Positions 1 to 64,000 of a DNA stretch of 64,000 nucleotides are shown here, piece after piece. The position numbers were made by a program, and so were the translations under genes. The notes under the pieces were generated by a model. It saw only the letters and a program-made list of their open reading frames with translations, made no database searches and had not been told where the DNA came from. This stretch comes from Fluviicola sp. (GTDB taxonomy: Bacteria; Bacteroidota; Bacteroidia; Flavobacteriales_D; Crocinitomicaceae), in assembly GCA_002734065.2 (NCBI GenBank), contig NVXU02000025.1, positions 1-64,000 of the forward strand. Direction: 5' to 3'. Position 1 is the first letter of the stretch. Every line of letters begins with the position of its first letter.

Positions 1-89
1 TCTGATCGAGTCAGTTGGCTTTCTTCATAATCTTTTACGACTTCTAATTTAAAGGCTTCGCTATAACGAATTGTTTTTACTTTATTCAT
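1..89 (-). CDS. Partial transposase-like protein (N-terminus only)
   Basis: The first 29 codons read MNKVKTIRYSEAFKLEVVKD and onward, and the gene runs off the left edge. The pattern of a basic start followed by YSEAFKLEVVKDY resembles the helix-turn-helix N-terminus of IS3-family OrfA transposases, which bind the ends of the insertion sequence. Only a fragment is visible, so the IS family and whether the gene is intact cannot be judged. The 233 bases between it and lysS hold no other gene. An IS end probably lies somewhere in about 100-150, but I could not fix it. Confidence 0.5.
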   Translation of the reverse strand, partial: MNKVKTIRYSEAFKLEVVKDYEESQLTRS

Positions 90-222
90 AACACATTGTT
101 TTGTGTCTACTTTTTATCAGGACGTGACAAAAGACTTTTCGTTGTAAAGTGAACCATACTTTTACATTCAATGTTTAATATTTTAAATTTATTATTTCAT
201 TTGTGGAGTGATGAGGTTGAAA

Positions 223-288
223 ACGTATCCAAAGCTCTAAAACTTCAACGCTCCAAAAATCGAATGCTCGAATGCTCTAATTCTCCAT
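223..288. repeat. Short dispersed GCTCCAA-type repeat, copy 1
   Basis: The sequence upstream of lysS contains TCCAAAGCTCTAAAACTTC, ACGCTCCAAAAATCG, AATGCTCG and AATGCTCTAATTCTCC. The same word family (GCTCCAA, GCTCGAA, GCTCTAA, often separated by AAT or AAC) recurs at 45852-45889 and, in the opposite orientation, at 52302-52332 and 61941-61980. All four copies are intergenic. The function is unknown. Confidence 0.45.
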
Positions 289-322
289 TAAATCAATATC
301 TTTACTCCCTTAATTCAATTAC

Positions 323-2056
323 ATGAGCACAATAGAACTTTCTGACCAAGAAATTCAACGTAGAGAGAAGTTGAATCGTTTGCGTGATTTGGGTATCAAC
401 CCTTATCCGGCGGATTTATTTCCGGTAACTGACCATTCTGCTGAAATAAAACAGAAATTCGAGGATACTTCGACAGGCTCAGCACAAGAAAGAGAAGTTG
501 TGATTGCCGGCAGAATGATGTCGCAACGTGACATGGGGAAAGCGGCGTTTGCAGAGTTGCAAGATGCTGAGGGGAGAATTCAAATCTATGTAAATCGAGA
601 TGAAATTTGTCCCGGAGAAGATAAAACGCTCTACAACCAAGTTTTTAAGAAATTATTAGACTTAGGTGATTTTATCGGGGTCAAAGGGACCGTTTTTAAG
701 ACAAAAGTGGGCGAAATTTCTGTGAAAGCAAGTGAAATTACACTTTTGAGCAAGTCATTGAAACCTTTGCCTCTTCCAAAAACAGATGCAGATGGAAAAA
801 TCCACGATGCATTCACCGATCCTGAAATGAGATACAGACAGCGCTATGCTGATTTAGTGGTGAATCCTCACGTGAAAGAGATTTTTGTGAAACGTTCAAA
901 ATTATTTAAAGCTATGCGTCAATTTTTTGATGATGCTGGCTATATGGAGGTTGAAACGCCAATATTGCAGCCGATTGCTGGTGGTGCAGCTGCTAAACCA
1001 TTTATCACACATCACAATTCATTAGATGTTCCAATGTATATGAGAATTGCGTGTGAACTATATCTTAAAAAAGTATTGATTGGTGGTTTTGATGGTGTTT
1101 TTGAGTTTGCAAAAACTTTTAGAAATGAAGGGATGGACAGAACCCATAACCCTGAATTTACTATGATGGAAATTTATGTGGCCTACAAAGATTACAACTG
1201 GATGATGGAATTCTGTGAACGTTTGTTAGAACATTGCGCCATTGCCGTTAATGGAACTTCAAAAGCGACTTTCGGAGAACATGAAATTGACTTCAAAGCA
1301 CCTTACAAAAGAGTAACCATGCGTCAAGCAATCATTGATTTTACCGATTTTGACATCAAGGACAAAACGGAGGATGAATTGAGAGCTGCTTGTCAAAAAA
1401 TGAATATTGAAGTGAATGAAACGATGGGTGTTGGAAAACTCATTGATGAAATTTTCGGAGAAAAATGCGAAGGAAATTACATTCAACCGACTTATATCAC
1501 TGATTATCCAAAAGAAATGTCGCCTTTGTGTAAAGAACACCGAGAAGATTCTTCTTTGACAGAACGTTTTGAATTAATGGTCTGTGGAAAAGAAATTGCG
1601 AATGCTTATTCTGAATTAAACGACCCAATTGACCAAAGAGAACGTTTTGAAGAGCAAATAAAATTAGCTGCCAAAGGTGATGATGAAGCAAGTGAATTCA
1701 TTGATCAAGATTTCTTGCGTTCGTTAGAATACGGAATGCCCCCAACCAGTGGAATGGGAATAGGAATGGATAGATTGATCATGTTCCTGACAAATAATCC
1801 ATCCATTCAAGAGGTTTTATTCTTCCCTCAAATGAAACCAGAAGTTTTTGGAGGTAAGAAAGGACCAGAGTTAAATGATAATGAAAAAGCGGTAATGGCA
1901 TTACTTGAAATCAATAATGAAATAGAACTCAATACGTTAAAAGAACAATCACAATTAAGCAATAAACAATGGGATAAGAGCTTGAAAGGGCTTAGAAATC
2001 ATGAGCTTATTAATGTTACAAAAGAAAATGATATTCTTACCGTTTCATTAGTATAA
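323..2056 (+). CDS. lysS: Lysine--tRNA ligase (class II), with an element-supplied C-terminal tail
   Basis: This cytoplasmic enzyme charges tRNA-Lys with lysine using ATP. The 577-aa protein has the N-terminal OB-fold anticodon-binding region (about 60-150) and the class II motifs: VETPILQPIAGGAA near 210-224 (motif 1 region), FRNEGMDRTHNPEF near 266-279 (motif 2) and GMGIGMDRLIMFL near 477-489 (motif 3). After the catalytic domain there is a tail of about 75 residues starting LFFPQMKPEVFG. Codons from about 501-508 onward lie beyond a recombination core, and a second, diverged copy of this tail is stranded at 14200-14442. The gene is therefore a hybrid: the catalytic part is native and the tail was brought in by the integrated element. 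The two tails share many residues (for example NEK, KQWDK, KGL and VTK), so function is probably preserved. A strong hairpin terminator follows. Residues 49-55 (TSTGSAQ) may derive from an inserted repeat. Confidence 0.97.
   Translation: MSTIELSDQEIQRREKLNRLRDLGINPYPADLFPVTDHSAEIKQKFEDTSTGSAQEREVVIAGRMMSQRDMGKAAFAELQDAEGRIQIYVNRDEICPGEDKTLYNQVFKKLLDLGDFIGVKGTVFKTKVGEISVKASEITLLSKSLKPLPLPKTDADGKIHDAFTDPEMRYRQRYADLVVNPHVKEIFVKRSKLFKAMRQFFDDAGYMEVETPILQPIAGGAAAKPFITHHNSLDVPMYMRIACELYLKKVLIGGFDGVFEFAKTFRNEGMDRTHNPEFTMMEIYVAYKDYNWMMEFCERLLEHCAIAVNGTSKATFGEHEIDFKAPYKRVTMRQAIIDFTDFDIKDKTEDELRAACQKMNIEVNETMGVGKLIDEIFGEKCEGNYIQPTYITDYPKEMSPLCKEHREDSSLTERFELMVCGKEIANAYSELNDPIDQRERFEEQIKLAAKGDDEASEFIDQDFLRSLEYGMPPTSGMGIGMDRLIMFLTNNPSIQEVLFFPQMKPEVFGGKKGPELNDNEKAVMALLEINNEIELNTLKEQSQLSNKQWDKSLKGLRNHELINVTKENDILTVSLV
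468..488. repeat. CTTCGACAGGCTCAG-like repeat word inside lysS
   Basis: The in-frame string CTTCGACAGGCTCAGCACA encodes part of TSTGSAQ in the LysS N-terminal domain. It closely matches an intergenic word at 34006-34026 (CCTCGACAAGCTCGGCAC) and the arms of the hairpin at 59770-59828 (CTTCGAGAGCCTCA). It could be a repeat fragment that inserted in frame, or chance similarity. Confidence 0.35.
1813..1852. repeat. attL (left attachment site within lysS)
   Basis: This 40-bp segment matches 14202-14241 with three mismatches (positions 1819, 1822 and 1846). The perfect core is 23 bp, 1823-1845, beginning TTCCCTCAAATG and ending CCAGAAGT. It encodes the conserved peptide FPQMKPEV of LysS. The left two mismatches are silent in the lysS frame (TTA/TTG, TTC/TTT). 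The crossover should lie inside or next to the core. Confidence 0.88.
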
Positions 2057-2093
2057 CAATGAAATAATATAGTGTAGTTAACACTCATTCAAT

Positions 2094-2126
2094 AAAAAAA
2101 GCACACTTTTTAAGTGTGCTTTTTTG
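2094..2126 (+). terminator. Rho-independent terminator after lysS
   Basis: GCACACTT (2101-2108) pairs with AAGTGTGC (2112-2119) around a three-base loop. It is preceded by a run of A and followed by a run of T, so it can work in both directions: for lysS from the left and for the gene ending at 2171 from the right. It belongs to the element-supplied side of the junction. Confidence 0.85.
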
Positions 2127-2162
2127 GTTAGTTTTAGTTTATTTTCTTTGGTGATAGTGTTA

Positions 2163-2176
2163 CTTATTTGTTACTC
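2163..2176. repeat. Subterminal 14-bp direct repeat, left copy
   Basis: CTTATTTGTTACTC occurs here and again at 14139-14152, in the same orientation. Both copies are preceded by GTGTT, with one extra base on the left. They lie roughly 320 and 50 bp inside the two attachment sites. Integrase arm-binding sites often show such placement, but this is an inference from position only. Confidence 0.45.
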
Positions 2177-3196
2177 TTGCCTCATTTTATTTAAAGCATT
2201 TTCTAGCCAATCTGGATATTTACCCTCAAAATATTCGACAATTAATGGATTTCCAGTAAAAAAGTGTGCAGTTAGTTCAATCCAACTTTTCACTTCAACC
2301 TCACCATTTAGTTTGAATAGTTTTTTAGCTTTTGATTTAATTAGTTTTTTTCCTTTGTAATTGTAGTTAAAATCAGAATCCCGTCTAGCTAGGTAATCAT
2401 CTTGATTATAAAGATGAATGGCACCATCAAAATGACGAAAAGTATTTGTAGCCAAATCAAACTCTGCGTGAACATATTTTACAGGGAAGAGATTTTCCCC
2501 ATCAACATCTATTGAAATAGTTTCATCACTAAAAGCAGCAATTTGAACCGTTTTTATTTTATCTTTTGTATACCAATAAACATCTAAAGAATAGGCGTTT
2601 TTAAACATGAATGAAAGTGTTGAAGAATCTATATCCATTGGTGGTCTTATCTTTACCAATCCATCTTTTACATCTTTTATTTCACTAGTGAAATTAGCTC
2701 CATACCAAGTATCAAACTCCATATATTCACTTTTGCTCATATCAATACGAACTCTATCCATATCAACAGCAACATAACTATCAATTTTATTGTGATCATA
2801 ACCCCAAAACATTGCGATAAAATGAGGAGCCCAATTTGCTTCTTCATACAAACCTCTTCTAAAATAAGGGTGAGCCATTATAAAATAATTCTCGCAAAGT
2901 GAATGTGCTGTTTTTGTAGTTTTATTAGGGTATAATTCATTAATAACCTTAGTAGGGATCAACCCCTCCTTATCAACTTCAATTCTTTCATCAATAAGAT
3001 TAAGTAAATTAGGGTAACAAGCTACCAAGCCAATTCTTCTAATGTAATTAAAATTAGAATCATCCAATTCAACTCCTTTCGATTTACAAAAGTGAATAAA
3101 GTTAGTTATCACAACTTGGTATTTTTCCAATTTTTCCAAACGTTCTTGATTCACATCTTTAATGTACCTTTTGTATATTTCTTCCGCTTCGCTCAT
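2171..3196 (-). CDS. Unrecognised 341-aa element protein
   Basis: I do not recognise this family. The N-terminal 40 residues are charged and probably helical. The middle and C-terminal parts are rich in aromatic and acidic residues and look like an alternating-strand globular domain (DVYWYTKDKIKTVQIAAF, EFDLATNTFRHFDGA). There is no signal peptide, membrane segment or clear catalytic motif. It is the first gene inside attL, reads toward lysS, and shares the terminator at 2094-2126. Its upstream neighbour is a small recombinase with a gap of about 55 bp, so the two may be co-transcribed. A cargo role, including defence, is possible but unsupported. Confidence 0.75.
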   Translation of the reverse strand: MSEAEEIYKRYIKDVNQERLEKLEKYQVVITNFIHFCKSKGVELDDSNFNYIRRIGLVACYPNLLNLIDERIEVDKEGLIPTKVINELYPNKTTKTAHSLCENYFIMAHPYFRRGLYEEANWAPHFIAMFWGYDHNKIDSYVAVDMDRVRIDMSKSEYMEFDTWYGANFTSEIKDVKDGLVKIRPPMDIDSSTLSFMFKNAYSLDVYWYTKDKIKTVQIAAFSDETISIDVDGENLFPVKYVHAEFDLATNTFRHFDGAIHLYNQDDYLARRDSDFNYNYKGKKLIKSKAKKLFKLNGEVEVKSWIELTAHFFTGNPLIVEYFEGKYPDWLENALNKMRQE

Positions 3197-3251
3197 TTCT
3201 CATCATTCTGTTCGAGTAAAAGACGTAGCACAATATTAAATGTTGCGTAAT

Positions 3252-3839
3252 TTATAAATTCAAATAAACATTCATTATTTCTTGTTGGGAAATTCCAAGA
3301 TATCTTCTTGTAATTGCAACATTTGAATGGGAGAATACCATTGATAATAAAATTAGACTATTCTCACTTTTATTATTCAATTCGTAGACACGCTTTCCAA
3401 ATGTTTTTCTTAATGTATGAGTACTCGCATTATCAGTAGAAATTTGATATCGATTAAAAACTTCTTTTAATTTCCTATTGATAAATTGAAGTGATATTCG
3501 TTCACCTTTACGATTTTTAAAAATGAATTGATTTACATTTTTATTCCGACTTAAGTATTGGTTTTCCCATGCACAAATTATATTTGCTTTGCACCTAGGA
3601 TGAATTGAGATTTCTCTTTCTTTACCTGTTTTCATTTCATTAAGTTTAAGTGATTCTTTATCTAGTATATCACACCACTTTAAATTTAATAAATCCGAAG
3701 CCCTTAAGCCCAAATGACAACCAATTGAAACAAGAAGGTATTCACGCCATTGGTTTTCTTGTTTTAATTGAGAAATGAGACCTAGCATAACATTCCAATC
3801 AAGGCCACTACAAGTAGTTTTCGTTCCTTTTAATCCCAT
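3252..3839 (-). CDS. Minimal tyrosine recombinase (catalytic domain only)
   Basis: The 195-aa protein shows the tyrosine recombinase catalytic signature. An arginine lies in GLRASDLLNLKW (near residue 50), a lysine-bearing turn in LNEMKTGKERE, the HxxR box in THTLRKTFGKRVY (near 142-152), and the final His/Trp-like position plus tyrosine in FSHSNVAITRRYLGI (near 170-182). The usual N-terminal SAM-like core-binding domain of about 100 residues is missing. Such short forms can act with accessory factors or at simple inverted sites. It is distinct from the full-length integrase at 12826-14007. Possible roles are plasmid dimer resolution, inversion of a DNA segment, or a decaying second integrase. 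Confidence 0.85.
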   Translation of the reverse strand: MGLKGTKTTCSGLDWNVMLGLISQLKQENQWREYLLVSIGCHLGLRASDLLNLKWCDILDKESLKLNEMKTGKEREISIHPRCKANIICAWENQYLSRNKNVNQFIFKNRKGERISLQFINRKLKEVFNRYQISTDNASTHTLRKTFGKRVYELNNKSENSLILLSMVFSHSNVAITRRYLGISQQEIMNVYLNL

Positions 3840-3966
3840 ATGTGTTTATGCCAAAGTAATCAAAAACCGTATTTCGGAGTTTCATTTTTATCATTAAAAA
3901 AACAAAAGAAAAACTAATGCATTATTAGTAAAGACTTGAATGATAATAGGCGATGATGATTGAAGG

Positions 3967-4003
3967 TGTTTAGTTTCATAATTGTTATTAATGAAACTAA
4001 ACA
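3967..4003. promoter_or_regulatory. Inverted-repeat operator upstream of the C-type regulator
   Basis: TGTTTAGTTTCAT (3967-3979) is perfectly repeated in inverse at 3991-4003, with 11 bases between. It lies immediately upstream of a candidate promoter for the XRE gene at 4059. C-proteins of restriction-modification loci bind such dyads to activate and then limit their own operon, so this is a likely C-box. Assignment is by position and symmetry. Confidence 0.65.
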
Positions 4004-4011
4004 TCGTTGAC

Positions 4012-4042
4012 TTGTTTTTATGATGATTTAACTCTACTTTTG
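4012..4042 (+). promoter_or_regulatory. Candidate Bacteroidota-type promoter for the C/R operon
   Basis: TACTTTTG at 4035-4042 fits the TAnnTTTG -7 box, and a TTG at 4012-4014 lies about 20 bp upstream as a -33 element. Initiation would fall about 10 bases before the ATG at 4059, giving a very short leader, as is common for C-protein genes. Confidence 0.55.
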
Positions 4043-4058
4043 CATACTAAGAGTAGCA

Positions 4059-4286
4059 ATGAAAGAGAAAAATAATATTCTACTTGAGTTTGGCAATGTT
4101 ATTAAATCACATCGTAAGAAATGTGGTATTTCTCAAGAAGAACTAGCGTTAAAAGCAGGGTTACATAGAACATACATTGGTATGATCGAGCGAGGAGAAA
4201 AAAACCTAACATTAATAAATATTATGAAAATTTCATCTGCTCTTGAAATAAAAATTAGCAACCTATTTTATGAATGTAATCTATAA
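4059..4286 (+). CDS. XRE-family controller (C) protein of the R-M locus
   Basis: This 75-aa protein is a single Cro/CI-type helix-turn-helix: SHRKKCGISQEELALKAGLH, then RTYIGMIERGEKNLT, then a short helical end. Size, fold and position match C proteins, which delay expression of the endonuclease until the host DNA is methylated. Its last codons overlap the start of the endonuclease gene by 17 bases in another frame, which implies translational coupling. A 13-bp inverted repeat lies directly upstream of its promoter. Confidence 0.85.
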   Translation: MKEKNNILLEFGNVIKSHRKKCGISQEELALKAGLHRTYIGMIERGEKNLTLINIMKISSALEIKISNLFYECNL

Positions 4287-5520
4287 ATTTGGCACAGGAC
4301 GAATTGGCGAAATAGTAAAATGGCTTCGAGACACATATAGTGCAGATGATATAGCTGATATTGATGAAGAAATAAAGCTCAATACTATTCTTACAGCCTT
4401 ACAATTAACTAGTGGTGAGTTTGATTCTGTAATTGCTAACAATTCCCCCGTTTTTAGAACCGTCAAAGGGCATGTTTTTGAATCTGTCTTTAAATATATT
4501 TTGGAGGAAAATTCGATTGATGTTGATCATATTGGAGGAGACAATGTAGTTGACCTACGTGTTAATAAGTTTGATTTACAGCTTAAAACACCTAATATGG
4601 CTGGCACAAAAGGAGATGTGGCACAATACAAAACGCATAAAACACATGGTGCAAAATCCGAGCAAGAATCAATGGATTATTACTATAAAATTGATGAATT
4701 TGCAACTTTTCTTGTTGGACTAATTTCGTATGAACCATTTCAAGTAATATTTTTAAATCATAGCGAAATACCACGACACCCTAAGGATGTTAATAGAATC
4801 CAAAGCCCTTTTAAAGTTACTTGGAGAGGACATCATGGGCTTAATGCTTTTGAAAGAATAGGAGTGAAAGATTTAGATTTAGATAAGAATACTCATGTAC
4901 CTGAAGATTTTAGCAAAGAATTACTACCATTAACTAGCGCCAAACTAAATTTGAAATCTGAAATTATTCTCGATACAATTTTAAACGAAGGTAATTTTAG
5001 AATATGGGACATGTCAATTAGAGGCTTTGCTAGGGAAGTTGCAATCGATAATTTACTCAGTGAATTTGGAATCTCATCATTAAACCCAGTACCTCTTAAG
5101 ACTGAACGAGGGGATAAAGCTGACTTTGCAGTTAACATTAATGGTAGTCATAAGTTTTTTCAAGTTAAAGGTGTTTCAACTAATAATTGTAAATTCAACG
5201 GAGGAAATTCAATCGTTGCAACAGAAACACAATTGACTAGAGGAAGAGTTAATGACCACCCTACTCAAAGTAGACTTTATTTAAAAAGTGATTTTGAATA
5301 TCTTATTTTAGCACTTGATCCTCCACAAGTTGCTTTATTTGAAAATGAAATTGGTAACGATGCTAATTTAGAATGGAAGTTATTTTGCATTCCAACCGAT
5401 GAACTTACTGCTCATTCTGTAATAAAGCATAGGCTAAATTCTTTACAAAAGTTTAGTTATCAAGATTTAAAAAAATATGAATTGAAGGAAGCAAAAATTA
5501 AAGAAATCTTTGATCTTTAA
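4270..5520 (+). CDS. Putative type II restriction endonuclease with two QxK nuclease-like modules
   Basis: The 416-aa protein follows the C gene with an overlap and faces two DNA methyltransferases, which strongly suggests the endonuclease of the system. Two regions look alike. Around 66-106, GHVFE (E71) is followed by VVDLRV (D95) and LQLKT (Q104, K106). Around 251-300, GFAREV (E256) is followed by KADFAVN (D285) and FQVKG (Q298, K300). Each fits a PD-(D/E)xK fold with Q in place of the second acid, as in Mrr-type nucleases. This hints at an internal duplication or a two-domain arrangement. Similarity to a named enzyme is not recognised and the recognition site is unknown. Its 3' end overlaps the convergent methyltransferase by 23 bases. 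The second methionine-like start choices are not better supported. Confidence 0.75.
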   Translation: MNVIYKFGTGRIGEIVKWLRDTYSADDIADIDEEIKLNTILTALQLTSGEFDSVIANNSPVFRTVKGHVFESVFKYILEENSIDVDHIGGDNVVDLRVNKFDLQLKTPNMAGTKGDVAQYKTHKTHGAKSEQESMDYYYKIDEFATFLVGLISYEPFQVIFLNHSEIPRHPKDVNRIQSPFKVTWRGHHGLNAFERIGVKDLDLDKNTHVPEDFSKELLPLTSAKLNLKSEIILDTILNEGNFRIWDMSIRGFAREVAIDNLLSEFGISSLNPVPLKTERGDKADFAVNINGSHKFFQVKGVSTNNCKFNGGNSIVATETQLTRGRVNDHPTQSRLYLKSDFEYLILALDPPQVALFENEIGNDANLEWKLFCIPTDELTAHSVIKHRLNSLQKFSYQDLKKYELKEAKIKEIFDL

Positions 5521-6343
5521 CTTTAAAATTTGTGATTATCAACTCGTTACCTGTGTTTCTTGATTTTCCACTAATATTTGCAGTATTATATAACCAATTT
5601 CGTTCATAAATATTTGCCCAAGAATATAGTTTTCTAACTTCTTCACAATCATCATATGAAAGGCAAAAATAATGTTCTGTGCTTTTTAAAACTTTTGCTA
5701 ATCGAAGATGATCATCGGTTTCAAAAGACTTAGTATAAGCTCGTTTTTGATCAGCCTTAAAGTAAGGTGGATCTAAATATATTAATACCTTTTTACCTTT
5801 TTTCTTTGCCCGAATTACTTTTTCAAAATCAACACTTGTAATTTTTATATTATCAAGTTTTTTTGAAGAGCCAACTAAGAAATTTTTCCAGTTTTTAGGA
5901 GGAGAACTTTTGCCTTCTTTATAACCCCATGCGGGCTTATGTATTATTCCAGAGTATGATGTTCTATTTAAATAGTATGTTCTAAATGCCCTATCTATAG
6001 CTGTATTTGGTTTTGAATTAATAACCTCCTTATGCCTAATTTTTGATGCAATTTCATTATCATACATCTCGGCAAATTCATTAATAATCTCAGAATTGGC
6101 AATATGTTGATAAACATTAATTATTTCTTCTTCCAAATCATTAATCCAATTGTATTTAGTTTTAGCTTTTGCTAGATAAACACTTCCTCCACCTAGAAAA
6201 GGTTCTCTATATTCATCATGTTCTACACTATCTAAAAATGGAATTATATGTTTCAAGGCATAGAATTTTCCTCCCGGATATCGAAATGGAGATTTTGCAT
6301 AATCTTTTGATTTCTCGTATTTATTTAATTCAAACTCTTCCAT
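5498..6343 (-). CDS. D12-class DNA adenine N6-methyltransferase 1
   Basis: The 281-aa protein transfers a methyl group from S-adenosylmethionine to adenine in its target DNA and would protect the element and host from the neighbouring nuclease. Visible motifs are FRYPGGK (20-26), the AdoMet loop EPFLGGGSV (47-55), NDLEEEII (68-75) and the catalytic DPPY (191-194), all typical of Dam/DpnM-like enzymes. Length is normal for the family. Its start codon overlaps the stop of methyltransferase 2 as TAATG, so the two genes form a coupled pair. Its 3' end overlaps the endonuclease 3' end by 23 bases. Specificity cannot be read from sequence. Confidence 0.93.
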   Translation of the reverse strand: MEEFELNKYEKSKDYAKSPFRYPGGKFYALKHIIPFLDSVEHDEYREPFLGGGSVYLAKAKTKYNWINDLEEEIINVYQHIANSEIINEFAEMYDNEIASKIRHKEVINSKPNTAIDRAFRTYYLNRTSYSGIIHKPAWGYKEGKSSPPKNWKNFLVGSSKKLDNIKITSVDFEKVIRAKKKGKKVLIYLDPPYFKADQKRAYTKSFETDDHLRLAKVLKSTEHYFCLSYDDCEEVRKLYSWANIYERNWLYNTANISGKSRNTGNELIITNFKVKDQRFL

Positions 6344-7155
6344 TAAAATAATGTGGTTTTTGGGATTTCATAATTTGTAATAATGAGCTCAAACCCCATT
6401 TTTCTAGAACCATTTTCAATATTTGAATTATCTACACGATAAAAAAACTTCACTTCATGAATATTTGCCCATTTATACAGCTCCCTCACTTCTTCACAAT
6501 CTTCATAAGTAAGAAAGAACTTATGCTTCGTTAACTTTAGAGTTGAAGCAAGCCTAATATGATCCTCAGATGTAAATCCATGACGGTAATGTTTCTTCTT
6601 CTTTGGTTTAAAGTATGGTGGATCTACAAATAATAAAACTTCCTTGTCACTTTTGGCCTTGATTACCTTTTCAAAATCCAACGAAGTTAGTTTTACATCT
6701 TTTAATTTTTCCCCGCATGGACCTAATCTTTCATGCCACCTCTCAGGTGGTAAACTTCTTTTTTCCCTATATCCCCATGCTGGAGAAACTAGTTTGCCAC
6801 TAAATGAAGTTCTATTTAAATAATAGTACTTTTTAGCAACTTCATAATCATCTTTTGTTTCACTCTCAAAAACCTCTCTCCATCTTTCTTTGTTAGCAAC
6901 TTCATTTTTAAAAGAAGCTATTAGTTTTTTACGACTTCGAGGTGACTTGACATTTTTATAAGTTGTAATTAACTCTTCATCAAGATCATTTAACCAATTA
7001 GTTTCAACTTTTTGTTTCGCGAAGAATACGCTTCCACCGCCCACAAAAGGTTCTCGATACTCACCATGAGGCACGGCATTCCAAAACTCACTTAAAAGTT
7101 TTAATGCATAAAATTTACCGCCTGGGTATCTAAATAATATTGGAACTTTCCCCAT
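6343..7155 (-). CDS. D12-class DNA adenine N6-methyltransferase 2
   Basis: The 270-aa protein is a paralogue of its downstream neighbour, with FRYPGGK (8-14), EPFVGGGSV (35-43), LNDLDEELI (55-63) and DPPY (178-181). The order FRYPGGK, GGGSV, DPPY is the D12 family order. It is first in the methyltransferase pair. A few other type II loci, such as DpnII, carry two adenine methylases, sometimes one for single-stranded DNA or one for each strand of an asymmetric site. Which applies here is open. The 670-bp repeat region lies upstream, so its promoter shares space with the likely replication origin. Confidence 0.92.
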   Translation of the reverse strand: MGKVPILFRYPGGKFYALKLLSEFWNAVPHGEYREPFVGGGSVFFAKQKVETNWLNDLDEELITTYKNVKSPRSRKKLIASFKNEVANKERWREVFESETKDDYEVAKKYYYLNRTSFSGKLVSPAWGYREKRSLPPERWHERLGPCGEKLKDVKLTSLDFEKVIKAKSDKEVLLFVDPPYFKPKKKKHYRHGFTSEDHIRLASTLKLTKHKFFLTYEDCEEVRELYKWANIHEVKFFYRVDNSNIENGSRKMGFELIITNYEIPKTTLF

Positions 7156-7330
7156 TTTTAATTGCTAATTATAGTGTGCAAAATTAGTCATTTTTTTTCT
7201 TTGATTGATAAATGAATTAAGCAATTTTAAACAATTAGTACGTAATCTATTTACGATGATCTTAAGTTAAGATTCTAATTCACTAAAAAAAACAGTGCTT
7301 TATACTAAAATAATTGCTTCTTAAAAAAGT
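7156..7330. other. AT-rich spacer between methyltransferase promoter and tandem repeats
   Basis: No open frame of note is present. The segment is rich in A and T and should contain the promoter for the two methyltransferases reading left. I could not pick out a clear -7/-33 pair. Confidence 0.4.
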
Positions 7331-7697
7331 GTTACCCCTTAAGATATACTTAATTGATTTATATGTTACTCCTATGTTTTACACTTGACTTTTGTAAAAA
7401 AAACGTTGGTGTAAAAAATGTTACCTCTTAAGATATACTTAATTGATTTATATGTTACTTCTTTGTTTTACACTTGACTTTTGTAAAAAAAAACGTTGGT
7501 GTAAAAAATGTTACCCCTTAAGATATACTTAATTGATTTATATGTTACTTCTTTGTTTTACACTTGACTTTTGTAAAAAAACGTTGGTGTAAAAACATGT
7601 TACCCCTTAAGATATACTTAATTGATTTATATGTTACTACTTTGTTTTACACTTGATTTTTCACAAAAAAGAGTTAGTGTAAAAAATGTTACCCCTT
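7331..7697. repeat. Four tandem ~89-bp iteron-like repeats (probable replication origin)
   Basis: Copies begin at 7331, 7420, 7510 and 7599 with GTTACC(C/T)CTTAAGATATAC, and a partial fifth begins at 7688. Spacing is 89-90 bp. Each unit also contains TTTTACAC and its inverse GTGTAAAA, so every unit can form a hairpin. Copies are nearly identical except in runs of A and a few bases; the fourth differs most near its end. The repeats sit just upstream of a replication-type protein and are followed by an AT-rich stretch (7700-7825), as in iteron-regulated plasmid origins. There is no unique spacer between units, so this is not a CRISPR array. Confidence 0.85.
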
Positions 7698-7825
7698 CGC
7701 GTAATCTTTTCTACATATATAAGATTAGAAATTGTTAAACTTAGCGCATAAAAAGAACCAAAATTAACCGAAAACAACTTCAATAATTTAGTTTGAAATT
7801 GTGTATAAAAACAAACTAATTATGA

Positions 7826-9037
7826 ATGATTCACCGATTATATATTCCCGAAAACTTAAACTTAATAACTCAACTATCCTCAATCCGTGACGAAAAATGG
7901 ATTAAGAAAAATAAATACCGCTATTTTTTCATCTTATCTTCAATACACTATAGAAGAGTAACGAATAAAAGCTATGGTAAAAATTCTTACATCCCTTTAC
8001 ACTACAAACAATTAAGAACAATTGTTAGCCAAAGGCTTGCTAAAACATTCATTGATGACTTAATAAAGGTTGGGGTAATTGAATGTGACAATCACCACAT
8101 TCAAGGTGTTAAATCCCGCGGATATAGGTTTACTGCGGCTTATCGTGATGTTAAAACTAGGGCGTTTGAAAACATTGATGATCATCTTATTTCCCGAATG
8201 AAAAAGCATATTGAAGATGTTGACACTTACGCACTTTCATTAGAACCACATATTAAGCGAATCTATCAATGCATGAAAAGTATTCATCTTGACACAAATG
8301 AAGCTAATAAAGTGTTAAGAAATAAATATGAAAATCAAACAGAAGCACTCGCTCATTCAAAAATTGCTTTAGATTTGATTGAAGATAAATTTTGGTTTTT
8401 TACGCGTGATAATTTTGGAGGTAGAATTCATAGTAATTTAACTACACTACCAAAAGTTGTACGACCATATATCATAGCAAGACATACGTTTACTAATCAA
8501 AAAATTGACCTTACAGAATTGGACATTAAAAATTCTCAACCCATGTTCTTTTTAGCTTATATGAAAACACAAAATGAATGGGATATACCACAATTTGAAA
8601 TACATCAATATGCCAAATTATTAAAAAAAGGCTTTTATGAATTTTTTATGAACGAATTAGGTAACTTTAATCGTGAAGCAGTTAAAACTAATGTGTTTAA
8701 AAAGCTATTCTACAACAAAAGTTACCCTCTCAAACTTACTAAATATGAGAAGGTATTTAAAACTCATTTTCCGATAATGTTTAAAGTTATTACCAAAATC
8801 AAACAAGAAAAACATAATCAATTGGCTCTTAAATTGCAAAAACTTGAAGCAGATTTGATCATTAACATTATTGCAAAGGAATATGTAAAAAAACATCCAC
8901 TTGATTTTATTACGACCATCCACGATTCAATTTTAATCAACAAATTTCACGCAACCAATTTTCAATCAATTATCAAAAGTAAAATTTTAAAAATGTATGG
9001 TGTTGATGCCGAAATTCATCTAAGAAATCTTCATTAG
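7826..9037 (+). CDS. Family-A polymerase-like replication protein (TV-Pol-like)
   Basis: The 403-aa protein has an N-terminal part (about 25-110) that looks like a winged helix. A later part carries the motifs of the palm of superfamily A polymerases: motif A ELDIKNSQP with D233, motif B REAVKTNVFKKLFY with R283, K287 and Y296, and motif C TTIHDSIL with H366 and D367. The stretch GGRIHSNLTTLPK near 198-210 precedes motif A, as in related mobile-element proteins. It lacks the 3'-5' exonuclease domain and the bulk of DNA polymerase I. This arrangement fits the TV-Pol group described from transposons, viruses and bacterial mobile elements. With iteron-like repeats upstream, a role in initiating or performing replication of the element is likely. 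The assignment rests on motifs only. Its end overlaps the convergent XRE gene by 4 bases. Confidence 0.7.
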   Translation: MIHRLYIPENLNLITQLSSIRDEKWIKKNKYRYFFILSSIHYRRVTNKSYGKNSYIPLHYKQLRTIVSQRLAKTFIDDLIKVGVIECDNHHIQGVKSRGYRFTAAYRDVKTRAFENIDDHLISRMKKHIEDVDTYALSLEPHIKRIYQCMKSIHLDTNEANKVLRNKYENQTEALAHSKIALDLIEDKFWFFTRDNFGGRIHSNLTTLPKVVRPYIIARHTFTNQKIDLTELDIKNSQPMFFLAYMKTQNEWDIPQFEIHQYAKLLKKGFYEFFMNELGNFNREAVKTNVFKKLFYNKSYPLKLTKYEKVFKTHFPIMFKVITKIKQEKHNQLALKLQKLEADLIINIIAKEYVKKHPLDFITTIHDSILINKFHATNFQSIIKSKILKMYGVDAEIHLRNLH

Positions 9038-9267
9038 TCGATTTGAAAATCAAACAACTCGCTTGGAGTTATTTCAAGTGCGATGGCTAGTTTAACAACC
9101 ATTTTAATTGAAGTGTTTACTTTTCCTTTTTCAATTCTTCTCAATGATGTGGTTTCAATTGGAATTCTTGATGATAAATCCAACATAGTAAGCCCTTTAT
9201 TCTCTCGCAAACTTCTCAGGTGCTTACCAAAAGCAACTTCTATACGTTTATCATCTTGTTTATCCAT
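9034..9267 (-). CDS. XRE-family regulator
   Basis: This 77-aa Cro/CI-type protein has the HTH in LRSLRENKGLTMLDLSSRIP and TTSLRRIEKGK, with a short C-terminal helix. It lies convergent to the replication gene and divergent from the gene at 9384. A palindromic site at 9352-9370 in the divergent gap is a natural operator candidate. It could control copy number, or the small genes to the right. Confidence 0.85.
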   Translation of the reverse strand: MDKQDDKRIEVAFGKHLRSLRENKGLTMLDLSSRIPIETTSLRRIEKGKVNTSIKMVVKLAIALEITPSELFDFQID

Positions 9268-9351
9268 CTGGAAACAAAGTTACTTGTGTACGCTCACTTA
9301 GTAGCAATCACATTTGTAGTACATATATGACTCTTTTTAGTTTTTATTGAT

Positions 9352-9370
9352 TATATTCGTAACGAATATA
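9352..9370. promoter_or_regulatory. Palindromic operator candidate
   Basis: TATATTCG (9352-9359) is perfectly inverted at 9363-9370 with a TAA centre. It lies 14 bp upstream of the gene at 9384 and about 85 bp upstream of the divergent XRE gene, where a repressor would cover the promoter. Confidence 0.5.
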
Positions 9371-9383
9371 AAAGCCAATAAGC

Positions 9384-9674
9384 ATGAGATTTAGCAAGGA
9401 AAATGAAAAAGGAAAGCTACTTTTTTGGATAGACATAACTATGGAGAAAATAGACCTATCCAAGTATAGTGGTGTAGAAGGAGATTATGGAAATCAATGG
9501 ACTTATACAATTGCCGAGGTACCTAAAGAACTTTGCGAAGACATTACCAAATTAGGTTCAAAACTAAATGTAGATGGTGAACCAATAACACAAGAAGATT
9601 TAGAAAAAGTGATAAATGAGGCGATGAATCAAATTGTTTCATCACAAAGGGCTAATTCTTATTTCCTAAACTAA
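9384..9674 (+). CDS. Small unrecognised element protein (96 aa)
   Basis: The protein is soluble and acidic with a helical C-terminus (EDLEKVINEAMNQIVSSQ). An internal start at residue 20 (9441) is possible and would give a 77-aa protein. It begins a run of four same-strand genes (9384-11205) spaced tightly at first. No family is recognised. Confidence 0.6.
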   Translation: MRFSKENEKGKLLFWIDITMEKIDLSKYSGVEGDYGNQWTYTIAEVPKELCEDITKLGSKLNVDGEPITQEDLEKVINEAMNQIVSSQRANSYFLN

Positions 9675-9704
9675 GTGAAAGGTTTTATTGAGTGTGCTCT
9701 TTTA

Positions 9705-9848
9705 ATGGAAAAGTTAATTTCCATTGTTACTAAAGAAATAAACGATGCGGTAGCAATCAAGGACTATGAAAAATCCGCATACTTACGCTATTTAAAAAAA
9801 GATATCGAATCAAATCTAGACAACCTTAAAAAACGAGAAAGCATATGA
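9705..9848 (+). CDS. Small helical protein (47 aa)
   Basis: The frame MEKLISIVTKEINDAVAIKD continues to a TGA at 9846. It reads as a coiled, charged helix, like UvrB/UvrC-motif-type peptides (KEINDAVAIKDYEKSAYLR), which may be a small protein-protein interaction helix. A GTG at 9675 directly after the previous stop would add 10 residues. The stop overlaps the next start (ATATGA), suggesting translational coupling. Confidence 0.5.
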   Translation: MEKLISIVTKEINDAVAIKDYEKSAYLRYLKKDIESNLDNLKKRESI

Positions 9849-10006
9849 AAAATTATAAGATCACATTCCAATCCGCAAAAGTGACAGCATCATCAAGCCC
9901 TTCAAAAGGTTCTAAAGTTGTTAGTGCAAAAAGTAGTGATGAAGCAATTAACAAAATCATTTCAATGTATTCAAGTATTGAAATTCTTAATGTTGAAAAA
10001 CTTTAA
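9845..10006 (+). CDS. Small basic protein (53 aa)
   Basis: The frame MKNYKITFQSAKVTASSSPS runs to TAA at 10004-10006. It overlaps the end of the preceding small gene by 4 bases, which supports it as a coupled member of the same operon. The predicted fold has a short strand, a Ser/Lys-rich linker and a helix. The function is unknown. The inverted repeat starting at 10007 directly abuts its stop codon. Confidence 0.5.
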   Translation: MKNYKITFQSAKVTASSSPSKGSKVVSAKSSDEAINKIISMYSSIEILNVEKL

Positions 10007-10125
10007 ACTACTTCTAAAGAAGTTGTTTAACGCACGTAAGAAAGTTAAAAAAACAATTCAAAACACCCAAGAAAGTGTTTTGTGAAAACCATTATTCAAT
10101 TCAATACAACTTCTTTAGAAGTAGT
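10007..10125. repeat. 20-bp inverted repeat enclosing a second nested hairpin
   Basis: ACTACTTCTAAAGAAGTTGT at 10007-10026 is perfectly inverted at 10106-10125. Inside it, CAAAACAC (10059-10066) pairs with GTGTTTTG (10075-10082) around eight bases. The structure lies between the small genes and the start at 10141. It may be an mRNA structure, an attenuator, or recombination sites flanking a 79-bp invertible segment; see findings. Confidence 0.8.
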
Positions 10126-10140
10126 ATTGAAATTACTACT

Positions 10141-11205
10141 ATGCACGATTTTGAACAACTCCTTCAAGGAAAGTTGCTAAAGGCAACAATAAACGAAAAT
10201 AGTACAGTTTTCTCCTTAAATGTATTAGTGCCGAAAAACACTAATACATACCCTGTTGAAGATGTTCCTTTGTTTGAGCCTATAATAGTTGAAATAAGAA
10301 TTCATAAGTTGTTTATTGGGACATTGGAAAACTCAACAATGAAAACAAAATTAGAAGAAGATAATATTATTCTTTCAACTTTTGAAGGAAAGGTATTTCA
10401 AGGTGATTTTGGTAGCCCAGAACAACATAACGTTGACGACATAGATTTTCCATCATTTATAAATGTTCAATTCACTCCATCACACTTAAACACTCCTTTC
10501 TACGAATTAGAATTAGTATTACCAATAGGAGAAAATATGCCATTCATTAAAATCGTGTTTAACCATTTTGAAGTTAAAAACAATAATGGTAAAAAATTAA
10601 ACTATCATAATCTAACAAGTGCTTTAAAAATATATTACGCTGATGGTTTTGTATCAACGAAAGATCGGATGAAATGGGATTGGGAAATACTACATGGGAT
10701 TAAGAATAGCCCAGAGTTTTATTCAAATAAACTTAGTAATAACTATTGGTTTAAACATCAATTTAACACCATTCTTGGCGAACCCAAAATTGACAAATCT
10801 TTTGGTGAGTTAACTCTCCCATGTTGGATAGAAATTGAAGAAAACTCCATCCAATATGATGATTATGGAAGTTTGATTGATATTAAATTTATCAATGCTA
10901 CAAAGTGCAAACATGAATTATTAGAGAATAAGATTTATGTGTGGTTGCCTTCCGAAGACACTTTCGCGATGCTTACGTTGATTACAAATGAATTGATTAA
11001 TTGTGAAGTTAGTGACCCGTTTAAACATATAATTAATTTGTATTTCTCGAAGTGGATACCGTGTGACATAATAAATACAACACTTGTATATGACTTAAAA
11101 CGTGTAGTGAAAAGTGATGATAAATTATCCGAACACTCAGGAAGGGAACTTTTTTTTAAGAATATTGAAACTATTATCGAAGACAGAAATTTAACCTTAG
11201 TGTAA
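10141..11205 (+). CDS. Unrecognised element protein (354 aa)
   Basis: The start at 10141 (MHDFEQLLQGKLLKAT) is chosen because the longer frame begins with a GTG inside a hairpin arm and its first 22 residues look non-coding. The protein is soluble, acidic and strand-rich, with no signal peptide, transmembrane segment or catalytic motif that I can name. Residues such as FEGKVFQGDFGSPEQ and KWDWEILHGIKNSPEF may mark conserved turns. The upstream nested inverted repeats may control its expression. It could be cargo of the element. Confidence 0.7.
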   Translation: MHDFEQLLQGKLLKATINENSTVFSLNVLVPKNTNTYPVEDVPLFEPIIVEIRIHKLFIGTLENSTMKTKLEEDNIILSTFEGKVFQGDFGSPEQHNVDDIDFPSFINVQFTPSHLNTPFYELELVLPIGENMPFIKIVFNHFEVKNNNGKKLNYHNLTSALKIYYADGFVSTKDRMKWDWEILHGIKNSPEFYSNKLSNNYWFKHQFNTILGEPKIDKSFGELTLPCWIEIEENSIQYDDYGSLIDIKFINATKCKHELLENKIYVWLPSEDTFAMLTLITNELINCEVSDPFKHIINLYFSKWIPCDIINTTLVYDLKRVVKSDDKLSEHSGRELFFKNIETIIEDRNLTLV

Positions 11206-11309
11206 GTTTAAAACTTACTTGACCATTCAATATTTATAGAAATCAAAACACACTTCCAAGATTTGAAAAATGCGTTCTTAGAAGCGTGTAATTGAACTTT
11301 ATTATGATG

Positions 11310-12191
11310 TTAGGTTATTGAGCCTAAGGGATGATTAATAATGTATTGATATTCATATTTAATGATTTTATTCAACATAAGAGTAGTGTTCTCAAGTGCA
11401 TTAAAAACATTACCCTCAAGACAATATCTATCATAGATTTGAAATAAATCAACTAAATGTTCTTCACCAATCTTTCGAGAAACGTTAACCTTCATATAGT
11501 TGGCATAACCATTTAAATCATCATGATTAATGTAGCTTGAATTTATTTCAAGGTGATAATTTTTTACTATATGATCTATGGATAGAAAAAAGAAATAACT
11601 AGAAAAATTTTGCTTTGACGATAACCGTTCTTTTTTTTGTATTAGGTTAAATCTTTCCACAGTTTTTTCAGAATCAATAGCCTTAATGATTTGTTGCAAA
11701 TTATAAAGACCTAGATTCTCAAAAAATGAAATTGCCTTTTGTTTTATGATTTCATATTTCCCATTTTTATAGCTATCAGCCCATTCTAATTCAGTATTGA
11801 TTTCAATATCGAGTTCCAATATTTCAACCCCAACCTCTCTCAACCAAAGTGAGAAGTTGTAGCCATTTTTTTCACTCAGATACATGGTACTTTGAAAAAG
11901 CCCAAGTTTTGTATTTTCAAGGTGTGCAACAAAATCATCGTTAAAATGAAATAATATGTGTTCTTTTTTTAGTTGGATTTCTTTAACTATAAATTTCAAA
12001 ATCATCGAAAAGTTTTCTGTTAATCCGTGAATATCTACACACATTTCATAATCTCCACGCTCAAAGGCAATTGATTCAATTTCTTGTTGATATTGATATT
12101 CTTCATCCATTAGTTCACAAATCTTAATTAGCTTTTTCTCAGTTGAAAAAGTAGGGTTATCTAGTATTTTATTGTAATTTAATTGTATCAT
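11310..12191 (-). CDS. Unrecognised helical element protein (293 aa)
   Basis: The protein is mostly helical and charged, with many Glu, Lys and Ile residues and no membrane segment. It starts directly after the stop of the excisionase-like gene (zero spacing), so the two form an operon, and it reads toward the convergent gene ending at 11205. The place next to an excisionase-like HTH and the integrase suggests a part in maintenance or mobility. I recognise no domain. Confidence 0.7.
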   Translation of the reverse strand: MIQLNYNKILDNPTFSTEKKLIKICELMDEEYQYQQEIESIAFERGDYEMCVDIHGLTENFSMILKFIVKEIQLKKEHILFHFNDDFVAHLENTKLGLFQSTMYLSEKNGYNFSLWLREVGVEILELDIEINTELEWADSYKNGKYEIIKQKAISFFENLGLYNLQQIIKAIDSEKTVERFNLIQKKERLSSKQNFSSYFFFLSIDHIVKNYHLEINSSYINHDDLNGYANYMKVNVSRKIGEEHLVDLFQIYDRYCLEGNVFNALENTTLMLNKIIKYEYQYIINHPLGSIT

Positions 12192-12437
12192 TTAAAATTT
12201 ATTTTGCCATTCTTTACGAATGGAATTGTTAGTAAAATTTGTAGGTTCTACCCTACATTCATTTATGTAAGTTCTTAGCCTGCTTTCTTCAAAACAAAGC
12301 CTACCACCAATTTTAATATGTGGTAATTTCCCAGCTCTAGTCATCTTGTAAACATGATCTACCGATAATCCGAGCCAACTTGACGCTTGTTTGATATTCC
12401 AGAATTCACATTTTGGAATAATATTGTTGTTTTGCAT
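12192..12437 (-). CDS. Excisionase-like HTH protein
   Basis: This 81-aa protein matches the MerR-like HTH_17/excisionase pattern: FWNIKQASSWLGLSVDHVYK, then AGKLPHIKIGGRLCF and a helix RLRTYINEC. Such proteins bend DNA at attachment sites and steer an integrase toward excision. It is located between the integrase and an unknown gene. It may also act as a simple transcription regulator. Confidence 0.8.
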   Translation of the reverse strand: MQNNNIIPKCEFWNIKQASSWLGLSVDHVYKMTRAGKLPHIKIGGRLCFEESRLRTYINECRVEPTNFTNNSIRKEWQNKF

Positions 12438-12825
12438 TCATTTCTATTGAATTTTAGCGAGTTTAAAGGCACTCGTAGCCTTTTAAGCAATTGATTTAAA
12501 CTATGGAGGTATTCTTATCCAATCACCATTAAAAGAATAATGGTGGCTTGAAAACAATAATTCAAATCGAATGCTAATTAAAAGTGTTCGATTAACACTT
12601 CCAATTAGCACAAGTAAATTGAGCGAATCAGAAGCTACTTTTAAACAACACCAAATTGTTATTACAGCATGGATGAAAGTGTGTACCATGTTGTATTATT
12701 GCAGAGAAACAAAAAATAGTTTAAACTTTTGGATCAGTACCAATCCATTACACACGAACAAATACAGTTATCGTGTTGATAATTAGTATTTTAAAAAAAC
12801 TTGAGAAAATTTTAGAATTAACCTT
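12438..12825. other. Gap between excisionase-like gene and integrase
   Basis: The gap of 388 bases holds TTTAAAGGC (near 12470) and GCCTTTTAA (near 12480), a likely hairpin, and a CACCATT/AATGGTG dyad near 12525-12545. One short plus-strand frame (12571-12786) is listed separately. Nothing else stands out. Confidence 0.5.
12571..12786 (+). CDS. Possible small protein (71 aa), weak
   Basis: The frame MLIKSVRLTLPISTSKLSES to RVDN reads as a plausible soluble peptide. No start signal is clear, and a minus-strand frame covers the same bases. Kept as tentative. Confidence 0.25.
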   Translation: MLIKSVRLTLPISTSKLSESEATFKQHQIVITAWMKVCTMLYYCRETKNSLNFWISTNPLHTNKYSYRVDN

Positions 12826-14007
12826 TTAAAGACTTGGTCGAGAGTATAGTGAACGTATTAATGAACTAGTTTCAAGACGGGAATAGTGAAGTGTACTTTT
12901 AATATCGCGGTGACCTAAAAGCGATTTAATTGTATGTAATTCTACTCCATTATTCCTTGACATAACACCAAAGGTATGGCGACCTTTGTGCATTGTAATG
13001 TTCCTCTCGTTTAATGATGGCATATTTGCCTCTTTGAATACTTTCTTCAGAGTTCTATTGCAACTACCATTATGGGATGAAATATTAAACACCTTTTGTT
13101 TTTCGTTCCTTCGTTCCCCTAAAATTTTCAGTGTGGAATCTAGAATAGGTATATTTAGAACAACACCAGTTTTGCGTTGCTTAATTTTAATCAAGTAAAC
13201 ATCCTCTTTTCCATGAGGGTTATCAACTTTGTAGATATCTCCCCACTTTAGATTATAACAATCCGAATACCTCAACCCAACTAAACAAGTAAAGACGAAT
13301 GCTTTTTTAGTTTCATTGAAATCTTTGATTTGACTTGTGTGATTGTTAAGTTTTCTAATCTCATCAATTGTGAGTGTATGCATTATTTTACTTTCTCTAT
13401 CATCTTTAGGAATCCCTTTGACGAAAAGTGTAAAATCCTCTGTTATTAACCCTTGTTTGTGAGCTTCTTTAATTGCACTTTGAAACTTTAAATAGTATAG
13501 CCTTATCGTCGAAAATTGTAATGTTTTGACCCTTTTTAATCGTTCATGTTCTATACCTTGTAGCAAATTCAATCGTTCATCAATTGTGTTAGGATGAAGT
13601 GATTTTAAATAATCTAAAAAATGTTGACACAACTCAGAACCTATGCGTTTAAACATAACTTTTGAACCAAAGCATTTTTCAAAATGCTTAATGCAATTAA
13701 TCCATATACTCTTAGTGCTTGGGTTTAATTTTGTATTACTAAAATCACAAAAGAACTCATTAAAAAGTGCATTCCGCTTAAGTTCCAAGCTGTTTAATTC
13801 AGTAACACCATGCTTTAAATAATGTGATTCTTTTAGGTAGCCTTCACGAGTAGCACTTGCTATTTTTTCTTTCCTTAACGATTTAGGTTCGTTTTGATAC
13901 AATCTATAATCCGAAGTTTTCGTGAATCTTTTACCGTTTATGTAGAAATCGAAATACAATGAAACATCACCATTTTTCAATTTTCGTTCTCTTAATTTTA
14001 CCGCCAT
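12826..14007 (-). CDS. Tyrosine site-specific integrase
   Basis: The 393-aa protein has the Bacteroidota arm-binding N-terminus (KLRERKLKNGDVSLYFDFYING), a SAM-like core-binding domain (about 100-210) and a catalytic domain. The catalytic domain has R in VGLRYSDCYNLKWGD (near 255), K in KIKQRKTGVVLNIP, HKGRHTFG (near 340-347), GHRDIKSTLHY with final tyrosine, and the SR after it. It cuts and rejoins DNA at att sites. Its 5' end lies about 190 bp from attR, the usual place for an integrase of an inserted element. The target here is the lysS 3' coding region rather than a tRNA gene. Confidence 0.95.
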   Translation of the reverse strand: MAVKLRERKLKNGDVSLYFDFYINGKRFTKTSDYRLYQNEPKSLRKEKIASATREGYLKESHYLKHGVTELNSLELKRNALFNEFFCDFSNTKLNPSTKSIWINCIKHFEKCFGSKVMFKRIGSELCQHFLDYLKSLHPNTIDERLNLLQGIEHERLKRVKTLQFSTIRLYYLKFQSAIKEAHKQGLITEDFTLFVKGIPKDDRESKIMHTLTIDEIRKLNNHTSQIKDFNETKKAFVFTCLVGLRYSDCYNLKWGDIYKVDNPHGKEDVYLIKIKQRKTGVVLNIPILDSTLKILGERRNEKQKVFNISSHNGSCNRTLKKVFKEANMPSLNERNITMHKGRHTFGVMSRNNGVELHTIKSLLGHRDIKSTLHYSRLETSSLIRSLYSRPSL

Positions 14008-14138
14008 ATTGCAAATTTCCGCGTAATTAATATAAACACAAAGCGAATAACTTGTATTGACTTAATTGAACTAAATTAAACCAAATGATCAATTTGCAAT
14101 TGGGTTTAAATTAGGATGTTTTGGTCATTGATTGTGTT

Positions 14139-14152
14139 CTTATTTGTTACTC
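14139..14152. repeat. Subterminal 14-bp direct repeat, right copy
   Basis: CTTATTTGTTACTC matches 2163-2176. It lies between the integrase start and attR, 50 bp from the att segment, where integrase arm sites usually lie. Confidence 0.45.
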
Positions 14153-14199
14153 AATATAACACAGTGTTTTAAGTTGTTGATATTCATTGTTTTATAATA

Positions 14200-14442
14200 G
14201 TGGTTTTGTTTTTCCCTCAAATGAAACCAGAAGTGTTTGGAAAACAAGGTCCAACCTTGACGGAGAATGAGAAAATCATCTTTGACATTCTTGCAAAAGA
14301 AGAATCAATGGGCTTGTCGGAGCTCAAGTCACAAGCGGGATTGAGCGGCAAGCAATGGGATAAAGGCATCAAAGGGTTGACCAAAAATGGCGTTGCGAAA
14401 GTGACGAAGAATGAGGAAGGGCTGTTTGTGGAAGTGGTTTAA
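14200..14442 (+). pseudogene. lysS: Displaced native 3' end of lysS
   Basis: Reading in frame, VLFFPQMKPEVFG, then LTENEKIIFDIL, LSGKQWDKGIKGL and VTKNEEGLFVEVV align with the last 80 codons of the intact lysS at 1811-2053. No start region, catalytic domain or promoter is present, although a GTG happens to precede it. This is the stub left when the element entered lysS and supplied its own tail. It ends in a 4-base overlap with the convergent DUF1501 gene, which was the original downstream neighbour. If the element were excised, this tail would rejoin lysS. Confidence 0.92.
14202..14241. repeat. attR (right attachment site)
   Basis: This is the right copy of the 40-bp near-identical direct repeat. 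The 23-bp perfect core occupies 14212-14234. Sequence to the right continues as the native lysS tail, while sequence to the left belongs to the element. Confidence 0.88.
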
Positions 14443-15617
14443 AACAAGCCTAATTCTTTATACTGATTGCCTAAGACTTCTTGCGAATTAACTCCCAAAG
14501 TTGAGGTTAAAACTTCTTGATAGACGCTTCTGAAATCTACTTTAAATTTAGGGTCGCCATTTTCGAGGTCGCTAAGGTCAATTTGATTATAACCATGTGC
14601 TTTTTTGGACAAATTCGTGTCAATAACAAACAGGGCATTTGCAGCTCCATGATCGGTTCCTCTGCTTGCATTTTCTTTCAATCTTCTTCCAAATTCTGAG
14701 AAAATTAGAATGGTTGTATCTTTTAACAAATCATCTTTCTCTAAATCATTCACAAAAGCCGTAACGCCTCCGTCCAATTGACCAAAAAGATAATCTTGCG
14801 TGCCTTTTTGATTCACATGTGTGTCAAATCCGCCCAAAGTAGTGTAAAAAATTGGTGTTTGGATATCTGATTTGATTAAGGTGGCAATCTTTTTGAGTTG
14901 CTTAGCAAATTCTCCTTTTGGATAGTCTGTAGAATTGGTTTTCAGCTTGTATTGGTCAAAAATGTATTTCGCCGAATTTTTGGTGTCATTCAAAACCTTA
15001 TACAGAAAGTTCAACTCATTGTTTTGTGAATTTGGGTGCTGCAAGGCATCAAAAAAATCGGAATGAATGGTGTCGTAAAATGCCTTAGGATCGGTCAAAG
15101 CAACGCCTGAATTTGTTTGCCCTTTCATGCTAAGTGACAAGCTCCCTCCTATTTCGATTCCCTCGAAAGCATTTTCACAATTGTTATCTAAATAACTGCC
15201 CAACCAGCCCGTTTGTTTGTATTCATTTGAATCCGAAGCAGTGTGCCAAATGTCCATTGATCTAAAATGTGAGCGATTAGGATTGGGATATCCGACGGAG
15301 TTAATAATTGACAACCATCCTTTCTGTTGCAAACGGTGTAAACCAGAAAGTTGAGGATTAAACCCAAATTTATCGTCAATTTTCAACAATTCACTTTGCG
15401 CAACTCCCAAAACAGAACGATTTGTATAATATTCATCCAATCCGTAAGGAACAACGGCGTTAAGTCCGTCATTTCCACCACTCAACTGAATCACAACCAA
15501 TCGTTTTTTTGATAGATTCAATTGAGATGAAAAGGTATTCGCCTTCAAAAATGAGGGCACAAGAATTGCTCCTGCCGTTATAATTCCTGTTTTCGATAAA
15601 AATTCTCTTCTGTCCAT
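14439..15617 (-). CDS. DUF1501 family secreted protein
   Basis: The 392-aa protein begins MDRREFLSKTGIITAGAIL, a twin-arginine (Tat) type signal, and continues with VVIQLSGGNDGLNAVVPYG, the hallmark of DUF1501. DUF1501 is related to alkaline phosphatase/sulfatase folds, and GGFDTHVNQKGTQ plus DHGAANALFVI are further conserved blocks. The substrate is unknown. It is second in a two-gene operon after the DUF1800 gene, 10 bp apart, the usual pairing in Bacteroidota and Planctomycetota. Confidence 0.9.
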   Translation of the reverse strand: MDRREFLSKTGIITAGAILVPSFLKANTFSSQLNLSKKRLVVIQLSGGNDGLNAVVPYGLDEYYTNRSVLGVAQSELLKIDDKFGFNPQLSGLHRLQQKGWLSIINSVGYPNPNRSHFRSMDIWHTASDSNEYKQTGWLGSYLDNNCENAFEGIEIGGSLSLSMKGQTNSGVALTDPKAFYDTIHSDFFDALQHPNSQNNELNFLYKVLNDTKNSAKYIFDQYKLKTNSTDYPKGEFAKQLKKIATLIKSDIQTPIFYTTLGGFDTHVNQKGTQDYLFGQLDGGVTAFVNDLEKDDLLKDTTILIFSEFGRRLKENASRGTDHGAANALFVIDTNLSKKAHGYNQIDLSDLENGDPKFKVDFRSVYQEVLTSTLGVNSQEVLGNQYKELGLF

Positions 15618-15627
15618 CCTTGAAAAT

Positions 15628-16965
15628 TTAGGTTAATTGAAAATCTGGAGTCGATAACAAATGAATAACGCCTGTATTATTAACTTCCTTGTGATTTTCT
15701 TTCAGTTGGTTATTTTCATTTCTAATCAACAAATCGAATAAATTAGCCTCTTTGTTATTCTTCCAGAATTGATCCCAATTAATCGGTTCAGAAAATTTAA
15801 AATCTTGTTTTTTTTGCTTTTTAGCAAGCATCTCATCCAATTCTGGAGACAATTCATCCATTACATACCCTCTGTTTAATATCAAAGAAGGCAATCTTAA
15901 CCTCAACGCAAATCTAGAAGCATCAATCCAATGTCTTCCTCCTGCACATCCGGCAACATTTGGCGGGTCAAAAAGTACTTGTCCTAAATAATATTGAATT
16001 CCCTGAATGGCTTTCTGATGTGGATACTTCAAATCAAACATTTTCCCAAATCCCACTAAAAATTCTATCGGTCCTTTGATTAATTGACCTTTGGATTCGT
16101 AAAACCAGTCGGCATTAAATAAAAACTTCATTAAGCTTGTAATATCATACTTCGAATCGTAAAAAACGGCCGAAAGCTCCTTAATATGTTCTTTATTTAC
16201 GTCTTCTTTCACGAAGAATTTATAAACTTTTGTAACAATAAAATCAGACGTGTGTTTATTGTCCAATAGCATATTTAGGACATCTTCTCCGTTGAAATTT
16301 CCCGTTTTTCCGAAAATAGTTTTCTCGCCATTGTCGTGAATTCTATCAACTACTAGGTGTTTTCCATATTCATCTGTTCTCCAACCTGTAAACGCTCTTG
16401 CAATTTCAGAAACGTCTTTTTCTGTGTAATCTACATCACGACCGAGGGTAAATAATTCGCATAATTCTCTTGCAAAATCTTCATTGGCTTGTCCTTTTTT
16501 ATTCTGACGTAAGTGCAGATAATTTATCATCGAAGCCGATTTAGCCACTGCAAACAACAAAGTTTTAAAATTACCAAGAGCGTTGTTTCTTAGCAAATTA
16601 TTCATTTCCAAGGTTAAATAGGGATCGTCAATTGTTCTGCAAGCGAAGTGACCGTGCCAAAATAAAGTCATTTTTTCAATGAACCCTTTGTCAGAATCCA
16701 ACATTTGCTTGAACCACAAGTAATTTAACTGTTTTGCCTGCTGGCGTCTTTCTTTTCTAATTTCCCTTTTTTGTTTCTCTGATTTATTTTTAAATGACTT
16801 TGGATTCCATTTTGGCAGTTTAATAAATAGAGATTTGTTTACTTGCCTGTCAAAAATTCCATCTACAAATCTTGCTCTATCAGTGGTTGTGTCTAACTGC
16901 TGATGATGCACGAAAAATTCTGCTCTTTGCGATAGATGATATTTTTCTTTGACATTGAAATCCAT
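15628..16965 (-). CDS. DUF1800 family protein
   Basis: The 445-aa protein carries DUF1800 blocks: MTLFWHGHFACRTID, NEDFARELCELFTLGRD with YTEKDVSEIARAFTGW, and DPPNVAGCAGGRHWIDASRF. It is upstream of the DUF1501 gene and probably co-transcribed and co-functional with it. No clear signal peptide is visible at this start. The biochemical role of the family is not established. Confidence 0.88.
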   Translation of the reverse strand: MDFNVKEKYHLSQRAEFFVHHQQLDTTTDRARFVDGIFDRQVNKSLFIKLPKWNPKSFKNKSEKQKREIRKERRQQAKQLNYLWFKQMLDSDKGFIEKMTLFWHGHFACRTIDDPYLTLEMNNLLRNNALGNFKTLLFAVAKSASMINYLHLRQNKKGQANEDFARELCELFTLGRDVDYTEKDVSEIARAFTGWRTDEYGKHLVVDRIHDNGEKTIFGKTGNFNGEDVLNMLLDNKHTSDFIVTKVYKFFVKEDVNKEHIKELSAVFYDSKYDITSLMKFLFNADWFYESKGQLIKGPIEFLVGFGKMFDLKYPHQKAIQGIQYYLGQVLFDPPNVAGCAGGRHWIDASRFALRLRLPSLILNRGYVMDELSPELDEMLAKKQKKQDFKFSEPINWDQFWKNNKEANLFDLLIRNENNQLKENHKEVNNTGVIHLLSTPDFQLT

Positions 16966-17185
16966 ACTGGTTAGACTTTTAAATATAGAAATGGTTTAAC
17001 TCCATATAAATATAACGAATTTTATGCCACGTTTCATCGAGCGGCTGATAAACAAGTTAAACCAAGAATCAATAGGCTCTCTGTAACTCAACACACAAGA
17101 GGTGTTGAGCGGTTTGCAAAGAAATAAAGGAGCAAGGATTCTCAAATAAATCGTGATTCACTGAAATAAAAATTCTTTGGTTACC

Positions 17186-18178
17186 CTAATGCGACTCCCT
17201 TTCTATAAACTCACAAGGTAAAATTATTTGCTTTCCAAAAGGGAGAGAATCATCGGCAAGTCTTGCTACCATTCTTTCTGCTGAATGAACCGCAAGATCA
17301 GAGATAGGTTGTCTCAATGCCGAAATCGACGGAGTCATGTATCCAAAGGACTCATGGTCATCAAAAGAAATTAGTTTTAAGTCTTTTCCAATTGCCTGAT
17401 TCAAGGTTTTTAGTCCTGAAATTAATTTGAAAATCACACGACTATTAAGAGCGATGAAAGAATCAGACCCTTTCTTAATTTGTTCCTGAATGACTTTGTC
17501 AGTATCTTTTTGGTCTTTAGATAAAGTAATGATTTCGAAATCAATTTTTAACTTTTCGCAAGCGGTTTTGACCCCTTCTATCCTCATCTTCGTGTTCGCA
17601 TCAATATCGTTTGGTGAAAATGCAGTAATTCGTTTTGGCTTGTTTTTAAACGCAGAAACTATCTTTTCAGTTTCTTCTAAGTTGTTAATTCCAACAAAAT
17701 CAGTCAAATCATCACCTGGTCTGTCGGTAAAAACGACTGGAATGTGCGTTTCATGCAACACGGGAATAATTTCTTTGATGTCATTACTCGGAACGATAAT
17801 CATTCCATCAATACAACGTTGAATTAAGCCTCGCATTAAGGTTGTTTCCTGCTCTTTGTCATCGTTTGAGTTGATAATATAGGTGCTGTACCCTGAATTA
17901 AACAATGTTTGTTGGATGGTTTTACACAATTCTCCATAAAACGGATTAGAAATATCTGGAAGCACCAAACCTATAGTTTTTGTAGAACCTTGACGTAAAC
18001 TTTTCGCGAAAAAGTTCGGCACATAAGACAGTTCTTTTGCCTTTGCTTTAATTAGCTCTTGCTTATTCTTACTAATGTTAAACTGGTCTCCTTTGTCGTT
18101 TAAGACAAATGATACTGTTGCTTTTGAAACGCCCAATGCTTTTGCAATGTCGTTCAAAGAGGTTCTTTTTGCTTTCAT
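17186..18178 (-). CDS. LacI-family transcription regulator
   Basis: The 330-aa protein has an N-terminal HTH (TSLNDIAKALGVSKATVSF) followed by a periplasmic-binding-protein-like sensor domain (TIGLVLPDISNPFYGEL and FSPNDIDANTKMRIEGV). I set the start at MKAKRTSLND. A longer frame to 18235 would run through a terminator hairpin at 18203-18232 and adds an unrelated hydrophobic stretch. It presumably binds a sugar-related ligand and represses a distant gene, since no sugar operon is next to it. Confidence 0.93.
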   Translation of the reverse strand: MKAKRTSLNDIAKALGVSKATVSFVLNDKGDQFNISKNKQELIKAKAKELSYVPNFFAKSLRQGSTKTIGLVLPDISNPFYGELCKTIQQTLFNSGYSTYIINSNDDKEQETTLMRGLIQRCIDGMIIVPSNDIKEIIPVLHETHIPVVFTDRPGDDLTDFVGINNLEETEKIVSAFKNKPKRITAFSPNDIDANTKMRIEGVKTACEKLKIDFEIITLSKDQKDTDKVIQEQIKKGSDSFIALNSRVIFKLISGLKTLNQAIGKDLKLISFDDHESFGYMTPSISALRQPISDLAVHSAERMVARLADDSLPFGKQIILPCEFIERESH

Positions 18179-18202
18179 TCTTTTAGGTTGGGAGTACAAT
18201 AT

Positions 18203-18232
18203 ACAAAAAAACACCAGTACTAAACTGGTGTT
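18203..18232 (-). terminator. Terminator after the M48 protease gene
   Basis: AACACCAGT (18210-18218) pairs with ACTGGTGTT (18224-18232), loop ACTAA-like. On the minus strand it is followed by a run of T (the A run at 18204-18210 on the plus strand). Confidence 0.8.
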
Positions 18233-18258
18233 CAAAGAATCTTAACCTAACGTTAACA

Positions 18259-19062
18259 TTAAGGAAGTTTTGCCAACATCGCTTTGTATTCTGTTTCATA
18301 GGTTTTTGTGCCTTGACACCCATTTACGATAGCCATGTTTTGAAAATTTTCAATTCTGTCTCCTGGATCTGGGTGAGTACTTAAAAACTCCGGAGTTCTT
18401 GATCCTCCTAGTGCAGTAATCTTCTCGAAGAATGCTCCCCCAGCATTAGCATTGTAATCTAAAGGACATAAATAATCAACTGATTTTGCATCTGCCTGAG
18501 ACTCGTGTTTTCTTGAGAATTTCAAACCAATTAACCCAGCTGTCATTTGCTTTATTGCCGCTCTATCTCCAGCAAGAACGTCTAACAGCACCTGAATACC
18601 GTACATTTTTGTCATCGAGCGGGTAGAATGTCTTAAATCCGCATGCGCAATTTCGTGTCCTAAAATTCCTGCAAATTGATCTTCAGAATCCAAAAACTTT
18701 AGAATTCCCGTGTAGATATAAATGTATCCTCCTGGTGCAGCAAAAGCATTCAGCGTGCTATCATCTTGAATAATTCTCAACCTCCAAGAGAATTCATCTT
18801 TGTATTTTACATTTCCCGTTGCTAATATTTTATCTCTAACTTTATAGACATAATCATAGACTGATCTATATTGCACAGAATCCAAAAGAGGGTATTGCGC
18901 CGGATTTCCATCAATTTCTGCCGCCAATTGTGCTCCAAATTCCTTGTCTTGATCTAAAGTGAAAAGGTTGAATCCTTTATCCCCACTTTTGTTTTTTGAT
19001 GTGCCACAAGAGAATATAATCATCAGTGCGACAAACATTACGAGTATGTTTGATTTTTTCAT
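18259..19062 (-). CDS. M48-family metalloprotease lipoprotein
   Basis: The 267-aa protein has a lipoprotein signal ending MIIFSCG with Cys19. The zinc site is GHEIAH (H136, E137, H140) and the third ligand region is RKHESQAD (E187). It is homologous to the BepA/Oma1-like M48 group, which act on damaged or misassembled outer-membrane proteins. The location is the periplasmic face of a membrane. It shares the terminator at 18203-18232. Confidence 0.92.
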   Translation of the reverse strand: MKKSNILVMFVALMIIFSCGTSKNKSGDKGFNLFTLDQDKEFGAQLAAEIDGNPAQYPLLDSVQYRSVYDYVYKVRDKILATGNVKYKDEFSWRLRIIQDDSTLNAFAAPGGYIYIYTGILKFLDSEDQFAGILGHEIAHADLRHSTRSMTKMYGIQVLLDVLAGDRAAIKQMTAGLIGLKFSRKHESQADAKSVDYLCPLDYNANAGGAFFEKITALGGSRTPEFLSTHPDPGDRIENFQNMAIVNGCQGTKTYETEYKAMLAKLP

Positions 19063-19104
19063 TTTTCTTTGTTTAATTGTATTAATTCAAAAATCTTGCC
19101 TTCT

Positions 19105-19755
19105 TTAGAAAAAGTAAAAATAATTGACGATAAAAGTAATAAAACTTCCAATAATCCAGCCAATTATTAATTCTTCCAAAGTATGTTTCTTTAAAAATAA
19201 GCGTGCAGACATGACTAATCCAGAGAGAACAAATCCAATCGCGAGGACGCCGATTTCAAATTCTTCATGATCCAAAAGGTATGCAAAAAGAAAGCCAACA
19301 AGCATTCCAACGGCCGCTGCGTGTATGCTCACTTTCTTCCATTTATTCAGAAAATAAAAAACCAATGTCACGAAAGCTCCAGAAAGTGGGAGTGCAAAAA
19401 TATATTTAGGAATAAAACTCGCATGCTGAGTGCCAATAACGGTTGAAATATATAAAAGCATAGAAAAAATGAACATCACCAAGATGGGTTTCGCCCTTTC
19501 TTTTTGGGTATTCATTTCTATGGAGCTAACCATTCCGAATTTAGCCATAATGAAAAATGCTAATCCTGGAAAAAGTGTACAGAGTAGAAAAAATCGGTAA
19601 AGGATGACTAATTTGTTAGACTCCGGCATCCGAAACATGCAATATGGATTGTAATAAATATGATCAGAAGGGATGTACATCACCAAAAGCAATGCGTAAA
19701 TTGGCATTAACAAAGGGTTAAAAACCCACGAAATTGTTTGCGCCACTTTTTGCAT
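19105..19755 (-). CDS. PAP2-superfamily-like integral membrane protein
   Basis: The 216-aa protein has about six transmembrane helices. The C-terminal half has SIHAAAVGML, and SARLFLKKHTLEELIIGWIIGS resembles the C-terminal PAP2 phosphatase motif (SR-H-xxx-G). The first PAP2 motif is weak, so activity is uncertain. Its start overlaps the sigma-54 stop by one base, so the two genes are coupled. Confidence 0.75.
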   Translation of the reverse strand: MQKVAQTISWVFNPLLMPIYALLLVMYIPSDHIYYNPYCMFRMPESNKLVILYRFFLLCTLFPGLAFFIMAKFGMVSSIEMNTQKERAKPILVMFIFSMLLYISTVIGTQHASFIPKYIFALPLSGAFVTLVFYFLNKWKKVSIHAAAVGMLVGFLFAYLLDHEEFEIGVLAIGFVLSGLVMSARLFLKKHTLEELIIGWIIGSFITFIVNYFYFF

Positions 19756-21188
19756 TACAATTCTTTTCTCAATCGTGCAACAGGAATATTCAATTGTTCT
19801 CTGTATTTAGCAACGGTTCGTCTTGCAATGTTATAGCCTTTATCTTTGAGTAGAATTGCCAATTTTTCGTCCGTTAATGGCTTTTTTTTGGTTTCATTCT
19901 CAACGGCTTCAGATAATATTTTCTTTACCTCTCTTGTCGAAACTTCTTCACCAGAACTGGTAGAAAGAGATTCTGAAAAGAAGAATTTTAGCGATATAAT
20001 TCCTTGCTCTGTTTGCACATATTTAGAATTTGCAACCCTCGATATCGTAGATATATCAAGGCTTACAATCTCTGCTATGTCTTTTAGAATCATTGGCCGC
20101 AACTTCGTTTCATCACCTGTTAAGAAATAATTTTTTTGGTAATTCATGATGGCATCCATTGTTAAAAGCAATGTGTTTTGCCGTTGCTTTATCGCGTCGA
20201 TGAACCATTTTGCTCCGTCCAATTTTTGCTTGATAAACGTCAATGCTTCTTTGTCCGATTTTGTTGATTTTGCTCCTTCAGCATAGGCTCTTAGCATATT
20301 TTTGTAAGTCCCACTCACCTTTAATTCAGGTGCATTCCTTCCATTGATTGTTAAACTTAGTTTTCCTTCGTTTTCTGTGATTTCAAAATCGGGAACAATC
20401 TGTTGATAATTGCCCGCAGCTTCCTTCATAGAACCTCCAGGTTTCGGATTTAACTTAACGATTTCTTCTATGGCATCTTTGAGGTTTTTATCATCAATTT
20501 CCAACCGTTTCATGATCTTTTTATAGTGTTTCTTTGTGAATTCTTCAAAATGATCTTCCAATATTTTTTTTGCCGTATAACGACTGATATCTCCGTCTTG
20601 TTTTCTGTTAATTTGCAACAAAAGGCACTCTCTCAAATCTCTTGCACCGATTCCAGCAGGATCCATTTCTTGCAACATCGTCAATATTTCAACAACCTCA
20701 TCTTCGTTAGTTGAAACATTATAAGAGAATGCTAAATCGTCAACAATTGCCTCAATTTCACGGTTTAAGTAGCCCGATTCATCCAAATTACCAACGAGTG
20801 TGTCTCCAATAATCAGTTGATTGTCTGTCAACTTGCGCATGTGCAATTGTGTTGTTAATCGCTCGTGAAAAGATTTATCGCCGGAAAGCGGCATTACTTT
20901 CTCCTCATCGTCTTTGCTTTTATTGTTGACTTGTGTTTTGTAGTCGGCATCATCGGCTAGGTAGTCTTCGATGTTAAAATCTTCTTCGACAACCTCCTCT
21001 TCTTGCTCCTCAAACTCGTCTTCCTCTACTTCTTCTGCTCCTTCTTCCAAAGCAGGATTTTCTTCAATTTCTTGCTTTATCCTTGATTCTAATTCCATCG
21101 TCGGCACTTGCAACAATTTCATCAGTTGGATTTGCTGTGGAGACAGACGTTGGTCCATCTTCTGCGATAAAAATTGTTTTAATGCCAT
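19755..21188 (-). CDS. rpoN: RNA polymerase sigma-54 factor
   Basis: The 477-aa protein has the N-terminal activator-interacting region (LSQKMDQRLSPQQIQLMKLL) and an acidic linker at about 48-75. The core-binding region follows, then HTH sequences, and the RpoN box ARRTVAKYREQLNIP lies at the C-terminus. It directs RNA polymerase to -24/-12 promoters and requires an AAA+ activator, none of which is in this window. It starts just upstream of asnS in the same orientation. Confidence 0.96.
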   Translation of the reverse strand: MALKQFLSQKMDQRLSPQQIQLMKLLQVPTMELESRIKQEIEENPALEEGAEEVEEDEFEEQEEEVVEEDFNIEDYLADDADYKTQVNNKSKDDEEKVMPLSGDKSFHERLTTQLHMRKLTDNQLIIGDTLVGNLDESGYLNREIEAIVDDLAFSYNVSTNEDEVVEILTMLQEMDPAGIGARDLRECLLLQINRKQDGDISRYTAKKILEDHFEEFTKKHYKKIMKRLEIDDKNLKDAIEEIVKLNPKPGGSMKEAAGNYQQIVPDFEITENEGKLSLTINGRNAPELKVSGTYKNMLRAYAEGAKSTKSDKEALTFIKQKLDGAKWFIDAIKQRQNTLLLTMDAIMNYQKNYFLTGDETKLRPMILKDIAEIVSLDISTISRVANSKYVQTEQGIISLKFFFSESLSTSSGEEVSTREVKKILSEAVENETKKKPLTDEKLAILLKDKGYNIARRTVAKYREQLNIPVARLRKEL

Positions 21189-21235
21189 TTGATTCTGCTA
21201 ATATTAACTAAAAATACTCATTTTTCTGCAAAGAA

Positions 21236-22675
21236 TTAAAACTCTGCGTTTTGAGGTGTTCTTGGAAATGGAATTACGTCTCGAATGTTAGTCATGCCTG
21301 TCACAAACATCACCATTCTTTCAAAACCTAAGCCAAAACCGGCATGAGGAACCGTTCCAAACTTACGTGTATCAATGTACCACGCCAAATCTTCTTCAGG
21401 AATGTTAAAATCTGCAAATTTCTTCTTTAAAATGTCCAAACGTTCTTCTCTTTGTGAACCTCCAACAATTTCTCCAATCCCTGGGAATAGAACATCCATG
21501 GCAGCTACCGTTTTTCCGTCATCATTCTGACGCATGTAAAATGCCTTAATTTCTGCCGGATAATCAGTCAAAATCACTGGACATTTGTACTTTTTCTCTA
21601 CTAAATAACGTTCATGTTCACTGTGAAGATCAACTCCCCAAGCGACATCGTATTTGAATTTCTTTTTCTTGAAGGGTTTAGAATTCCGAAGTACATCGAT
21701 GGCTTCTGTATAGGTCAAGCGAACGAAATCATTCTCCGTGACAAATTTTAAACGCTCAATTAATGTCAATTCATTGCGTTCTATTTGAGGTTTTGATTGT
21801 TGCTCTTTTTCTTCTCTGTCATTTAAGAATTGAAGATCGTCTTTGCAATTATCGAGGATGTATTGACAGATGTATTTCAAAAAGGTTTCTGTCAAATCCA
21901 TGTTGTCTTTCAAATCGTTGAATGCAACCTCAGGTTCTATCATCCAGAATTCTGCCAAGTGACGAGAAGTGTTCGAATTTTCTGCTCTAAATGTTGGTCC
22001 AAAAGTATAAACCTGTCCGAGTGCCAATGCTGCTAATTCTGCTTCCAACTGACCGGAAACTGTTAAATTTACAGGTTTCCCGAAGAAATCTTCTTTGTAA
22101 TCAACCTCTCCATCTTCATTCAACGGAGGATTTTTTGCGTCGAGTGTAGAAACACGAAACATTTCGCCTGCACCTTCTGCATCTGACCCTGTGATGATGG
22201 GTGTGTGAATGTAATTGAATCCGTTGTCATTGAAATATTTGTGCACCGCAAAAGAAACGGCATGTCTAATTCTGAAAACCGCACCAAAAGTATTTGTTCT
22301 AAAACGCAGATGTGCTTGCTCTCTTAAAAATTCTAAACTGTGTTTTTTAGGCTGCATCACTGTTTTTTGCACCTCATCAGGATTGGCATCACCCAAAATG
22401 TCAATGTTTGTCACTTTGATTTCCACAGCCTGCCCTGCACCCACTGACTCTACTAACTCTCCCGTGATTGCAACCGCTGAAGCAGTCGTCACTCGCTTTA
22501 AAATTGCTTCGTCAAAATTTTCAAAATCAACGACTGCTTGAATATTTTTAATGGTAGAACCGTCATTCACTTGAATAAAACGATTGCTCCGAAAGGCTCT
22601 CACCCATCCTTTAATCAATACCGATTTTCCAATTTCTGAAGCACTCAGAATGTCTGCAATTTTTTCTCTTTTCAT
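21236..22675 (-). CDS. asnS: Asparagine--tRNA ligase
   Basis: This cytoplasmic class II synthetase charges tRNA-Asn. The 479-aa form starting [14 protein letters not shown] has the OB-fold anticodon domain (25-110), then [19 protein letters not shown] as motif 2 and [15 protein letters not shown] as motif 3. A longer frame to 22801 gives a hydrophobic, low-complexity extension that I reject. The length fits the family. Confidence 0.96.
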
Positions 22676-22841
22676 CTGAACTAATAAATGTGGCTCAAAA
22701 ATAAGAAGAATGTAAGAAAGTAGAGGTATTAAAACAAGAAAGCATTCATTAATCTCATTTGTGTTGGGTGAAAAAGCGTTTTTTGAGTAGAAAGTAAACA
22801 TTCGAAGAGAGGACCTTGCGCATTCATTTTAGAATGACTGA

Positions 22842-22993
22842 AATCGAAATCAATATTTTTAGTTAAAAGTTTAGCGACAGCGGAGCTCAAACGCATTAAC
22901 TTAATATTGATAAAGATTGAAGGAATGAGAAAATGCCAGCGCTAGACTTTTTTGCGAACTTTTTGGGTCAATGCCAAAAAGTGGTGATAAAAA
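22842..22993. repeat. Dispersed intergenic repeat, copy A
   Basis: The segment GAAATCGAAATCAATATTTT, then AGTTAAAAG, TAGCGAC, GGAGCTC, GCATTAACTTAATATTGATA and AAGATTGA matches the reverse complement of 34093-34178 closely. Farther right, TTTGCGAACTTTTT and GCCAAAAAGTGG also have counterparts near 33983-34045. The two copies have opposite orientation and lie 11 kb apart. The gap between asnS and pth is otherwise without a gene. Confidence 0.75.
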
Positions 22994-23002
22994 TCGATTA
23001 CA

Positions 23003-23566
23003 CTACTTCCCATTCCAATTCGTCATGGTCAACTGCAAACCAATAGTCGCAAAACCTTTGATAAACTCGATAGCTGTTTCAATCCTTTCTGGTAAATCTA
23101 ATTGCTCTTCTTTGCTCCATTCCCCCAGTACATAATTCGATTGTTTACCCGGATTAAATTCACTCCCAACCCCAAAACGAAGTCGTGTGTATTCGCTCGT
23201 TCCGAGAACAGCTTGAATATCTTTTAGTCCATTATGACCTCCATCAGAACCTTTTCCTTTCATTCTTAACTTACCAAAAGGAAGGGAAATGTCGTCGGTA
23301 ACAACTAAAATGTTTTCTCTTTTTATTTTTTCTGTTTGCATCCAAAAATTAACGGCTTTCCCCGAAAGATTCATGAACGTATTGGGTTTGATCACCACAA
23401 ACGACCTCCCTTTAAATTTCACCTTTGCAACATCTGCCAATTTATCCGTTTCGAATTCTCCCTCTCTTGAACGCACAAATTCATCTACTACTTTAAAGCC
23501 AATATTATGGCGCGTCTCTGCATATTTTGAACCGGGATTTCCTAAACCGATGATAAGGTATTTCAT
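23003..23566 (-). CDS. pth: Peptidyl-tRNA hydrolase
   Basis: This enzyme releases tRNA from peptidyl-tRNA that falls off ribosomes. The 187-aa frame begins MKYLIIGLGNPGSKYAETRH, giving N10 and catalytic H20 in the standard positions. The MNLSGKAV and GHNGLKDI blocks are also present. I use this start rather than the one at 23608 because the extension is not part of the family. Copy A of a dispersed repeat lies just downstream. Confidence 0.96.
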   Translation of the reverse strand: MKYLIIGLGNPGSKYAETRHNIGFKVVDEFVRSREGEFETDKLADVAKVKFKGRSFVVIKPNTFMNLSGKAVNFWMQTEKIKRENILVVTDDISLPFGKLRMKGKGSDGGHNGLKDIQAVLGTSEYTRLRFGVGSEFNPGKQSNYVLGEWSKEEQLDLPERIETAIEFIKGFATIGLQLTMTNWNGK

Positions 23567-23882
23567 TTGTTTGCTTTTACAGATTGCTAAATTACAAGAA
23601 TTGTGCAAATTAAGAGTCTAGATATGTATTTATAGCTCTTGGCTTGGTTTCACTTCGAAATACTACTCTTTTTTACAGAACCGTTTTCTAGTCGAGTGTG
23701 AATAAGAAAAGAGAAAGTCCTCATTCTATCTCACAACCAAGCTAAAAGCTATAATTGGAAGATTCTTTGGTTTTGACCATGTGTTTGCCCTAAGAGTAAA
23801 GAACAAGAGTTGTAAAATGAGGCTGAATGCTCGAAAATTTATACTAAATTTATGCGAAGAAATCATAATCAACAAATTAAAA
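23567..23882. other. Divergent gap between pth and the tail-specific protease
   Basis: The 316 bases hold no gene that I accept. A frame opening at 23781 continues into the protease but its first 34 residues look like leader translation. The promoters for both genes should be here. No motif was clear enough to name. Confidence 0.4.
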
Positions 23883-25955
23883 ATGTTTTTGAAATCAATT
23901 TTAGGTCTCCTTATTATCCTATCGGCTCATTTTTCTTTTTGCCAAATACAAGATGTTGATGGTATTGCAAAAAGAGCAAATCGACTGCTTCAATTTTTAG
24001 AGCAGAATCATCTTCAACCTAGAGAAGTGAACAACGACTTCGCGAAAGACCTTCATCATACCATTTTGAACTCATTAGATACTGATAAGGAGTTCTTTTT
24101 TCAGGAAGACATTCAATCATTAGTAGTTTTGTCTGATTCTTTAGACGACTTTATTCTGTCAAAGGAACTCAGTTATCTTCTTTTACTTGAAGAAAAATTT
24201 CTCGCTAGAATAGAGCTCGCGTCTCAGATCGTCATGTCTTTTTTAGAAAGAAAAAAAATCAATCTGTTTCAAGAGGGACTCCCTTTTTCTGAAAACACTT
24301 CTTTCCCAATCGACAAGGAGGGTTTCACAAAAAAATGGGAGGCAATTGTTCTTGAATCATTGCATCGCAAAATACTTTTCTCGATTGAGGATGAGAATCA
24401 GCTAAATAAGGACTCGATCCAACTTGCATTGAATGATGCCATTCTGAAAACTAAAAAATCGTACTCCGACTATTTTAAAAGACTTTCTGCAACCGACGAC
24501 TATTTTGAAATTCTTTACTTGAATGCTATCGCAAAAACTTTTGACCCACATTCCAGCTATTTTAATTCAACTCTTCGTGATGAATTTACGGAAGAATTAT
24601 CCAGTGAACGGGTTGTTTTTGGCATCTCATATCAGACCAATAATGTTGGCGAAGTAGAAATCACCGAAATTCTTCCGGGCAGTTCTGCTTGGTATTCTGA
24701 AGGCATACATTCTGGTGATGTTATTCTTTCCATAAAATCTGGTGAAAAACAATATTTAGATGTTTCTAACTCTTCAATTAGTGAATTTAGCTCTTTTTTC
24801 AATGATTTAGAGTCAAATTCTATCGTGTTAGAAATAAAAACAGCTAGAAATGAAGTAAAGGAAGTTATACTGAACAAAAGAGCCGTTTATAGTGATGGAG
24901 ATGTTATCAAAACGGCTGTTCTCAAGGGAGAAAAAAAAGTAGGTTATATTTCTCTACCCGATTTTTATACAAATTGGACAGATACAAGTGTTCTCGGTTG
25001 TGCAAATGACATCGCTAAAGCTTTGCTAAAGTTGCAAAAAGAAAACATAGACGGTTTAATTCTTGACCTCAGAAATAATGGTGGCGGTTCAATCGATGAA
25101 GCTATTGACATTGTGGGGATATTCATTAATTACGGTCCTGTAGTAATTGAAGAATCTTCTGAGGGAGAAGCCTATACCTATAAAGATTTCAACCGAGGTT
25201 CCATATACAGAGGTCCTTTAATTGTGATGGTTAACAACGCTTCGGCATCAGCGTCGGAAATTGTGGCAGGAGCAATGCAAGATTATAACAGAGGTCTCAT
25301 TGTTGGACAGAAAACCTTTGGAAAGGCAACTGGACAATACATACATGCGCTAGACCCAACGCGGGAATTCATTTTTTCAAATTTAGTAGAAGAAGATGAT
25401 AGCTGGGGCTATGCAAAAGTGACAAACATTGGTCTGTATAGAATTAATAAGCAATCCTTGCAAGGAGTTGGAGTTTTACCTGACATTTTAACACAAAGCA
25501 TGAGACCTAAGTCTGCCTCTAGGTACGAGAAGGATTATCCCCATTTTATACAGCTTGACTCGATAGGAAAAAAGGTTTATTTCACTCCAAAAGCAAAGCT
25601 CAATACTGCAGCAATTAGCACTCAGTACAAAATAATCGAAGAAAATAAAATAGATAGTATCTCCCTACTTATCGAAAAAATGGATTCTATTCTTCTTCAA
25701 CTAGACAGGGAAAATAATCTAAAGACCTCTTACGGCCTGCTCCAACAAAGACAAATATTGCGAAAACGAATCACATCTTTGAAGGGTGCTGTTGAGTTTG
25801 ATTACACTCCCAATTCATTCTTGTTCAATGAGCAAGTGATGAAGATGTCTCCTTTCTTACTTGACTACGATAAGTCTTTTTTAAACCGGCTAAATCGTGA
25901 TGTAGAGCTAAACGAAGTCTATAAAATAATGAATTTATACCTCCAATTTCAGTAA
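23883..25955 (+). CDS. Carboxy-terminal (tail-specific) protease, S41 family
   Basis: The 690-aa protein starts with a signal peptide (MFLKSILGLLIILSAHFSFC) and is periplasmic. An N-terminal helical domain is followed by a PDZ domain (about 245-330: VFGISYQTNNVGEVEITEIL). The S41 catalytic core has NNASASASEIVAGAMQD (Ser456) and FGKATGQ (Lys481), matching the Ser/Lys dyad of Prc. These proteases degrade or trim proteins by their C-terminus. A C-terminal helical part follows. It is the first of two genes in the same direction. Confidence 0.93.
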   Translation: MFLKSILGLLIILSAHFSFCQIQDVDGIAKRANRLLQFLEQNHLQPREVNNDFAKDLHHTILNSLDTDKEFFFQEDIQSLVVLSDSLDDFILSKELSYLLLLEEKFLARIELASQIVMSFLERKKINLFQEGLPFSENTSFPIDKEGFTKKWEAIVLESLHRKILFSIEDENQLNKDSIQLALNDAILKTKKSYSDYFKRLSATDDYFEILYLNAIAKTFDPHSSYFNSTLRDEFTEELSSERVVFGISYQTNNVGEVEITEILPGSSAWYSEGIHSGDVILSIKSGEKQYLDVSNSSISEFSSFFNDLESNSIVLEIKTARNEVKEVILNKRAVYSDGDVIKTAVLKGEKKVGYISLPDFYTNWTDTSVLGCANDIAKALLKLQKENIDGLILDLRNNGGGSIDEAIDIVGIFINYGPVVIEESSEGEAYTYKDFNRGSIYRGPLIVMVNNASASASEIVAGAMQDYNRGLIVGQKTFGKATGQYIHALDPTREFIFSNLVEEDDSWGYAKVTNIGLYRINKQSLQGVGVLPDILTQSMRPKSASRYEKDYPHFIQLDSIGKKVYFTPKAKLNTAAISTQYKIIEENKIDSISLLIEKMDSILLQLDRENNLKTSYGLLQQRQILRKRITSLKGAVEFDYTPNSFLFNEQVMKMSPFLLDYDKSFLNRLNRDVELNEVYKIMNLYLQFQ

Positions 25956-25993
25956 TACTCTTAATTTAGTGAAAATTAAAACGTAAAACAGCT

Positions 25994-27025
25994 ATGAAAC
26001 AATTCCTATTATTATCAATCTTATTTTTATCGACGACGACCTTTTCACAAAATTCTGAAAAGGCAAATCAATACATGGAAACTTTTTCTGTTAGTTATTT
26101 ACAAATACAAAAAGACATGTGGGATTACACCCGCTCTGTTTCTCACGGAAAAAGTGCTCGAAAGGTTGATAAAAGAAGGAAAGAATTAATTGTTACAACC
26201 AATACTGCCTTAAATAAAGCGAAAAGAAAGCCTGGTTACGAAGGCAGCACTCGCTACAAGGATTCTGTCGTTAGGTATTTTGAAATTATTGACATTGTAC
26301 TTCGTGAAGATTATGGTAAGATTGTCAACATGGAAGAAATCTCTGAACAATCTTATGACTTAATGGAGGCTTATATGACTGCCAGAGAATTAGCAAACGA
26401 CAAGATGAAAGACGCTGGGGACATGGTTGGGAGAGAACAAAAAACATTTGCTGAAGCGAACAATATTAACATCATTGAGAATGAGTCAAAGCTATCACAA
26501 AAAATGGAGGTCGCAAGTCAGGTCTATGATCATTACAATGCGGTTTATCTCATCTTTTTTAAGTCTTATAAGCAAGAACTATACTTGTTAGATGCTATTT
26601 CTAAAAATGACGTTAGCGCTATTCAGCAAAACAAAAATGCGCTGATTGAAACCGTTGAAGAAGGTTATCTTAAACTTAAAGAAGTAAAGAAATACGAAGG
26701 AGATGTTTCGATGATTACTGCAACTCGCCAGTTGTTGACTTTCTACAAGAAAGAAGCAGAGAAAAACGTAGAAGTAATGCTAGATTATCTAGACAAAACT
26801 CAAAACTTTAACAAAATTAAAGAGGCTTTTGATAAGATTAAAGAAAAGAATAGAACACAAGAAGATGTTGATTTATTTAACAATAGTGTAAACGAAATGA
26901 ATGAAGCTGTTAATAAATACAACCAACTAAACGACTCTTCCAATAAGGAAAGAGGTGATTTAATTGATAATTGGAATAAAATGGCGGAAAAATTCACATC
27001 GAAATATGTACCGAGGGGTAAATAG
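25994..27025 (+). CDS. Secreted helical protein of unknown function
   Basis: The 343-aa protein has a signal peptide (MKQFLLLSILFLSTTTFSQ). The rest is long, charged and helical with coiled-coil character and no membrane segment. It begins 39 bp after the protease gene, so it may be co-transcribed and could be a partner or substrate. I do not recognise a domain. A terminator-free, repeat-bearing region follows. Confidence 0.8.
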   Translation: MKQFLLLSILFLSTTTFSQNSEKANQYMETFSVSYLQIQKDMWDYTRSVSHGKSARKVDKRRKELIVTTNTALNKAKRKPGYEGSTRYKDSVVRYFEIIDIVLREDYGKIVNMEEISEQSYDLMEAYMTARELANDKMKDAGDMVGREQKTFAEANNINIIENESKLSQKMEVASQVYDHYNAVYLIFFKSYKQELYLLDAISKNDVSAIQQNKNALIETVEEGYLKLKEVKKYEGDVSMITATRQLLTFYKKEAEKNVEVMLDYLDKTQNFNKIKEAFDKIKEKNRTQEDVDLFNNSVNEMNEAVNKYNQLNDSSNKERGDLIDNWNKMAEKFTSKYVPRGK

Positions 27026-27130
27026 TGTCGATTTGGTTTACAATAGGTAAAACGTGTAGTTATTCACCGCAAAATATGCGGAGATTAGTGATTTTTGACC
27101 TTTTTTGGAGAGGGTGAGAGAGCAAAGTGA

Positions 27131-27180
27131 GGTCCGAGATGTACCACGAAGTAGCACCGAAGGTAATCTCGAACCAGCGG
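27131..27180. repeat. 50-bp dispersed intergenic repeat, copy 1
   Basis: GGTCCGAGATG, then CGAAGTAGCACCGAAGGTAA, TCTCGAAC and AGCGG match 48045-48093 with a small length difference. CGAGAT and ATCTCG are inverted within it, so it can fold as a hairpin. It lies between the gene at 25994 and the alcohol dehydrogenase gene. Confidence 0.8.
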
Positions 27181-27209
27181 CTTCATTTATCCTTCGTTCG
27201 GTATTGGGG

Positions 27210-28373
27210 TTAGATTGAAGATAAGATTATTTGCTCAACATCATCTAAATCAATCGATTTTCTTTCGCCCATGGCTGTCCACCCTCTTTCCTTGAAGATT
27301 GCGCTGATTATTTTTTCACAACCTTGATAATCAGCTGTGTAATCAGACAATTTTGTTTTCACCCCTAAACTTTGGAAGAATTCTTCGGTCTTTGCTATTG
27401 CCATTTTTGCCACCGTTACGTTGTCGCCTTCAAGATGCCAAACTCGCCGCCCGTATTGCGTTAGTTTATCCTGTTTTTCGGAGAATTTTCGTTCCCACAA
27501 TCGAGGTGCGATGATTGCCAAACTTTGTGCATGGTCAACTCCGAATAAAGCTGTTAATTCATGCCCAATCATGTGTGTAGTCCAGTCAGAAATAACTCCA
27601 CAACGAAGATTTCCGTTCAATGCGTGCGTTGCGCAGTGCATCAAGTTCGATGCTAATTTATAATCCTCTGGGTGGTCGACAACATTGGCAATCTCTATGA
27701 GCGTAGAAAGAATTCCTTCCGCTTCACGTTCTTGCAACAAATTCTCCATTGGATAGGTCAGGTATTGCTCCAAGGTGTGCATGAAAGCATCTATGACGCC
27801 ATTGGCAATCTGTCTTTTTGGCAAAGTGACAACAACCGTTGGGTCGCAAAAAGAAAATACAGGGAAGAATAAGGGTCCGCCCATAGTCATTTTCAATTTC
27901 AATTCGCTACGACTTATCACAGCGCCAGAGTTGGCTTCAGAACCTGTTGCCGGCAAGGTTAAAATAGTTCCAAAAGGGATAGATGATTGAAACACATATC
28001 CTTCTTTTCTTTCTAAGACATCCCAAGGCTCTCCTTTGTAATTAATTGCCCCAGAAATTAACTTCACACCATCAATGATGGAACCTCCGCCAAGCGCGAT
28101 GATAAAATCAATGTTGTTTTCTTGTGCAAGGCGAACTGCCTTCATCAAGGTAGTGTATTCTGGGTTGGCTTCTACTCCACCGAATTCTATCACATTGAAA
28201 GAAGATAATTGACTTAGAACTTTGTCAAAAAGTCCAAATCGTTTCACGCTTCCACCTCCGTAAACAAGAAGAATGTTTTTTGCTTTTTCAACGTTTAATA
28301 ATTCTGGCAACCTGTTTAGCTGTTCTTTTCCAAAAACAATTCTCGTTGGGTTGACTACTTCAAAATTCTCCAT
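27210..28373 (-). CDS. Iron-containing alcohol dehydrogenase (YqhD/butanol type)
   Basis: The 387-aa protein oxidises alcohols or reduces aldehydes with NAD(P)H. It has the cofactor motif FIIALGGGSIIDGVK (about 90-104) and the metal-binding run with HALNGNLRCGVISDW, HMIGHELTALFGVDHAQSL. Length equals that of YqhD. The substrate cannot be predicted. A terminator of the ExbD operon lies just upstream of its start, so it has its own promoter. Confidence 0.93.
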   Translation of the reverse strand: MENFEVVNPTRIVFGKEQLNRLPELLNVEKAKNILLVYGGGSVKRFGLFDKVLSQLSSFNVIEFGGVEANPEYTTLMKAVRLAQENNIDFIIALGGGSIIDGVKLISGAINYKGEPWDVLERKEGYVFQSSIPFGTILTLPATGSEANSGAVISRSELKLKMTMGGPLFFPVFSFCDPTVVVTLPKRQIANGVIDAFMHTLEQYLTYPMENLLQEREAEGILSTLIEIANVVDHPEDYKLASNLMHCATHALNGNLRCGVISDWTTHMIGHELTALFGVDHAQSLAIIAPRLWERKFSEKQDKLTQYGRRVWHLEGDNVTVAKMAIAKTEEFFQSLGVKTKLSDYTADYQGCEKIISAIFKERGWTAMGERKSIDLDDVEQIILSSI

Positions 28374-28385
28374 GACTAAAAAATA

Positions 28386-28420
28386 AAAAACCCGATTAAT
28401 CGAGGATCAATCGGGCTAAT
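28386..28420 (-). terminator. Terminator of the ExbB/ExbD cluster
   Basis: CCCGATT (28391-28397) pairs with AATCGGG (28409-28415), and the minus-strand side is followed by a run of T at 28385-28390. Confidence 0.85.
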
Positions 28421-28435
28421 AAAACTTAAATATGC

Positions 28436-28957
28436 TTACTTTTTACCGTTCTCTCCTACTGCATAAGCAATAGTTAACGCATCAATAGCTTGTAACTCTT
28501 TTCTAATATCAAAAATAATTCCTGATGGAGCTCCTTTATCTGCTTTTATGCATGTAATAACAGACTCAATTGGCTCTGTCATTCTTGGTGGTTTAGATTC
28601 AAATTTATCTAATTTCCATGCTTGAATTGCACTCGAGTTGTACAATAAATCAGGAGTAGATTGAACAACGTTATCCATAAACAACATGTATTCCATTCCC
28701 ATTGCTGCATATTGTTCTGCTCTTGCTTTATTCAGAGGTCTTCCCAAGTACAAAAAGTCTATTTCTGATTTTTGCTTGTAAGGTGTCATGTCTGTTGTAC
28801 TAGAACCTTCCGGTTTAATAATTTTAACAGAAGGATCTGATTCTTTACTTGTTGTCGCAACCATAAAGAAGAACAACAACATGAATACAATATCAGGTAA
28901 TGATGATGTATTAATTGCTGGAGCACTTCCTCCACTATCTTTTTTAAATTTTGACAT
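28436..28957 (-). CDS. ExbD/TolR-family biopolymer transport protein
   Basis: The 173-aa protein has one transmembrane helix near residues 20-45 with the proton-path aspartate in SLPDIVFMLLFFFMV, then a periplasmic domain. ExbD/TolR pairs with an ExbB/TolQ stator to drive TonB-type or other envelope machinery with proton motive force. It is last in the four-gene cluster 28436-31064. Confidence 0.9.
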   Translation of the reverse strand: MSKFKKDSGGSAPAINTSSLPDIVFMLLFFFMVATTSKESDPSVKIIKPEGSSTTDMTPYKQKSEIDFLYLGRPLNKARAEQYAAMGMEYMLFMDNVVQSTPDLLYNSSAIQAWKLDKFESKPPRMTEPIESVITCIKADKGAPSGIIFDIRKELQAIDALTIAYAVGENGKK

Positions 28958-28969
28958 ATAATTTCTTAT

Positions 28970-29725
28970 TTATCGTTTAGGAGTTACCTCAATAATTCTA
29001 GCCGGATAAAGAATTTTCAACAGTTGAATTTTTTCTCTGTCTTCAACACCCTTATCCATTGCTAACCTATTCTTTATCGACTTGTATGATTCATTGAATA
29101 TTTTCATTGCTGCATCATCTCTGAGTTCAGATATTGCTTGCTCCACTTCTGATTGAATTTTAGCAAACAACTCATATTCTGTTGCTTTTTGAACCTCAAT
29201 CCGAATATGCGCTTGAACAGAAATTTCTGCCAACTTATCAGTTTCGAGCATTTCTAACGCCGTTTTTTTCTTTTCCCATTCAGCAACTTGCCTCCATTTA
29301 AAGTCAATGATGTCTGGCAATGCATTTGGTGTGTTCTCGACCTCTTCCGCTTCTGTAGTTGTCTTATTAATCAAGGCATTTATTTCTGGCATAGAGATTC
29401 TAGAGTACATTGGAAAGTCATTTTTAACATTGTTACTTTTCTCGTTCTCGCGGTAAAATTCTATAATTCTTTCAGAGATTTCATCCGGATCATTCATTAA
29501 TGACCCTCTCACCATCAATTGATTCTGACTATTTGCTTGTATCGCAAATATATTTCTCTCCTCAACAATAACAGGATCGTCTACTAACTCTATCTTCTTA
29601 GGAATATTTCTGATATATGCCTGATCTTTATCCATGGTAGTTGTTACCAAAAAGAAAATCAATAGCAAGAAAGCAATATCCGCCATCGAACCAGCATTTA
29701 CTTCAGGTATGTCTCGCTTTGCCAT
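28970..29725 (-). CDS. ExbD/TolR-family protein, long form
   Basis: The 251-aa protein has the same N-terminal transmembrane segment with aspartate (GSMADIAFLLLIFFLVTTT). The periplasmic part is about 100 residues longer than in the usual family, with a helical, charged insert (VEQAISELRDDAAMKIFNESY). It neighbours a shorter ExbD, so the two paralogues probably form a mixed complex. It is 12 bp from the next gene. Confidence 0.9.
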   Translation of the reverse strand: MAKRDIPEVNAGSMADIAFLLLIFFLVTTTMDKDQAYIRNIPKKIELVDDPVIVEERNIFAIQANSQNQLMVRGSLMNDPDEISERIIEFYRENEKSNNVKNDFPMYSRISMPEINALINKTTTEAEEVENTPNALPDIIDFKWRQVAEWEKKKTALEMLETDKLAEISVQAHIRIEVQKATEYELFAKIQSEVEQAISELRDDAAMKIFNESYKSIKNRLAMDKGVEDREKIQLLKILYPARIIEVTPKR

Positions 29726-29730
29726 ATTAA

Positions 29731-30204
29731 TTATTTTCTAAGTTTCCCCATTAAAGGAGATAAAAATGCTGCCAATACTGCAATTACAATTAAAGTAATT
29801 ACCAAATATAATCCCGCAGTGGAAGAAACAATTGTTCCTTGTTCCACTTGAACATCTTCAGCCAATTGTAGTGTCGTATTTGTATCTGAAGTGCCAATCA
29901 TCAAAAAGATAAGGTACAACACCAATGCAACCACTACTCCTATAATTGACATAATTGTCTTTTTAGGGTTAGAAATCAACTGAACAACGAAGAATATTAA
30001 GATTAGACCCACACTTGCAAAAATCAAAAAGCCAGTAAACGATGTTGTGAAACTTAAACTCGCACCATCTCTAAAAGAAACTTGATCTTGAAGTGTACTA
30101 TTCATGTCTGCCCCTGTGAATAAGAATAAACATGCGATTACTCCTACTGCAACAAGACTGATTTTAAGAATACTCATGTATAAATTGAGTTTTTTAGTAT
30201 CCAT
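29731..30204 (-). CDS. Four-helix membrane protein in the Exb cluster
   Basis: The 157-aa protein has about four transmembrane segments and a short hydrophilic loop (TSDTNTTLQLAEDVQVEQ). It is tightly linked to both ExbD genes (5 bp) and near exbB. It lacks a named domain. It may be an accessory subunit of the motor complex. Confidence 0.8.
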   Translation of the reverse strand: MDTKKLNLYMSILKISLVAVGVIACLFLFTGADMNSTLQDQVSFRDGASLSFTTSFTGFLIFASVGLILIFFVVQLISNPKKTIMSIIGVVVALVLYLIFLMIGTSDTNTTLQLAEDVQVEQGTIVSSTAGLYLVITLIVIAVLAAFLSPLMGKLRK

Positions 30205-30254
30205 GCTTTTTACAAATTATATTAATAAAAAAATATTTTTTATTCTATCGCTAA

Positions 30255-31064
30255 TTAGACTTTAGCAACTTTATGCTTTAACATCATATCAATTAAAGAG
30301 ATCGATGCATCTTCCATTTCATTAACGATACCATCAATTTTAGAAACGATATAGTTATAAAACACTTGAAGAATAATTGCTGCAATCAAACCAAATACTG
30401 TTGTCAAAAGTGATACTTTAATACCACCAGCCACAGTAATTGGAGAAACTTGACCATCTGCAATAATTTTATCAAAGGCGAAAATCATCCCGATTACCGT
30501 CCCCAAGAAACCAAGCATTGGTGCAAGAGCAATAAACAATGAAATCCATGTTAATCCTTTTTCTAACAGTCCCATTTGAACACCACCGTATGAAACGACA
30601 GACTTTTCAGCCATTTCAATTCCTTCATCAGCTCTGTCTAAACCTTGATAGAAGATAGACGCAATAGGTCCTCTTGTGTTACGACAAACATCTTTTGCTG
30701 CTTCAACTCCACCATTCTTCAATGCTGTTTCAACTTCATCTACAAATTTCTTTGTGTTGATTGTAGAAAGGTTAAGGTAAACAATACGCTCAATAGAAAG
30801 CGCAAGACCGATGATTAAACAAATCAATACGGGCGTCATCCATAAAGGTGCACCTTCAATATATTTTTGCTTTAACGTTTGAACGAATGTTAATTCGTCT
30901 AATTCTTCAGCAGAACTTGCTGTTTTATCTTTATCCTTGTTTTTTGCTTGTTGAGCAACTGTTTTGGTAGGTGAAGATTCTGGAGCGTCCTGTGCTACCG
31001 AGAAGTTAACAAATCCAAGCATCATAATTGCTGCAATCACTAATGAACTAATCGTTTTTTTCAT
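30255..31064 (-). CDS. MotA/TolQ/ExbB proton-channel protein
   Basis: The 269-aa protein has an N-terminal hydrophobic segment, a linker rich in Lys and Asp, and then the MotA/TolQ/ExbB core: LSIERIVYLNL, GLLEKGLTWISLFIALAPMLGF and GIKVSLLTTVFGLIAAI. It forms the inner-membrane stator with the two ExbD proteins. It is first in the cluster. Confidence 0.92.
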   Translation of the reverse strand: MKKTISSLVIAAIMMLGFVNFSVAQDAPESSPTKTVAQQAKNKDKDKTASSAEELDELTFVQTLKQKYIEGAPLWMTPVLICLIIGLALSIERIVYLNLSTINTKKFVDEVETALKNGGVEAAKDVCRNTRGPIASIFYQGLDRADEGIEMAEKSVVSYGGVQMGLLEKGLTWISLFIALAPMLGFLGTVIGMIFAFDKIIADGQVSPITVAGGIKVSLLTTVFGLIAAIILQVFYNYIVSKIDGIVNEMEDASISLIDMMLKHKVAKV

Positions 31065-31208
31065 GTTTCTAATTATTAATTAATCGTGTTCTAAGTTTAT
31101 AATGAGCCAAATTTAATAAAAAATAATTCACGAGAGCAATCATTGTTGAATTATGATGTAAATGATGCGTTTTATTGAGTGAATGGGAAATGTTTTTTCA
31201 ATTATTTT

Positions 31209-32024
31209 CTACAAAGTTTTAAAAAACACAACCTCAACTCTTCTGTTTCTAGCTCTGTCTTTTTCGCTTTTTTCTGGGAAAACAATGGGACTTAAATTAC
31301 TCAGCCCTTCAAAAGATAGTCTTTCTTCGTTGATGCCCTTACCAATAAGGTATTCAAAGACAACCTTTGCCCTTTTCTTTGACATCCTTTTGTTGTTTTC
31401 ACAGCAAACGTGTCCTTTTATCGTTGCGTTGTATTCTTTATTGTTGTTAAGTAACTCATACAACTCTTCTAAATAGATGGTTGAAGATGCCAGTACATCT
31501 GCTGTGCCACCTTTAAATTTTATGGGGAGAACAACAGGTGTATTTTCAATTATTCTGGGCGCAACATCTTCTATCTGTACAATTTCTTCTATTTTCTCCT
31601 CTTTTGGTGGTGCTTCTTTTTTAACCACCTCAATTACCGGAGGTACCGAAGCTATTAATTCTCCCAGAAAATAATATACATCAACTCTGTTCCAGTTACG
31701 TGGTCGGAAACTTAAAAATTCTCGTTTGCTCCCTGAGCAATTCAGGTTAATTAATTCTGGATTCAATGCCAATTGCGATAAAATTGATTCCGCATAACGG
31801 CAAGACTTATCTATTGATTTTGCATAGGCATTCATTTCTATAATCTGAAATTCATTGAGATTTTGTTTCTCAATTATATCATTTAGGATTTCTTGAGAAC
31901 TTGAAGTTAATGTGTCAGAATCAAAATAAAAAGAGATCAACTTCACTTCTGCACCAACAGAAAAAATAAAGAAAGAAAAAATAACAAGAAGCGCTTTATT
32001 CATGGTTTTTAGCTTGTTAAGCAA
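31209..32024 (-). CDS. OmpA-family cell-envelope protein
   Basis: The 271-aa protein begins with a signal peptide (LVIFSFFIFSVGA). A first OmpA-like region precedes a linker rich in Pro and Glu (KKEAPPKEEKIEE), and the C-terminal peptidoglycan-binding domain ends with NKRMSKKRAKVVFEYLI and KDRARNRRVEVVF. It likely links the outer membrane to peptidoglycan and may work with the Exb cluster nearby. Confidence 0.88.
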   Translation of the reverse strand: MLNKLKTMNKALLVIFSFFIFSVGAEVKLISFYFDSDTLTSSSQEILNDIIEKQNLNEFQIIEMNAYAKSIDKSCRYAESILSQLALNPELINLNCSGSKREFLSFRPRNWNRVDVYYFLGELIASVPPVIEVVKKEAPPKEEKIEEIVQIEDVAPRIIENTPVVLPIKFKGGTADVLASSTIYLEELYELLNNNKEYNATIKGHVCCENNKRMSKKRAKVVFEYLIGKGINEERLSFEGLSNLSPIVFPEKSEKDRARNRRVEVVFFKTL

Positions 32025-32113
32025 TTTTATAACTGTAAACTTATAGGATTTTTCTTAAAAAAAAGAGCTCCTATCGAAAATTGAGTAACTTCATATTGTT
32101 AATAAGGTAAAGA

Positions 32114-33127
32114 ATGCAAGCAAATCATCAAGAAACTATTTTTGAAATTATAAAGAAACAAATTGGCAAGGAGTCGCTTGGGGTTGTTGTAGGAGAGGTG
32201 TTAAGCATTAGTCAAGATGCTGTTTACAGGAGATCTAGAGGAGAGACTCTCTTAACTATTTACGAAATAGAAAAACTGAGTAATCATTTTAATTTTTCCG
32301 TTGATTCTATCTTCGGTTTGAGAAAAAACAATGTGCTTTTTAATTTTAAACCTTTAGAAGAATTTGACTTTAGCATGGATGTCTATCTGGAAGGGCTTTT
32401 GGAGAATGTAAAAATGCTAAAAGCACAGAAAAATCCTGAGCTCTTACTTTCAGTGAACAACATTGCCATGTTTCAACTGTTAAATTATCCTCATTTGGTT
32501 CGTTTTAAGCTTTTTTTCTGGGCGAAAACTTACTTGAGAGTTCCTGGATACGAAAATGTATTATTTGATTATGAAAAAATATCTCCTAAGACTTTCAATA
32601 CTGGATTGGAGGCGCTCAAAGTATACTGTACCATTCCGTCAAAAGAAATTTACGACTCTGAATTTTTGAGAGGTTTCGTTAGGGAAATTTATTATTACTA
32701 CAGCTCTCGACTGATAAAAGACCCTAAGTATGCACTCTACTTATTGGAAGTTTTAGACCGATTTGTGGATCATTTAAAACTCCAAGCTATTGCTGGTAAA
32801 AAGTTTGTTTCTACAACAAAACCTCCTGCCAACGGCAACGGTTTTGAAATGTATTACAATGAAACAAACAATGGTAATGGCACAACGTATTACCATTCTG
32901 AAAATGGAGAAGGTCTTTACATTGCTCATAATATGATGAATTATGTCTATACAACGGATAAGGAATACATCCAAGACAGCTTAACCACTTTAAATAAGCA
33001 AATAGATAACTCGAGCATGATTAGCTCTATTAATGAAAAGGAAAGAAATAAGTACTTTTTCCAATTGAAGAATACAATTAATGGAGTCCGATTGAAAATA
33101 GAGGCAGATTTGAGTTTAGAAGAATAG
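32114..33127 (+). CDS. HTH-type regulator-like protein
   Basis: The 337-aa protein has a putative helix-turn-helix at the N-terminus (LSISQDAVYRRSRGETLLTI), followed by a long soluble alpha-helical domain (about 80-335). This two-part design is common in Bacteroidota regulators. No ligand is known. It is convergent with the SDR gene, 6 bases apart. Confidence 0.7.
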   Translation: MQANHQETIFEIIKKQIGKESLGVVVGEVLSISQDAVYRRSRGETLLTIYEIEKLSNHFNFSVDSIFGLRKNNVLFNFKPLEEFDFSMDVYLEGLLENVKMLKAQKNPELLLSVNNIAMFQLLNYPHLVRFKLFFWAKTYLRVPGYENVLFDYEKISPKTFNTGLEALKVYCTIPSKEIYDSEFLRGFVREIYYYYSSRLIKDPKYALYLLEVLDRFVDHLKLQAIAGKKFVSTTKPPANGNGFEMYYNETNNGNGTTYYHSENGEGLYIAHNMMNYVYTTDKEYIQDSLTTLNKQIDNSSMISSINEKERNKYFFQLKNTINGVRLKIEADLSLEE

Positions 33128-33133
33128 GTGACC

Positions 33134-33931
33134 TTACCCTTTGTTTTTTTGTACATTTCGAATGATGAAATTAACCATCCTTGGAAAATGTTGCATGGTG
33201 AAAACAGTTACTTTTCCAATCACCGACATGACTTTCTTTGATTTTCTTCGAGAAATCATTGACATAATCTCTTTTGCTACTTTCTCGCGAGATTGAACCA
33301 TAAATTTTGGTCGTTCTGGAACGGGAATCAAGTCTCCATTTGCAGTCACCATTCGTTTTGATTTTTCATTCTCCGTAAAACTTAAATAGCAAATACCGAA
33401 ATGTATTCCTGTTTTCACTAGTTCAGCTCTTAACGATTGCCAAAAAGCAGTTAAGGACATTTTGCCCATGCTGTAAGCAGAAGCAGAAGGCAAACCATGA
33501 ACGCCAGCTAAACTGGAGAGAAAAATAACACTCCCTTTCGTTTTCTTTAGGTAAGGCAATGCTTCTAATGTTGGCAAAACAGCACCCAACGAATTACTGG
33601 CAAATATCTTCTGAAATAACTCGCCATCCATTTTTTCAATTTGCTCATTCATGGTGATACTACCGTTGTTAATCAGCCCGTCTAGCCGACCGAATTCCTC
33701 GATGGTTTTGCTAATTAATTCTTTGCAATCTTCTACAGAGCTTATGTCTGCTGGGATAGCTAAGGTGCTGTGATTATTCAAATCGAACTCTTTTTTTACT
33801 TTTTGCAACTTGCTTTCATTTCTACCGTTCAGCACCACTTTAGCTCCCTTCTCGCACAATTGCTTGGCTAATTCTTTTCCAACTCCTTGACTAGAACCGG
33901 TTATTATATAGACTTTATCTTTAAAATTCAT
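33134..33931 (-). CDS. Short-chain dehydrogenase/reductase
   Basis: The 265-aa protein has the SDR cofactor motif TGSSQGVGKELAK, the NNGSI-type turn, and the catalytic SSLAG plus YSMGK (Tyr-x3-Lys). It reduces or oxidises an unknown alcohol or carbonyl using NAD(P). A hydrophobic C-terminus may contact the membrane. Confidence 0.92.
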   Translation of the reverse strand: MNFKDKVYIITGSSQGVGKELAKQLCEKGAKVVLNGRNESKLQKVKKEFDLNNHSTLAIPADISSVEDCKELISKTIEEFGRLDGLINNGSITMNEQIEKMDGELFQKIFASNSLGAVLPTLEALPYLKKTKGSVIFLSSLAGVHGLPSASAYSMGKMSLTAFWQSLRAELVKTGIHFGICYLSFTENEKSKRMVTANGDLIPVPERPKFMVQSREKVAKEIMSMISRRKSKKVMSVIGKVTVFTMQHFPRMVNFIIRNVQKNKG

Positions 33932-33982
33932 TCCTTTATACTATTTAACATCAGTGTCATTAAAATTTAATTTTTCTCATTT

Positions 33983-34195
33983 CCACTTTTTTTTGCCAAA
34001 GCATACCTCGACAAGCTCGGCACGGCGTAAAAAAAAGTTCGCAAATTTATGTTGAGCGAAGTCGAAATAAAAACTGCATTGCGCTGAGGTTATTCCATTC
34101 ACTCAATCTTTATCAATATTAAGTTAATGCGCCTGAGCTCCTGCGTCGCTAGTCTTTTAACTAAACATTGATTTCGATTTAGCTCTTTTCAAAAC
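33983..34195. repeat. Dispersed intergenic repeat, copy B, with a CCTCGACAAGCTCGG word
   Basis: The 412-bp gene-free gap 33932-34344 is largely repeat. Bases 34093-34178 are the reverse complement of copy A at 22842-22929 (TCTTTATCAATATTAAGTTA, GAGCTCC, CTTTTAACTAA, TTGATTTCGATTT). Bases 33983-34045 carry CCACTTTTTTTTGCC and AAAGTTCGCAAA, again like the end of copy A. The word CCTCGACAAGCTCGGCAC at 34006-34023 resembles the one inside lysS at 468-488. No gene is seen in the gap. Confidence 0.75.
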
Positions 34196-34344
34196 CAAGG
34201 CGCTGACCTCGCTTCGAAACAAGATTTTTCTTAAAAGAGAAAACCTATTGACTCTAAAAGCATGACCTAATAATTCAATTATTCTGAAATAGCCCCATAC
34301 ACTTAATAAGACAGGTCTTTGTTTTTTCACTCGGACATTGATAA

Positions 34345-35331
34345 TTACTTGATGTATTTATTCAACTTAAACCATTCAAAACAATCTCTAATCCCTTCTT
34401 CTATTGGGTTTTGAGGTAGCCCCAGCTCTTCTCTTGCTTTCTTAGCAGAATAAAAGTGCACGTCATTTGAAATAACAGCTAATTCATACGTGACAGACGG
34501 TTTAAACGCCAGAATTTTCCCAAGCATTGAATTTATCCATCCGTAGCTTGTAACAACGAACGGGGGAAGTTGCATTTTGGGCGCTTTTGCACCAATAGCT
34601 TGACTTATTCGGTGAAATGCATCTTTAAACGTTAAATTCTCATTCCCCAAAATATAGCATTCTCCAATTGTACCCATCTTTAATGCATTCGCAACCGCAA
34701 AAGCTGCATCTTTTACGTTGATGAAATTCTTGCCGCCAACAGTATATCCAGGAACATTGCCTTTGTGTAAACTCAAAATCATTTCTCCAGAACTTGGCCC
34801 AGAATCATAAGGTCCAATCATAAACGTTGGATTAACAACTATTGCTGGAAGTCCTTTTTCCTTGACTGCTTTCAACACTTTCTCTTGCGCTATCTTCTTT
34901 GAATCCATGTAATCCAACTTATAAACGTCGGATTTATACTTTTTAGTTTCTTCTCCCAATTGCTGATTATTTCCAAAGCCAAAAGAGTTAGCTGTACCGA
35001 TATACACCAATCTTTTGATGTTCTGCTGCAAACAGGCTTCAATCACATTTTCCGTCCCTTTTATGTTCACTTCACATGTTTTATCACATCTTGAAGGCCA
35101 AACATTGGTCATGGCAGCACAATGAATCACAAAATCTGTGTCGTGAAAGTGTTTTTCCAGAGAAGAATAGTCAAGAATATTGCCATAGACTATTTGAATA
35201 TTCAATCCCTCAAGCGTTGCTGGTTTTTTTCCTTGTTCAATAAAGGCCGTTACTTGATAATTTCTATCGAGCAGTTCTCTTACTAAGTTACTTCCCAATA
35301 ATCCGTTTGCTCCTGTTACAATTACTTTCAT
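34345..35331 (-). CDS. NAD-dependent epimerase/dehydratase (extended SDR)
   Basis: The 328-aa protein has GANGLLGSNLVREL, with the Rossmann glycine motif, and the catalytic YMDSKK (Tyr-x3-Lys). It resembles dihydroflavonol reductase-like sugar- or ketone-reducing enzymes. The substrate is unknown. Confidence 0.9.
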   Translation of the reverse strand: MKVIVTGANGLLGSNLVRELLDRNYQVTAFIEQGKKPATLEGLNIQIVYGNILDYSSLEKHFHDTDFVIHCAAMTNVWPSRCDKTCEVNIKGTENVIEACLQQNIKRLVYIGTANSFGFGNNQQLGEETKKYKSDVYKLDYMDSKKIAQEKVLKAVKEKGLPAIVVNPTFMIGPYDSGPSSGEMILSLHKGNVPGYTVGGKNFINVKDAAFAVANALKMGTIGECYILGNENLTFKDAFHRISQAIGAKAPKMQLPPFVVTSYGWINSMLGKILAFKPSVTYELAVISNDVHFYSAKKAREELGLPQNPIEEGIRDCFEWFKLNKYIK

Positions 35332-35450
35332 ATTTATTTGTTTTAGTTAGGACAAATCTATGGGTGAATGAAAGTTTGTGTGAACTGAATGCAGCAAGTA
35401 GAAATTGAGTAGTTGCGATTTTCGCAAATCAACATGGGTCACAAATTAAA

Positions 35451-35480
35451 AAAACACCTCATCCAAAGACGGGGTGTTTT
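35451..35480 (-). terminator. Terminator after the small lipoprotein gene
   Basis: AAAACACC (35451-35458) pairs with GGTGTTTT (35473-35480). The A run to its left provides the T run on the minus strand. Confidence 0.75.
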
Positions 35481-35537
35481 AATTATTTATCAGAATTAGT
35501 CTTCGTATAAATCAATGCTCGTATAAAAAATGCTTAA

Positions 35538-35993
35538 TTAGTTTTTGAAAAACGTAAAAAAGGACTCAACATTCTCGTCTAATTTAGAGAATTCAATTTC
35601 TGCGCTTTCAATAGTTTCAGCAGAAATTAAGTTGTCTTTATTTTCCAAAATAGGCAACAGGACAAAATGCAATTGATCGTGTGCTGCTCCTTTCATAGAA
35701 CAATTCGAAATAATAAACGCTGTTTGCTCATTGCTTTTGTCACCCAAAAGATGGTAGTCTTCTAATGTTTCTCCGTTAAAGTTTTCTAATAATGTTCTCA
35801 ACTCAGTCATTCCTTGATAAGTTTCTGCGTTAGATTCCCATTTTTCTCCGTTATCTAGAGTCAATTCATTAACTTTTGAGGTTGGAAGTTCTTTTTCTTG
35901 TTTAGAATTACCTTTCTCAATGTTTGTTTCACCTGAACATGACACCATTAAACTGCCAAAAGCAATCGTAAAAATTAGTGTTGTTTTTTTCAT
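35538..35993 (-). CDS. Small lipoprotein of unknown function
   Basis: The 151-aa protein begins with a lipoprotein signal (LIFTIAFGSLMVSC, Cys19). The mature part is acidic, with a helical end. It is last in the minus-strand run that follows the efflux genes (10 bp from the RnfD-like gene), so it may belong to that transcript. Confidence 0.8.
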   Translation of the reverse strand: MKKTTLIFTIAFGSLMVSCSGETNIEKGNSKQEKELPTSKVNELTLDNGEKWESNAETYQGMTELRTLLENFNGETLEDYHLLGDKSNEQTAFIISNCSMKGAAHDQLHFVLLPILENKDNLISAETIESAEIEFSKLDENVESFFTFFKN

Positions 35994-36003
35994 TTTGATA
36001 AAT

Positions 36004-36846
36004 TTATTGTTGTTTAATTATTCCCTTTTTAAAATTTTTGAATATGAAATAAGCCAAATTACCTATTAAAAGTCCCATAACAATGGAGTTCGGTATATTT
36101 AACACCTTAAATAGGATTGTCACCATTGCGATAGAGAAACCGTAAATAACCTGCTCTTTTATTTTAATCGGTGAAGTTTTAGGTTCAATAATTATCGCTG
36201 CACCAACAAATAGTATAATAATAAAATTAGAAAGGAATTCACCTTCAAATTGCCCCAGTATATAGCCGACCAATAACGATGCAACAATGAAGCTAATCGC
36301 TAACGGATGACGTTTTACTCTTGCAACATTAAAAATAAGTGCCAAAAAAATGGGGATTATGGGTAATGGGAATTGCATCCCAAACATTGAAAATCGGATG
36401 TCTATTCCTGACCAGTCCAGCGGTGGAACAAGCATGGCTGGGATAACAAATGACAGCAATGTGGTTACTCCTATTGCAAAAACTATAGGGTTGAATATGT
36501 TTTCACCCTTGTACTTAACAAGGAATTTGGCTACAAAAAGCAGCAAAATCAGCACCAGACCACGAACCGGTTCAGGATCCCCATGAGAAAGAACTAATAA
36601 AATTAGCAGCGCACTAATGAGGACGTTTTTATAGCCTTTCTTCTTATCAAGAAAAAACCGGAAGATTAAAAAAAGTACTGTAGAAATCACCATTAAAGCG
36701 ACACCAAGTTTCACAAAATGAAGCCCTCCAGCAATTCCACTCAGCACAAACACATTAACGATTTTAATGACAGAAAGTATTATCAAAAAAACCAAAAAGT
36801 GATCATAGGCAGTTAAGCCTTTAAATATTTTACCTAATTTACTCAT
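36004..36846 (-). CDS. RnfD-like integral membrane protein
   Basis: The 280-aa protein has about eight transmembrane helices. The stretch YKGENIFNPIVFAIGV is typical for the RnfD/NqrB fold of membrane electron-transport subunits, but the flavin-attachment Thr context is not clear. No other Rnf subunits are nearby. It lies 2 bp after the DUF2141 gene, in an efflux operon, which is unusual. It may be a stand-alone relative. Confidence 0.65.
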   Translation of the reverse strand: MSKLGKIFKGLTAYDHFLVFLIILSVIKIVNVFVLSGIAGGLHFVKLGVALMVISTVLFLIFRFFLDKKKGYKNVLISALLILLVLSHGDPEPVRGLVLILLLFVAKFLVKYKGENIFNPIVFAIGVTTLLSFVIPAMLVPPLDWSGIDIRFSMFGMQFPLPIIPIFLALIFNVARVKRHPLAISFIVASLLVGYILGQFEGEFLSNFIIILFVGAAIIIEPKTSPIKIKEQVIYGFSIAMVTILFKVLNIPNSIVMGLLIGNLAYFIFKNFKKGIIKQQ

Positions 36847-36848
36847 AA

Positions 36849-37301
36849 TTACATGTATATGATTTTAACTTTTTTATACGTAGTGCCTTTCACATAAAAG
36901 CTTGCATCCTTGAAATTAGGCCTATTTGTAATCCCAATACTTGAATAGTTTGAAAAACCAATTCCTTCAACGGGTAATATCCAACCTTTTTTAATTTTAC
37001 CATCTTTATTTTCATCGTGCAATATATTGACTGCATATTTCCCTTCTGGAATATTTGAAAATTGAACCTGAGCCTTCCCGTTTACTATTTTCCCTGTTTT
37101 CTGCAGGTAATATTTTTTAAACTTTTCATCGGGTATGGTACCGTCTTTATTGTATAGGCTAAACTGTACATTTCCTATAGAATTTCTTAATCCAGAAACA
37201 CCAACCTTCAACGAGTGGGATGTTTTCTCTTTTTCTGTGTGAGAACTGATAAAAACGGTACTTACCGCCATTAAAACGATTGCAATTATTATTTTCTTCA
37301 T
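36849..37301 (-). CDS. DUF2141 family secreted protein
   Basis: The 150-aa protein has an N-terminal signal (IIIAIVLMAVSTVFISS) and the DUF2141 pattern LRNSIGNVQFSLYN, IPEGKYAVNILHDENKDGKI, a beta-sandwich of unknown function. It lies 11 bp after the RND pump gene. Confidence 0.85.
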   Translation of the reverse strand: MKKIIIAIVLMAVSTVFISSHTEKEKTSHSLKVGVSGLRNSIGNVQFSLYNKDGTIPDEKFKKYYLQKTGKIVNGKAQVQFSNIPEGKYAVNILHDENKDGKIKKGWILPVEGIGFSNYSSIGITNRPNFKDASFYVKGTTYKKVKIIYM

Positions 37302-37312
37302 CTTTTATAGAT

Positions 37313-40300
37313 TTAAGTTTGTTCTACTATTTTACTTTTCTTACTGCTGAAATGTTCTTTAATTCTATCTACAACATAATACACCACGGGGACTAAAAAC
37401 ACGGTCAAAATTAAAGACGACGTTACACCTCCAATAATTACCCATGCCAATCCATTTTTCCACTCGGCAGCCGTCCCTGTTGCCAAGGCTATTGGTAACA
37501 TTCCAACAATCATTGATATAGAAGTCATTAATATTGGTCGCATTCTACCTTTAGCTGCAACAACAATCGCTTCCTTATAATACATCCCTTGCGCCTTCAA
37601 CTGATTTGTGAAATCAACAATTAAAATTGCATTTTTCACTACTAATCCCATTAACATGATTAATCCTAATAAAGCAAAAAGGCTTAAATGGCTAATGGAT
37701 AAATTCAAGGCCAAAAATGCCCCAATTACTGCAACTGGAATGGAGAATAGCACAACAAATGGATAAATGAAACTATCATAAAGTGCGACCATAATTAAAT
37801 ATATCAGCAAAAAAGAAATCAGTAGGACTGATCCTAAAGCTCCAAAACTATCATTCTGACGTTTTATATCACTTCCCCAGGTCATATCTATTCCTTCCGG
37901 CAAAGGATTCTCTTTTAAATAAGCCACAACGTCATCTGCAACAGATCCAGAAGGTCTTCCTAAGGCATCTGAAGTTAACGTAACCGCTGCTTGCCTGTCT
38001 TTTCTTTCAAGAAGAGAAGGAGAATTATCTTGAATCACATCAGCAAACTGTTCGACCGCAACAGAAATCCCCGCTGGATTTACAATTGAGATATTCTGAA
38101 TGTCTTCATAATTCTGCCGGTCAAAATCATCGAGCCAAGTTCTAATGGGATATTCAACACCATCTTCAGTCATACTGGCGTCATCATTACCCGTCAAGGC
38201 CATTCTTAAATTTGCACCAACATAAGCCGTGGTCAAGCCGAAACGTTGCATCTTATCTTTATCTGGTACAATTACAAATTCAGGACTTCCTTCTTCCACA
38301 GAAAGACGAACATTGTCAGAGCCTGGAATTGATTGAATAACTAATTTCAACTCGTTTGCTGTTGACATCACCTCCTCTAATTCCCTACCGCTTAAAGTAA
38401 TCTCTACCGGTGCTGTCCTTGGTATTAAGCCAAGAGCAGACATAGAATAATTGACGCCAGGGAATCTAACTTGAAGTTCATCCCTTAAATCCATCATAAA
38501 TTTTTCGGTTGGCTGGTCATTCCGTTCTTCACCGGGTTTTAATTGAATCGTGAATTCGGTTTTGTTAGGAGAACCCATACCTAAACTTCCAATTCCTGTA
38601 CTTGGACCTCCTACATTACTAAATATTGAATTGACATCTGGTTGGTTAAGAATGAAATCCTCCATTCTTAGCGAAACAATATTATTCTGTTGAATAGAAG
38701 TCGTTTTATCAAATTCTAAACTTAATCTAAATTTACCTTGATCTCCTGTTGAAATCAACTCAGCACCAATAATATTTTGTTTCATCATTACTCCTGTAAA
38801 CACAAATAAACTCAGCACTATTCCAACAAAAGCTATTTTATGATTCAAAACCCAGTTCAATTTTTTTCCATACCAGTCTGTAAAGGTGTCTAACACCACT
38901 TCAAACCAAAGCAAAAATTTATTAAACAAATTGGTTGGTTGAAGGTCTTCAGATTTTCCCATTCTAGATGCCATCCATGGTGTCAAAGTAAATCCTACCA
39001 AGAGACTGGTTAAAGTTGATGTAATTACCACTACAGAAAACTGTTTCAACATATCTGCAACAAACACTTGGATAAACAATATGGGCAGAAAAACAACGAT
39101 ATCCACAAGTGTAATCGACAGTGCAGAGAATCCAATTTCCATTCTGCCATCCATTGCTGCTTCATGCTTCCCTTTCTTCATGTCAAGATGACGTTGAATA
39201 TTTTCAAGTACCACAGTGGCATCGTCAACCAGAATTCCAATAATTAAAGACATGGCTAATAATGTCATTAAATTAAGTGTATAACCTAACATCCACATCA
39301 CTGCAAAAGCGGTAACTAAAGAGGTTGGAATTGCCACTAAAACAATTAGTGAATTTCTAAAACTTCGTAAAAACAAGAGCATTACGATAGAAACCAGTAT
39401 TACTGCCATTATCAAATCCTCTACCACTGATTCTACTGCTGCAATTGTATTCTCCGTGCTGTCATCAGCAATAATGAAATTGACATTCTCCGTTTTGTTT
39501 TGATTCTCAATAGCTTTGAGTTTTTCTCTCACGGCAGTTGATACATCTACTGCATTAGCATCCCCTTGTTTCTTTAATAAAACACCAATTCCATTTTTGC
39601 CATTGTACCTGCTAATAGAAGTAATTTGCTTTACACCGTCAGTAACTGTAGCAACGTCTTTTAAATAAACTGGGCTGCCTGGCTGAGGCATGTCAATTTG
39701 GACATTTTCAATATCTTCAATAGATGTAAACTTCCCCGTTAAACGTACTGAATTGCTTTCTGTTGAAGATTGAATTTTACCAGCAGGTAAGTCTAATCCT
39801 GCTTGATTTATTAATTGAACCACTTTATACAGTGATAATTTATAATGTTTCAACTTTTCTTGGTCAACTTTTACTTGAATTTCTCTTTCTTCTCCTCCAA
39901 GAACAGTCAATTCAGCCACGCCTTTAATTTGTTGAATTTGAGGCAGGATATCATCCACCATTTTTTGATAAAATTCAGTTGACGGCAAATCACTTGTTGC
40001 ACTTATAGACATAATCGGCAAATCATTAGGAGAAACCTTACTCATTTCTGGGGTAAGAATTGAAGCTGGCAAATCCTTTTTGATATTGTCAATGTAATGC
40101 TGAGCATCTGTCATCGTCTTATCTAAATCCGTCCCATACTTGAGGTTAGCTATAATCACTGAAGCATTCGGTAGAGACTTAGTCACTAGATAGTCAACTC
40201 CTTCTAAGTTAGAGAGTGCGTCTTCAATTTTTCGAGAGACGGAGGTTTCTACTTCTTTAGGCTCAGCTCCTGGATAAACTGTTTTAATCACGACTACTGG

Positions 40301-40426
40301 TTGATTAAAATCAGGCATTAGCTCATAGCTCAGGTTTTTGAAGCCAATGTAGCCCAAGAGAATAAATACACTGAAAAGCACAATGATCAGTGATGGTCGT
40401 TTAATTGATATTTCTGTAATATTCAT
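37313..40426 (-). CDS. RND-family efflux pump (HAE1-like inner-membrane transporter)
   Basis: The 1037-aa proton-driven exporter has the family length, twelve predicted transmembrane helices and two large periplasmic loops. The proton-relay acids are in LIIGILVDDATVVLENIQ in TM4. Start MNITEISIKRPSLIIVLF is typical. It pairs with the fusion protein and TolC-like protein upstream to expel substrates through the outer membrane. Probable substrates (drugs, dyes or metabolites) are unknown. Confidence 0.96.
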   Translation of the reverse strand: MNITEISIKRPSLIIVLFSVFILLGYIGFKNLSYELMPDFNQPVVVIKTVYPGAEPKEVETSVSRKIEDALSNLEGVDYLVTKSLPNASVIIANLKYGTDLDKTMTDAQHYIDNIKKDLPASILTPEMSKVSPNDLPIMSISATSDLPSTEFYQKMVDDILPQIQQIKGVAELTVLGGEEREIQVKVDQEKLKHYKLSLYKVVQLINQAGLDLPAGKIQSSTESNSVRLTGKFTSIEDIENVQIDMPQPGSPVYLKDVATVTDGVKQITSISRYNGKNGIGVLLKKQGDANAVDVSTAVREKLKAIENQNKTENVNFIIADDSTENTIAAVESVVEDLIMAVILVSIVMLLFLRSFRNSLIVLVAIPTSLVTAFAVMWMLGYTLNLMTLLAMSLIIGILVDDATVVLENIQRHLDMKKGKHEAAMDGRMEIGFSALSITLVDIVVFLPILFIQVFVADMLKQFSVVVITSTLTSLLVGFTLTPWMASRMGKSEDLQPTNLFNKFLLWFEVVLDTFTDWYGKKLNWVLNHKIAFVGIVLSLFVFTGVMMKQNIIGAELISTGDQGKFRLSLEFDKTTSIQQNNIVSLRMEDFILNQPDVNSIFSNVGGPSTGIGSLGMGSPNKTEFTIQLKPGEERNDQPTEKFMMDLRDELQVRFPGVNYSMSALGLIPRTAPVEITLSGRELEEVMSTANELKLVIQSIPGSDNVRLSVEEGSPEFVIVPDKDKMQRFGLTTAYVGANLRMALTGNDDASMTEDGVEYPIRTWLDDFDRQNYEDIQNISIVNPAGISVAVEQFADVIQDNSPSLLERKDRQAAVTLTSDALGRPSGSVADDVVAYLKENPLPEGIDMTWGSDIKRQNDSFGALGSVLLISFLLIYLIMVALYDSFIYPFVVLFSIPVAVIGAFLALNLSISHLSLFALLGLIMLMGLVVKNAILIVDFTNQLKAQGMYYKEAIVVAAKGRMRPILMTSISMIVGMLPIALATGTAAEWKNGLAWVIIGGVTSSLILTVFLVPVVYYVVDRIKEHFSSKKSKIVEQT

Positions 40427-40464
40427 GTCGTTAATGTTTAATGATTCATAAGGCTTTTCATCTT

Positions 40465-41514
40465 CTAATTATTTACGATGACATTCGCTCCGTCAAATAA
40501 ATTGATGAATCCACTGGTTACTATTAAATCGCCCTCTTTTAAACCTTTACCTACGACTGCTTTATTATTAAAGCGATTTACAACCGTAATAGAGTGTTGT
40601 GAGACTTTACCATCTTGTATCAAATATACTTTTGGAGCTATATCTGATCCAATAATAGATGAGGTCGGAATAACAATTGATTTACCAGAGTTTGACCTGT
40701 CTAATGTCACTTTTCCGAACATATTTGATTTAATTTTTAAATTCTTATTGTTAACCTCAAATTGAACTGGGAAGCTATTCCCTCTGTTTCCTTTGCTGCC
40801 AATCGAGACAACTGTCCCAGTAATATCCATAGAAGGAAAGGCATCTGCATTAATCTTGTGACTACTTCCTGATTGAAAGAGTTCTAAATCGCTTTCCGAG
40901 ACATTGACGGTGAACTTTAACGCTGCAATATCAGTTAACGTCAATAGGGGGACTCCTGGAGATGCAAAAGAACCAATCTCGGACATTTTCATTGTCACTA
41001 TACCTTTATACGGGGCTCTAACGGTTGTTTTAGAAATTTTAGTGATTAATATTTGCTTCTGAATTTTGGCCGCTTTCAAACCATTTTCAACTTTTTCCAA
41101 CTTTACTGCTTCTACGGCATCTGCTTCTGACAAGATAGTGAATCGTTTAACATCTGTTTCCAACCCTTCGATAGTAACATTAATGGTCTTTAGTTGAAGC
41201 TGAAGTAATTCATCGTCTATTTTTACCAACATTTGACCCTTTACAACTTCACTCCCTTCGCTTACATAGTACTTCATAATTTTACCTTGTACATCTGCAT
41301 TTATTCTGGCATCTTTATTCGCAGCGAAAGTTCCTGTAAACTCGTACGCATGATTTATTTGTTCAAATTCTATTTTTTGAGCCTGAACGATTATTGCTTT
41401 TTCTTTGTCGTAGTAATAAATTCTGTTTTCCGAAACAGCTTTATTCGCTAGTAACTGTACTATAACTATTGCAACTAGCGCAAGTAACGTAAGTATGCTT
41501 ATTGTCTTTTTCAT
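40465..41514 (-). CDS. Membrane fusion protein (periplasmic adaptor)
   Basis: The 349-aa protein has one N-terminal signal-anchor, a lipoyl-like hairpin domain (SEVVKGQMLVKIDDELLQLQ) and beta-barrel domains (VRAPYKGIVTMKM). It connects the RND pump and the TolC-like channel. It is second in the operon after the TolC gene, 26 bp away. Confidence 0.94.
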   Translation of the reverse strand: MKKTISILTLLALVAIVIVQLLANKAVSENRIYYYDKEKAIIVQAQKIEFEQINHAYEFTGTFAANKDARINADVQGKIMKYYVSEGSEVVKGQMLVKIDDELLQLQLKTINVTIEGLETDVKRFTILSEADAVEAVKLEKVENGLKAAKIQKQILITKISKTTVRAPYKGIVTMKMSEIGSFASPGVPLLTLTDIAALKFTVNVSESDLELFQSGSSHKINADAFPSMDITGTVVSIGSKGNRGNSFPVQFEVNNKNLKIKSNMFGKVTLDRSNSGKSIVIPTSSIIGSDIAPKVYLIQDGKVSQHSITVVNRFNNKAVVGKGLKEGDLIVTSGFINLFDGANVIVNN

Positions 41515-41540
41515 ATTCTAATTATTAATGATGATTATAT

Positions 41541-42866
41541 TTATATGTTTCCTGTTAATTTTCTTAATTCGAGGTCGGCCTTATAGTAATCTACAATTGC
41601 AGAAATATATGCTTGCTGAGCTGTTCTTAAAGCAGAATCCGCAAGAAGGACTTCAGTTATATTTACTAAACCTTCTTTTTGCTGCCGCAAAACTTGCTCA
41701 TATACAGATTGAGCAAGCTCTATTTGTAATTCTCCTGAAACAACTAACTCGTTTGCAATACTCATTTGCAATTTCGCATTCTCAATTTGAACTTCATTTT
41801 GATCAATCAACAGCTCTTTTTGTAGTTCATTATTCTCAAGCTCTATGTTTTTCTGGTTGATTTTTTTTAAAGTCGTAGTGCCATTAAAGAGAGAATATGA
41901 CATTTTTACGCCCAGGAAGCCAACTGTATAGAAGTTCAGGAATTCATTTGGTGATTCTGTATATCCATACCCCATTGTGCCATAAGACCCATAAAGGTAA
42001 ACAGAGGGTAAATAACGACTTCTTTGAAGGGTAGCTATATCAGCACTTAAAAGCCTGTTTTGCACCTCATTCATTTGAGTGTTTATAGTCTTCTGCAATT
42101 GATAATTAGTTGTTTTTTTGAAATTAACTTTTGACTCTATCGTAAATTCCTGTTTCAATTCTACTCCCATTAACAATTTCATTCCGTTCAAGATTTGCTG
42201 ATACTTATTTTCAGCAACTAGTTTGTTTGTTTTTAATTGTTGTAGTTGCAACTTAACTTTGTCAACATCCGTTTTTGTTAAGAGAAGTTGCTCATTAAGT
42301 AGCTCAACTACCTTTAAAAGCTTCTTGCTGTTCGTCAAATTGTTTTGAATAAATTGAATTTGATTCTTAACAATTTGAGCGTTGTAATAGTAATATGAAA
42401 CTTCAAAATAAATATCTTCTTTTGATTTCTGGTAACTCAAATTGGAAATTTCAGATGCAATTTTAGACTTCTTAATTGCTCCAAATATTTCAGGGTTATA
42501 CAAGGCCATGTTTAGCGCTACATTTGCATTAATGTTATGTTGAACACCAAATTGAGCTTCCCTAAACTGACCTTCTGGCCCACCAAAAACAGACAGAGGC
42601 ATTAATTGAGTCGGTAAATCTGTGTAATACTTATAATCACCATTCACAGATAGTTTTGGAAGTAAATTTGATTTCACTTCTTTCTCCCTTTGAGAGGAAA
42701 TGAAAGTCTCATTCTTCTTTATCTGCAACTTTTTATTCTTTACCATAGTGCTATCAATGCATTGTTGCAATGTCCACATGTCTTGAGCTTGAGCGCTCCC
42801 TAAGCTAATTATTACTGTAAAGATGGCAGTCAACAGTTTTAATTTATTCTTTGCTGAGTATTTCAT
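41541..42866 (-). CDS. TolC-family outer-membrane efflux protein
   Basis: The 441-aa protein has a signal peptide (LTAIFTVIISLGSAQA) and two TolC-like repeats with long helices (NNLTNSKKLLKVVELLNEQL, and VYEQVLRQQKEGLVNITEVL). It forms the outer-membrane duct of the pump. It is first in the efflux operon, with a candidate TetR operator in front (42894-42913). Confidence 0.94.
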   Translation of the reverse strand: MKYSAKNKLKLLTAIFTVIISLGSAQAQDMWTLQQCIDSTMVKNKKLQIKKNETFISSQREKEVKSNLLPKLSVNGDYKYYTDLPTQLMPLSVFGGPEGQFREAQFGVQHNINANVALNMALYNPEIFGAIKKSKIASEISNLSYQKSKEDIYFEVSYYYYNAQIVKNQIQFIQNNLTNSKKLLKVVELLNEQLLLTKTDVDKVKLQLQQLKTNKLVAENKYQQILNGMKLLMGVELKQEFTIESKVNFKKTTNYQLQKTINTQMNEVQNRLLSADIATLQRSRYLPSVYLYGSYGTMGYGYTESPNEFLNFYTVGFLGVKMSYSLFNGTTTLKKINQKNIELENNELQKELLIDQNEVQIENAKLQMSIANELVVSGELQIELAQSVYEQVLRQQKEGLVNITEVLLADSALRTAQQAYISAIVDYYKADLELRKLTGNI

Positions 42867-42893
42867 AATTTATCAATTTGTTGTTTTTTAATT

Positions 42894-42913
42894 GTTAGTT
42901 AGCAATCACTAAC
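42894..42913. promoter_or_regulatory. Candidate TetR operator before the efflux operon
   Basis: The reverse complement of this 20-bp site, GTTAGTGATTGCTAACTAAC, differs by one base from the site at 43527-43546 in front of tetR. Each contains a near-palindrome GTTAGT...ACTAAC. Position between the TolC start and the tetR stop fits an operator. Confidence 0.7.
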
Positions 42914-42933
42914 TTTCGATTCAAAAAAAATAT

Positions 42934-43518
42934 TTACGTTTTAGAAGCTAGTTTTTTTATTGTTTCCCATAAGTTGTTGCCATCAGCTATTAAATTAAAA
43001 TTATAATTATTCAATCTCCACCGCAGAATTGTAAATCGCATACTTCCCATATATACCGACGCTAAATATTTAGCCTCAACATCCTCCCTAATAGAACCAT
43101 CTTTCTGCCCTGATTCTACCATTTGCTCAATCATCATTTTCTTGTGAGTCAATATCTTTAAAACAGTCTCTGAAAGAACTTTATCATATTGAAAACTCGT
43201 TTCTGCAAAAATAACCATCACTACAGCTGGATTTTGACTAAAATGGTTGAACTGAAATTTAAGGATTTTCTCCAGCTTATCTAGCCCTGTCAATTCACTT
43301 TCAACAATTTCATTCATTTCTTCTTTAAGAATTGCTTTGTAAAAGTTTAAAACGGATACTAAAATTTCTGTTTTTCCATTAAAATGGCGATAAAGTGCCG
43401 GTTCAGAAAAACCCATTTCAGCCGCCAAATTCTTCATGGTAAGACTCTGTATCCCTTTGCCACCAATTAATTTAGCAGCAGCTTTAACAATTTCTATTTG
43501 TCTTTTAGTCAAACTCAT
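42934..43518 (-). CDS. TetR-family regulator of the efflux operon
   Basis: The 194-aa protein has the N-terminal HTH (KLIGGKGIQSLTMKNLAAEM, then EPALYRHFNGKTEIL) and a helical ligand domain. Its place upstream of the efflux genes, same strand, with matching operator sites before itself and before tolC, indicates autoregulation and repression of the pump. Confidence 0.94.
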   Translation of the reverse strand: MSLTKRQIEIVKAAAKLIGGKGIQSLTMKNLAAEMGFSEPALYRHFNGKTEILVSVLNFYKAILKEEMNEIVESELTGLDKLEKILKFQFNHFSQNPAVVMVIFAETSFQYDKVLSETVLKILTHKKMMIEQMVESGQKDGSIREDVEAKYLASVYMGSMRFTILRWRLNNYNFNLIADGNNLWETIKKLASKT

Positions 43519-43526
43519 ACAACAAA

Positions 43527-43546
43527 GTTAGTGATTACTAACTAAC
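43527..43546. promoter_or_regulatory. Candidate TetR operator before tetR
   Basis: GTTAGTGATTACTAACTAAC begins 9 bp upstream of the tetR start. It is a dyad (GTTAGT, GATT, ACTAAC) and matches the site before tolC at 19 of 20 bases. Confidence 0.7.
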
Positions 43547-43710
43547 CTTGCAAGTTTTTAGTGAAATTTTTTATGTTTGATGAAATTAGGAGCTTTTTCC
43601 AAATAAAAATTTGTCAATGTGATTTCAAGCACGCGGGATTACTCCGCTGCGCTCCGTGATCCCCAAAGCGAGGTTCCTGACCAAGAAAAACGCTCTGCTG
43701 ACGCATCGCT

Positions 43711-43776
43711 GTTTTGTTTTATAGATTAATTGAAATTTCAAGCGAGCTTGATTTCAATTAATCTATAAAACAAAAC
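43711..43776. repeat. Near-perfect 66-bp palindrome (26-bp arms)
   Basis: Bases 43711-43736 and 43751-43776 are exact reverse complements (GTTTTGTTTTATAGATTAAT and so on). The 14-base centre can also pair, as TCAAGC/GCTTGA with the centre shifted by one. It lies on the far side of the tRNA-Ser terminator. A GC-rich stretch with the dyad GGGATTA/TGATCCC precedes it. The gap 43547-43805 has no gene. Confidence 0.85.
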
Positions 43777-43800
43777 GCCCCATCAAAGATGGGACGTTTT
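43772..43800 (-). terminator. Terminator of the tRNA-Ser gene
   Basis: On the minus strand, AAAACGTCCCATC and GATGGGGCGTTTT pair fully, with one G-T wobble, around a three-base loop and end in T. The same pair on the plus strand has a C-A mismatch, so the minus strand is the likely user. Confidence 0.8.
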
Positions 43801-43805
43801 TCTTG

Positions 43806-43890
43806 CGGAGAGAGGGGGATTCGAACCCCCGTTACATCTCTGTAAACACGCTTTCCAAGCGTGCGCGTTCAGCCACTCTGCCACCTCTCC
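43806..43890 (-). tRNA. tRNA-Ser (GGA anticodon)
   Basis: The minus-strand sequence starts GGAGAGG and its 3' acceptor arm TCTCTCC pairs with it. The anticodon stem CACGC/GCGTG holds the loop TTGGAAA with anticodon GGA. A long variable arm follows, typical of serine, and a T arm with GGGGG TTCGAAT CCCCC. Discriminator is G and CCA is not encoded. It decodes UCC and UCU. Confidence 0.95.
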
Positions 43891-43941
43891 GTTTTGTGGT
43901 TGGCAAAGATAGACATTTATTAGAAAATAAAGATTCGAAAT

Positions 43942-44967
43942 TTAAAAAATACTCGTCAGCTCTCCTCTCACCTCAGAGGACAGTATCTCATTGATAGAAG
44001 ATGAATGTCGCTCATTTAAGAAAACCATCATCTTGGTAATTGCCGCTTCCGTGGTCATGTCAAAACCATTGATTACTCCTACTTCATTAAACATAGAACT
44101 GGTTTTGTACATTCCTTGTTTCACCGCGCCAGAATTGCATTGAGTGATGTTCAAAACAACACCGCCTTGCGAAATGAAATTCTCCAATAAAGTTCTAAAA
44201 ACAACCGATGTTGGTGAATTACCTGAACCGAAAGTTTCTAACACAATACCGTCCACTTTTGACCTGTCGAACAGAGCGGAATATAAATCAAAATCCATTC
44301 CTGGATGCAACTTTAACAAAGTGACTTTTGGATTTAATTCTGTTTGCAAAGACAATTCGTCCTTCTTCGTTCTGAAAAAAGCTTCTTTGTCAAATTTAAT
44401 GTGAACGCCCGCGATTGCCAATGATTCATAATTCGGAGAACGAAACGCTTCAAAATTCTCTGCAGAATCTTTGGTGCATCTATTTCCTCTGAACAATTGA
44501 TAATCAAAATAAACGGCAACCTCCTGAATCAAAGCTTCGTTTTGCTCATTTTGTGTAGCCGCAATCTCAATGGCAGTGATTAAATTTTCTTTGCCATCCG
44601 TTCTGATGATACCTATTGGCAACTGCGAACCTGTCAAAATAATTGGTTTTTTTAATCCACAGAACATAAAACTCAAGATTGATGCCGTGTAAGCCATCGT
44701 GTCTGAACCGTGCAGAATAACAAAGCCGTCATAAGATGAATAATTCTCTTCAATCATCTTTGCTAAATCTTGCCAGTGAGAAATCGAAAATTCTGAAGAA
44801 TCAATCGGTTGCGCGAAGCTTTTGGTGTCTAATTCAACATTCAATCGCTTTAATTCTGGCACATGATCATAAATATGGTCAAAATTAACATTGGTCAATT
44901 GCCCCGTCTCAGAATCCTTTATCATTCCGATAGTTCCGCCCGTATAGATGATTAAAATTTTCGCCAT
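43942..44967 (-). CDS. Type I L-asparaginase
   Basis: The 341-aa cytoplasmic enzyme hydrolyses asparagine to aspartate and ammonia. It has YTGGTIGM near the N-terminus with the catalytic threonine, and VILHGSDTMAYTASILSF with the second catalytic Thr/Asp block. The family length is correct. It lies 3 bp after the TatD gene, so the two are co-transcribed. Confidence 0.94.
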   Translation of the reverse strand: MAKILIIYTGGTIGMIKDSETGQLTNVNFDHIYDHVPELKRLNVELDTKSFAQPIDSSEFSISHWQDLAKMIEENYSSYDGFVILHGSDTMAYTASILSFMFCGLKKPIILTGSQLPIGIIRTDGKENLITAIEIAATQNEQNEALIQEVAVYFDYQLFRGNRCTKDSAENFEAFRSPNYESLAIAGVHIKFDKEAFFRTKKDELSLQTELNPKVTLLKLHPGMDFDLYSALFDRSKVDGIVLETFGSGNSPTSVVFRTLLENFISQGGVVLNITQCNSGAVKQGMYKTSSMFNEVGVINGFDMTTEAAITKMMVFLNERHSSSINEILSSEVRGELTSIF

Positions 44968-44970
44968 TCT

Positions 44971-45744
44971 TTACAAATTAAACAATTGTTTCGCATTAAT
45001 GGTCGTTATTTCTTCGATTTCTGCAAGACTAACACCATAAACATCTGCTAATTTCTCAGCGATGTGGAGAATGTAAGAACTTTCGTTACGTTTTCCTCTG
45101 AAAGGAACCGGTGGCAAATAGGGCGAGTCTGTTTCTAAAATGATATTCTTCAAATCCACCTGTTTTAGTACTTCGTCTAAAGTTGAGTTTTTGTAAGTTA
45201 GAACACCGCCTATTCCCAATTTGAAATTGCCATAATTCAGTATTTTATCCGCATCTTCTTTCGTTCCTGTGAAGCAATGGAAGACTCCTGTCAAAGAATC
45301 ATCATTCAATTCATCGAGAATTTCATAAATTTCTTGAAAAGAATCTCGCGCATGAATAACGATGGGTAAATTCAATTCTTTCGCCCATTCTACCTGCACA
45401 GCAAATGCTTTTCTTTGCTCTTCGATAAAAGTTTTGTCCCAATAAAGATCCATTCCTATCTCGCCAACGGCAATGTAGTCTGAAGGGTTGTCGAACAATA
45501 ATTTTTTCATTGTTTTTAGTTGCTCCTGCCAATTCTCTTTGGTGTCACTGGGATGCAACCCCATCATTGCTTTGCAATTCTGCGGGAATTCTTTCACCAA
45601 ACGATGCATTCCGTCAATGGTTTCGACATCAATGTTGGGGAGGAGCATTAATTCTACGCCTGCATCTATCGCTTTCTGAACCGTTGCCGTTCTGTCTTCT
45701 GCAAATGCATCAACGTAAAGGTGGGTGTGGGTGTCTATAAACAT
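44971..45744 (-). CDS. TatD-family metal-dependent deoxyribonuclease
   Basis: The 257-aa protein has the metal ligands in MFIDTHTHLYVDA (H6, H8), VGEIGMDLYWD with Glu, VIHARDS, FHCFTGT and LETDSPYL, all standard TatD blocks. These enzymes act as 3'-5' exonucleases on DNA. It precedes the asparaginase gene. Confidence 0.95.
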   Translation of the reverse strand: MFIDTHTHLYVDAFAEDRTATVQKAIDAGVELMLLPNIDVETIDGMHRLVKEFPQNCKAMMGLHPSDTKENWQEQLKTMKKLLFDNPSDYIAVGEIGMDLYWDKTFIEEQRKAFAVQVEWAKELNLPIVIHARDSFQEIYEILDELNDDSLTGVFHCFTGTKEDADKILNYGNFKLGIGGVLTYKNSTLDEVLKQVDLKNIILETDSPYLPPVPFRGKRNESSYILHIAEKLADVYGVSLAEIEEITTINAKQLFNL

Positions 45745-45851
45745 GGTTAATGATTTAATGTTGAAGTTGACTGTTGTTAGAATTATGGATTATGGATTAT
45801 GTTTGAGTGCTCTAAAATAGAAAGAAAACTTGTCATTCCTCACATAAGCCG

Positions 45852-45889
45852 TCCAAAGCTCGAACACTCCAATGCTCCAACGCTCCATG
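45852..45889. repeat. Short dispersed GCTCCAA-type repeat, copy 2
   Basis: TCCAAAGCTCGAACACTCC followed by AATGCTCCAACGCTCCAT resembles the run at 223-288 (TCCAAAGCTC..., ACGCTCCA). It lies upstream of tatD. Confidence 0.5.
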
Positions 45890-45893
45890 ATAA

Positions 45894-46640
45894 TCAATAC
45901 AGTGAAATGCTTAGTCCCATTTGCAATAAATTAAGTTGAGTGCTACCCTTATTGGAAAATAAGGTATTGAAATTATAACTGCCAAATAATGCCCAATTTC
46001 TAAAACCTAAGCGGACGTGGGCAGAATAAATCCAATCATTCTGATCGGGAAAGTCAAAAACTTTAGTTTTAACTCTCTGTCCATTTATAATACCTCTTTT
46101 TTTAGCATATAGATTAGCTTGGTAACCAAATTTACCACCTATATGGACTTTAAAATGTCTCCAGCTTTCATTTCGAAATCTAAGTTCTATAGGGATTGAG
46201 AAGCTGTTTCCAGAAAGAGAACGTGTGTGGTATGGCTCAGTTGCGTTTATAGCAATGACAGTGCTTGTTTTATTAACTTCATTAACATCAATTATTTTAT
46301 TATGACGAATATTTATATATTGATGAGAAATACCTAACCCCAAGGAGACCGTATTTCCTTTCGTTAATGGAATATCAAACATAAGATTGGTGTTAAGTCC
46401 GATGGATGCTAAGCTATTTTGGAAAGGTTGCTCATCTCCCGCCCAATCGTTGTAGGTTAAATCGAAGATTAAACGGTCGTATTTTCTTACTTTTTCTGTC
46501 TTTGCAGGTCTCACTCCTGTAAAAAACCACATGAAACCAGGTCGAAAACGCGAAATTTCGTCTTCTCCTTTGCCATCGTATTGCGCATTCAAAGAGAATG
46601 TCACTAAACAAAGTCCAAAAAGTAGTCTTTTATTGTTCAT
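45894..46640 (-). CDS. Secreted outer-membrane-like protein
   Basis: The 248-aa protein has a signal peptide (LLFGLCLVTFSLNAQ) and alternating beta-strand segments ending in MGLSISLY with a terminal aromatic, which fits a small outer-membrane beta-barrel. No family name was found. It is transcribed separately from its neighbours. Confidence 0.75.
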   Translation of the reverse strand: MNNKRLLFGLCLVTFSLNAQYDGKGEDEISRFRPGFMWFFTGVRPAKTEKVRKYDRLIFDLTYNDWAGDEQPFQNSLASIGLNTNLMFDIPLTKGNTVSLGLGISHQYINIRHNKIIDVNEVNKTSTVIAINATEPYHTRSLSGNSFSIPIELRFRNESWRHFKVHIGGKFGYQANLYAKKRGIINGQRVKTKVFDFPDQNDWIYSAHVRLGFRNWALFGSYNFNTLFSNKGSTQLNLLQMGLSISLY

Positions 46641-46654
46641 TTTTTAATTGTTTG

Positions 46655-46752
46655 TTAAGGAGTCAGTAGTTAGAGAAGTTAAGTAGTTAAGAAGGAAGTT
46701 ATCTCGTGCCACTCCCTAACTTCTTAACTTGTTAACTACTTAACTCCTTAAT
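46655..46752. repeat. Imperfect inverted repeat of TTAAGTAGTTAAG-type words
   Basis: TTAAGGAGTCAGTAGTTAGA, GAAGTTAAGTAGTTAAGAAG on the left and CTTCTTAACTTGTTAACTAC, TTAACTCCTTAA on the right are related in inverse. It can form a long hairpin between the outer-membrane protein gene and galE. Similar words (TTAAGGAGTTAAG) lie at about 52396-52408. Confidence 0.5.
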
Positions 46753-47773
46753 CACTTATTCTCTTCTCCCAATTCCATGCATCTTTCACCGCATCTTTCA
46801 CTGTCTTTTTTGCTTCCCAATTCAGAATTGCTTTTGATTTTGTAACGTCTGCATAAATTTCTACAACATCGCCTTCTCTTCTTTTTCCGAATTCCCAGTT
46901 CAACTTCCGACCTGAAACTTCTTCGAAAGTATGAATAATTTCGAGAACACTCGTTCCTTGTCCTGTTCCGATGTTGATGTTTTCCACCAGCGAATTCTTT
47001 TGCGACTGTAACCAAGCGATGCCTTTTACATGTGCATTGGCAACATCTGTCACGTGAATATAATCACGAACGCACGTTCCGTCAGTGGTGTCGTAATCGT
47101 TGCCGTGAACTGTTATTTTATCTATTTTTCCAATGGCTGTTTGAGCAACCGCAGGAAGTAAATTATTCGGCTTTCCGATGGGTAATTCTCCTATTTGAGA
47201 AGAAAAATGTGCGCCAACGGGATTAAAATAGCGAAGATTCAGAATTTTAATATTCGCACCACTTGCCACCAAATCATTGATGATTTCTTCACCGATTTGC
47301 TTCGTATTTCCGTAGGGAGAATTGGCAATTTGTATTTCTGATTCTTCGGTGACAACTTTCTCGTTCTTCGGTTCTCCATAAATGGTACACGACGACGAAA
47401 ACACAAAATTTTCCACCTTGTACTTAACAGCCAAGTCTAAACAGTTGATTAATCCGAGAAGATTATTGCGATAATAAGCCAAGGGTTTCTCAACAGATTC
47501 TCCGACGGCTTTGTGCGCTGCAAAGTGAATAATGCCTTCAAAATTAAATTCTGAAAACACGCCTTCAAGACTTGCAAAGTCACAGACGTCAATCCTACGA
47601 AGGGTTACAGACTTACCTGTGATTCTCTCTATTCCGTCAATTGAGGATTCTTGAGAATTTCTAAAATCATCCACAATCACTGGAGAAAAGCCGTTTTCAA
47701 CCAATTCAACGACCGTGTGCGAACCGATATAACCAGCGCCACCAGTTACCAAAATGTATTTAGAATTACTCAT
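46748..47773 (-). CDS. galE: UDP-glucose 4-epimerase
   Basis: The 341-aa protein interconverts UDP-glucose and UDP-galactose. It has TGGAGYIGSHTVVELVENG at the N-terminus, SSSCTIYG, and YGNTKQIGE with the catalytic Tyr-x3-Lys, then NLRYFNPVGAH. The start at 47773 (MSNSKYILVTGG) is chosen because the longer frame to 47875 adds an unrelated peptide and overlaps the divergent gene at 47840. Its product feeds surface polysaccharides. Confidence 0.95.
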   Translation of the reverse strand: MSNSKYILVTGGAGYIGSHTVVELVENGFSPVIVDDFRNSQESSIDGIERITGKSVTLRRIDVCDFASLEGVFSEFNFEGIIHFAAHKAVGESVEKPLAYYRNNLLGLINCLDLAVKYKVENFVFSSSCTIYGEPKNEKVVTEESEIQIANSPYGNTKQIGEEIINDLVASGANIKILNLRYFNPVGAHFSSQIGELPIGKPNNLLPAVAQTAIGKIDKITVHGNDYDTTDGTCVRDYIHVTDVANAHVKGIAWLQSQKNSLVENINIGTGQGTSVLEIIHTFEEVSGRKLNWEFGKRREGDVVEIYADVTKSKAILNWEAKKTVKDAVKDAWNWEKRISD

Positions 47774-47839
47774 TGCTCCAAAGTTAAAAGAAATCTGTGT
47801 AAAGGGGGTGGTAGAACAATAATTTCCTACTTTTAAAGC

Positions 47840-48037
47840 ATGGAAGAAAGAAAGAGATTCGACTTTAAGCGGCATACTTCTCCCGCAGCATCGAGAAAAT
47901 ACATCTTGAAGATTCTTTTCTATGTCCTGTTTTTAGGAGCACTGCTTTACATGATTTTTTCTCAGACGAATAAAGCAGAAAGCAAGAGTGAGGAGCAAAA
48001 AGTTGAAATTGATGGGAGTGTGATTGTGATTGAATAA
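47840..48037 (+). CDS. Small single-pass membrane protein
   Basis: The 65-aa protein has a basic N-terminus (MEERKRFDFKRHTS), one transmembrane segment (ILKILFYVLFLGALLYMIF) and a charged tail. It is divergent from galE. The function is unknown; the size and design are typical of conserved small Bacteroidota proteins. Confidence 0.7.
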   Translation: MEERKRFDFKRHTSPAASRKYILKILFYVLFLGALLYMIFSQTNKAESKSEEQKVEIDGSVIVIE

Positions 48038-48044
48038 TGAGAAC

Positions 48045-48093
48045 GGTCCGAGATGCACCCGAAGTAGCACCGAAGGTAATCTCGAACGAGCGG
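48045..48093. repeat. 50-bp dispersed intergenic repeat, copy 2
   Basis: This segment matches 27131-27180 in the same orientation, with a few differences (GATGCACCC for GATGTACCA, AACGAGC for AACCAGC). It lies 7 bp past the stop of the small membrane protein gene. Confidence 0.8.
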
Positions 48094-48138
48094 TGAAGAT
48101 GATTGGTTGGAACGCGTTAAGAACGCGCACCAGCAAAT

Positions 48139-48645
48139 TTAGTCTATATCTTCCCGCGTGAGCGGGGGGAGCAGATCAGTTGAGTATAAAATTTCATTAA
48201 ATGAGGAGTTCCATTCCCTTTCATTATAAAGATATTTAAGTGCGTTCTCAAATCTTACAGGAGCAATAACGGTCTTATAATTTAATTTTAGGTCTTCTTT
48301 TGTTGCTTGGCCAATTTCTTTCCCTTGATAATTTATTACTAACATTTCTTTTTCTATGATACCTAGTTTAAAATATGGCAATCTAATTCTGCCAAGATTC
48401 ACTTCAACATTGCCGATAACCTTCCAGTGTTTGTGATAAAATTTTGCATCAACAGTGTACCCCATCAAAAAAATATCACCTTGACTTACTGTGAAAAGAT
48501 CTAAAGGAACGGAACTGACTTCATACCTTTCTTTAAAAACAATAATCATGTAGTTCTTTTTATTTGGCATATAAATTATCTGACCCAACCCAATGAATTG
48601 ATTATTAATAGGAATTGTAAAAATATCTCCTTCTTTTAATTTCAT
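48139..48645 (-). CDS. Imm26-like immunity protein
   Basis: The 168-aa protein begins KLKEGDIFTIPINNQFIGLG, and this GDIFTIPL-type start matches the immunity-protein Imm26 fold. It usually protects against a polymorphic toxin, but no toxin gene is next to it. The start at MKLKEGD is preferred to the MFFM start 9 bases upstream. Confidence 0.6.
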   Translation of the reverse strand: MKLKEGDIFTIPINNQFIGLGQIIYMPNKKNYMIIVFKERYEVSSVPLDLFTVSQGDIFLMGYTVDAKFYHKHWKVIGNVEVNLGRIRLPYFKLGIIEKEMLVINYQGKEIGQATKEDLKLNYKTVIAPVRFENALKYLYNEREWNSSFNEILYSTDLLPPLTREDID

Positions 48646-48766
48646 AAAAAACATTTGTTATTAAACATCCTCATCTTGGGTCACTTTAAAATTCTTTCAT
48701 CAATAACCCAAGCTCGTGCGCGATTGCATCGCGTTCGTTCATGCTATCTAACCACCACAATATACA

Positions 48767-48800
48767 AAAAAAGCCTCCTTTGATCACTCAAAGAAGGCTA
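48767..48800 (-). terminator. Terminator of the gene at 48819
   Basis: AGCCTCCTTTGA and TCAAAGAAGGCT form a stem with one mismatch around TCAC, and the minus-strand side ends in a run of T. Confidence 0.8.
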
Positions 48801-48818
48801 AATTTCACATAGAAAGCT

Positions 48819-49355
48819 TTACACTTTCATTCCCTTAACAACGCGGTCTTTACGTTTTGTTTTTTGCAATCTCTTTTTAACAACTTGCAAATAAGCAACT
48901 CCACTTGAGCTTGTTGCTACGTAAGGTTGGTTTCCGTAAACAAGGCTACCACCGTTTTTACCGTTGTTCCAATCTGCAACTAAATAATATTTGCCAGAAG
49001 TTGAATTTCCTCTTTGTGCAAAAGTGATCGTTTTGCCTGTTCCTGTTTCAAAACGAAGAACCAATGCACCATTATCACCGTAACTTTCAAAAATACACTC
49101 CGTTCCGATTGGGATAATAATTCTGTCTTGCTCTTTGTTAGAAGAAGAAACCAATGTTCCGTCTTCATCCGTTCCTTGTGTTCCCGAAACTTTGTTTTTT
49201 TCCAAAATAATCGTCGCAGAAGTAATGAATTGAACCTTTTTAATCATTTTTTCAGAATCCAATCCGAATTCATCTCTTACTTGATTGGTGTAAGGAACTT
49301 TAGTCCCACAACTCACTAACAATAAACCGATAACGGCAATAAATAAATATTTCAT
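48819..49355 (-). CDS. Lipoprotein of unknown function
   Basis: The 178-aa protein has a lipoprotein signal (MKYLFIAVIGLLLVSC, Cys16). The rest is soluble and strand-rich with a basic C-terminus (KKRLQKTKRKDRVVKG). The longer frame to 49433 adds unlikely residues. The function is not recognised. Confidence 0.8.
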   Translation of the reverse strand: MKYLFIAVIGLLLVSCGTKVPYTNQVRDEFGLDSEKMIKKVQFITSATIILEKNKVSGTQGTDEDGTLVSSSNKEQDRIIIPIGTECIFESYGDNGALVLRFETGTGKTITFAQRGNSTSGKYYLVADWNNGKNGGSLVYGNQPYVATSSSGVAYLQVVKKRLQKTKRKDRVVKGMKV

Positions 49356-49476
49356 CTTTAATTTTTTTACAAATATAATCATTAAGTGCACTTCTAAAAA
49401 TACAATTCTTTCAAAAACAGTGCCTAAGAGCAATAAATTGAGAAAACATCCTATTTTTGTAAGAAATAAATGAATT

Positions 49477-50121
49477 ATGGCTGTTGTTGTTCAAAAATTT
49501 TCTTTCAACCCCTTTCAAGAGAATACCTTCGTTGTGCATGATGGGAAAAACTGTGTGATTATTGATCCCGGTTGCTACGAAAAACACGAGCAAGATGCCT
49601 TGGTTTCTTTCATTGAAGAAAATAACTTGACACCCGTTGCACTTTTATTAACGCATGCGCACATCGACCATGTTTTAGGGTGCAATTTCGTTCTAAAAAC
49701 ATACGATATCGATTTTTACATTCACGAAAAAGACGTCGCCACTTTGGATTCCGTTTCTGACTACTCGCACGTCTATGGATTCAAAGGGTACATTCCCCCA
49801 AGAGCGCCGAACAAATTGTTGCAAGGGGGAGAAGAATTGACATTTGGAGAAATGAAATTTGATGTTCTTTTTACGCCCGGCCATTGCGTGGGGCATGTCG
49901 TTTATTTTGACAAAGAGAATGAATTCGTCATCAATGGCGATGTTCTTTTTGCAGGTAGTTTTGGCAGAACGGATTTGCCAGGTGGCGATATGAATGTTCT
50001 CAAAGAATCCATCTTTAACACCATGTTTAAGCTCCCCGAAGACACCTTAGTTTACTGTGGACACGGTGCAGAAACAACAATTAAAGAAGAAAAACGTTCT
50101 AATTACATTCTTCAATACTAA
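49477..50121 (+). CDS. Metallo-beta-lactamase-fold hydrolase (glyoxalase II-like)
   Basis: The 214-aa protein has the metal-binding HxHxDH motif (H60, H62, D64, H65 in LLTHAHIDHVLG), GDVLFAGSFGRTDLPGG and YCGHG. These proteins hydrolyse thioesters or related bonds with a di-metal site. It is directly followed by a glycosyltransferase gene with no gap. Confidence 0.94.
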   Translation: MAVVVQKFSFNPFQENTFVVHDGKNCVIIDPGCYEKHEQDALVSFIEENNLTPVALLLTHAHIDHVLGCNFVLKTYDIDFYIHEKDVATLDSVSDYSHVYGFKGYIPPRAPNKLLQGGEELTFGEMKFDVLFTPGHCVGHVVYFDKENEFVINGDVLFAGSFGRTDLPGGDMNVLKESIFNTMFKLPEDTLVYCGHGAETTIKEEKRSNYILQY

Positions 50122-51240
50122 ATGCGTATCGCAATCAATACACGGTTTTTGCTCTCTCACAAGATGGAAGGATTCGGCTGGTACACCTACGAAGTAGCGC
50201 GTCGCATCGCCGAGAAACACCCGGAGCATCAGTTTTTTTTCTTCTTCGACAGGCCTTTTGATGAGAAATTTATTTTCTCGGAGAATATTACACCTGTTGT
50301 TTTAAGTCCACAAGCTCGACATCCGTTTTTGTTTTACTGGTGGTTCGAATTCTCTGTGAAAAAAGCACTAAAAAAACACAAAATCGAACTCTTTTTTTCG
50401 CCAGACGGTTATCTTTCTCTCTCTTCAAATGTAATGCAGGTCGCAACGATTCACGACATTAATTTTGAACACAATCCGAAAGATGTGGGTTGGTTGGTGA
50501 GGAAATACTTGACACATTTCTTTCCAAAATTCGCCAAAAAAGCAGATCACATTCTTACCGTCTCAGATTATTCTAAAAAGGACATCGCCAAAACGTATGG
50601 GATTGATCCTTCCAAAATAACAGCAATATGGAACGGTGCTTCAGATGCGTTTAAACCCATTTCTGAAGAGCAAAAAACGGCAATTCGAGAGAAATACACC
50701 TTGGGGCAAGAATACTTCCTTTTTGTCGGTGCACTTTCTCCACGCAAGAACTTAAAGCGACTGATTGAAGCCTTTGAAATTTTTAAGAAGAAAAATCCGG
50801 AGAATAAAGAGCAACTGCTAATTGTCGGTAACGAATTATGGAAGAATTCTAACGCAAACATCACTATTTCTGATGCTTTGAAAGAGCAAATTCACTTCAC
50901 AGGGCATCTTGCATTAGAAGAATTGGCAAAAATAATGGGAGGAGCAAAAATTTTCACTTTTGTTCCTTACTTTGAAGGTTTCGGCATCCCTTTAGTCGAG
51001 GCAATGAAGTGCGGGACTCCAATTCTCTCTGGAAATTTAACCTCCCTGCCAGAAGTAGCGGGAGACGCAGCCTTGTATTGCGACCCATTGAACGTACAAG
51101 ACATCGCAGAAAAGTTAGAACTGCTAAATAATGACGAAAAAATGCTCCGTGAATTGTCAGAAAAAGGATTGCAGCGATGTCAGCAGTTTTCTTGGGACAT
51201 TACAGCTGAAAAAGTCTGGGAAGTTCTTTCAACAATCTAA
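50122..51240 (+). CDS. Glycosyltransferase, GT4 family
   Basis: The 372-aa protein has the GT-B fold blocks VGALSPRKNLKRLIEAF and FVPYFEGFGIPLVEAMKCG (Glu-x7-Glu), typical for GT4. It transfers a sugar from a nucleotide donor, probably for surface glycans. Its start coincides with the stop of the upstream gene, so the two are coupled. Confidence 0.93.
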   Translation: MRIAINTRFLLSHKMEGFGWYTYEVARRIAEKHPEHQFFFFFDRPFDEKFIFSENITPVVLSPQARHPFLFYWWFEFSVKKALKKHKIELFFSPDGYLSLSSNVMQVATIHDINFEHNPKDVGWLVRKYLTHFFPKFAKKADHILTVSDYSKKDIAKTYGIDPSKITAIWNGASDAFKPISEEQKTAIREKYTLGQEYFLFVGALSPRKNLKRLIEAFEIFKKKNPENKEQLLIVGNELWKNSNANITISDALKEQIHFTGHLALEELAKIMGGAKIFTFVPYFEGFGIPLVEAMKCGTPILSGNLTSLPEVAGDAALYCDPLNVQDIAEKLELLNNDEKMLRELSEKGLQRCQQFSWDITAEKVWEVLSTI

Positions 51241-51276
51241 TTCCTTTTTTTACCTTTACTGAAAACCTTGAAGTTC

Positions 51277-52302
51277 ATGAAAAATTTATTTATTCTATTT
51301 GTCAGTGTCCTGTTTTTAATTAGTTGTGGCAGCAGTAAAAAGTTCAACGTTGCAGAAATAGCTTCTATTTATATGGAATACAATCCTGCGGCAGACCTCA
51401 ATTATGGCAAAGAGTTCCAAGCCACCATTTTTGCAAGAATGTTGGACGGTCGAGAGGTTGATATCACAAAAAAGAAAAAGCTTTCATTTATTTCAGAAGA
51501 TATCAAAAAACTCTCTTCTAAGAATACTTTTTTAGTCGTTAAGAAACCAACATCATTTACAGATGAAACGATATCTGTATCATATGCTTTCTCAGGCAAG
51601 GAGGAAACATTTACGGATGCACAAACTATTAAGATGAACTTGAGAGGCTCTCTTATTATTCTTGCAGACGGTATTGATGGGGAAAACGGAGTCAACAGAA
51701 AGAGCAGAACTGGAAGAATCATCTTTCGCGATGGAAAAGATGGAGAAAATGGTGGAAACGGGACTTTTGGAACTAACGCTAAGCAATTAACCTGTTATAT
51801 ATGGAAAAAAGGTAATTACAACTACGTTTCCGTTAATAACTTGACAAATAATGAGGTCTGGAAATATAAATTCGCTGTAAATGGCACATTGCTGGTTAAC
51901 GCAAGCGGAGGAGACGGTGGAAATGGTGGTAGAGGTGGAAACGGTGGCAGCGGACAGAATGGAGAAATCAATAAAAACAACAAACAACTTCGTGTTGGGG
52001 ATGGAGGTGATGGAGGCAATGGAGGCAACGGAGGTAATGGAGGTGATGGAAGCGTCGTCAATGTTTTCATTCACCCATCAGCATCAAGCGTCAGTTCATC
52101 AATCACTGTTGTCAACATTGGAGGCACAGGAGGTAGAAATGGTACGGCTGGTACGGCTGGTAATCCTGGAAAACCTTTGTCAGGTCAACTTTTAGGACGC
52201 AAAGGTCGTGTTGGTCTGCGCGGAATTCGTGGGGTTGCAGGCGTAAACGGACCTCCTCCGTCTATTACTGTTATTGATTTTGATATTAGTCAGTATGAGT
52301 AA
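51277..52302 (+). CDS. Glycine-rich lipoprotein with GGNGG and collagen-like repeats
   Basis: The 341-aa protein has a lipoprotein signal (LFVSVLFLISC). A strand-rich N-terminal part (residues 25-165) is followed by glycine-rich blocks: GGDGGNGGRGGNGG, GDGGDGGNGGNGG, GGTGGRNGTAGTAGNPG and RKGRVGLRGIRGVAGVNG. These alternate with short strand-forming pieces. Such Gly-rich repeats form extended structural or surface regions. It begins 36 bp after the glycosyltransferase gene. The start at 51277 places the lipobox Cys at position 17. Confidence 0.88.
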   Translation: MKNLFILFVSVLFLISCGSSKKFNVAEIASIYMEYNPAADLNYGKEFQATIFARMLDGREVDITKKKKLSFISEDIKKLSSKNTFLVVKKPTSFTDETISVSYAFSGKEETFTDAQTIKMNLRGSLIILADGIDGENGVNRKSRTGRIIFRDGKDGENGGNGTFGTNAKQLTCYIWKKGNYNYVSVNNLTNNEVWKYKFAVNGTLLVNASGGDGGNGGRGGNGGSGQNGEINKNNKQLRVGDGGDGGNGGNGGNGGDGSVVNVFIHPSASSVSSSITVVNIGGTGGRNGTAGTAGNPGKPLSGQLLGRKGRVGLRGIRGVAGVNGPPPSITVIDFDISQYE

Positions 52303-52332
52303 GTTAGAGCATTAGAGTGTTGGAGTTTTAGA
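52302..52332. repeat. Short dispersed GCTCCAA-type repeat, copy 3 (reverse)
   Basis: GTTAGAGCATTAGAGTG and TTGGAGTTTTAGAC are the reverse complement of the words AATGCTCTAA and CTCCAACAC found at 223-288 and 45852-45889. It follows the Gly-rich lipoprotein gene. Confidence 0.45.
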
Positions 52333-52480
52333 CTGACGTTGTTTGTGGGGAAGAAGTCAGGAGTTATGTTGAGTCAGCTCAACAACCTTTTGTTAAGGAG
52401 TTAAGAATGAAATCTGTGAAATCTGCGTGAGAAAAAGAAGATGTCTATAAATTAGCAATGGAACCTCCTCCAAAGAGCGA

Positions 52481-53002
52481 CTAATAAAACGGAGAAATCA
52501 ACCAATAAACCACCACTCCGCTCACTGCGACATAAAACCAAATCGGCCATGCAAATCGCGTCCATTTTTTATGCCTTTCAAAGTTTCCTTGCCAAGCAAA
52601 AAGGTAGGTGAATAAAACAATTGGCACTACAGCAATACTCAGCAGTATGTGCGAAATAAGGATGACAAAGTAAATTGTTTTGTAATTTCCTCCGTAAGGT
52701 GTAGAATCGGAGGTCATGTGATAAGCCACATAACAAGCCAAAAAAAGTAAAGAAAGCAACAACGCAAACCGAATCAATCCTCGATGCAGTGCTTTGTTCT
52801 TCTTTTTAATGGCAATAAGCGCAACAATTAAAACCAATGCTGTTACCCCGTTGATTGTCGCGTAAATTGGAGGTAAAAAAGTCAAGTCAACACCTTGTAT
52901 TTTGACGCCAAACAATAGAGCAACCACTACAGGAATCACAATTGATAGCGAATAAATAGCGATTTTAGCTTTCTTTAATTTACTTGCTTCCATCAACTCC
53001 AT
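52481..53002 (-). CDS. DUF420-family membrane protein
   Basis: The 173-aa protein has about five transmembrane helices, with conserved His in HMTSDSTPYGG and ILISHILLS. DUF420 genes lie in cytochrome oxidase operons of Bacteroidota and probably help haem-copper oxidase assembly. It overlaps the SCO gene by 23 bases. Confidence 0.88.
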   Translation of the reverse strand: MELMEASKLKKAKIAIYSLSIVIPVVVALLFGVKIQGVDLTFLPPIYATINGVTALVLIVALIAIKKKNKALHRGLIRFALLLSLLFLACYVAYHMTSDSTPYGGNYKTIYFVILISHILLSIAVVPIVLFTYLFAWQGNFERHKKWTRFAWPIWFYVAVSGVVVYWLISPFY

Positions 53003-53651
53003 ATTCTTCTTTTAGTAACTTTCGGATAGCATTCTCCAGAAGCATCATTTGTTCGGTGTCTGTTCCAACATAGATTCCTCTAACGTGTCCGTTCGTGTCA
53101 ACCAACGCAAAATAATCTGTGTGCCCGAAACCTCCATCGGCCTCATCATTGCGTTCTGCTCCATTGAAAAAACTTTTTGCCAAACGGTGCGTTGCATCTT
53201 CTTCTCCAGAGAATAGATACCAGTTTTTAGTGTTTAATTCTCTTGCTTTGATGTATTTTCTCAAGTTAGAAGGTGTATCTCTTTTTGGATCAATGGAGAA
53301 TGACAAGAACTGAATATTTTCTTCCAAATCAGAGGTTGCTTCTGCCAATGAGTTCATGTTAGACGTCATTGGTGGACAAATAGTCGGGCAACTTGTAAAG
53401 AAGAAATCGACAATCCAAATTTTGTCTTTAAGGTCTTCAGAAGAAATTAGAACAGAATCTTGATTGAGGTACTTAAAATCAGGAACACGATGATAAATAG
53501 TGTCCGCAACTTCTTTTCCATCAATCATTTGATAATCGACATCTCTTTCTCCAAGAATGGGTAGAGGATTTATTTTTTCTTCTGCAGAACCACAAGATGC
53601 AATGGCTAGAATTCCCAGGGAAAGCAATAAGAAAACACTTCCTTTTTTCAT
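52980..53651 (-). CDS. SCO1/SenC-type copper chaperone
   Basis: The 223-aa protein has a lipoprotein signal (LLSLGILAIASC) and a thioredoxin-like domain. The copper ligands are the CPTIC box in FFTSCPTICPPM and a His in GGFGHTDY. It delivers copper to the CuA site of subunit II. Confidence 0.93.
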   Translation of the reverse strand: MKKGSVFLLLSLGILAIASCGSAEEKINPLPILGERDVDYQMIDGKEVADTIYHRVPDFKYLNQDSVLISSEDLKDKIWIVDFFFTSCPTICPPMTSNMNSLAEATSDLEENIQFLSFSIDPKRDTPSNLRKYIKARELNTKNWYLFSGEEDATHRLAKSFFNGAERNDEADGGFGHTDYFALVDTNGHVRGIYVGTDTEQMMLLENAIRKLLKEEYGVDGSK

Positions 53652-53654
53652 TGG

Positions 53655-54332
53655 TTATTTCTTTTTTTGTTGCGCTTCTTTTTGGTCGTATTCTTTTTGC
53701 AACAGGCTGACATGTTGATTCATCCTCCGAATCATGCCTTCCGTAGTTCCAGAAAGAACCATGCGCAAGTGGTTTTCTCTATCGAGTAGGAGTAGTAATT
53801 CCTGAAAAGCTTGACCACCAAAGAATTCATCCCCTTCACGCAACAAACGTTCGTCATTTCTTTCAAAATCATACAATTCTTTTGCATCACCCGAGGCAAG
53901 AACCCATAATTCTGGGTCGTAATTCTCAACTCTATCGTACAGCATATCTTGAACAGAAGACATGTCCTCAATGGGGTTTCCTTCTCCATCTGTGACAAAA
54001 GAAATGATTCTAACACCGCCTTTTTCTTTCTTTTTGCGCATTTTCTGATAAACCAATTGGTCTAAATGCCACATTGATATAGCGCAGTCATCAGGACAAG
54101 TGATTTGCAAGGTTGTTACGAGCACAACTTGGTCACTAAACTCTTTGTAGTCGCGTTGATTTCCTTTTGCGTCAACGAAGGTGTAATTCGTTGCAACACC
54201 AAAATCATCTAATTGCTTAAAGTTGTGGGTACACTTTGAAGTTCCAATAAGTACTAAAATAAAAGCTGGACCAAACAAGAGTAGCATTACCAGCAACCGT
54301 TGTTTGAATCCAGCAGACTTTTTTTCAGACAT
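53655..54332 (-). CDS. SCO-like protein 2
   Basis: The 225-aa protein has one N-terminal membrane anchor and a thioredoxin-like domain with CPDDC (in QITCPDDCAISMWHL). It is a divergent SCO relative. Its place next to the other SCO protein suggests a role in copper or thiol handling. Confidence 0.85.
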   Translation of the reverse strand: MSEKKSAGFKQRLLVMLLLFGPAFILVLIGTSKCTHNFKQLDDFGVATNYTFVDAKGNQRDYKEFSDQVVLVTTLQITCPDDCAISMWHLDQLVYQKMRKKKEKGGVRIISFVTDGEGNPIEDMSSVQDMLYDRVENYDPELWVLASGDAKELYDFERNDERLLREGDEFFGGQAFQELLLLLDRENHLRMVLSGTTEGMIRRMNQHVSLLQKEYDQKEAQQKKK

Positions 54333-54344
54333 TTGTCTCTTAGT

Positions 54345-54713
54345 TTATGCGTGCGAAGCAGAAAGTGTTGCAAAAATTGCATTCCCTTCTGTAACTAGAA
54401 TATATATTAAGTACAACGCAAAGATAAAGTAAGGGATTAAAATAACGTATCTCAACCCTTTTCTCTCATCACCGAGGTGCATAAATGAAAGAACAATGTA
54501 TGCCGCTTTGACGATTGTTAAACCAATAAGCACCCATTTTACAATATACCATGAAGCATCAGCTTGTTTTATAACTGAACCAATAACAACTTCAACAGCT
54601 GTAATTAACGTTAAGATAGCTGTTACTTTCCAAATGTTCTTTCTGAGTTTAGCTCCGTGCTCTTCGCTGTGATGAGCATCTAAAGAATATTCTATAATAT
54701 CATCTCTTTCCAT
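54345..54713 (-). CDS. Cytochrome c oxidase subunit IV-like protein
   Basis: The 122-aa protein has three transmembrane helices (ILTLITAVEVVIGSV; VLIGLTIVKAAYIVLSF; VILIPYFIFALYLIYIL). Size and place in the operon fit subunit IV of a bacterial haem-copper oxidase. Confidence 0.87.
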   Translation of the reverse strand: MERDDIIEYSLDAHHSEEHGAKLRKNIWKVTAILTLITAVEVVIGSVIKQADASWYIVKWVLIGLTIVKAAYIVLSFMHLGDERKGLRYVILIPYFIFALYLIYILVTEGNAIFATLSASHA

Positions 54714-54732
54714 AACAAATTTCTTTTCCTGA

Positions 54733-55758
54733 TTATACTAAATAGAAGAATGTAAATACGAACACCCATACCAAATCGACAAAGTGCCAATACAACCCAG
54801 TTTTTTCGACCATTTCATAGTGACCACGTTTGTGATAAACTCCACCAATAACTCCAAGAAGTATGATGATGTTGATCATTACTCCTGAGAATACGTGAAA
54901 ACCGTGAAAGCCGGTTATGAAGAAGAAAAACTGACCATAATGCTGAGGTCCGTATTCATTTTGCTTCATGTTTGCTCCGTAAATCACTCTGTTTTTTTCT
55001 CCCGCATTAATAGCTTCTTCATACATCTTAACAGCCTCAGGTCCTTTTATTTCGTCACCCATTGCGTAAGTTCCTCCGTATTCTTTTACGATTAAACGCA
55101 TATCCGTATTTGCTGCTTTGTTAATTTTAGCGATTGAACCATCATGCAAAGTAATCATACCGTTATGAATGTGTCCTTCTGCAGCTGCATGTGTATATTC
55201 ATGCTTTAAATCTTCCGTTACTTTATCTCCAACAGCCAAGTGATGTCCAGCTTCAACGACAGTAAAATTTTTGATATCGCCAAATTTACCTTTCACGATT
55301 GCTTGTGAACCATCTGCTAATTCAACACGGCCAAAATCAGATCCGTGAATGAAATGTTTCCATTCCCATGCTTGAGATCCAACGAAGAAAAAACCACCAA
55401 TGATAGTCGCAATCATCCATTTCGTTACACCTTTCTTGTCCATTCTATGCCCTGCCTCAACAGCAAGTACCATTGTTACAGACGAGACAATCAGAATAAA
55501 TGTCATCAACGCCACGTAGATCAATGGAAATCCATTTCCAAGGAACGGCAAAGATTCAAACGTCTCTTCACCAATTGGCCAAGAACCTAAGTAATCGTGT
55601 CTTGTGAAGCCGTAAGCAATTAATAATCCACTGAATGTCAAAGCATCAGATACCAAGAAAAACCACATCATTAGCTTTCCATAACTCGTGCTAAAAGGAG
55701 AAATTTTACCTCCCCAGAGTGTTTTTCCGTCAATTTGTTTAGAAGCGTGTCCTGCCAT
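54733..55758 (-). CDS. Cytochrome c oxidase subunit III with large hydrophilic insert
   Basis: The 341-aa protein has the subunit III helices (WFFLVSDALTFSGLL; FFFFITGFHGFHVFSGV; GLYWHFVDLVWVFVF). Between helix four (AWEWKHFIHG) and the later GPQHYGQ block there is a hydrophilic insert of about 130 residues. It lies 19 bp before the subunit IV gene. Confidence 0.92.
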   Translation of the reverse strand: MAGHASKQIDGKTLWGGKISPFSTSYGKLMMWFFLVSDALTFSGLLIAYGFTRHDYLGSWPIGEETFESLPFLGNGFPLIYVALMTFILIVSSVTMVLAVEAGHRMDKKGVTKWMIATIIGGFFFVGSQAWEWKHFIHGSDFGRVELADGSQAIVKGKFGDIKNFTVVEAGHHLAVGDKVTEDLKHEYTHAAAEGHIHNGMITLHDGSIAKINKAANTDMRLIVKEYGGTYAMGDEIKGPEAVKMYEEAINAGEKNRVIYGANMKQNEYGPQHYGQFFFFITGFHGFHVFSGVMINIIILLGVIGGVYHKRGHYEMVEKTGLYWHFVDLVWVFVFTFFYLV

Positions 55759-55782
55759 CTTAATAAAATTTTATGTGCAAGT

Positions 55783-56865
55783 TTAATGAATAAAAAGTAA
55801 AAATAATAATAAATAGAGCCATAAAAATCCTAAAAAGTGCCAGAAGGCTGCTCCCATTTTAATTTTTATGGTTGTTTCACTGTCTATTTCTGTTGAAAAT
55901 GAGCGTATTAGAAGCTTAACTAAGTAGAATAAAGTAAAAATGATATGTAATAAGTGCAAGAATGTAATTATGTACAAATAGGAAGATGCTGTATCTGCTG
56001 CTTCCATCGATTTTAGTTGCAAATAATTATCTAAATCCTGACCATCTTTTTGAAGTTGCCTGTCTTTATATTGCAACTCTTTTCCTTTGTAATATATCTG
56101 AAAATCTTTGCCCATCTTTCCTCGCACAAAGAAATCGCCTCTTAAATCACGGACATTGATTGCTAATTGGTTCAACCGAACTCTGTCTAAATATTTTAAT
56201 TCTTCATCTTCACCTGTCATTAGTCGAGAATTATCTACCGTCATGGGAACACTCTCAAAATAAAGGATGAAATCTTTGCCGTACTGATTAACTTTAAATG
56301 GTTTTTTATCACTTACAGCAATAAATTGCGACATAAAAGACTGGTACTCTTCTAATTGTGCATCATTCATTTTTTTTCCTTTGATTAGAAAATCATTGCC
56401 GTTGATTTCGATAAAATCCCCTTTGTATTTCACTTCAAAGTAATCACCGTATTTACCTTCCGTAACTAATATGTGATTGTTTGCTGCGTGAATTCCATTC
56501 TCTACAAGTGCTCCGTATCCTTTGAACTGAAAATAAACAAACAAAAGACCCAAAATAAAGGTGATTGACATGAATGTTTTTAGTTGGGCAGTATTCTTTT
56601 TCTTCACCGCATAAGTAGCAAGCATAAAAGTAATGCTACTAAGTATGATAATGCAAGTACTTATCCAAAAAGGCTGCGGCAATGGAAATTTCAACCAAAA
56701 AGAATCGCCCATAGAGACAATATACGCCGAAGTAAGTCCTGCAAAAAGCATCACAATACTAAACATACTCACGTAAACGAGGTTCAATCGAGCCTTATCT
56801 CGTTGAACAGCATACTCTTTTTCTTCTAAGTTACTCTCGTTTTCTGGAATTACATCTTCACTCAT
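55783..56865 (-). CDS. Second subunit III-like protein with large hydrophilic insert
   Basis: The 360-aa protein has the N-terminal helices (NLVYVSMFSIVMLFAGL) and C-terminal helices (LYIITFLHLLHIIFTLFYL and AAFWHFLGFLWLYLLLF) of subunit III. Between them is an insert of about 180 residues rich in beta strands. Its start overlaps the ctaB stop by 4 bases. Confidence 0.88.
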   Translation of the reverse strand: MSEDVIPENESNLEEKEYAVQRDKARLNLVYVSMFSIVMLFAGLTSAYIVSMGDSFWLKFPLPQPFWISTCIIILSSITFMLATYAVKKKNTAQLKTFMSITFILGLLFVYFQFKGYGALVENGIHAANNHILVTEGKYGDYFEVKYKGDFIEINGNDFLIKGKKMNDAQLEEYQSFMSQFIAVSDKKPFKVNQYGKDFILYFESVPMTVDNSRLMTGEDEELKYLDRVRLNQLAINVRDLRGDFFVRGKMGKDFQIYYKGKELQYKDRQLQKDGQDLDNYLQLKSMEAADTASSYLYIITFLHLLHIIFTLFYLVKLLIRSFSTEIDSETTIKIKMGAAFWHFLGFLWLYLLLFLLFIH

Positions 56866-57767
56866 AGTGCTAATAATTTAATAATCATTTCATCGACAGC
56901 GTCGAAAACATAGACAAATTGGATAATCGGCAGATAAATAAAGGAGGCAAACATTAATTTTTTTGCATCCTTTACTTCTAATGTTCTGTAAAGTCTTAAT
57001 GCTAAGAACAAGAAACCTAAGCCTAATAAAATGGCAAAGATAAATGACACGAGTCCTGTTGTTCCCATCAACCAAGGCAATAAACTAAACGGAATCAATG
57101 CTAAAGAATACACTACGATTTGAAAGGCCGATGCTTTTGATTTTCCCGACCTTGAAGGAAGTAATGAGAATCCCCCCGCTTTATAATCGTCGTACATGAC
57201 CCATGCAATCGCCCAAAAGTGTGGGAATTGCCATGTAAATTGTACGAAAAATAAAATTCCAGGTATCAGTCCGAATTCTCCAGTATGCGCTATCGCTCCT
57301 AAAAACGGAGGAATTGCTCCGGGAATTGCTCCTACAAACACCGCCCATGGGCTTATTCGTTTCATCGGAGTATAGACAAACACATACAGCACAAACGCAA
57401 GAACACCAAGAAGTGCAGAATACAAGTTGATTTTTAAGAGTAAGAAACTTCCTACTATTAAACACAATACAACAATAAGCAAACCTTCGTTAACAGACAT
57501 TCTCCCTTGTGGAATAGGTCGGTTTTCTGTCCGCTTCATTAATTTGTCCAGGTCTTTCTCCCAAATCTGATTGGCTCCATTAGAAGCTGCTGTTACAAGA
57601 AGCCCACCAACTAAAAGGTAAGTCATGGTCAAGCCATCTGAACCTCCAACAAACAGATAACCTGTTAGTGCAGATACAATTACAAGAGCCGATAAACGAA
57701 ACTTTGTGAAAACAATGTATGCTTTTATTTTCTGCCTAACAGAAGGCTTTTCAAGGACTTTTTCCAT
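56862..57767 (-). CDS. ctaB: Protohaem IX farnesyltransferase
   Basis: The 301-aa inner-membrane prenyltransferase converts haem B to haem O for the oxidase. It has the Asp-rich motifs NQIWEKDLDKLMKRT and YDDYKAGG, and nine helices. It is the first gene of the oxidase operon. The stop overlaps the next start. Confidence 0.95.
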   Translation of the reverse strand: MEKVLEKPSVRQKIKAYIVFTKFRLSALVIVSALTGYLFVGGSDGLTMTYLLVGGLLVTAASNGANQIWEKDLDKLMKRTENRPIPQGRMSVNEGLLIVVLCLIVGSFLLLKINLYSALLGVLAFVLYVFVYTPMKRISPWAVFVGAIPGAIPPFLGAIAHTGEFGLIPGILFFVQFTWQFPHFWAIAWVMYDDYKAGGFSLLPSRSGKSKASAFQIVVYSLALIPFSLLPWLMGTTGLVSFIFAILLGLGFLFLALRLYRTLEVKDAKKLMFASFIYLPIIQFVYVFDAVDEMIIKLLAL

Positions 57768-57845
57768 AATGAAATTTAGCAGTGCAAAAGTAGCAAAACT
57801 TCCGTCAATGAGGAGTTAGAAGTTAAAAAAAACAATCCCGTAAAA

Positions 57846-57879
57846 AAAATCCCTTTCGATGTAAATCAAAAGGGATTTT
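57846..57879 (-). terminator. Terminator after queA
   Basis: AAAATCCCTTT (57846-57856) pairs with AAAGGGATTTT (57869-57879). The A run to the left gives the minus-strand T run. Confidence 0.85.
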
Positions 57880-57900
57880 AATATGTTTAAGTTCTGTAAA

Positions 57901-58959
57901 CTACAAAATCAACATCGCATCTCCATACGAATAGAATCTGTATTTTTCTTTTACAGCCTCTTTGTATGCTCCCATCATTAATTCATGTCCTCCAAACGCG
58001 GAAACCATCATTAATAATGTTGACAATGGTGTATGGAAATTTGTAATCAATGCATCAGCAATGCTAAACTCGTAAGGTGGGAAAATGAACTTATTAGTCC
58101 AACCTTCATACGGCTTTAACATTCCTTCTGTTGAAACAGAGGTCTCAATAGAACGCATCGCTGTAGAACCTACTGCAATGACCTTCTTTTTATTTCTTTT
58201 TGCTTTATTTACCTCATCTGCACATTTTTGATCGATAAATGCTTGCTCAGAATCCATTTTGTGCTTGGTTAAATCCTCAACTTCCACTGGACGAAAAGTT
58301 CCTAAACCAATGTGCAAAGTAACCTCGGCAAAGTTGACTCCTTTCAACTCTAAACGCTTCATTAATTGACGTGAAAAGTGCAAACCTGCTGTTGGAGCAG
58401 CAACTGCACCTATCTCTTTTGCATAAATTGTTTGGTATCTTTCTTCGTCACTTTCTTCCACATCTCTTTTGATGTATTTTGGAAGTGGTGTTTCACCTAG
58501 TTCAGTGATTTTCTCTTTAAATTCTTCGTAAGAACCGTCAAATAAAAAACGTAGAGTACGTCCTCTTGAGGTTGTGTTGTCAATAACTTCTGCAACTAAA
58601 GATTCATCTTCTCCGAAGTATAACTTATTGCCGATTCTTATTTTTCTTGCAGGATCAACAAGCACGTCCCATAAGAGGGTCTCTTTGTTTAATTCTCGGA
58701 GCAAGAAAACTTCAATTTTAGCTCCTGTTTTTTCCTTATTACCATACATTCTGGCTGGAAAAACTTTGGTATTGTTCATCACCAAAACATCTTCTTCATC
58801 AATATAATCAATGATGTCTTTGAACATTTTGTGTTCAATTTCACCCGTATCTCGGTGAATGACCATCAAACGTGATTCATCTCTATTCTCTGCTGGATAT
58901 TCTGCAATCAACTCGTCTGGTAAGTCAAATTGAAACTGCGATAATTTCATTTTATTCAT
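57901..58959 (-). CDS. queA: S-adenosylmethionine:tRNA ribosyltransferase-isomerase
   Basis: The 352-aa enzyme builds epoxyqueuosine in tRNA from S-adenosylmethionine. It has [37 protein letters not shown] and [16 protein letters not shown] as family blocks. It is the last gene of the group and ends in a hairpin terminator. Confidence 0.96.
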
Positions 58960-59059
58960 ATCGAAACTATTTTTTTCTAAAATTGGAACGCAAAGGTATA
59001 AATATTAAGGTAATGAGTAAAGAAATGAAAGATGAAAAATGAAAAATGAAGGATATTCG

Positions 59060-59755
59060 CTATAATTCAGCTGATTCAATGAAATTAATCCACTCTTCAA
59101 CGGTTTTTGCGTCCTTTATATCTTGCTCGCCCGATTTTGTTCTGCGCAACTTTATTAACGTCCCTCCGGAATTTAATTTTTGCCCAAAATCATTGGCAAT
59201 GGAGCGAATGTAAGTTCCTTTGCTGCAGGTTATTTCAAATTTCACTTCGGGAAAGTTGCTTGTGTCAATTGAAAAAGAATGAATAGTGACAGTGTTAATT
59301 CTCATTTTTACTTCTTGTCCTTCTCTTGCTAATTCATAGGCTCTTCTCCCGTCAATTTTTTTTGCAGAAAATATGGGGGGTGTTTGTTGCTGTTCTCCCA
59401 AGAAGGAAAGACGAGCTTCTTCCATCAATTTTTCCGTGATGTGCTCTGTTGGAAATTCTTCGTTAAATTCAGTCTCTAAATCATAAGAAGGTGTTGTTTT
59501 TCCCAGAAGAATGGTTCCAGTATAAGTCTTCTCCCCGACCATTAAATCGTTGATTAATTTTGTATGCTTGCCTATGCAGAGCACTAACAGTCCAGTCGCC
59601 AACGGGTCCAGTGTTCCTGCATGACCGACTTTTAACTTCTTTACGTCCAACCTTTTTCGCAAATGCCAGCGCAACTTATTAACGACATCAAAGGATGTCC
59701 AATTGAGAGGTTTATCGACTAAGATGGTTGTGCCTTTTGAGAATTCGGTTAACAT
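59060..59755 (-). CDS. truB: tRNA pseudouridine(55) synthase
   Basis: The 231-aa enzyme makes pseudouridine 55 in the T loop. It has DKPLNWTSFDVVNKLR and the catalytic Asp in GHAGTLDPLATGLL. Length is short but typical of Bacteroidota TruB without a full PUA domain. Confidence 0.96.
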   Translation of the reverse strand: MLTEFSKGTTILVDKPLNWTSFDVVNKLRWHLRKRLDVKKLKVGHAGTLDPLATGLLVLCIGKHTKLINDLMVGEKTYTGTILLGKTTPSYDLETEFNEEFPTEHITEKLMEEARLSFLGEQQQTPPIFSAKKIDGRRAYELAREGQEVKMRINTVTIHSFSIDTSNFPEVKFEITCSKGTYIRSIANDFGQKLNSGGTLIKLRRTKSGEQDIKDAKTVEEWINFIESAEL

Positions 59756-59769
59756 GATTTATTTTTTGT

Positions 59770-59828
59770 GGGCTTCGAGAGCCTCAACCCACAGATTTCG
59801 AGTTTGCGGGCTGAGGCTCTCGAAGCCC
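59770..59828. repeat. 17-bp perfect inverted repeat between uppP and truB
   Basis: GGGCTTCGAGAGCCTCA (59770-59786) and its inverse (59812-59828) surround 25 bases. It is not followed by a T run on either strand. Its arms contain CTTCGAGAGCCTCA, close to the CTTCGACAGGCTCAG family at 468 and 34006. Confidence 0.85.
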
Positions 59829-59834
59829 AAAAAC

Positions 59835-60629
59835 TTACTTAAAAATGGTCCATCCGATGGCCAAAATACCAACGATGAAGCAATAATAGCTAAAATAAGA
59901 CAATTTACTTTTCTTGACAAGGGCAATCATCCATGTGCAGGCTAAAATTCCGGTGATGAATGCAGCAACAAAACCAACGGTGATTGCTCCCGTTGAGACT
60001 CCTTCTGTGGTGAATTCACTATTCATTAAGTCCTTTGCTATTTTTCCAAAAATCAATGGAACGACCATTAAAAATGAAAAACGAGCTGCTTTTTCTCTAT
60101 CAATTCCGAGTAAAACAGAAGTTCCGATGGTGGCGCCAGAACGAGAGATACCTGGGAGAATGGCAATTGCTTGAGCAACTCCAATCACAATAGCACTTTT
60201 TACATTCACTTGTTTAGTGGTGTTTTTCGCTCTGTCTGCAACAAATAAAAGTAAACCTGTAACGATGAGCATCAATCCGACCAATAAAACCTGACCTCCA
60301 AAGAAACTTTCAATAATATCATCATATAGTAAGCCAATAATTGCCGCTGGGATCATCGAAATAACAATTTTTACGGCAAACATGAATTCTTCGTTGATTT
60401 TGAACTGAAAAAGTCCTTTTATAATCTCCAAAATGTCTTTTCTGAATACAACAACTGTACTTAATGCTGTCGCAAAATGCAGAACAACCGTCATCATCAT
60501 GCTTGATTTTTCTGACAAATCTTGCCCTTGAATGGTTTTAACCAATTCTAAATGACCGCTACTACTTACTGGAAGAAATTCTGTTAAACCTTGGATAATT
60601 CCAAGTATCAGTGCCTCAAGAAAACTCAT
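59835..60629 (-). CDS. uppP: Undecaprenyl-diphosphate phosphatase
   Basis: The 264-aa inner-membrane enzyme recycles undecaprenyl diphosphate for cell-wall synthesis. It has LTEFLPVSSSGHLEL and ILPGISRSGATIGTSV, the two signature blocks, and about eight helices. It follows the DUF3098 gene by 3 bp. Confidence 0.96.
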   Translation of the reverse strand: MSFLEALILGIIQGLTEFLPVSSSGHLELVKTIQGQDLSEKSSMMMTVVLHFATALSTVVVFRKDILEIIKGLFQFKINEEFMFAVKIVISMIPAAIIGLLYDDIIESFFGGQVLLVGLMLIVTGLLLFVADRAKNTTKQVNVKSAIVIGVAQAIAILPGISRSGATIGTSVLLGIDREKAARFSFLMVVPLIFGKIAKDLMNSEFTTEGVSTGAITVGFVAAFITGILACTWMIALVKKSKLSYFSYYCFIVGILAIGWTIFK

Positions 60630-60632
60630 TGC

Positions 60633-60965
60633 TTACTTTTTTTCTACTTTAGGTTTCTTCATAATAGAATAAATAATTATCCCGAAACCTGCAACGATGA
60701 GCATTGGTGCAATAGTTATTCGCATAGTGCTAAACATTTCTCCGTCAAACACGTTTGGATCTTCATTCGCCCCGCCTATCATCAAGAAATAACCCAAAAC
60801 GTTAATTGCCAAACCGATTAGCAACAGTTTATAGTTCTTCTTATTGAAAGAAAACGGTGCGCTGCTACTAAATTCTTTCAATGACTTTCCTTCTGCATTC
60901 GAGCTTGTGTCATCTAATAAGTCAACCTTCTCTTGCTTTGCTTTTTTCGTTTTCTTTTCACTCAT
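60633..60965 (-). CDS. DUF3098 membrane protein
   Basis: The 110-aa protein has a charged N-terminus and two transmembrane helices with FNKKNYKLLLIGLAINVLGY and LMIGG. It lies between ftsX and uppP, as is standard in Bacteroidota. The function is unknown. Confidence 0.92.
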   Translation of the reverse strand: MSEKKTKKAKQEKVDLLDDTSSNAEGKSLKEFSSSAPFSFNKKNYKLLLIGLAINVLGYFLMIGGANEDPNVFDGEMFSTMRITIAPMLIVAGFGIIIYSIMKKPKVEKK

Positions 60966-60974
60966 GGTGCGAAT

Positions 60975-61865
60975 TTAATATAAATCATCCAATTTAAGAC
61001 GCAAATATTTGTTAAGAGCAAACCAAGTGGAAATAAACGTGATGAAGATTCCGATAGAAATCAGTGTTCCTACGAGTAAAATGAAGTTTTGAAACCCAAA
61101 CGAAATTTCAAATACATCGACCATATTATTCAATGCGTAGAACAAACCAAACAGCAAAGCAATGGCGATTATTCCACTGATTGTTCCAATTCCAATTGCT
61201 TGCCATAAGAACGGACGGCGTATATATTTTGATGTTGCCCCTACCAGCTGCATTGTTTTTATGGAAAATCTTTTAGAGTAAAGTGCCAATCGAATGGTGT
61301 TGTTAATCAAAGCGAAAGCAACTAAGATGAGTAGCAAAGCAACTGCTCCAAAGAGAAAAATGAATTGCTTGAATCCAAGGTTGACTTTTTTTACACTGGC
61401 TTCATCATAAGACACTTCATCCAATTGGTCGGCATAGACAAGTAATAAGGTATCCTTTATTTTTCTCATTCCCTCTATCGTTGCAAATTCTTCTTTTGGT
61501 TTAATTCCAACCGTTGGTGGTAGAGGATTATCTCCCTCAAAAATTTCCAAGATATTGTCTGCGTTTTGATCTTCCCCCGTGAATTCTTCAATTGCTCTTT
61601 CTGGAGAAACATAAAAAACCTCGCTGAATTGATACCATGTTTTCAGTTCTTGCTCCACTTGCTTAATGTCGGAAGAATTCATTTCTGGCAAAAAGAATAA
61701 ATCTGCCTGTAAACTTTCTTTGGATCTCTTTTGCACATCATCCAAGCCGAAAAACCCTCCTAAAACAATCCCAATCATGAAAAGCACCAAGGATATTCCA
61801 ATGATTGAAGAAATGTAGCTTGATTTTACTCCGCGCTTGTTTAATTTATCGACATTCTTGCTCAT
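60975..61865 (-). CDS. ftsX: Cell-division protein FtsX
   Basis: The 296-aa protein has four transmembrane helices, an extracellular domain of about 110 residues after the first helix, and FSIKTMQLVGATSKYIRRPFL near the cytosolic loop. With FtsE, which is not in this window, it forms an ABC-like complex regulating cell-wall hydrolases. Confidence 0.93.
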   Translation of the reverse strand: MSKNVDKLNKRGVKSSYISSIIGISLVLFMIGIVLGGFFGLDDVQKRSKESLQADLFFLPEMNSSDIKQVEQELKTWYQFSEVFYVSPERAIEEFTGEDQNADNILEIFEGDNPLPPTVGIKPKEEFATIEGMRKIKDTLLLVYADQLDEVSYDEASVKKVNLGFKQFIFLFGAVALLLILVAFALINNTIRLALYSKRFSIKTMQLVGATSKYIRRPFLWQAIGIGTISGIIAIALLFGLFYALNNMVDVFEISFGFQNFILLVGTLISIGIFITFISTWFALNKYLRLKLDDLY

Positions 61866-61940
61866 TGTGTGAAATTAACTATTTAGTTTGTGAGATGGAG
61901 AATAGTTTTGAGAAGTTTTGAAGTGGGGGGTGTTGAAAGG

Positions 61941-61980
61941 GGCGGAGCGTTTGATTTTTCGAGCATTGGAGCATTGGAAG
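61941..61980. repeat. Short dispersed GCTCCAA-type repeat, copy 4 (reverse)
   Basis: GGCGGAGCGTTTGATTTTTC, GAGCATTGGAGCATTGGAAG read in reverse gives CTTCCAATGCTCCAATGCTC, GAAAAATC, AACGCTCC. Compare AACGCTCCAAAAATCGAATG at 248-267. It lies in the ftsX/fhs divergent gap. Confidence 0.5.
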
Positions 61981-62029
61981 GCTTAATTCTGCGAAAAAAA
62001 TGTATCTTGTCGGAGCAAAAAATAAAACT

Positions 62030-63709
62030 ATGGGAGAATTCAAATCAGATATTGAGATTGCACAGGCTGCAACGATGCAACACATTAAAACGATTGCAGA
62101 GAAATTAAACATTGGAGAAGATGACCTTGAGTTATACGGAAAGTACAAAGCGAAACTTCCTTTGTCACTCATCAATGAGAATAACATTGCGAAGAATCAC
62201 TTGGTTCTTGTAACGGCACTGACACCAACACCTGCAGGTGAAGGCAAAACCACAACGTCGATTGGTTTGACCGAAGGAATGAACAAAATTGGAAAGAAAA
62301 CGACGGTTGTATTAAGAGAACCTTCTTTAGGTCCTGTTTTTGGAATTAAAGGTGGCGCAGCAGGTGGCGGTTATTCTCAAGTTCTTCCTATGGAGGATAT
62401 CAATTTGCATTTTACAGGTGATTTTTCTGCCATTGAGAAAGCTAACAACCTTCTTTCTGCCTTGTTGGATAATAACTTGCAAAGCAAAACAAAGAATTTA
62501 GGAATAGACCCAAGAACAGTTGCTTGGAAAAGAGTAATGGACATGAATGACCGTTCTTTGAGAGATATTACCATAGGTTTGGGAGGTGTCTTTAACGGAG
62601 TTCCTCGGCAAGATGGATTCAACATTACACCAGCATCAGAAGTGATGGCAATTTTGTGTATGGCAGAGAATTTTGAAGACTTAAAAACGCGTTTAGGTAA
62701 TATTTATGTAGGAATGACTTACGATAAAAAACCTGTTTATGCACGTGATTTAAAAGCAGAAAACGCCATGGCAATTCTATTAAAAGATGCCGTGCAACCT
62801 AATTTAGTGCAAACAATGGAAGGCAACCCTGCAATTATTCACGGCGGTCCTTTTGCAAATATTGCGCAAGGAACAAATACAATTTTAGCAACCAAAATGG
62901 GGCTTTCTCTTTCTGATTATGTTATCACGGAAGCTGGTTTTGGTGCAGATTTAGGAGCAGAAAAATTCTTAGACATTAAATGCGTTTCTGGAGGATTAAA
63001 ACCCGAAACGGTTGTTTTAGTCGCAACAATTAGAGCGCTGCGCCATCATGGAGGAGCAAAAAAAGAGGAATACAACACGGCTAGTGTCGAAAGAGTAACT
63101 ACTGGAATTGTTAACCTCGAAAAACACATTGAAAACATTCAAAAATTTGGGTTGAATCCAGTTGTTGCTATTAATGCTTTTCCAACAGATACGGCAGAAG
63201 AAGTTGAGATTATTGTAAAACATTGCGCTGCAAAAGGGGTGAAAGCAATTCTTGCGAACGGTTTTGCCGATGGCGGAGACGGAATGACAGAATTGGCACA
63301 CGCAGTGGTTGAAGAGGTTGAGTCTGGAAAGAATAACTTCAAGCAACTCTACGATTGGAACTTGCCAATTACAGAAAAAATAGAAATCATTGCCAAAGAA
63401 ATTTATGGTGCTGATGGTGTTGATTATGCGAAGAAAGCAGAGACTGATTTGAAAAAAATTGATGCTTTGGGCTTGAATGCACTGCCTATTTGTATGGCAA
63501 AAACGCAAAAGTCGTTTTCTGATGACGATAAAAAACTTGGACGACCAACAGGATTTAGAGTAACCGTTCGTGAATTTGAATTTGCAGCCGGTGCTGGATT
63601 TATCATTCCGATTTTAGGAAAGATGATGAGAATGCCAGGGTTGCCAGCCACTCCCGCTTCAGAAGGAATGTTTATTGATAATGACGGGAAGATTTCGGGA
63701 CTTTCTTAG
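62030..63709 (+). CDS. fhs: Formate--tetrahydrofolate ligase
   Basis: The 559-aa enzyme makes 10-formyl-tetrahydrofolate from formate using ATP. It has the P-loop TPTPAGEGKTTTSIGL, then REPSLGPVFGIKGGAAGGG, and the PNLVQTMEGNPAIIHGGPFANIAQG block. I choose the start at 62030 (MGEFKSDIEI); a frame from 62000 adds ten residues. The gene is divergent from ftsX. Confidence 0.96.
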   Translation: MGEFKSDIEIAQAATMQHIKTIAEKLNIGEDDLELYGKYKAKLPLSLINENNIAKNHLVLVTALTPTPAGEGKTTTSIGLTEGMNKIGKKTTVVLREPSLGPVFGIKGGAAGGGYSQVLPMEDINLHFTGDFSAIEKANNLLSALLDNNLQSKTKNLGIDPRTVAWKRVMDMNDRSLRDITIGLGGVFNGVPRQDGFNITPASEVMAILCMAENFEDLKTRLGNIYVGMTYDKKPVYARDLKAENAMAILLKDAVQPNLVQTMEGNPAIIHGGPFANIAQGTNTILATKMGLSLSDYVITEAGFGADLGAEKFLDIKCVSGGLKPETVVLVATIRALRHHGGAKKEEYNTASVERVTTGIVNLEKHIENIQKFGLNPVVAINAFPTDTAEEVEIIVKHCAAKGVKAILANGFADGGDGMTELAHAVVEEVESGKNNFKQLYDWNLPITEKIEIIAKEIYGADGVDYAKKAETDLKKIDALGLNALPICMAKTQKSFSDDDKKLGRPTGFRVTVREFEFAAGAGFIIPILGKMMRMPGLPATPASEGMFIDNDGKISGLS

Positions 63710-63730
63710 AAAATCTCGCTACGCTCGTTT

Positions 63731-63840
63731 TTAGACACGTCCGCTTTGCGAACTTTTAGACTTATTCGCTTTGCGAATTGTTAGATACGCGCTTTGCCCT
63801 TTAGACACGGTCGTAACCTCCCTATTAGACAGGTCTCGCT
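63731..63840. repeat. Degenerate TTAGACA-headed tandem repeats
   Basis: Five units of about 17-26 bases start with TTAGAC or TTAGAT, several with CGCTTTGCGAA inside (for example CGCTTTGCGAACTTTTAGAC). The array lies between fhs and the partial glycosyltransferase gene. Confidence 0.6.
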
Positions 63841-63855
63841 ATTAACATTAGTAAC

Positions 63856-64000
63856 TTGAAGCAAAAAATCTCCATCATTCTACCCGTAAAAGATACCGCA
63901 AAGTATCTTAAAACTTGCGTAGATTCTATTCTTGCTCAGACTTATGAGAATTGGGAATTGCTTGCTGTGGACGATGCTTCTTCTGATGCTTGTTATTCTA
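63856..64000 (+). CDS. Family 2 glycosyltransferase (partial, N-terminus)
   Basis: A TTG start yields LKQKISIILPVKDTAKYLKT and then CVDSILAQTYENWELLAVDD, the standard GT2 Rossmann start with SILAQTYENWE and the DD of the donor site. It runs off the right edge, so length and substrate are unknown. Confidence 0.85.
   Translation, partial: MKQKISIILPVKDTAKYLKTCVDSILAQTYENWELLAVDDASSDACYS

Follow-up and report, generated by a model that had tools for sequence, protein, structure and literature searches.

The DNA analyzed here, referred to as the window, is a stretch of 64,000 nucleotides of Fluviicola sp. contig NVXU02000025.1. It contains an element of about 12.4 kb integrated in lysS. The features of the element and its boundaries are as follows.

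323 to 2056, + strand: lysS, a hybrid of a host 5′ part and a 3′ end that appears to be supplied by the element from the att core onward
1823 to 1845, + strand: left att core, 23 bp, identical to 14212 to 14234
2158 to 2175, + strand: two TGTTAC boxes 11 bp apart, left subterminal, candidate integrase arm-type sites
2171 to 3196, − strand: ORF of 341 aa, no significant family match
3252 to 3839, − strand: tyrosine recombinase of 195 aa, catalytic domain (PF00589)
4059 to 4286, + strand: HTH_3 regulator
4270 to 5520, + strand: ORF of 416 aa, weakly matched by a type II restriction enzyme model (E = 0.0011)
5498 to 6343, − strand: D12-class adenine DNA methyltransferase
6343 to 7155, − strand: second methyltransferase (type II MTase model)
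7322 to 7697, + strand: tandem array of four 89- to 90-bp units and a partial fifth, 75% A+T, with nine TGTTAC boxes
7826 to 9037, + strand: 403-aa protein, predicted winged helix plus family-A polymerase
7826 to 8179, + strand: winged-helix domain of that protein, residues 1 to 118, from the predicted structure
8225 to 9034, + strand: polymerase domain of that protein, residues 134 to 403 (D233, motif A; K287, fingers; D367, motif C)
9034 to 9267, − strand: HTH_3 regulator, convergent with the polymerase gene
9384 to 9674, + strand: ORF of 96 aa
10075 to 11205, + strand: ORF of 376 aa, no significant family match
11310 to 12191, − strand: ORF of 293 aa, no significant family match
12192 to 12437, − strand: excisionase-like HTH_17 protein
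12826 to 14007, − strand: integrase, a tyrosine recombinase with Arm-DNA-bind_5 and SAM-like domains
14141 to 14151, + strand: TATTTGTTACT box, right subterminal, candidate integrase arm-type site
14200 to 14442, + strand: displaced original 3′ end of the host lysS, from the lysS comparison
14212 to 14234, + strand: right att core, 23 bp identical to the left core

The identical att cores, the integrase, and the altered lysS end agree with the preliminary description of this DNA, which had proposed an integrated element. The GC content per kb was 27 to 32% across the 12-kb stretch and 31 to 43%, mostly 34 to 40%, outside it. The two versions of the lysS end, the one now attached to the gene and the remnant at 14200, were compared with same-genus lysS loci, 19 of which were examined and 15 of which had a readable end. 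The C terminus of LysRS scored nearer to the remnant in 12 of the 15 loci and nearer to the attached end in 3 (L243, L245, and L249). In the nearest relative, L231, whose LysRS is 88% identical, the match to the remnant was 57 of 66 residues and that to the attached end was 30. Because most of the 15 loci and L231 resemble the remnant, the most likely history is that the element inserted in lysS and exchanged the 3′ end of the gene for a new one. Judged from these sequences, the lysS end that precedes the element is a replacement, and the presence of the integrase gene points to a tyrosine recombinase as the agent. In none of the 15 same-genus loci was the gene that follows the displaced lysS end in the window found within 1.5 kb after lysS. 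In another genus, locus L226 (G039:C9:96000-115900) has, at 2613 to 8692, MazG_C, TIR, and SLOG (LD_cluster2/STALD) genes after lysS and a related integrase; these genes are likely defense cargo, and lysS may serve repeatedly as an island site in the family Crocinitomicaceae.

Within the element, the genes from 4059 to 7155 beside the array (the HTH_3 regulator, the weakly restriction-enzyme-like ORF, and the two methyltransferases) are likely restriction-modification cargo, and our guess is that this regulator controls the restriction-modification genes. The 195-aa tyrosine recombinase matches the catalytic domain only; a similar ORF lies near the polymerase gene in L139/L153, which are two copies of one locus. 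Family searches recognized no helicase, primase, or relaxase among the tested ORFs of the element; the four ORFs of 293 to 416 aa that lack a convincing family could conceal one. A short tandem repeat with a period of about 25 bp and 2.8 copies lies at 63729 to 63797 of the window.

The ORF at 7826 to 9037 is open over 403 codons. Pfam, NCBIfam, and PADLOC gave no match for the polymerase, and Pfam and NCBIfam returned 0 families for the whole protein at E values up to 1. There were thus 0 Rep family matches in these two collections, which accords with the earlier statement that the protein is not a classic Rep. PHROGs gave a single family of unknown function (E = 0.056). As a single sequence, the protein found two unrelated chains in the PDB (E = 1.7 and 1.9), and a single-protein search for related loci found none. 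When a sequence profile was compared to the PDB at E values up to 10, only two distinct sequences appeared, Pol theta (E = 0.52) and RNAP2 (E = 1.1); both fall short of significance, and their alignments cover motif B, and motif C weakly.

Conservation was assessed in an alignment of 68 rows, which consisted of the window protein and 67 ORFs chosen from 122 distinct matches. Invariant were R200, D233, N236, S237, Q238, Y271, K287, P316, Q338, E341, and D367; H366 was present in 67 of the 68 sequences. The hairpin and motif A stretches were themselves search patterns, so some of their invariance in the 68 rows follows from the selection. The patterns did not include K287, Q338, E341, or D367, and R200, D233, K287, E341, and D367 were invariant also in a 21-row alignment gathered without patterns. 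R200 (68/68 and 21/21) is the Arg of a beta-hairpin before the palm, with model strands at 192 to 194 and 201 to 203. The motif residues named in the preliminary description therefore fared differently: D233, K287, and D367 are strict, but R283 and Y296, although present in the window protein, are not. Position 283 is R in 41 rows, K in 26, and E in 1, so that the Arg of the fingers RxxxK motif varies while its Lys, K287, is found in 68/68; position 296 is F in 59 rows and Y in 9.

The AlphaFold2 model, made from the window protein and 67 homologues, had a pLDDT of 94.3 and a pTM of 0.90. The best Foldseek match in the PDB had an E value of 1.2e-6, and the best 50 of 58 rows (E up to 0.001) were all family-A DNA polymerases. 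With VIA, the highest Z score was 15.0, to Pol theta (rmsd, 2.9 over 243 residues; aligned model residues, about 134 to 403), followed by T7 DNA polymerase (14.5), Bst (14.0), and Klenow (13.5). Global TM-scores were low, 0.30 to 0.45 by query length, as expected when one domain is compared to a larger protein. Among viral models, two full-length ones matched with TM-scores of 0.78 to 0.79, and the DNA replication protein of Zamilon virus, which we take to be a virophage of the Sputnik kind, matched with an E value of 8.9e-5. The predicted fold of residues ∼134 to 403 is clearly that of a family-A polymerase. The structure-prediction check that had been suggested for 7826 to 9037 thus returned a palm and fingers, and the assignment to family A, made from the palm signature alone, was upheld by the model and by the three strict catalytic positions. 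The description of the protein as small and free of an exonuclease also stands, since family and structure searches matched no exonuclease or other nuclease domain in its 403 aa.

The N-terminal domain, residues 1 to 118, was modeled alone with a pLDDT of 90.9; its best Foldseek E value was 0.041. The VIA rows included the initiator 4pt7 (row 1), the DNA-binding N-terminal domain 4pql (row 2), and the Rep-DNA complex 5kbj (row 5), with Z scores of 6.8 to 7.1. We take 4pt7 and 5kbj to be RepA-type plasmid initiators. Unrelated winged helices (an ORC chain, Fur, and LexA) scored equally with these three rows, and a Z score below 8 may reflect merely a common arrangement. As far as the model goes, VIA and Foldseek support a winged helix and not a Rep family. 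A candidate winged helix had been described earlier as preceding the protein; it is present, but as the protein's own residues 1 to 118. Searched by sequence, this domain found four unrelated PDB chains with E values of 1.5 or more.

We compared the family with known small polymerases by profile-profile alignment, in which the E values refer to single comparisons. The match to divPolA2 had a Prob of 98 and an E value of 2.2e-13 and was collinear from the hairpin to motif C, including motifs A and B. The divPolA2 profile was made from AUR84708, given as a divPolA2 example in PMC11348598, and seven relatives drawn from 266 matching records; one divPolA2 sequence alone gave a Prob of 11 (E = 0.0027). 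Four probable TV-Pols gave a Prob of 81 (E = 1.2e-5). This set comprised proteins of the Polaromonas plasmids pH8NP1 and pW9NP1, the protein of the Microcystis phage gene MAP_030, and a Calothrix plasmid ORF cut at the end of its record; we deduced that these are TV-Pols, without drawing on the list of Iyer (2008). The position of MAP_030 next to transposase genes suggests that its product is the TV-Pol that Iyer mentioned in that phage. On the likeness to TV-Pol claimed at the outset, the profile match stands beside far lower values for single members, with Probs of 0.5 (MAP_030) and 0.8 (Polaromonas, over a collinear stretch). The probable TV-Pols matched divPolA2 with a Prob of 12. One locus (L171) was lost from one alignment set. 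The N-terminal alignment comprised 46 of the 61 pieces of suitable length; it gave no profile match to the N termini of the probable TV-Pols or to those of divPolA2 (Prob, 0.4; E = 0.15). A close kinship with the host Pol I was also considered and rejected. The profile match extended over motif C only, with a Prob of 3.8 from a shallow control (nine host-clade domains, rows 61 to 86% identical to the first), a result that speaks only against a near relationship to the resident PolA.

According to PMC11348598, the divPolA2 proteins of Caudoviricetes are about 430 aa long and have a catalytic palm and their own N-terminal domain but no 3′ exonuclease domain. The present protein resembles them in the small size, the exonuclease-free palm, and the collinear profile match, and it has an N-terminal domain of its own, with no profile match to theirs. 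It differs in motif A, for which the consensus is D-Y-K-x-x-H-P in divPolA2 and D-I-K-N-S-Q-P here; also, divPolA2 was described from phages, whereas the present family occurs in integrated elements and plasmids as well. The likeness to TV-Pol (PMC2579912) consists of a minimal family-A domain with the hairpin Arg, two Asp residues, and the fingers Lys, no nuclease domain, and a location in mobile elements with an integrase or resolvase. However, the D5 helicase was not found in the element's tested ORFs or among the 25 listed of 123 neighbor families, and the N-terminal part here is a predicted winged helix with strands whereas TV-PolN is predicted to be all-helical (PMC2579912). The Bacteroidetes species in Iyer's figure legend (PMC2579912) may have proteins that belong to the present family. 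A further parallel is CcPol, which, according to PMC10061031, starts DNA strands de novo together with MP and retains part of a 3′-5′ exonuclease domain. Like CcPol-MP and the PolA-SSB primases of the same source, the present protein is a mobile-element family-A polymerase without a full Pol I. It differs from PolA-SSB in having a winged helix and no matched helicase; an SSB partner was sought by family searches only. Iteron plasmid initiators of the RepA type also have an upstream direct-repeat array, and the winged-helix N terminus here weakly resembles 4pt7, 4pql, and 5kbj; in contrast to those initiators, a catalytic polymerase domain is attached here and a Pfam or NCBIfam Rep match is absent. 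A further family search also gave no Rep family among the 25 listed of 27 families. In the open-license literature we found no paper on the present polymerase family. Our best reading of the sequence comparisons is that the protein is a variant of the TV-Pol/divPolA2 type, related to divPolA2 and probably to TV-Pol.

The family is distributed sporadically. Single-sequence searches at the level of the host family found a polymerase match in 12 of 240 genomes (own included); the order-level search found 16 of 399, many of them the same genomes. A profile search of the phylum Bacteroidota found 20 of 392, own included. Two Hymenobacter plasmids carry homologues and also encode a separate annotated replication initiation protein. 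Pattern searches gave 11 genome contigs (ten bearing the names of Bacteroidota lineages and one called simply a bacterium) and, in viral data, 67 and 43 loci, partly on the same contigs. Homologues were present in six uncultured phage records of 595 to 735 kb, two with identical figures. Some relatives (G274 and G323) are fragmented or have stops; in G274:C4 (L164 and L165), a complete polymerase-like ORF is accompanied by several fragments over about 20 kb, which suggests stacked or decaying islands. In a tree of 88 rows (65 viral and 23 bacterial) made by a quick method only, the sources were clustered, with 9 label changes versus 20.5 in shuffles, and viral and bacterial rows interleave, at least 4 changes being forced by starred branches. 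The window protein had a long branch and no settled neighbor. Exchange between phages and bacterial elements, in either direction, is plausible.

Of 150 ORFs beside the bacterial members, at 22 loci, there were 12 matches to Phage_integrase and 5 to Resolvase, a count made with no background control. This tally took in 150 of 169 ORFs of at least 100 aa and 22 of 25 loci, L151, L152, and L166 being left out; L139 and L141 (copies of L153 and L152), L150, and L156 (a 4.4-kb contig) had been skipped beforehand, so that G151 and G165 are absent from it. Among phages, 10 of 165 neighboring ORFs, from five loci, were scanned. Five had no family, two matched glycosyltransferase or methyltransferase families, and the others were a carbamoyltransferase, an AAA_3 ATPase that also matched MCM weakly, and a DNA_pol_A protein; no replication cluster was formed. 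In the L100 viral contig, the family member (7875 to 8987) is adjoined by a second small DNA_pol_A protein (9258 to 10562; 434 aa; E = 2.7e-21). A same-strand ORF of 400 to 450 aa precedes the polymerase gene in phage loci L027, L032, L037, L039, L043, L051, L054, L057, L062, L075, L106, and L112; that of L032 had no Pfam match.

Upstream of the polymerase gene, TRF delimited the array at 7322 to 7697, with a period of 89, 4.2 copies, and 93% matches. The units start at 7331, 7420, 7510, and 7599 and the partial fifth at 7688, much as the preliminary description had reported. The 700 bp upstream of the ORF contained 195 repeated 10-mers versus at most 9 in 100 dinucleotide shuffles, and the array occurs once in the genome. 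From 7150 to 7830 there was only one DnaA box site, with one mismatch. The array is not a conserved companion of the gene. We compared 40 loci, of which L158 (no polymerase call) and L159 (upstream region too short) were dropped; among the remaining 38 upstream regions, 5 (window included) beat all 100 shuffles, and the other 4 had just 7 (L155), 5 (L163, in which the repeats fall inside the upstream ORF), 10 (L198), and 19 (L200) repeated 10-mers. Similarly, no repeat within 1.5 kb of the gene in relatives came near the window's score of 641 to 648, the next being 191 in L129. Given these scans, conserved iterons upstream of relatives were rejected as a general trait. L198 has four CCCCTT repeats 353 to 439 bp upstream of its polymerase gene, before a small ORF that resembles an HTH excisionase by eye.

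The reading that we prefer, with a probability of about 0.5, is that the 403-aa protein is the replication or priming protein of the excised element. Excision by Int and the Xis-like protein would yield a circle, which the 403-aa protein would copy or prime, and the winged helix would place the polymerase on the element's DNA, possibly at the adjacent array. In favor of this reading, in which DNA binding, polymerase activity, priming, and replication are all inferred, are the conserved active site, the confident model, the winged helix, the recombinase neighbors, the sporadic spread, the homologues on plasmids and viral contigs, the relation to divPolA2 and the probable TV-Pols, and the precedent of CcPol. 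Counted against a replication role are the lack of recognized helper replication genes, the lack of conservation of the array, the recurrence of its box at the element ends, the lack of a replication cluster among the scanned phage neighbors, and the other replication protein of the Hymenobacter plasmids. Of its steps, the one that treats the array as the origin of the polymerase itself, and not as a cluster of integrase-type boxes, is the weakest, and the label "iteron" is unproven.

It is close to an even chance, if somewhat short of it, that the polymerase is real but that the array is a cluster of integrase (arm-type) or regulatory boxes and not its origin. TGTTAC occurs twice in every full unit, at a spacing of 34 bp. 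The longer pattern TATWTGTTACT occurs six times in the 64 kb, always on the + strand (0.17 expected; six was not attained in any of 100 shuffles): every one of the four units has a single copy, and the other two are at 2165 and 14141, near the element ends. The integrases nearest in sequence, those of L225 and L226 (38 and 37%), each lie directly after a lysS-type gene, and the gap between lysS and int in both contains TGTTA[CT]-5-TGTTA[CT] pairs with the same 11-bp step as the pair at the left end of the window. Elsewhere there were only 3 such pairs in the other fetched loci (2.8 Mb, or 5.6 million strand-bases when both strands are counted), a count that left out seven further loci repeating the window, L225, or L226. 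The genomes carrying these integrases (G065 for L225 and G039 for L226) are outside the 12, of 240, in which the single-sequence search found a polymerase match. The recurrence of the box near both ends, and of related paired boxes beside two related integrases in genomes without a polymerase match, speaks for the integrase no less than for a Rep; the boxes are probably arm-type sites of this integrase group, which the array resembles, and the integrase may bind them. Against this, both patterns were chosen post hoc, from sequences already inspected; the looser WTGTTACY was only mildly enriched in the window (17 versus 9.5; 1 of 100 shuffles equally high); and the longest exact strings common to the array and the ends are not the boxes but an 11-mer (left end) and a 10-mer (right end). 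In addition, the boxes in the array are 34 and 55 bp apart, with no 11-bp pair among them, those in the L225 gap are all TGTTAT (L226 has one TGTTAT and two TGTTAC), and the examined parts of L225 and L226 yielded no second att core.

We think it unlikely, although worth weighing, that the protein is an accessory polymerase for repair, gap filling, or RNA synthesis and that copying of the element is passive or left to host enzymes. Such a role would fit the lack of a replication cluster among the 10 scanned phage neighbors, the adjoining DNA_pol_A gene in L100, and the view of the divPolA2 authors (PMC11348598) that repair or RNA polymerase activity is possible; however, the integrase and resolvase neighbors in bacteria and the N-terminal winged helix suggest service to the element. 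That the ORF is a decaying remnant, as the broken relatives G274 and G323 might suggest, is highly improbable, as it is open throughout and keeps every position that is invariant in the 68 rows. A long shot, although better than decay, is a one-protein initiator-polymerase whose winged helix would read the box both in the array and near the two ends, coupling excision and integration with DNA synthesis.

Descriptions of the small family-A polymerases of mobile elements (TV-Pol, CcPol, and divPolA2) are sparse. The present family joins Bacteroidota genomes, plasmids, and large phages, and it combines a polymerase and a winged helix, both predicted, in just 403 aa. The TGTTAC boxes common to the array and the element ends pose a concrete question, that of array versus arm sites. 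If active, the protein would be a compact test case of a Pol I-type enzyme turned into a replication or priming protein.
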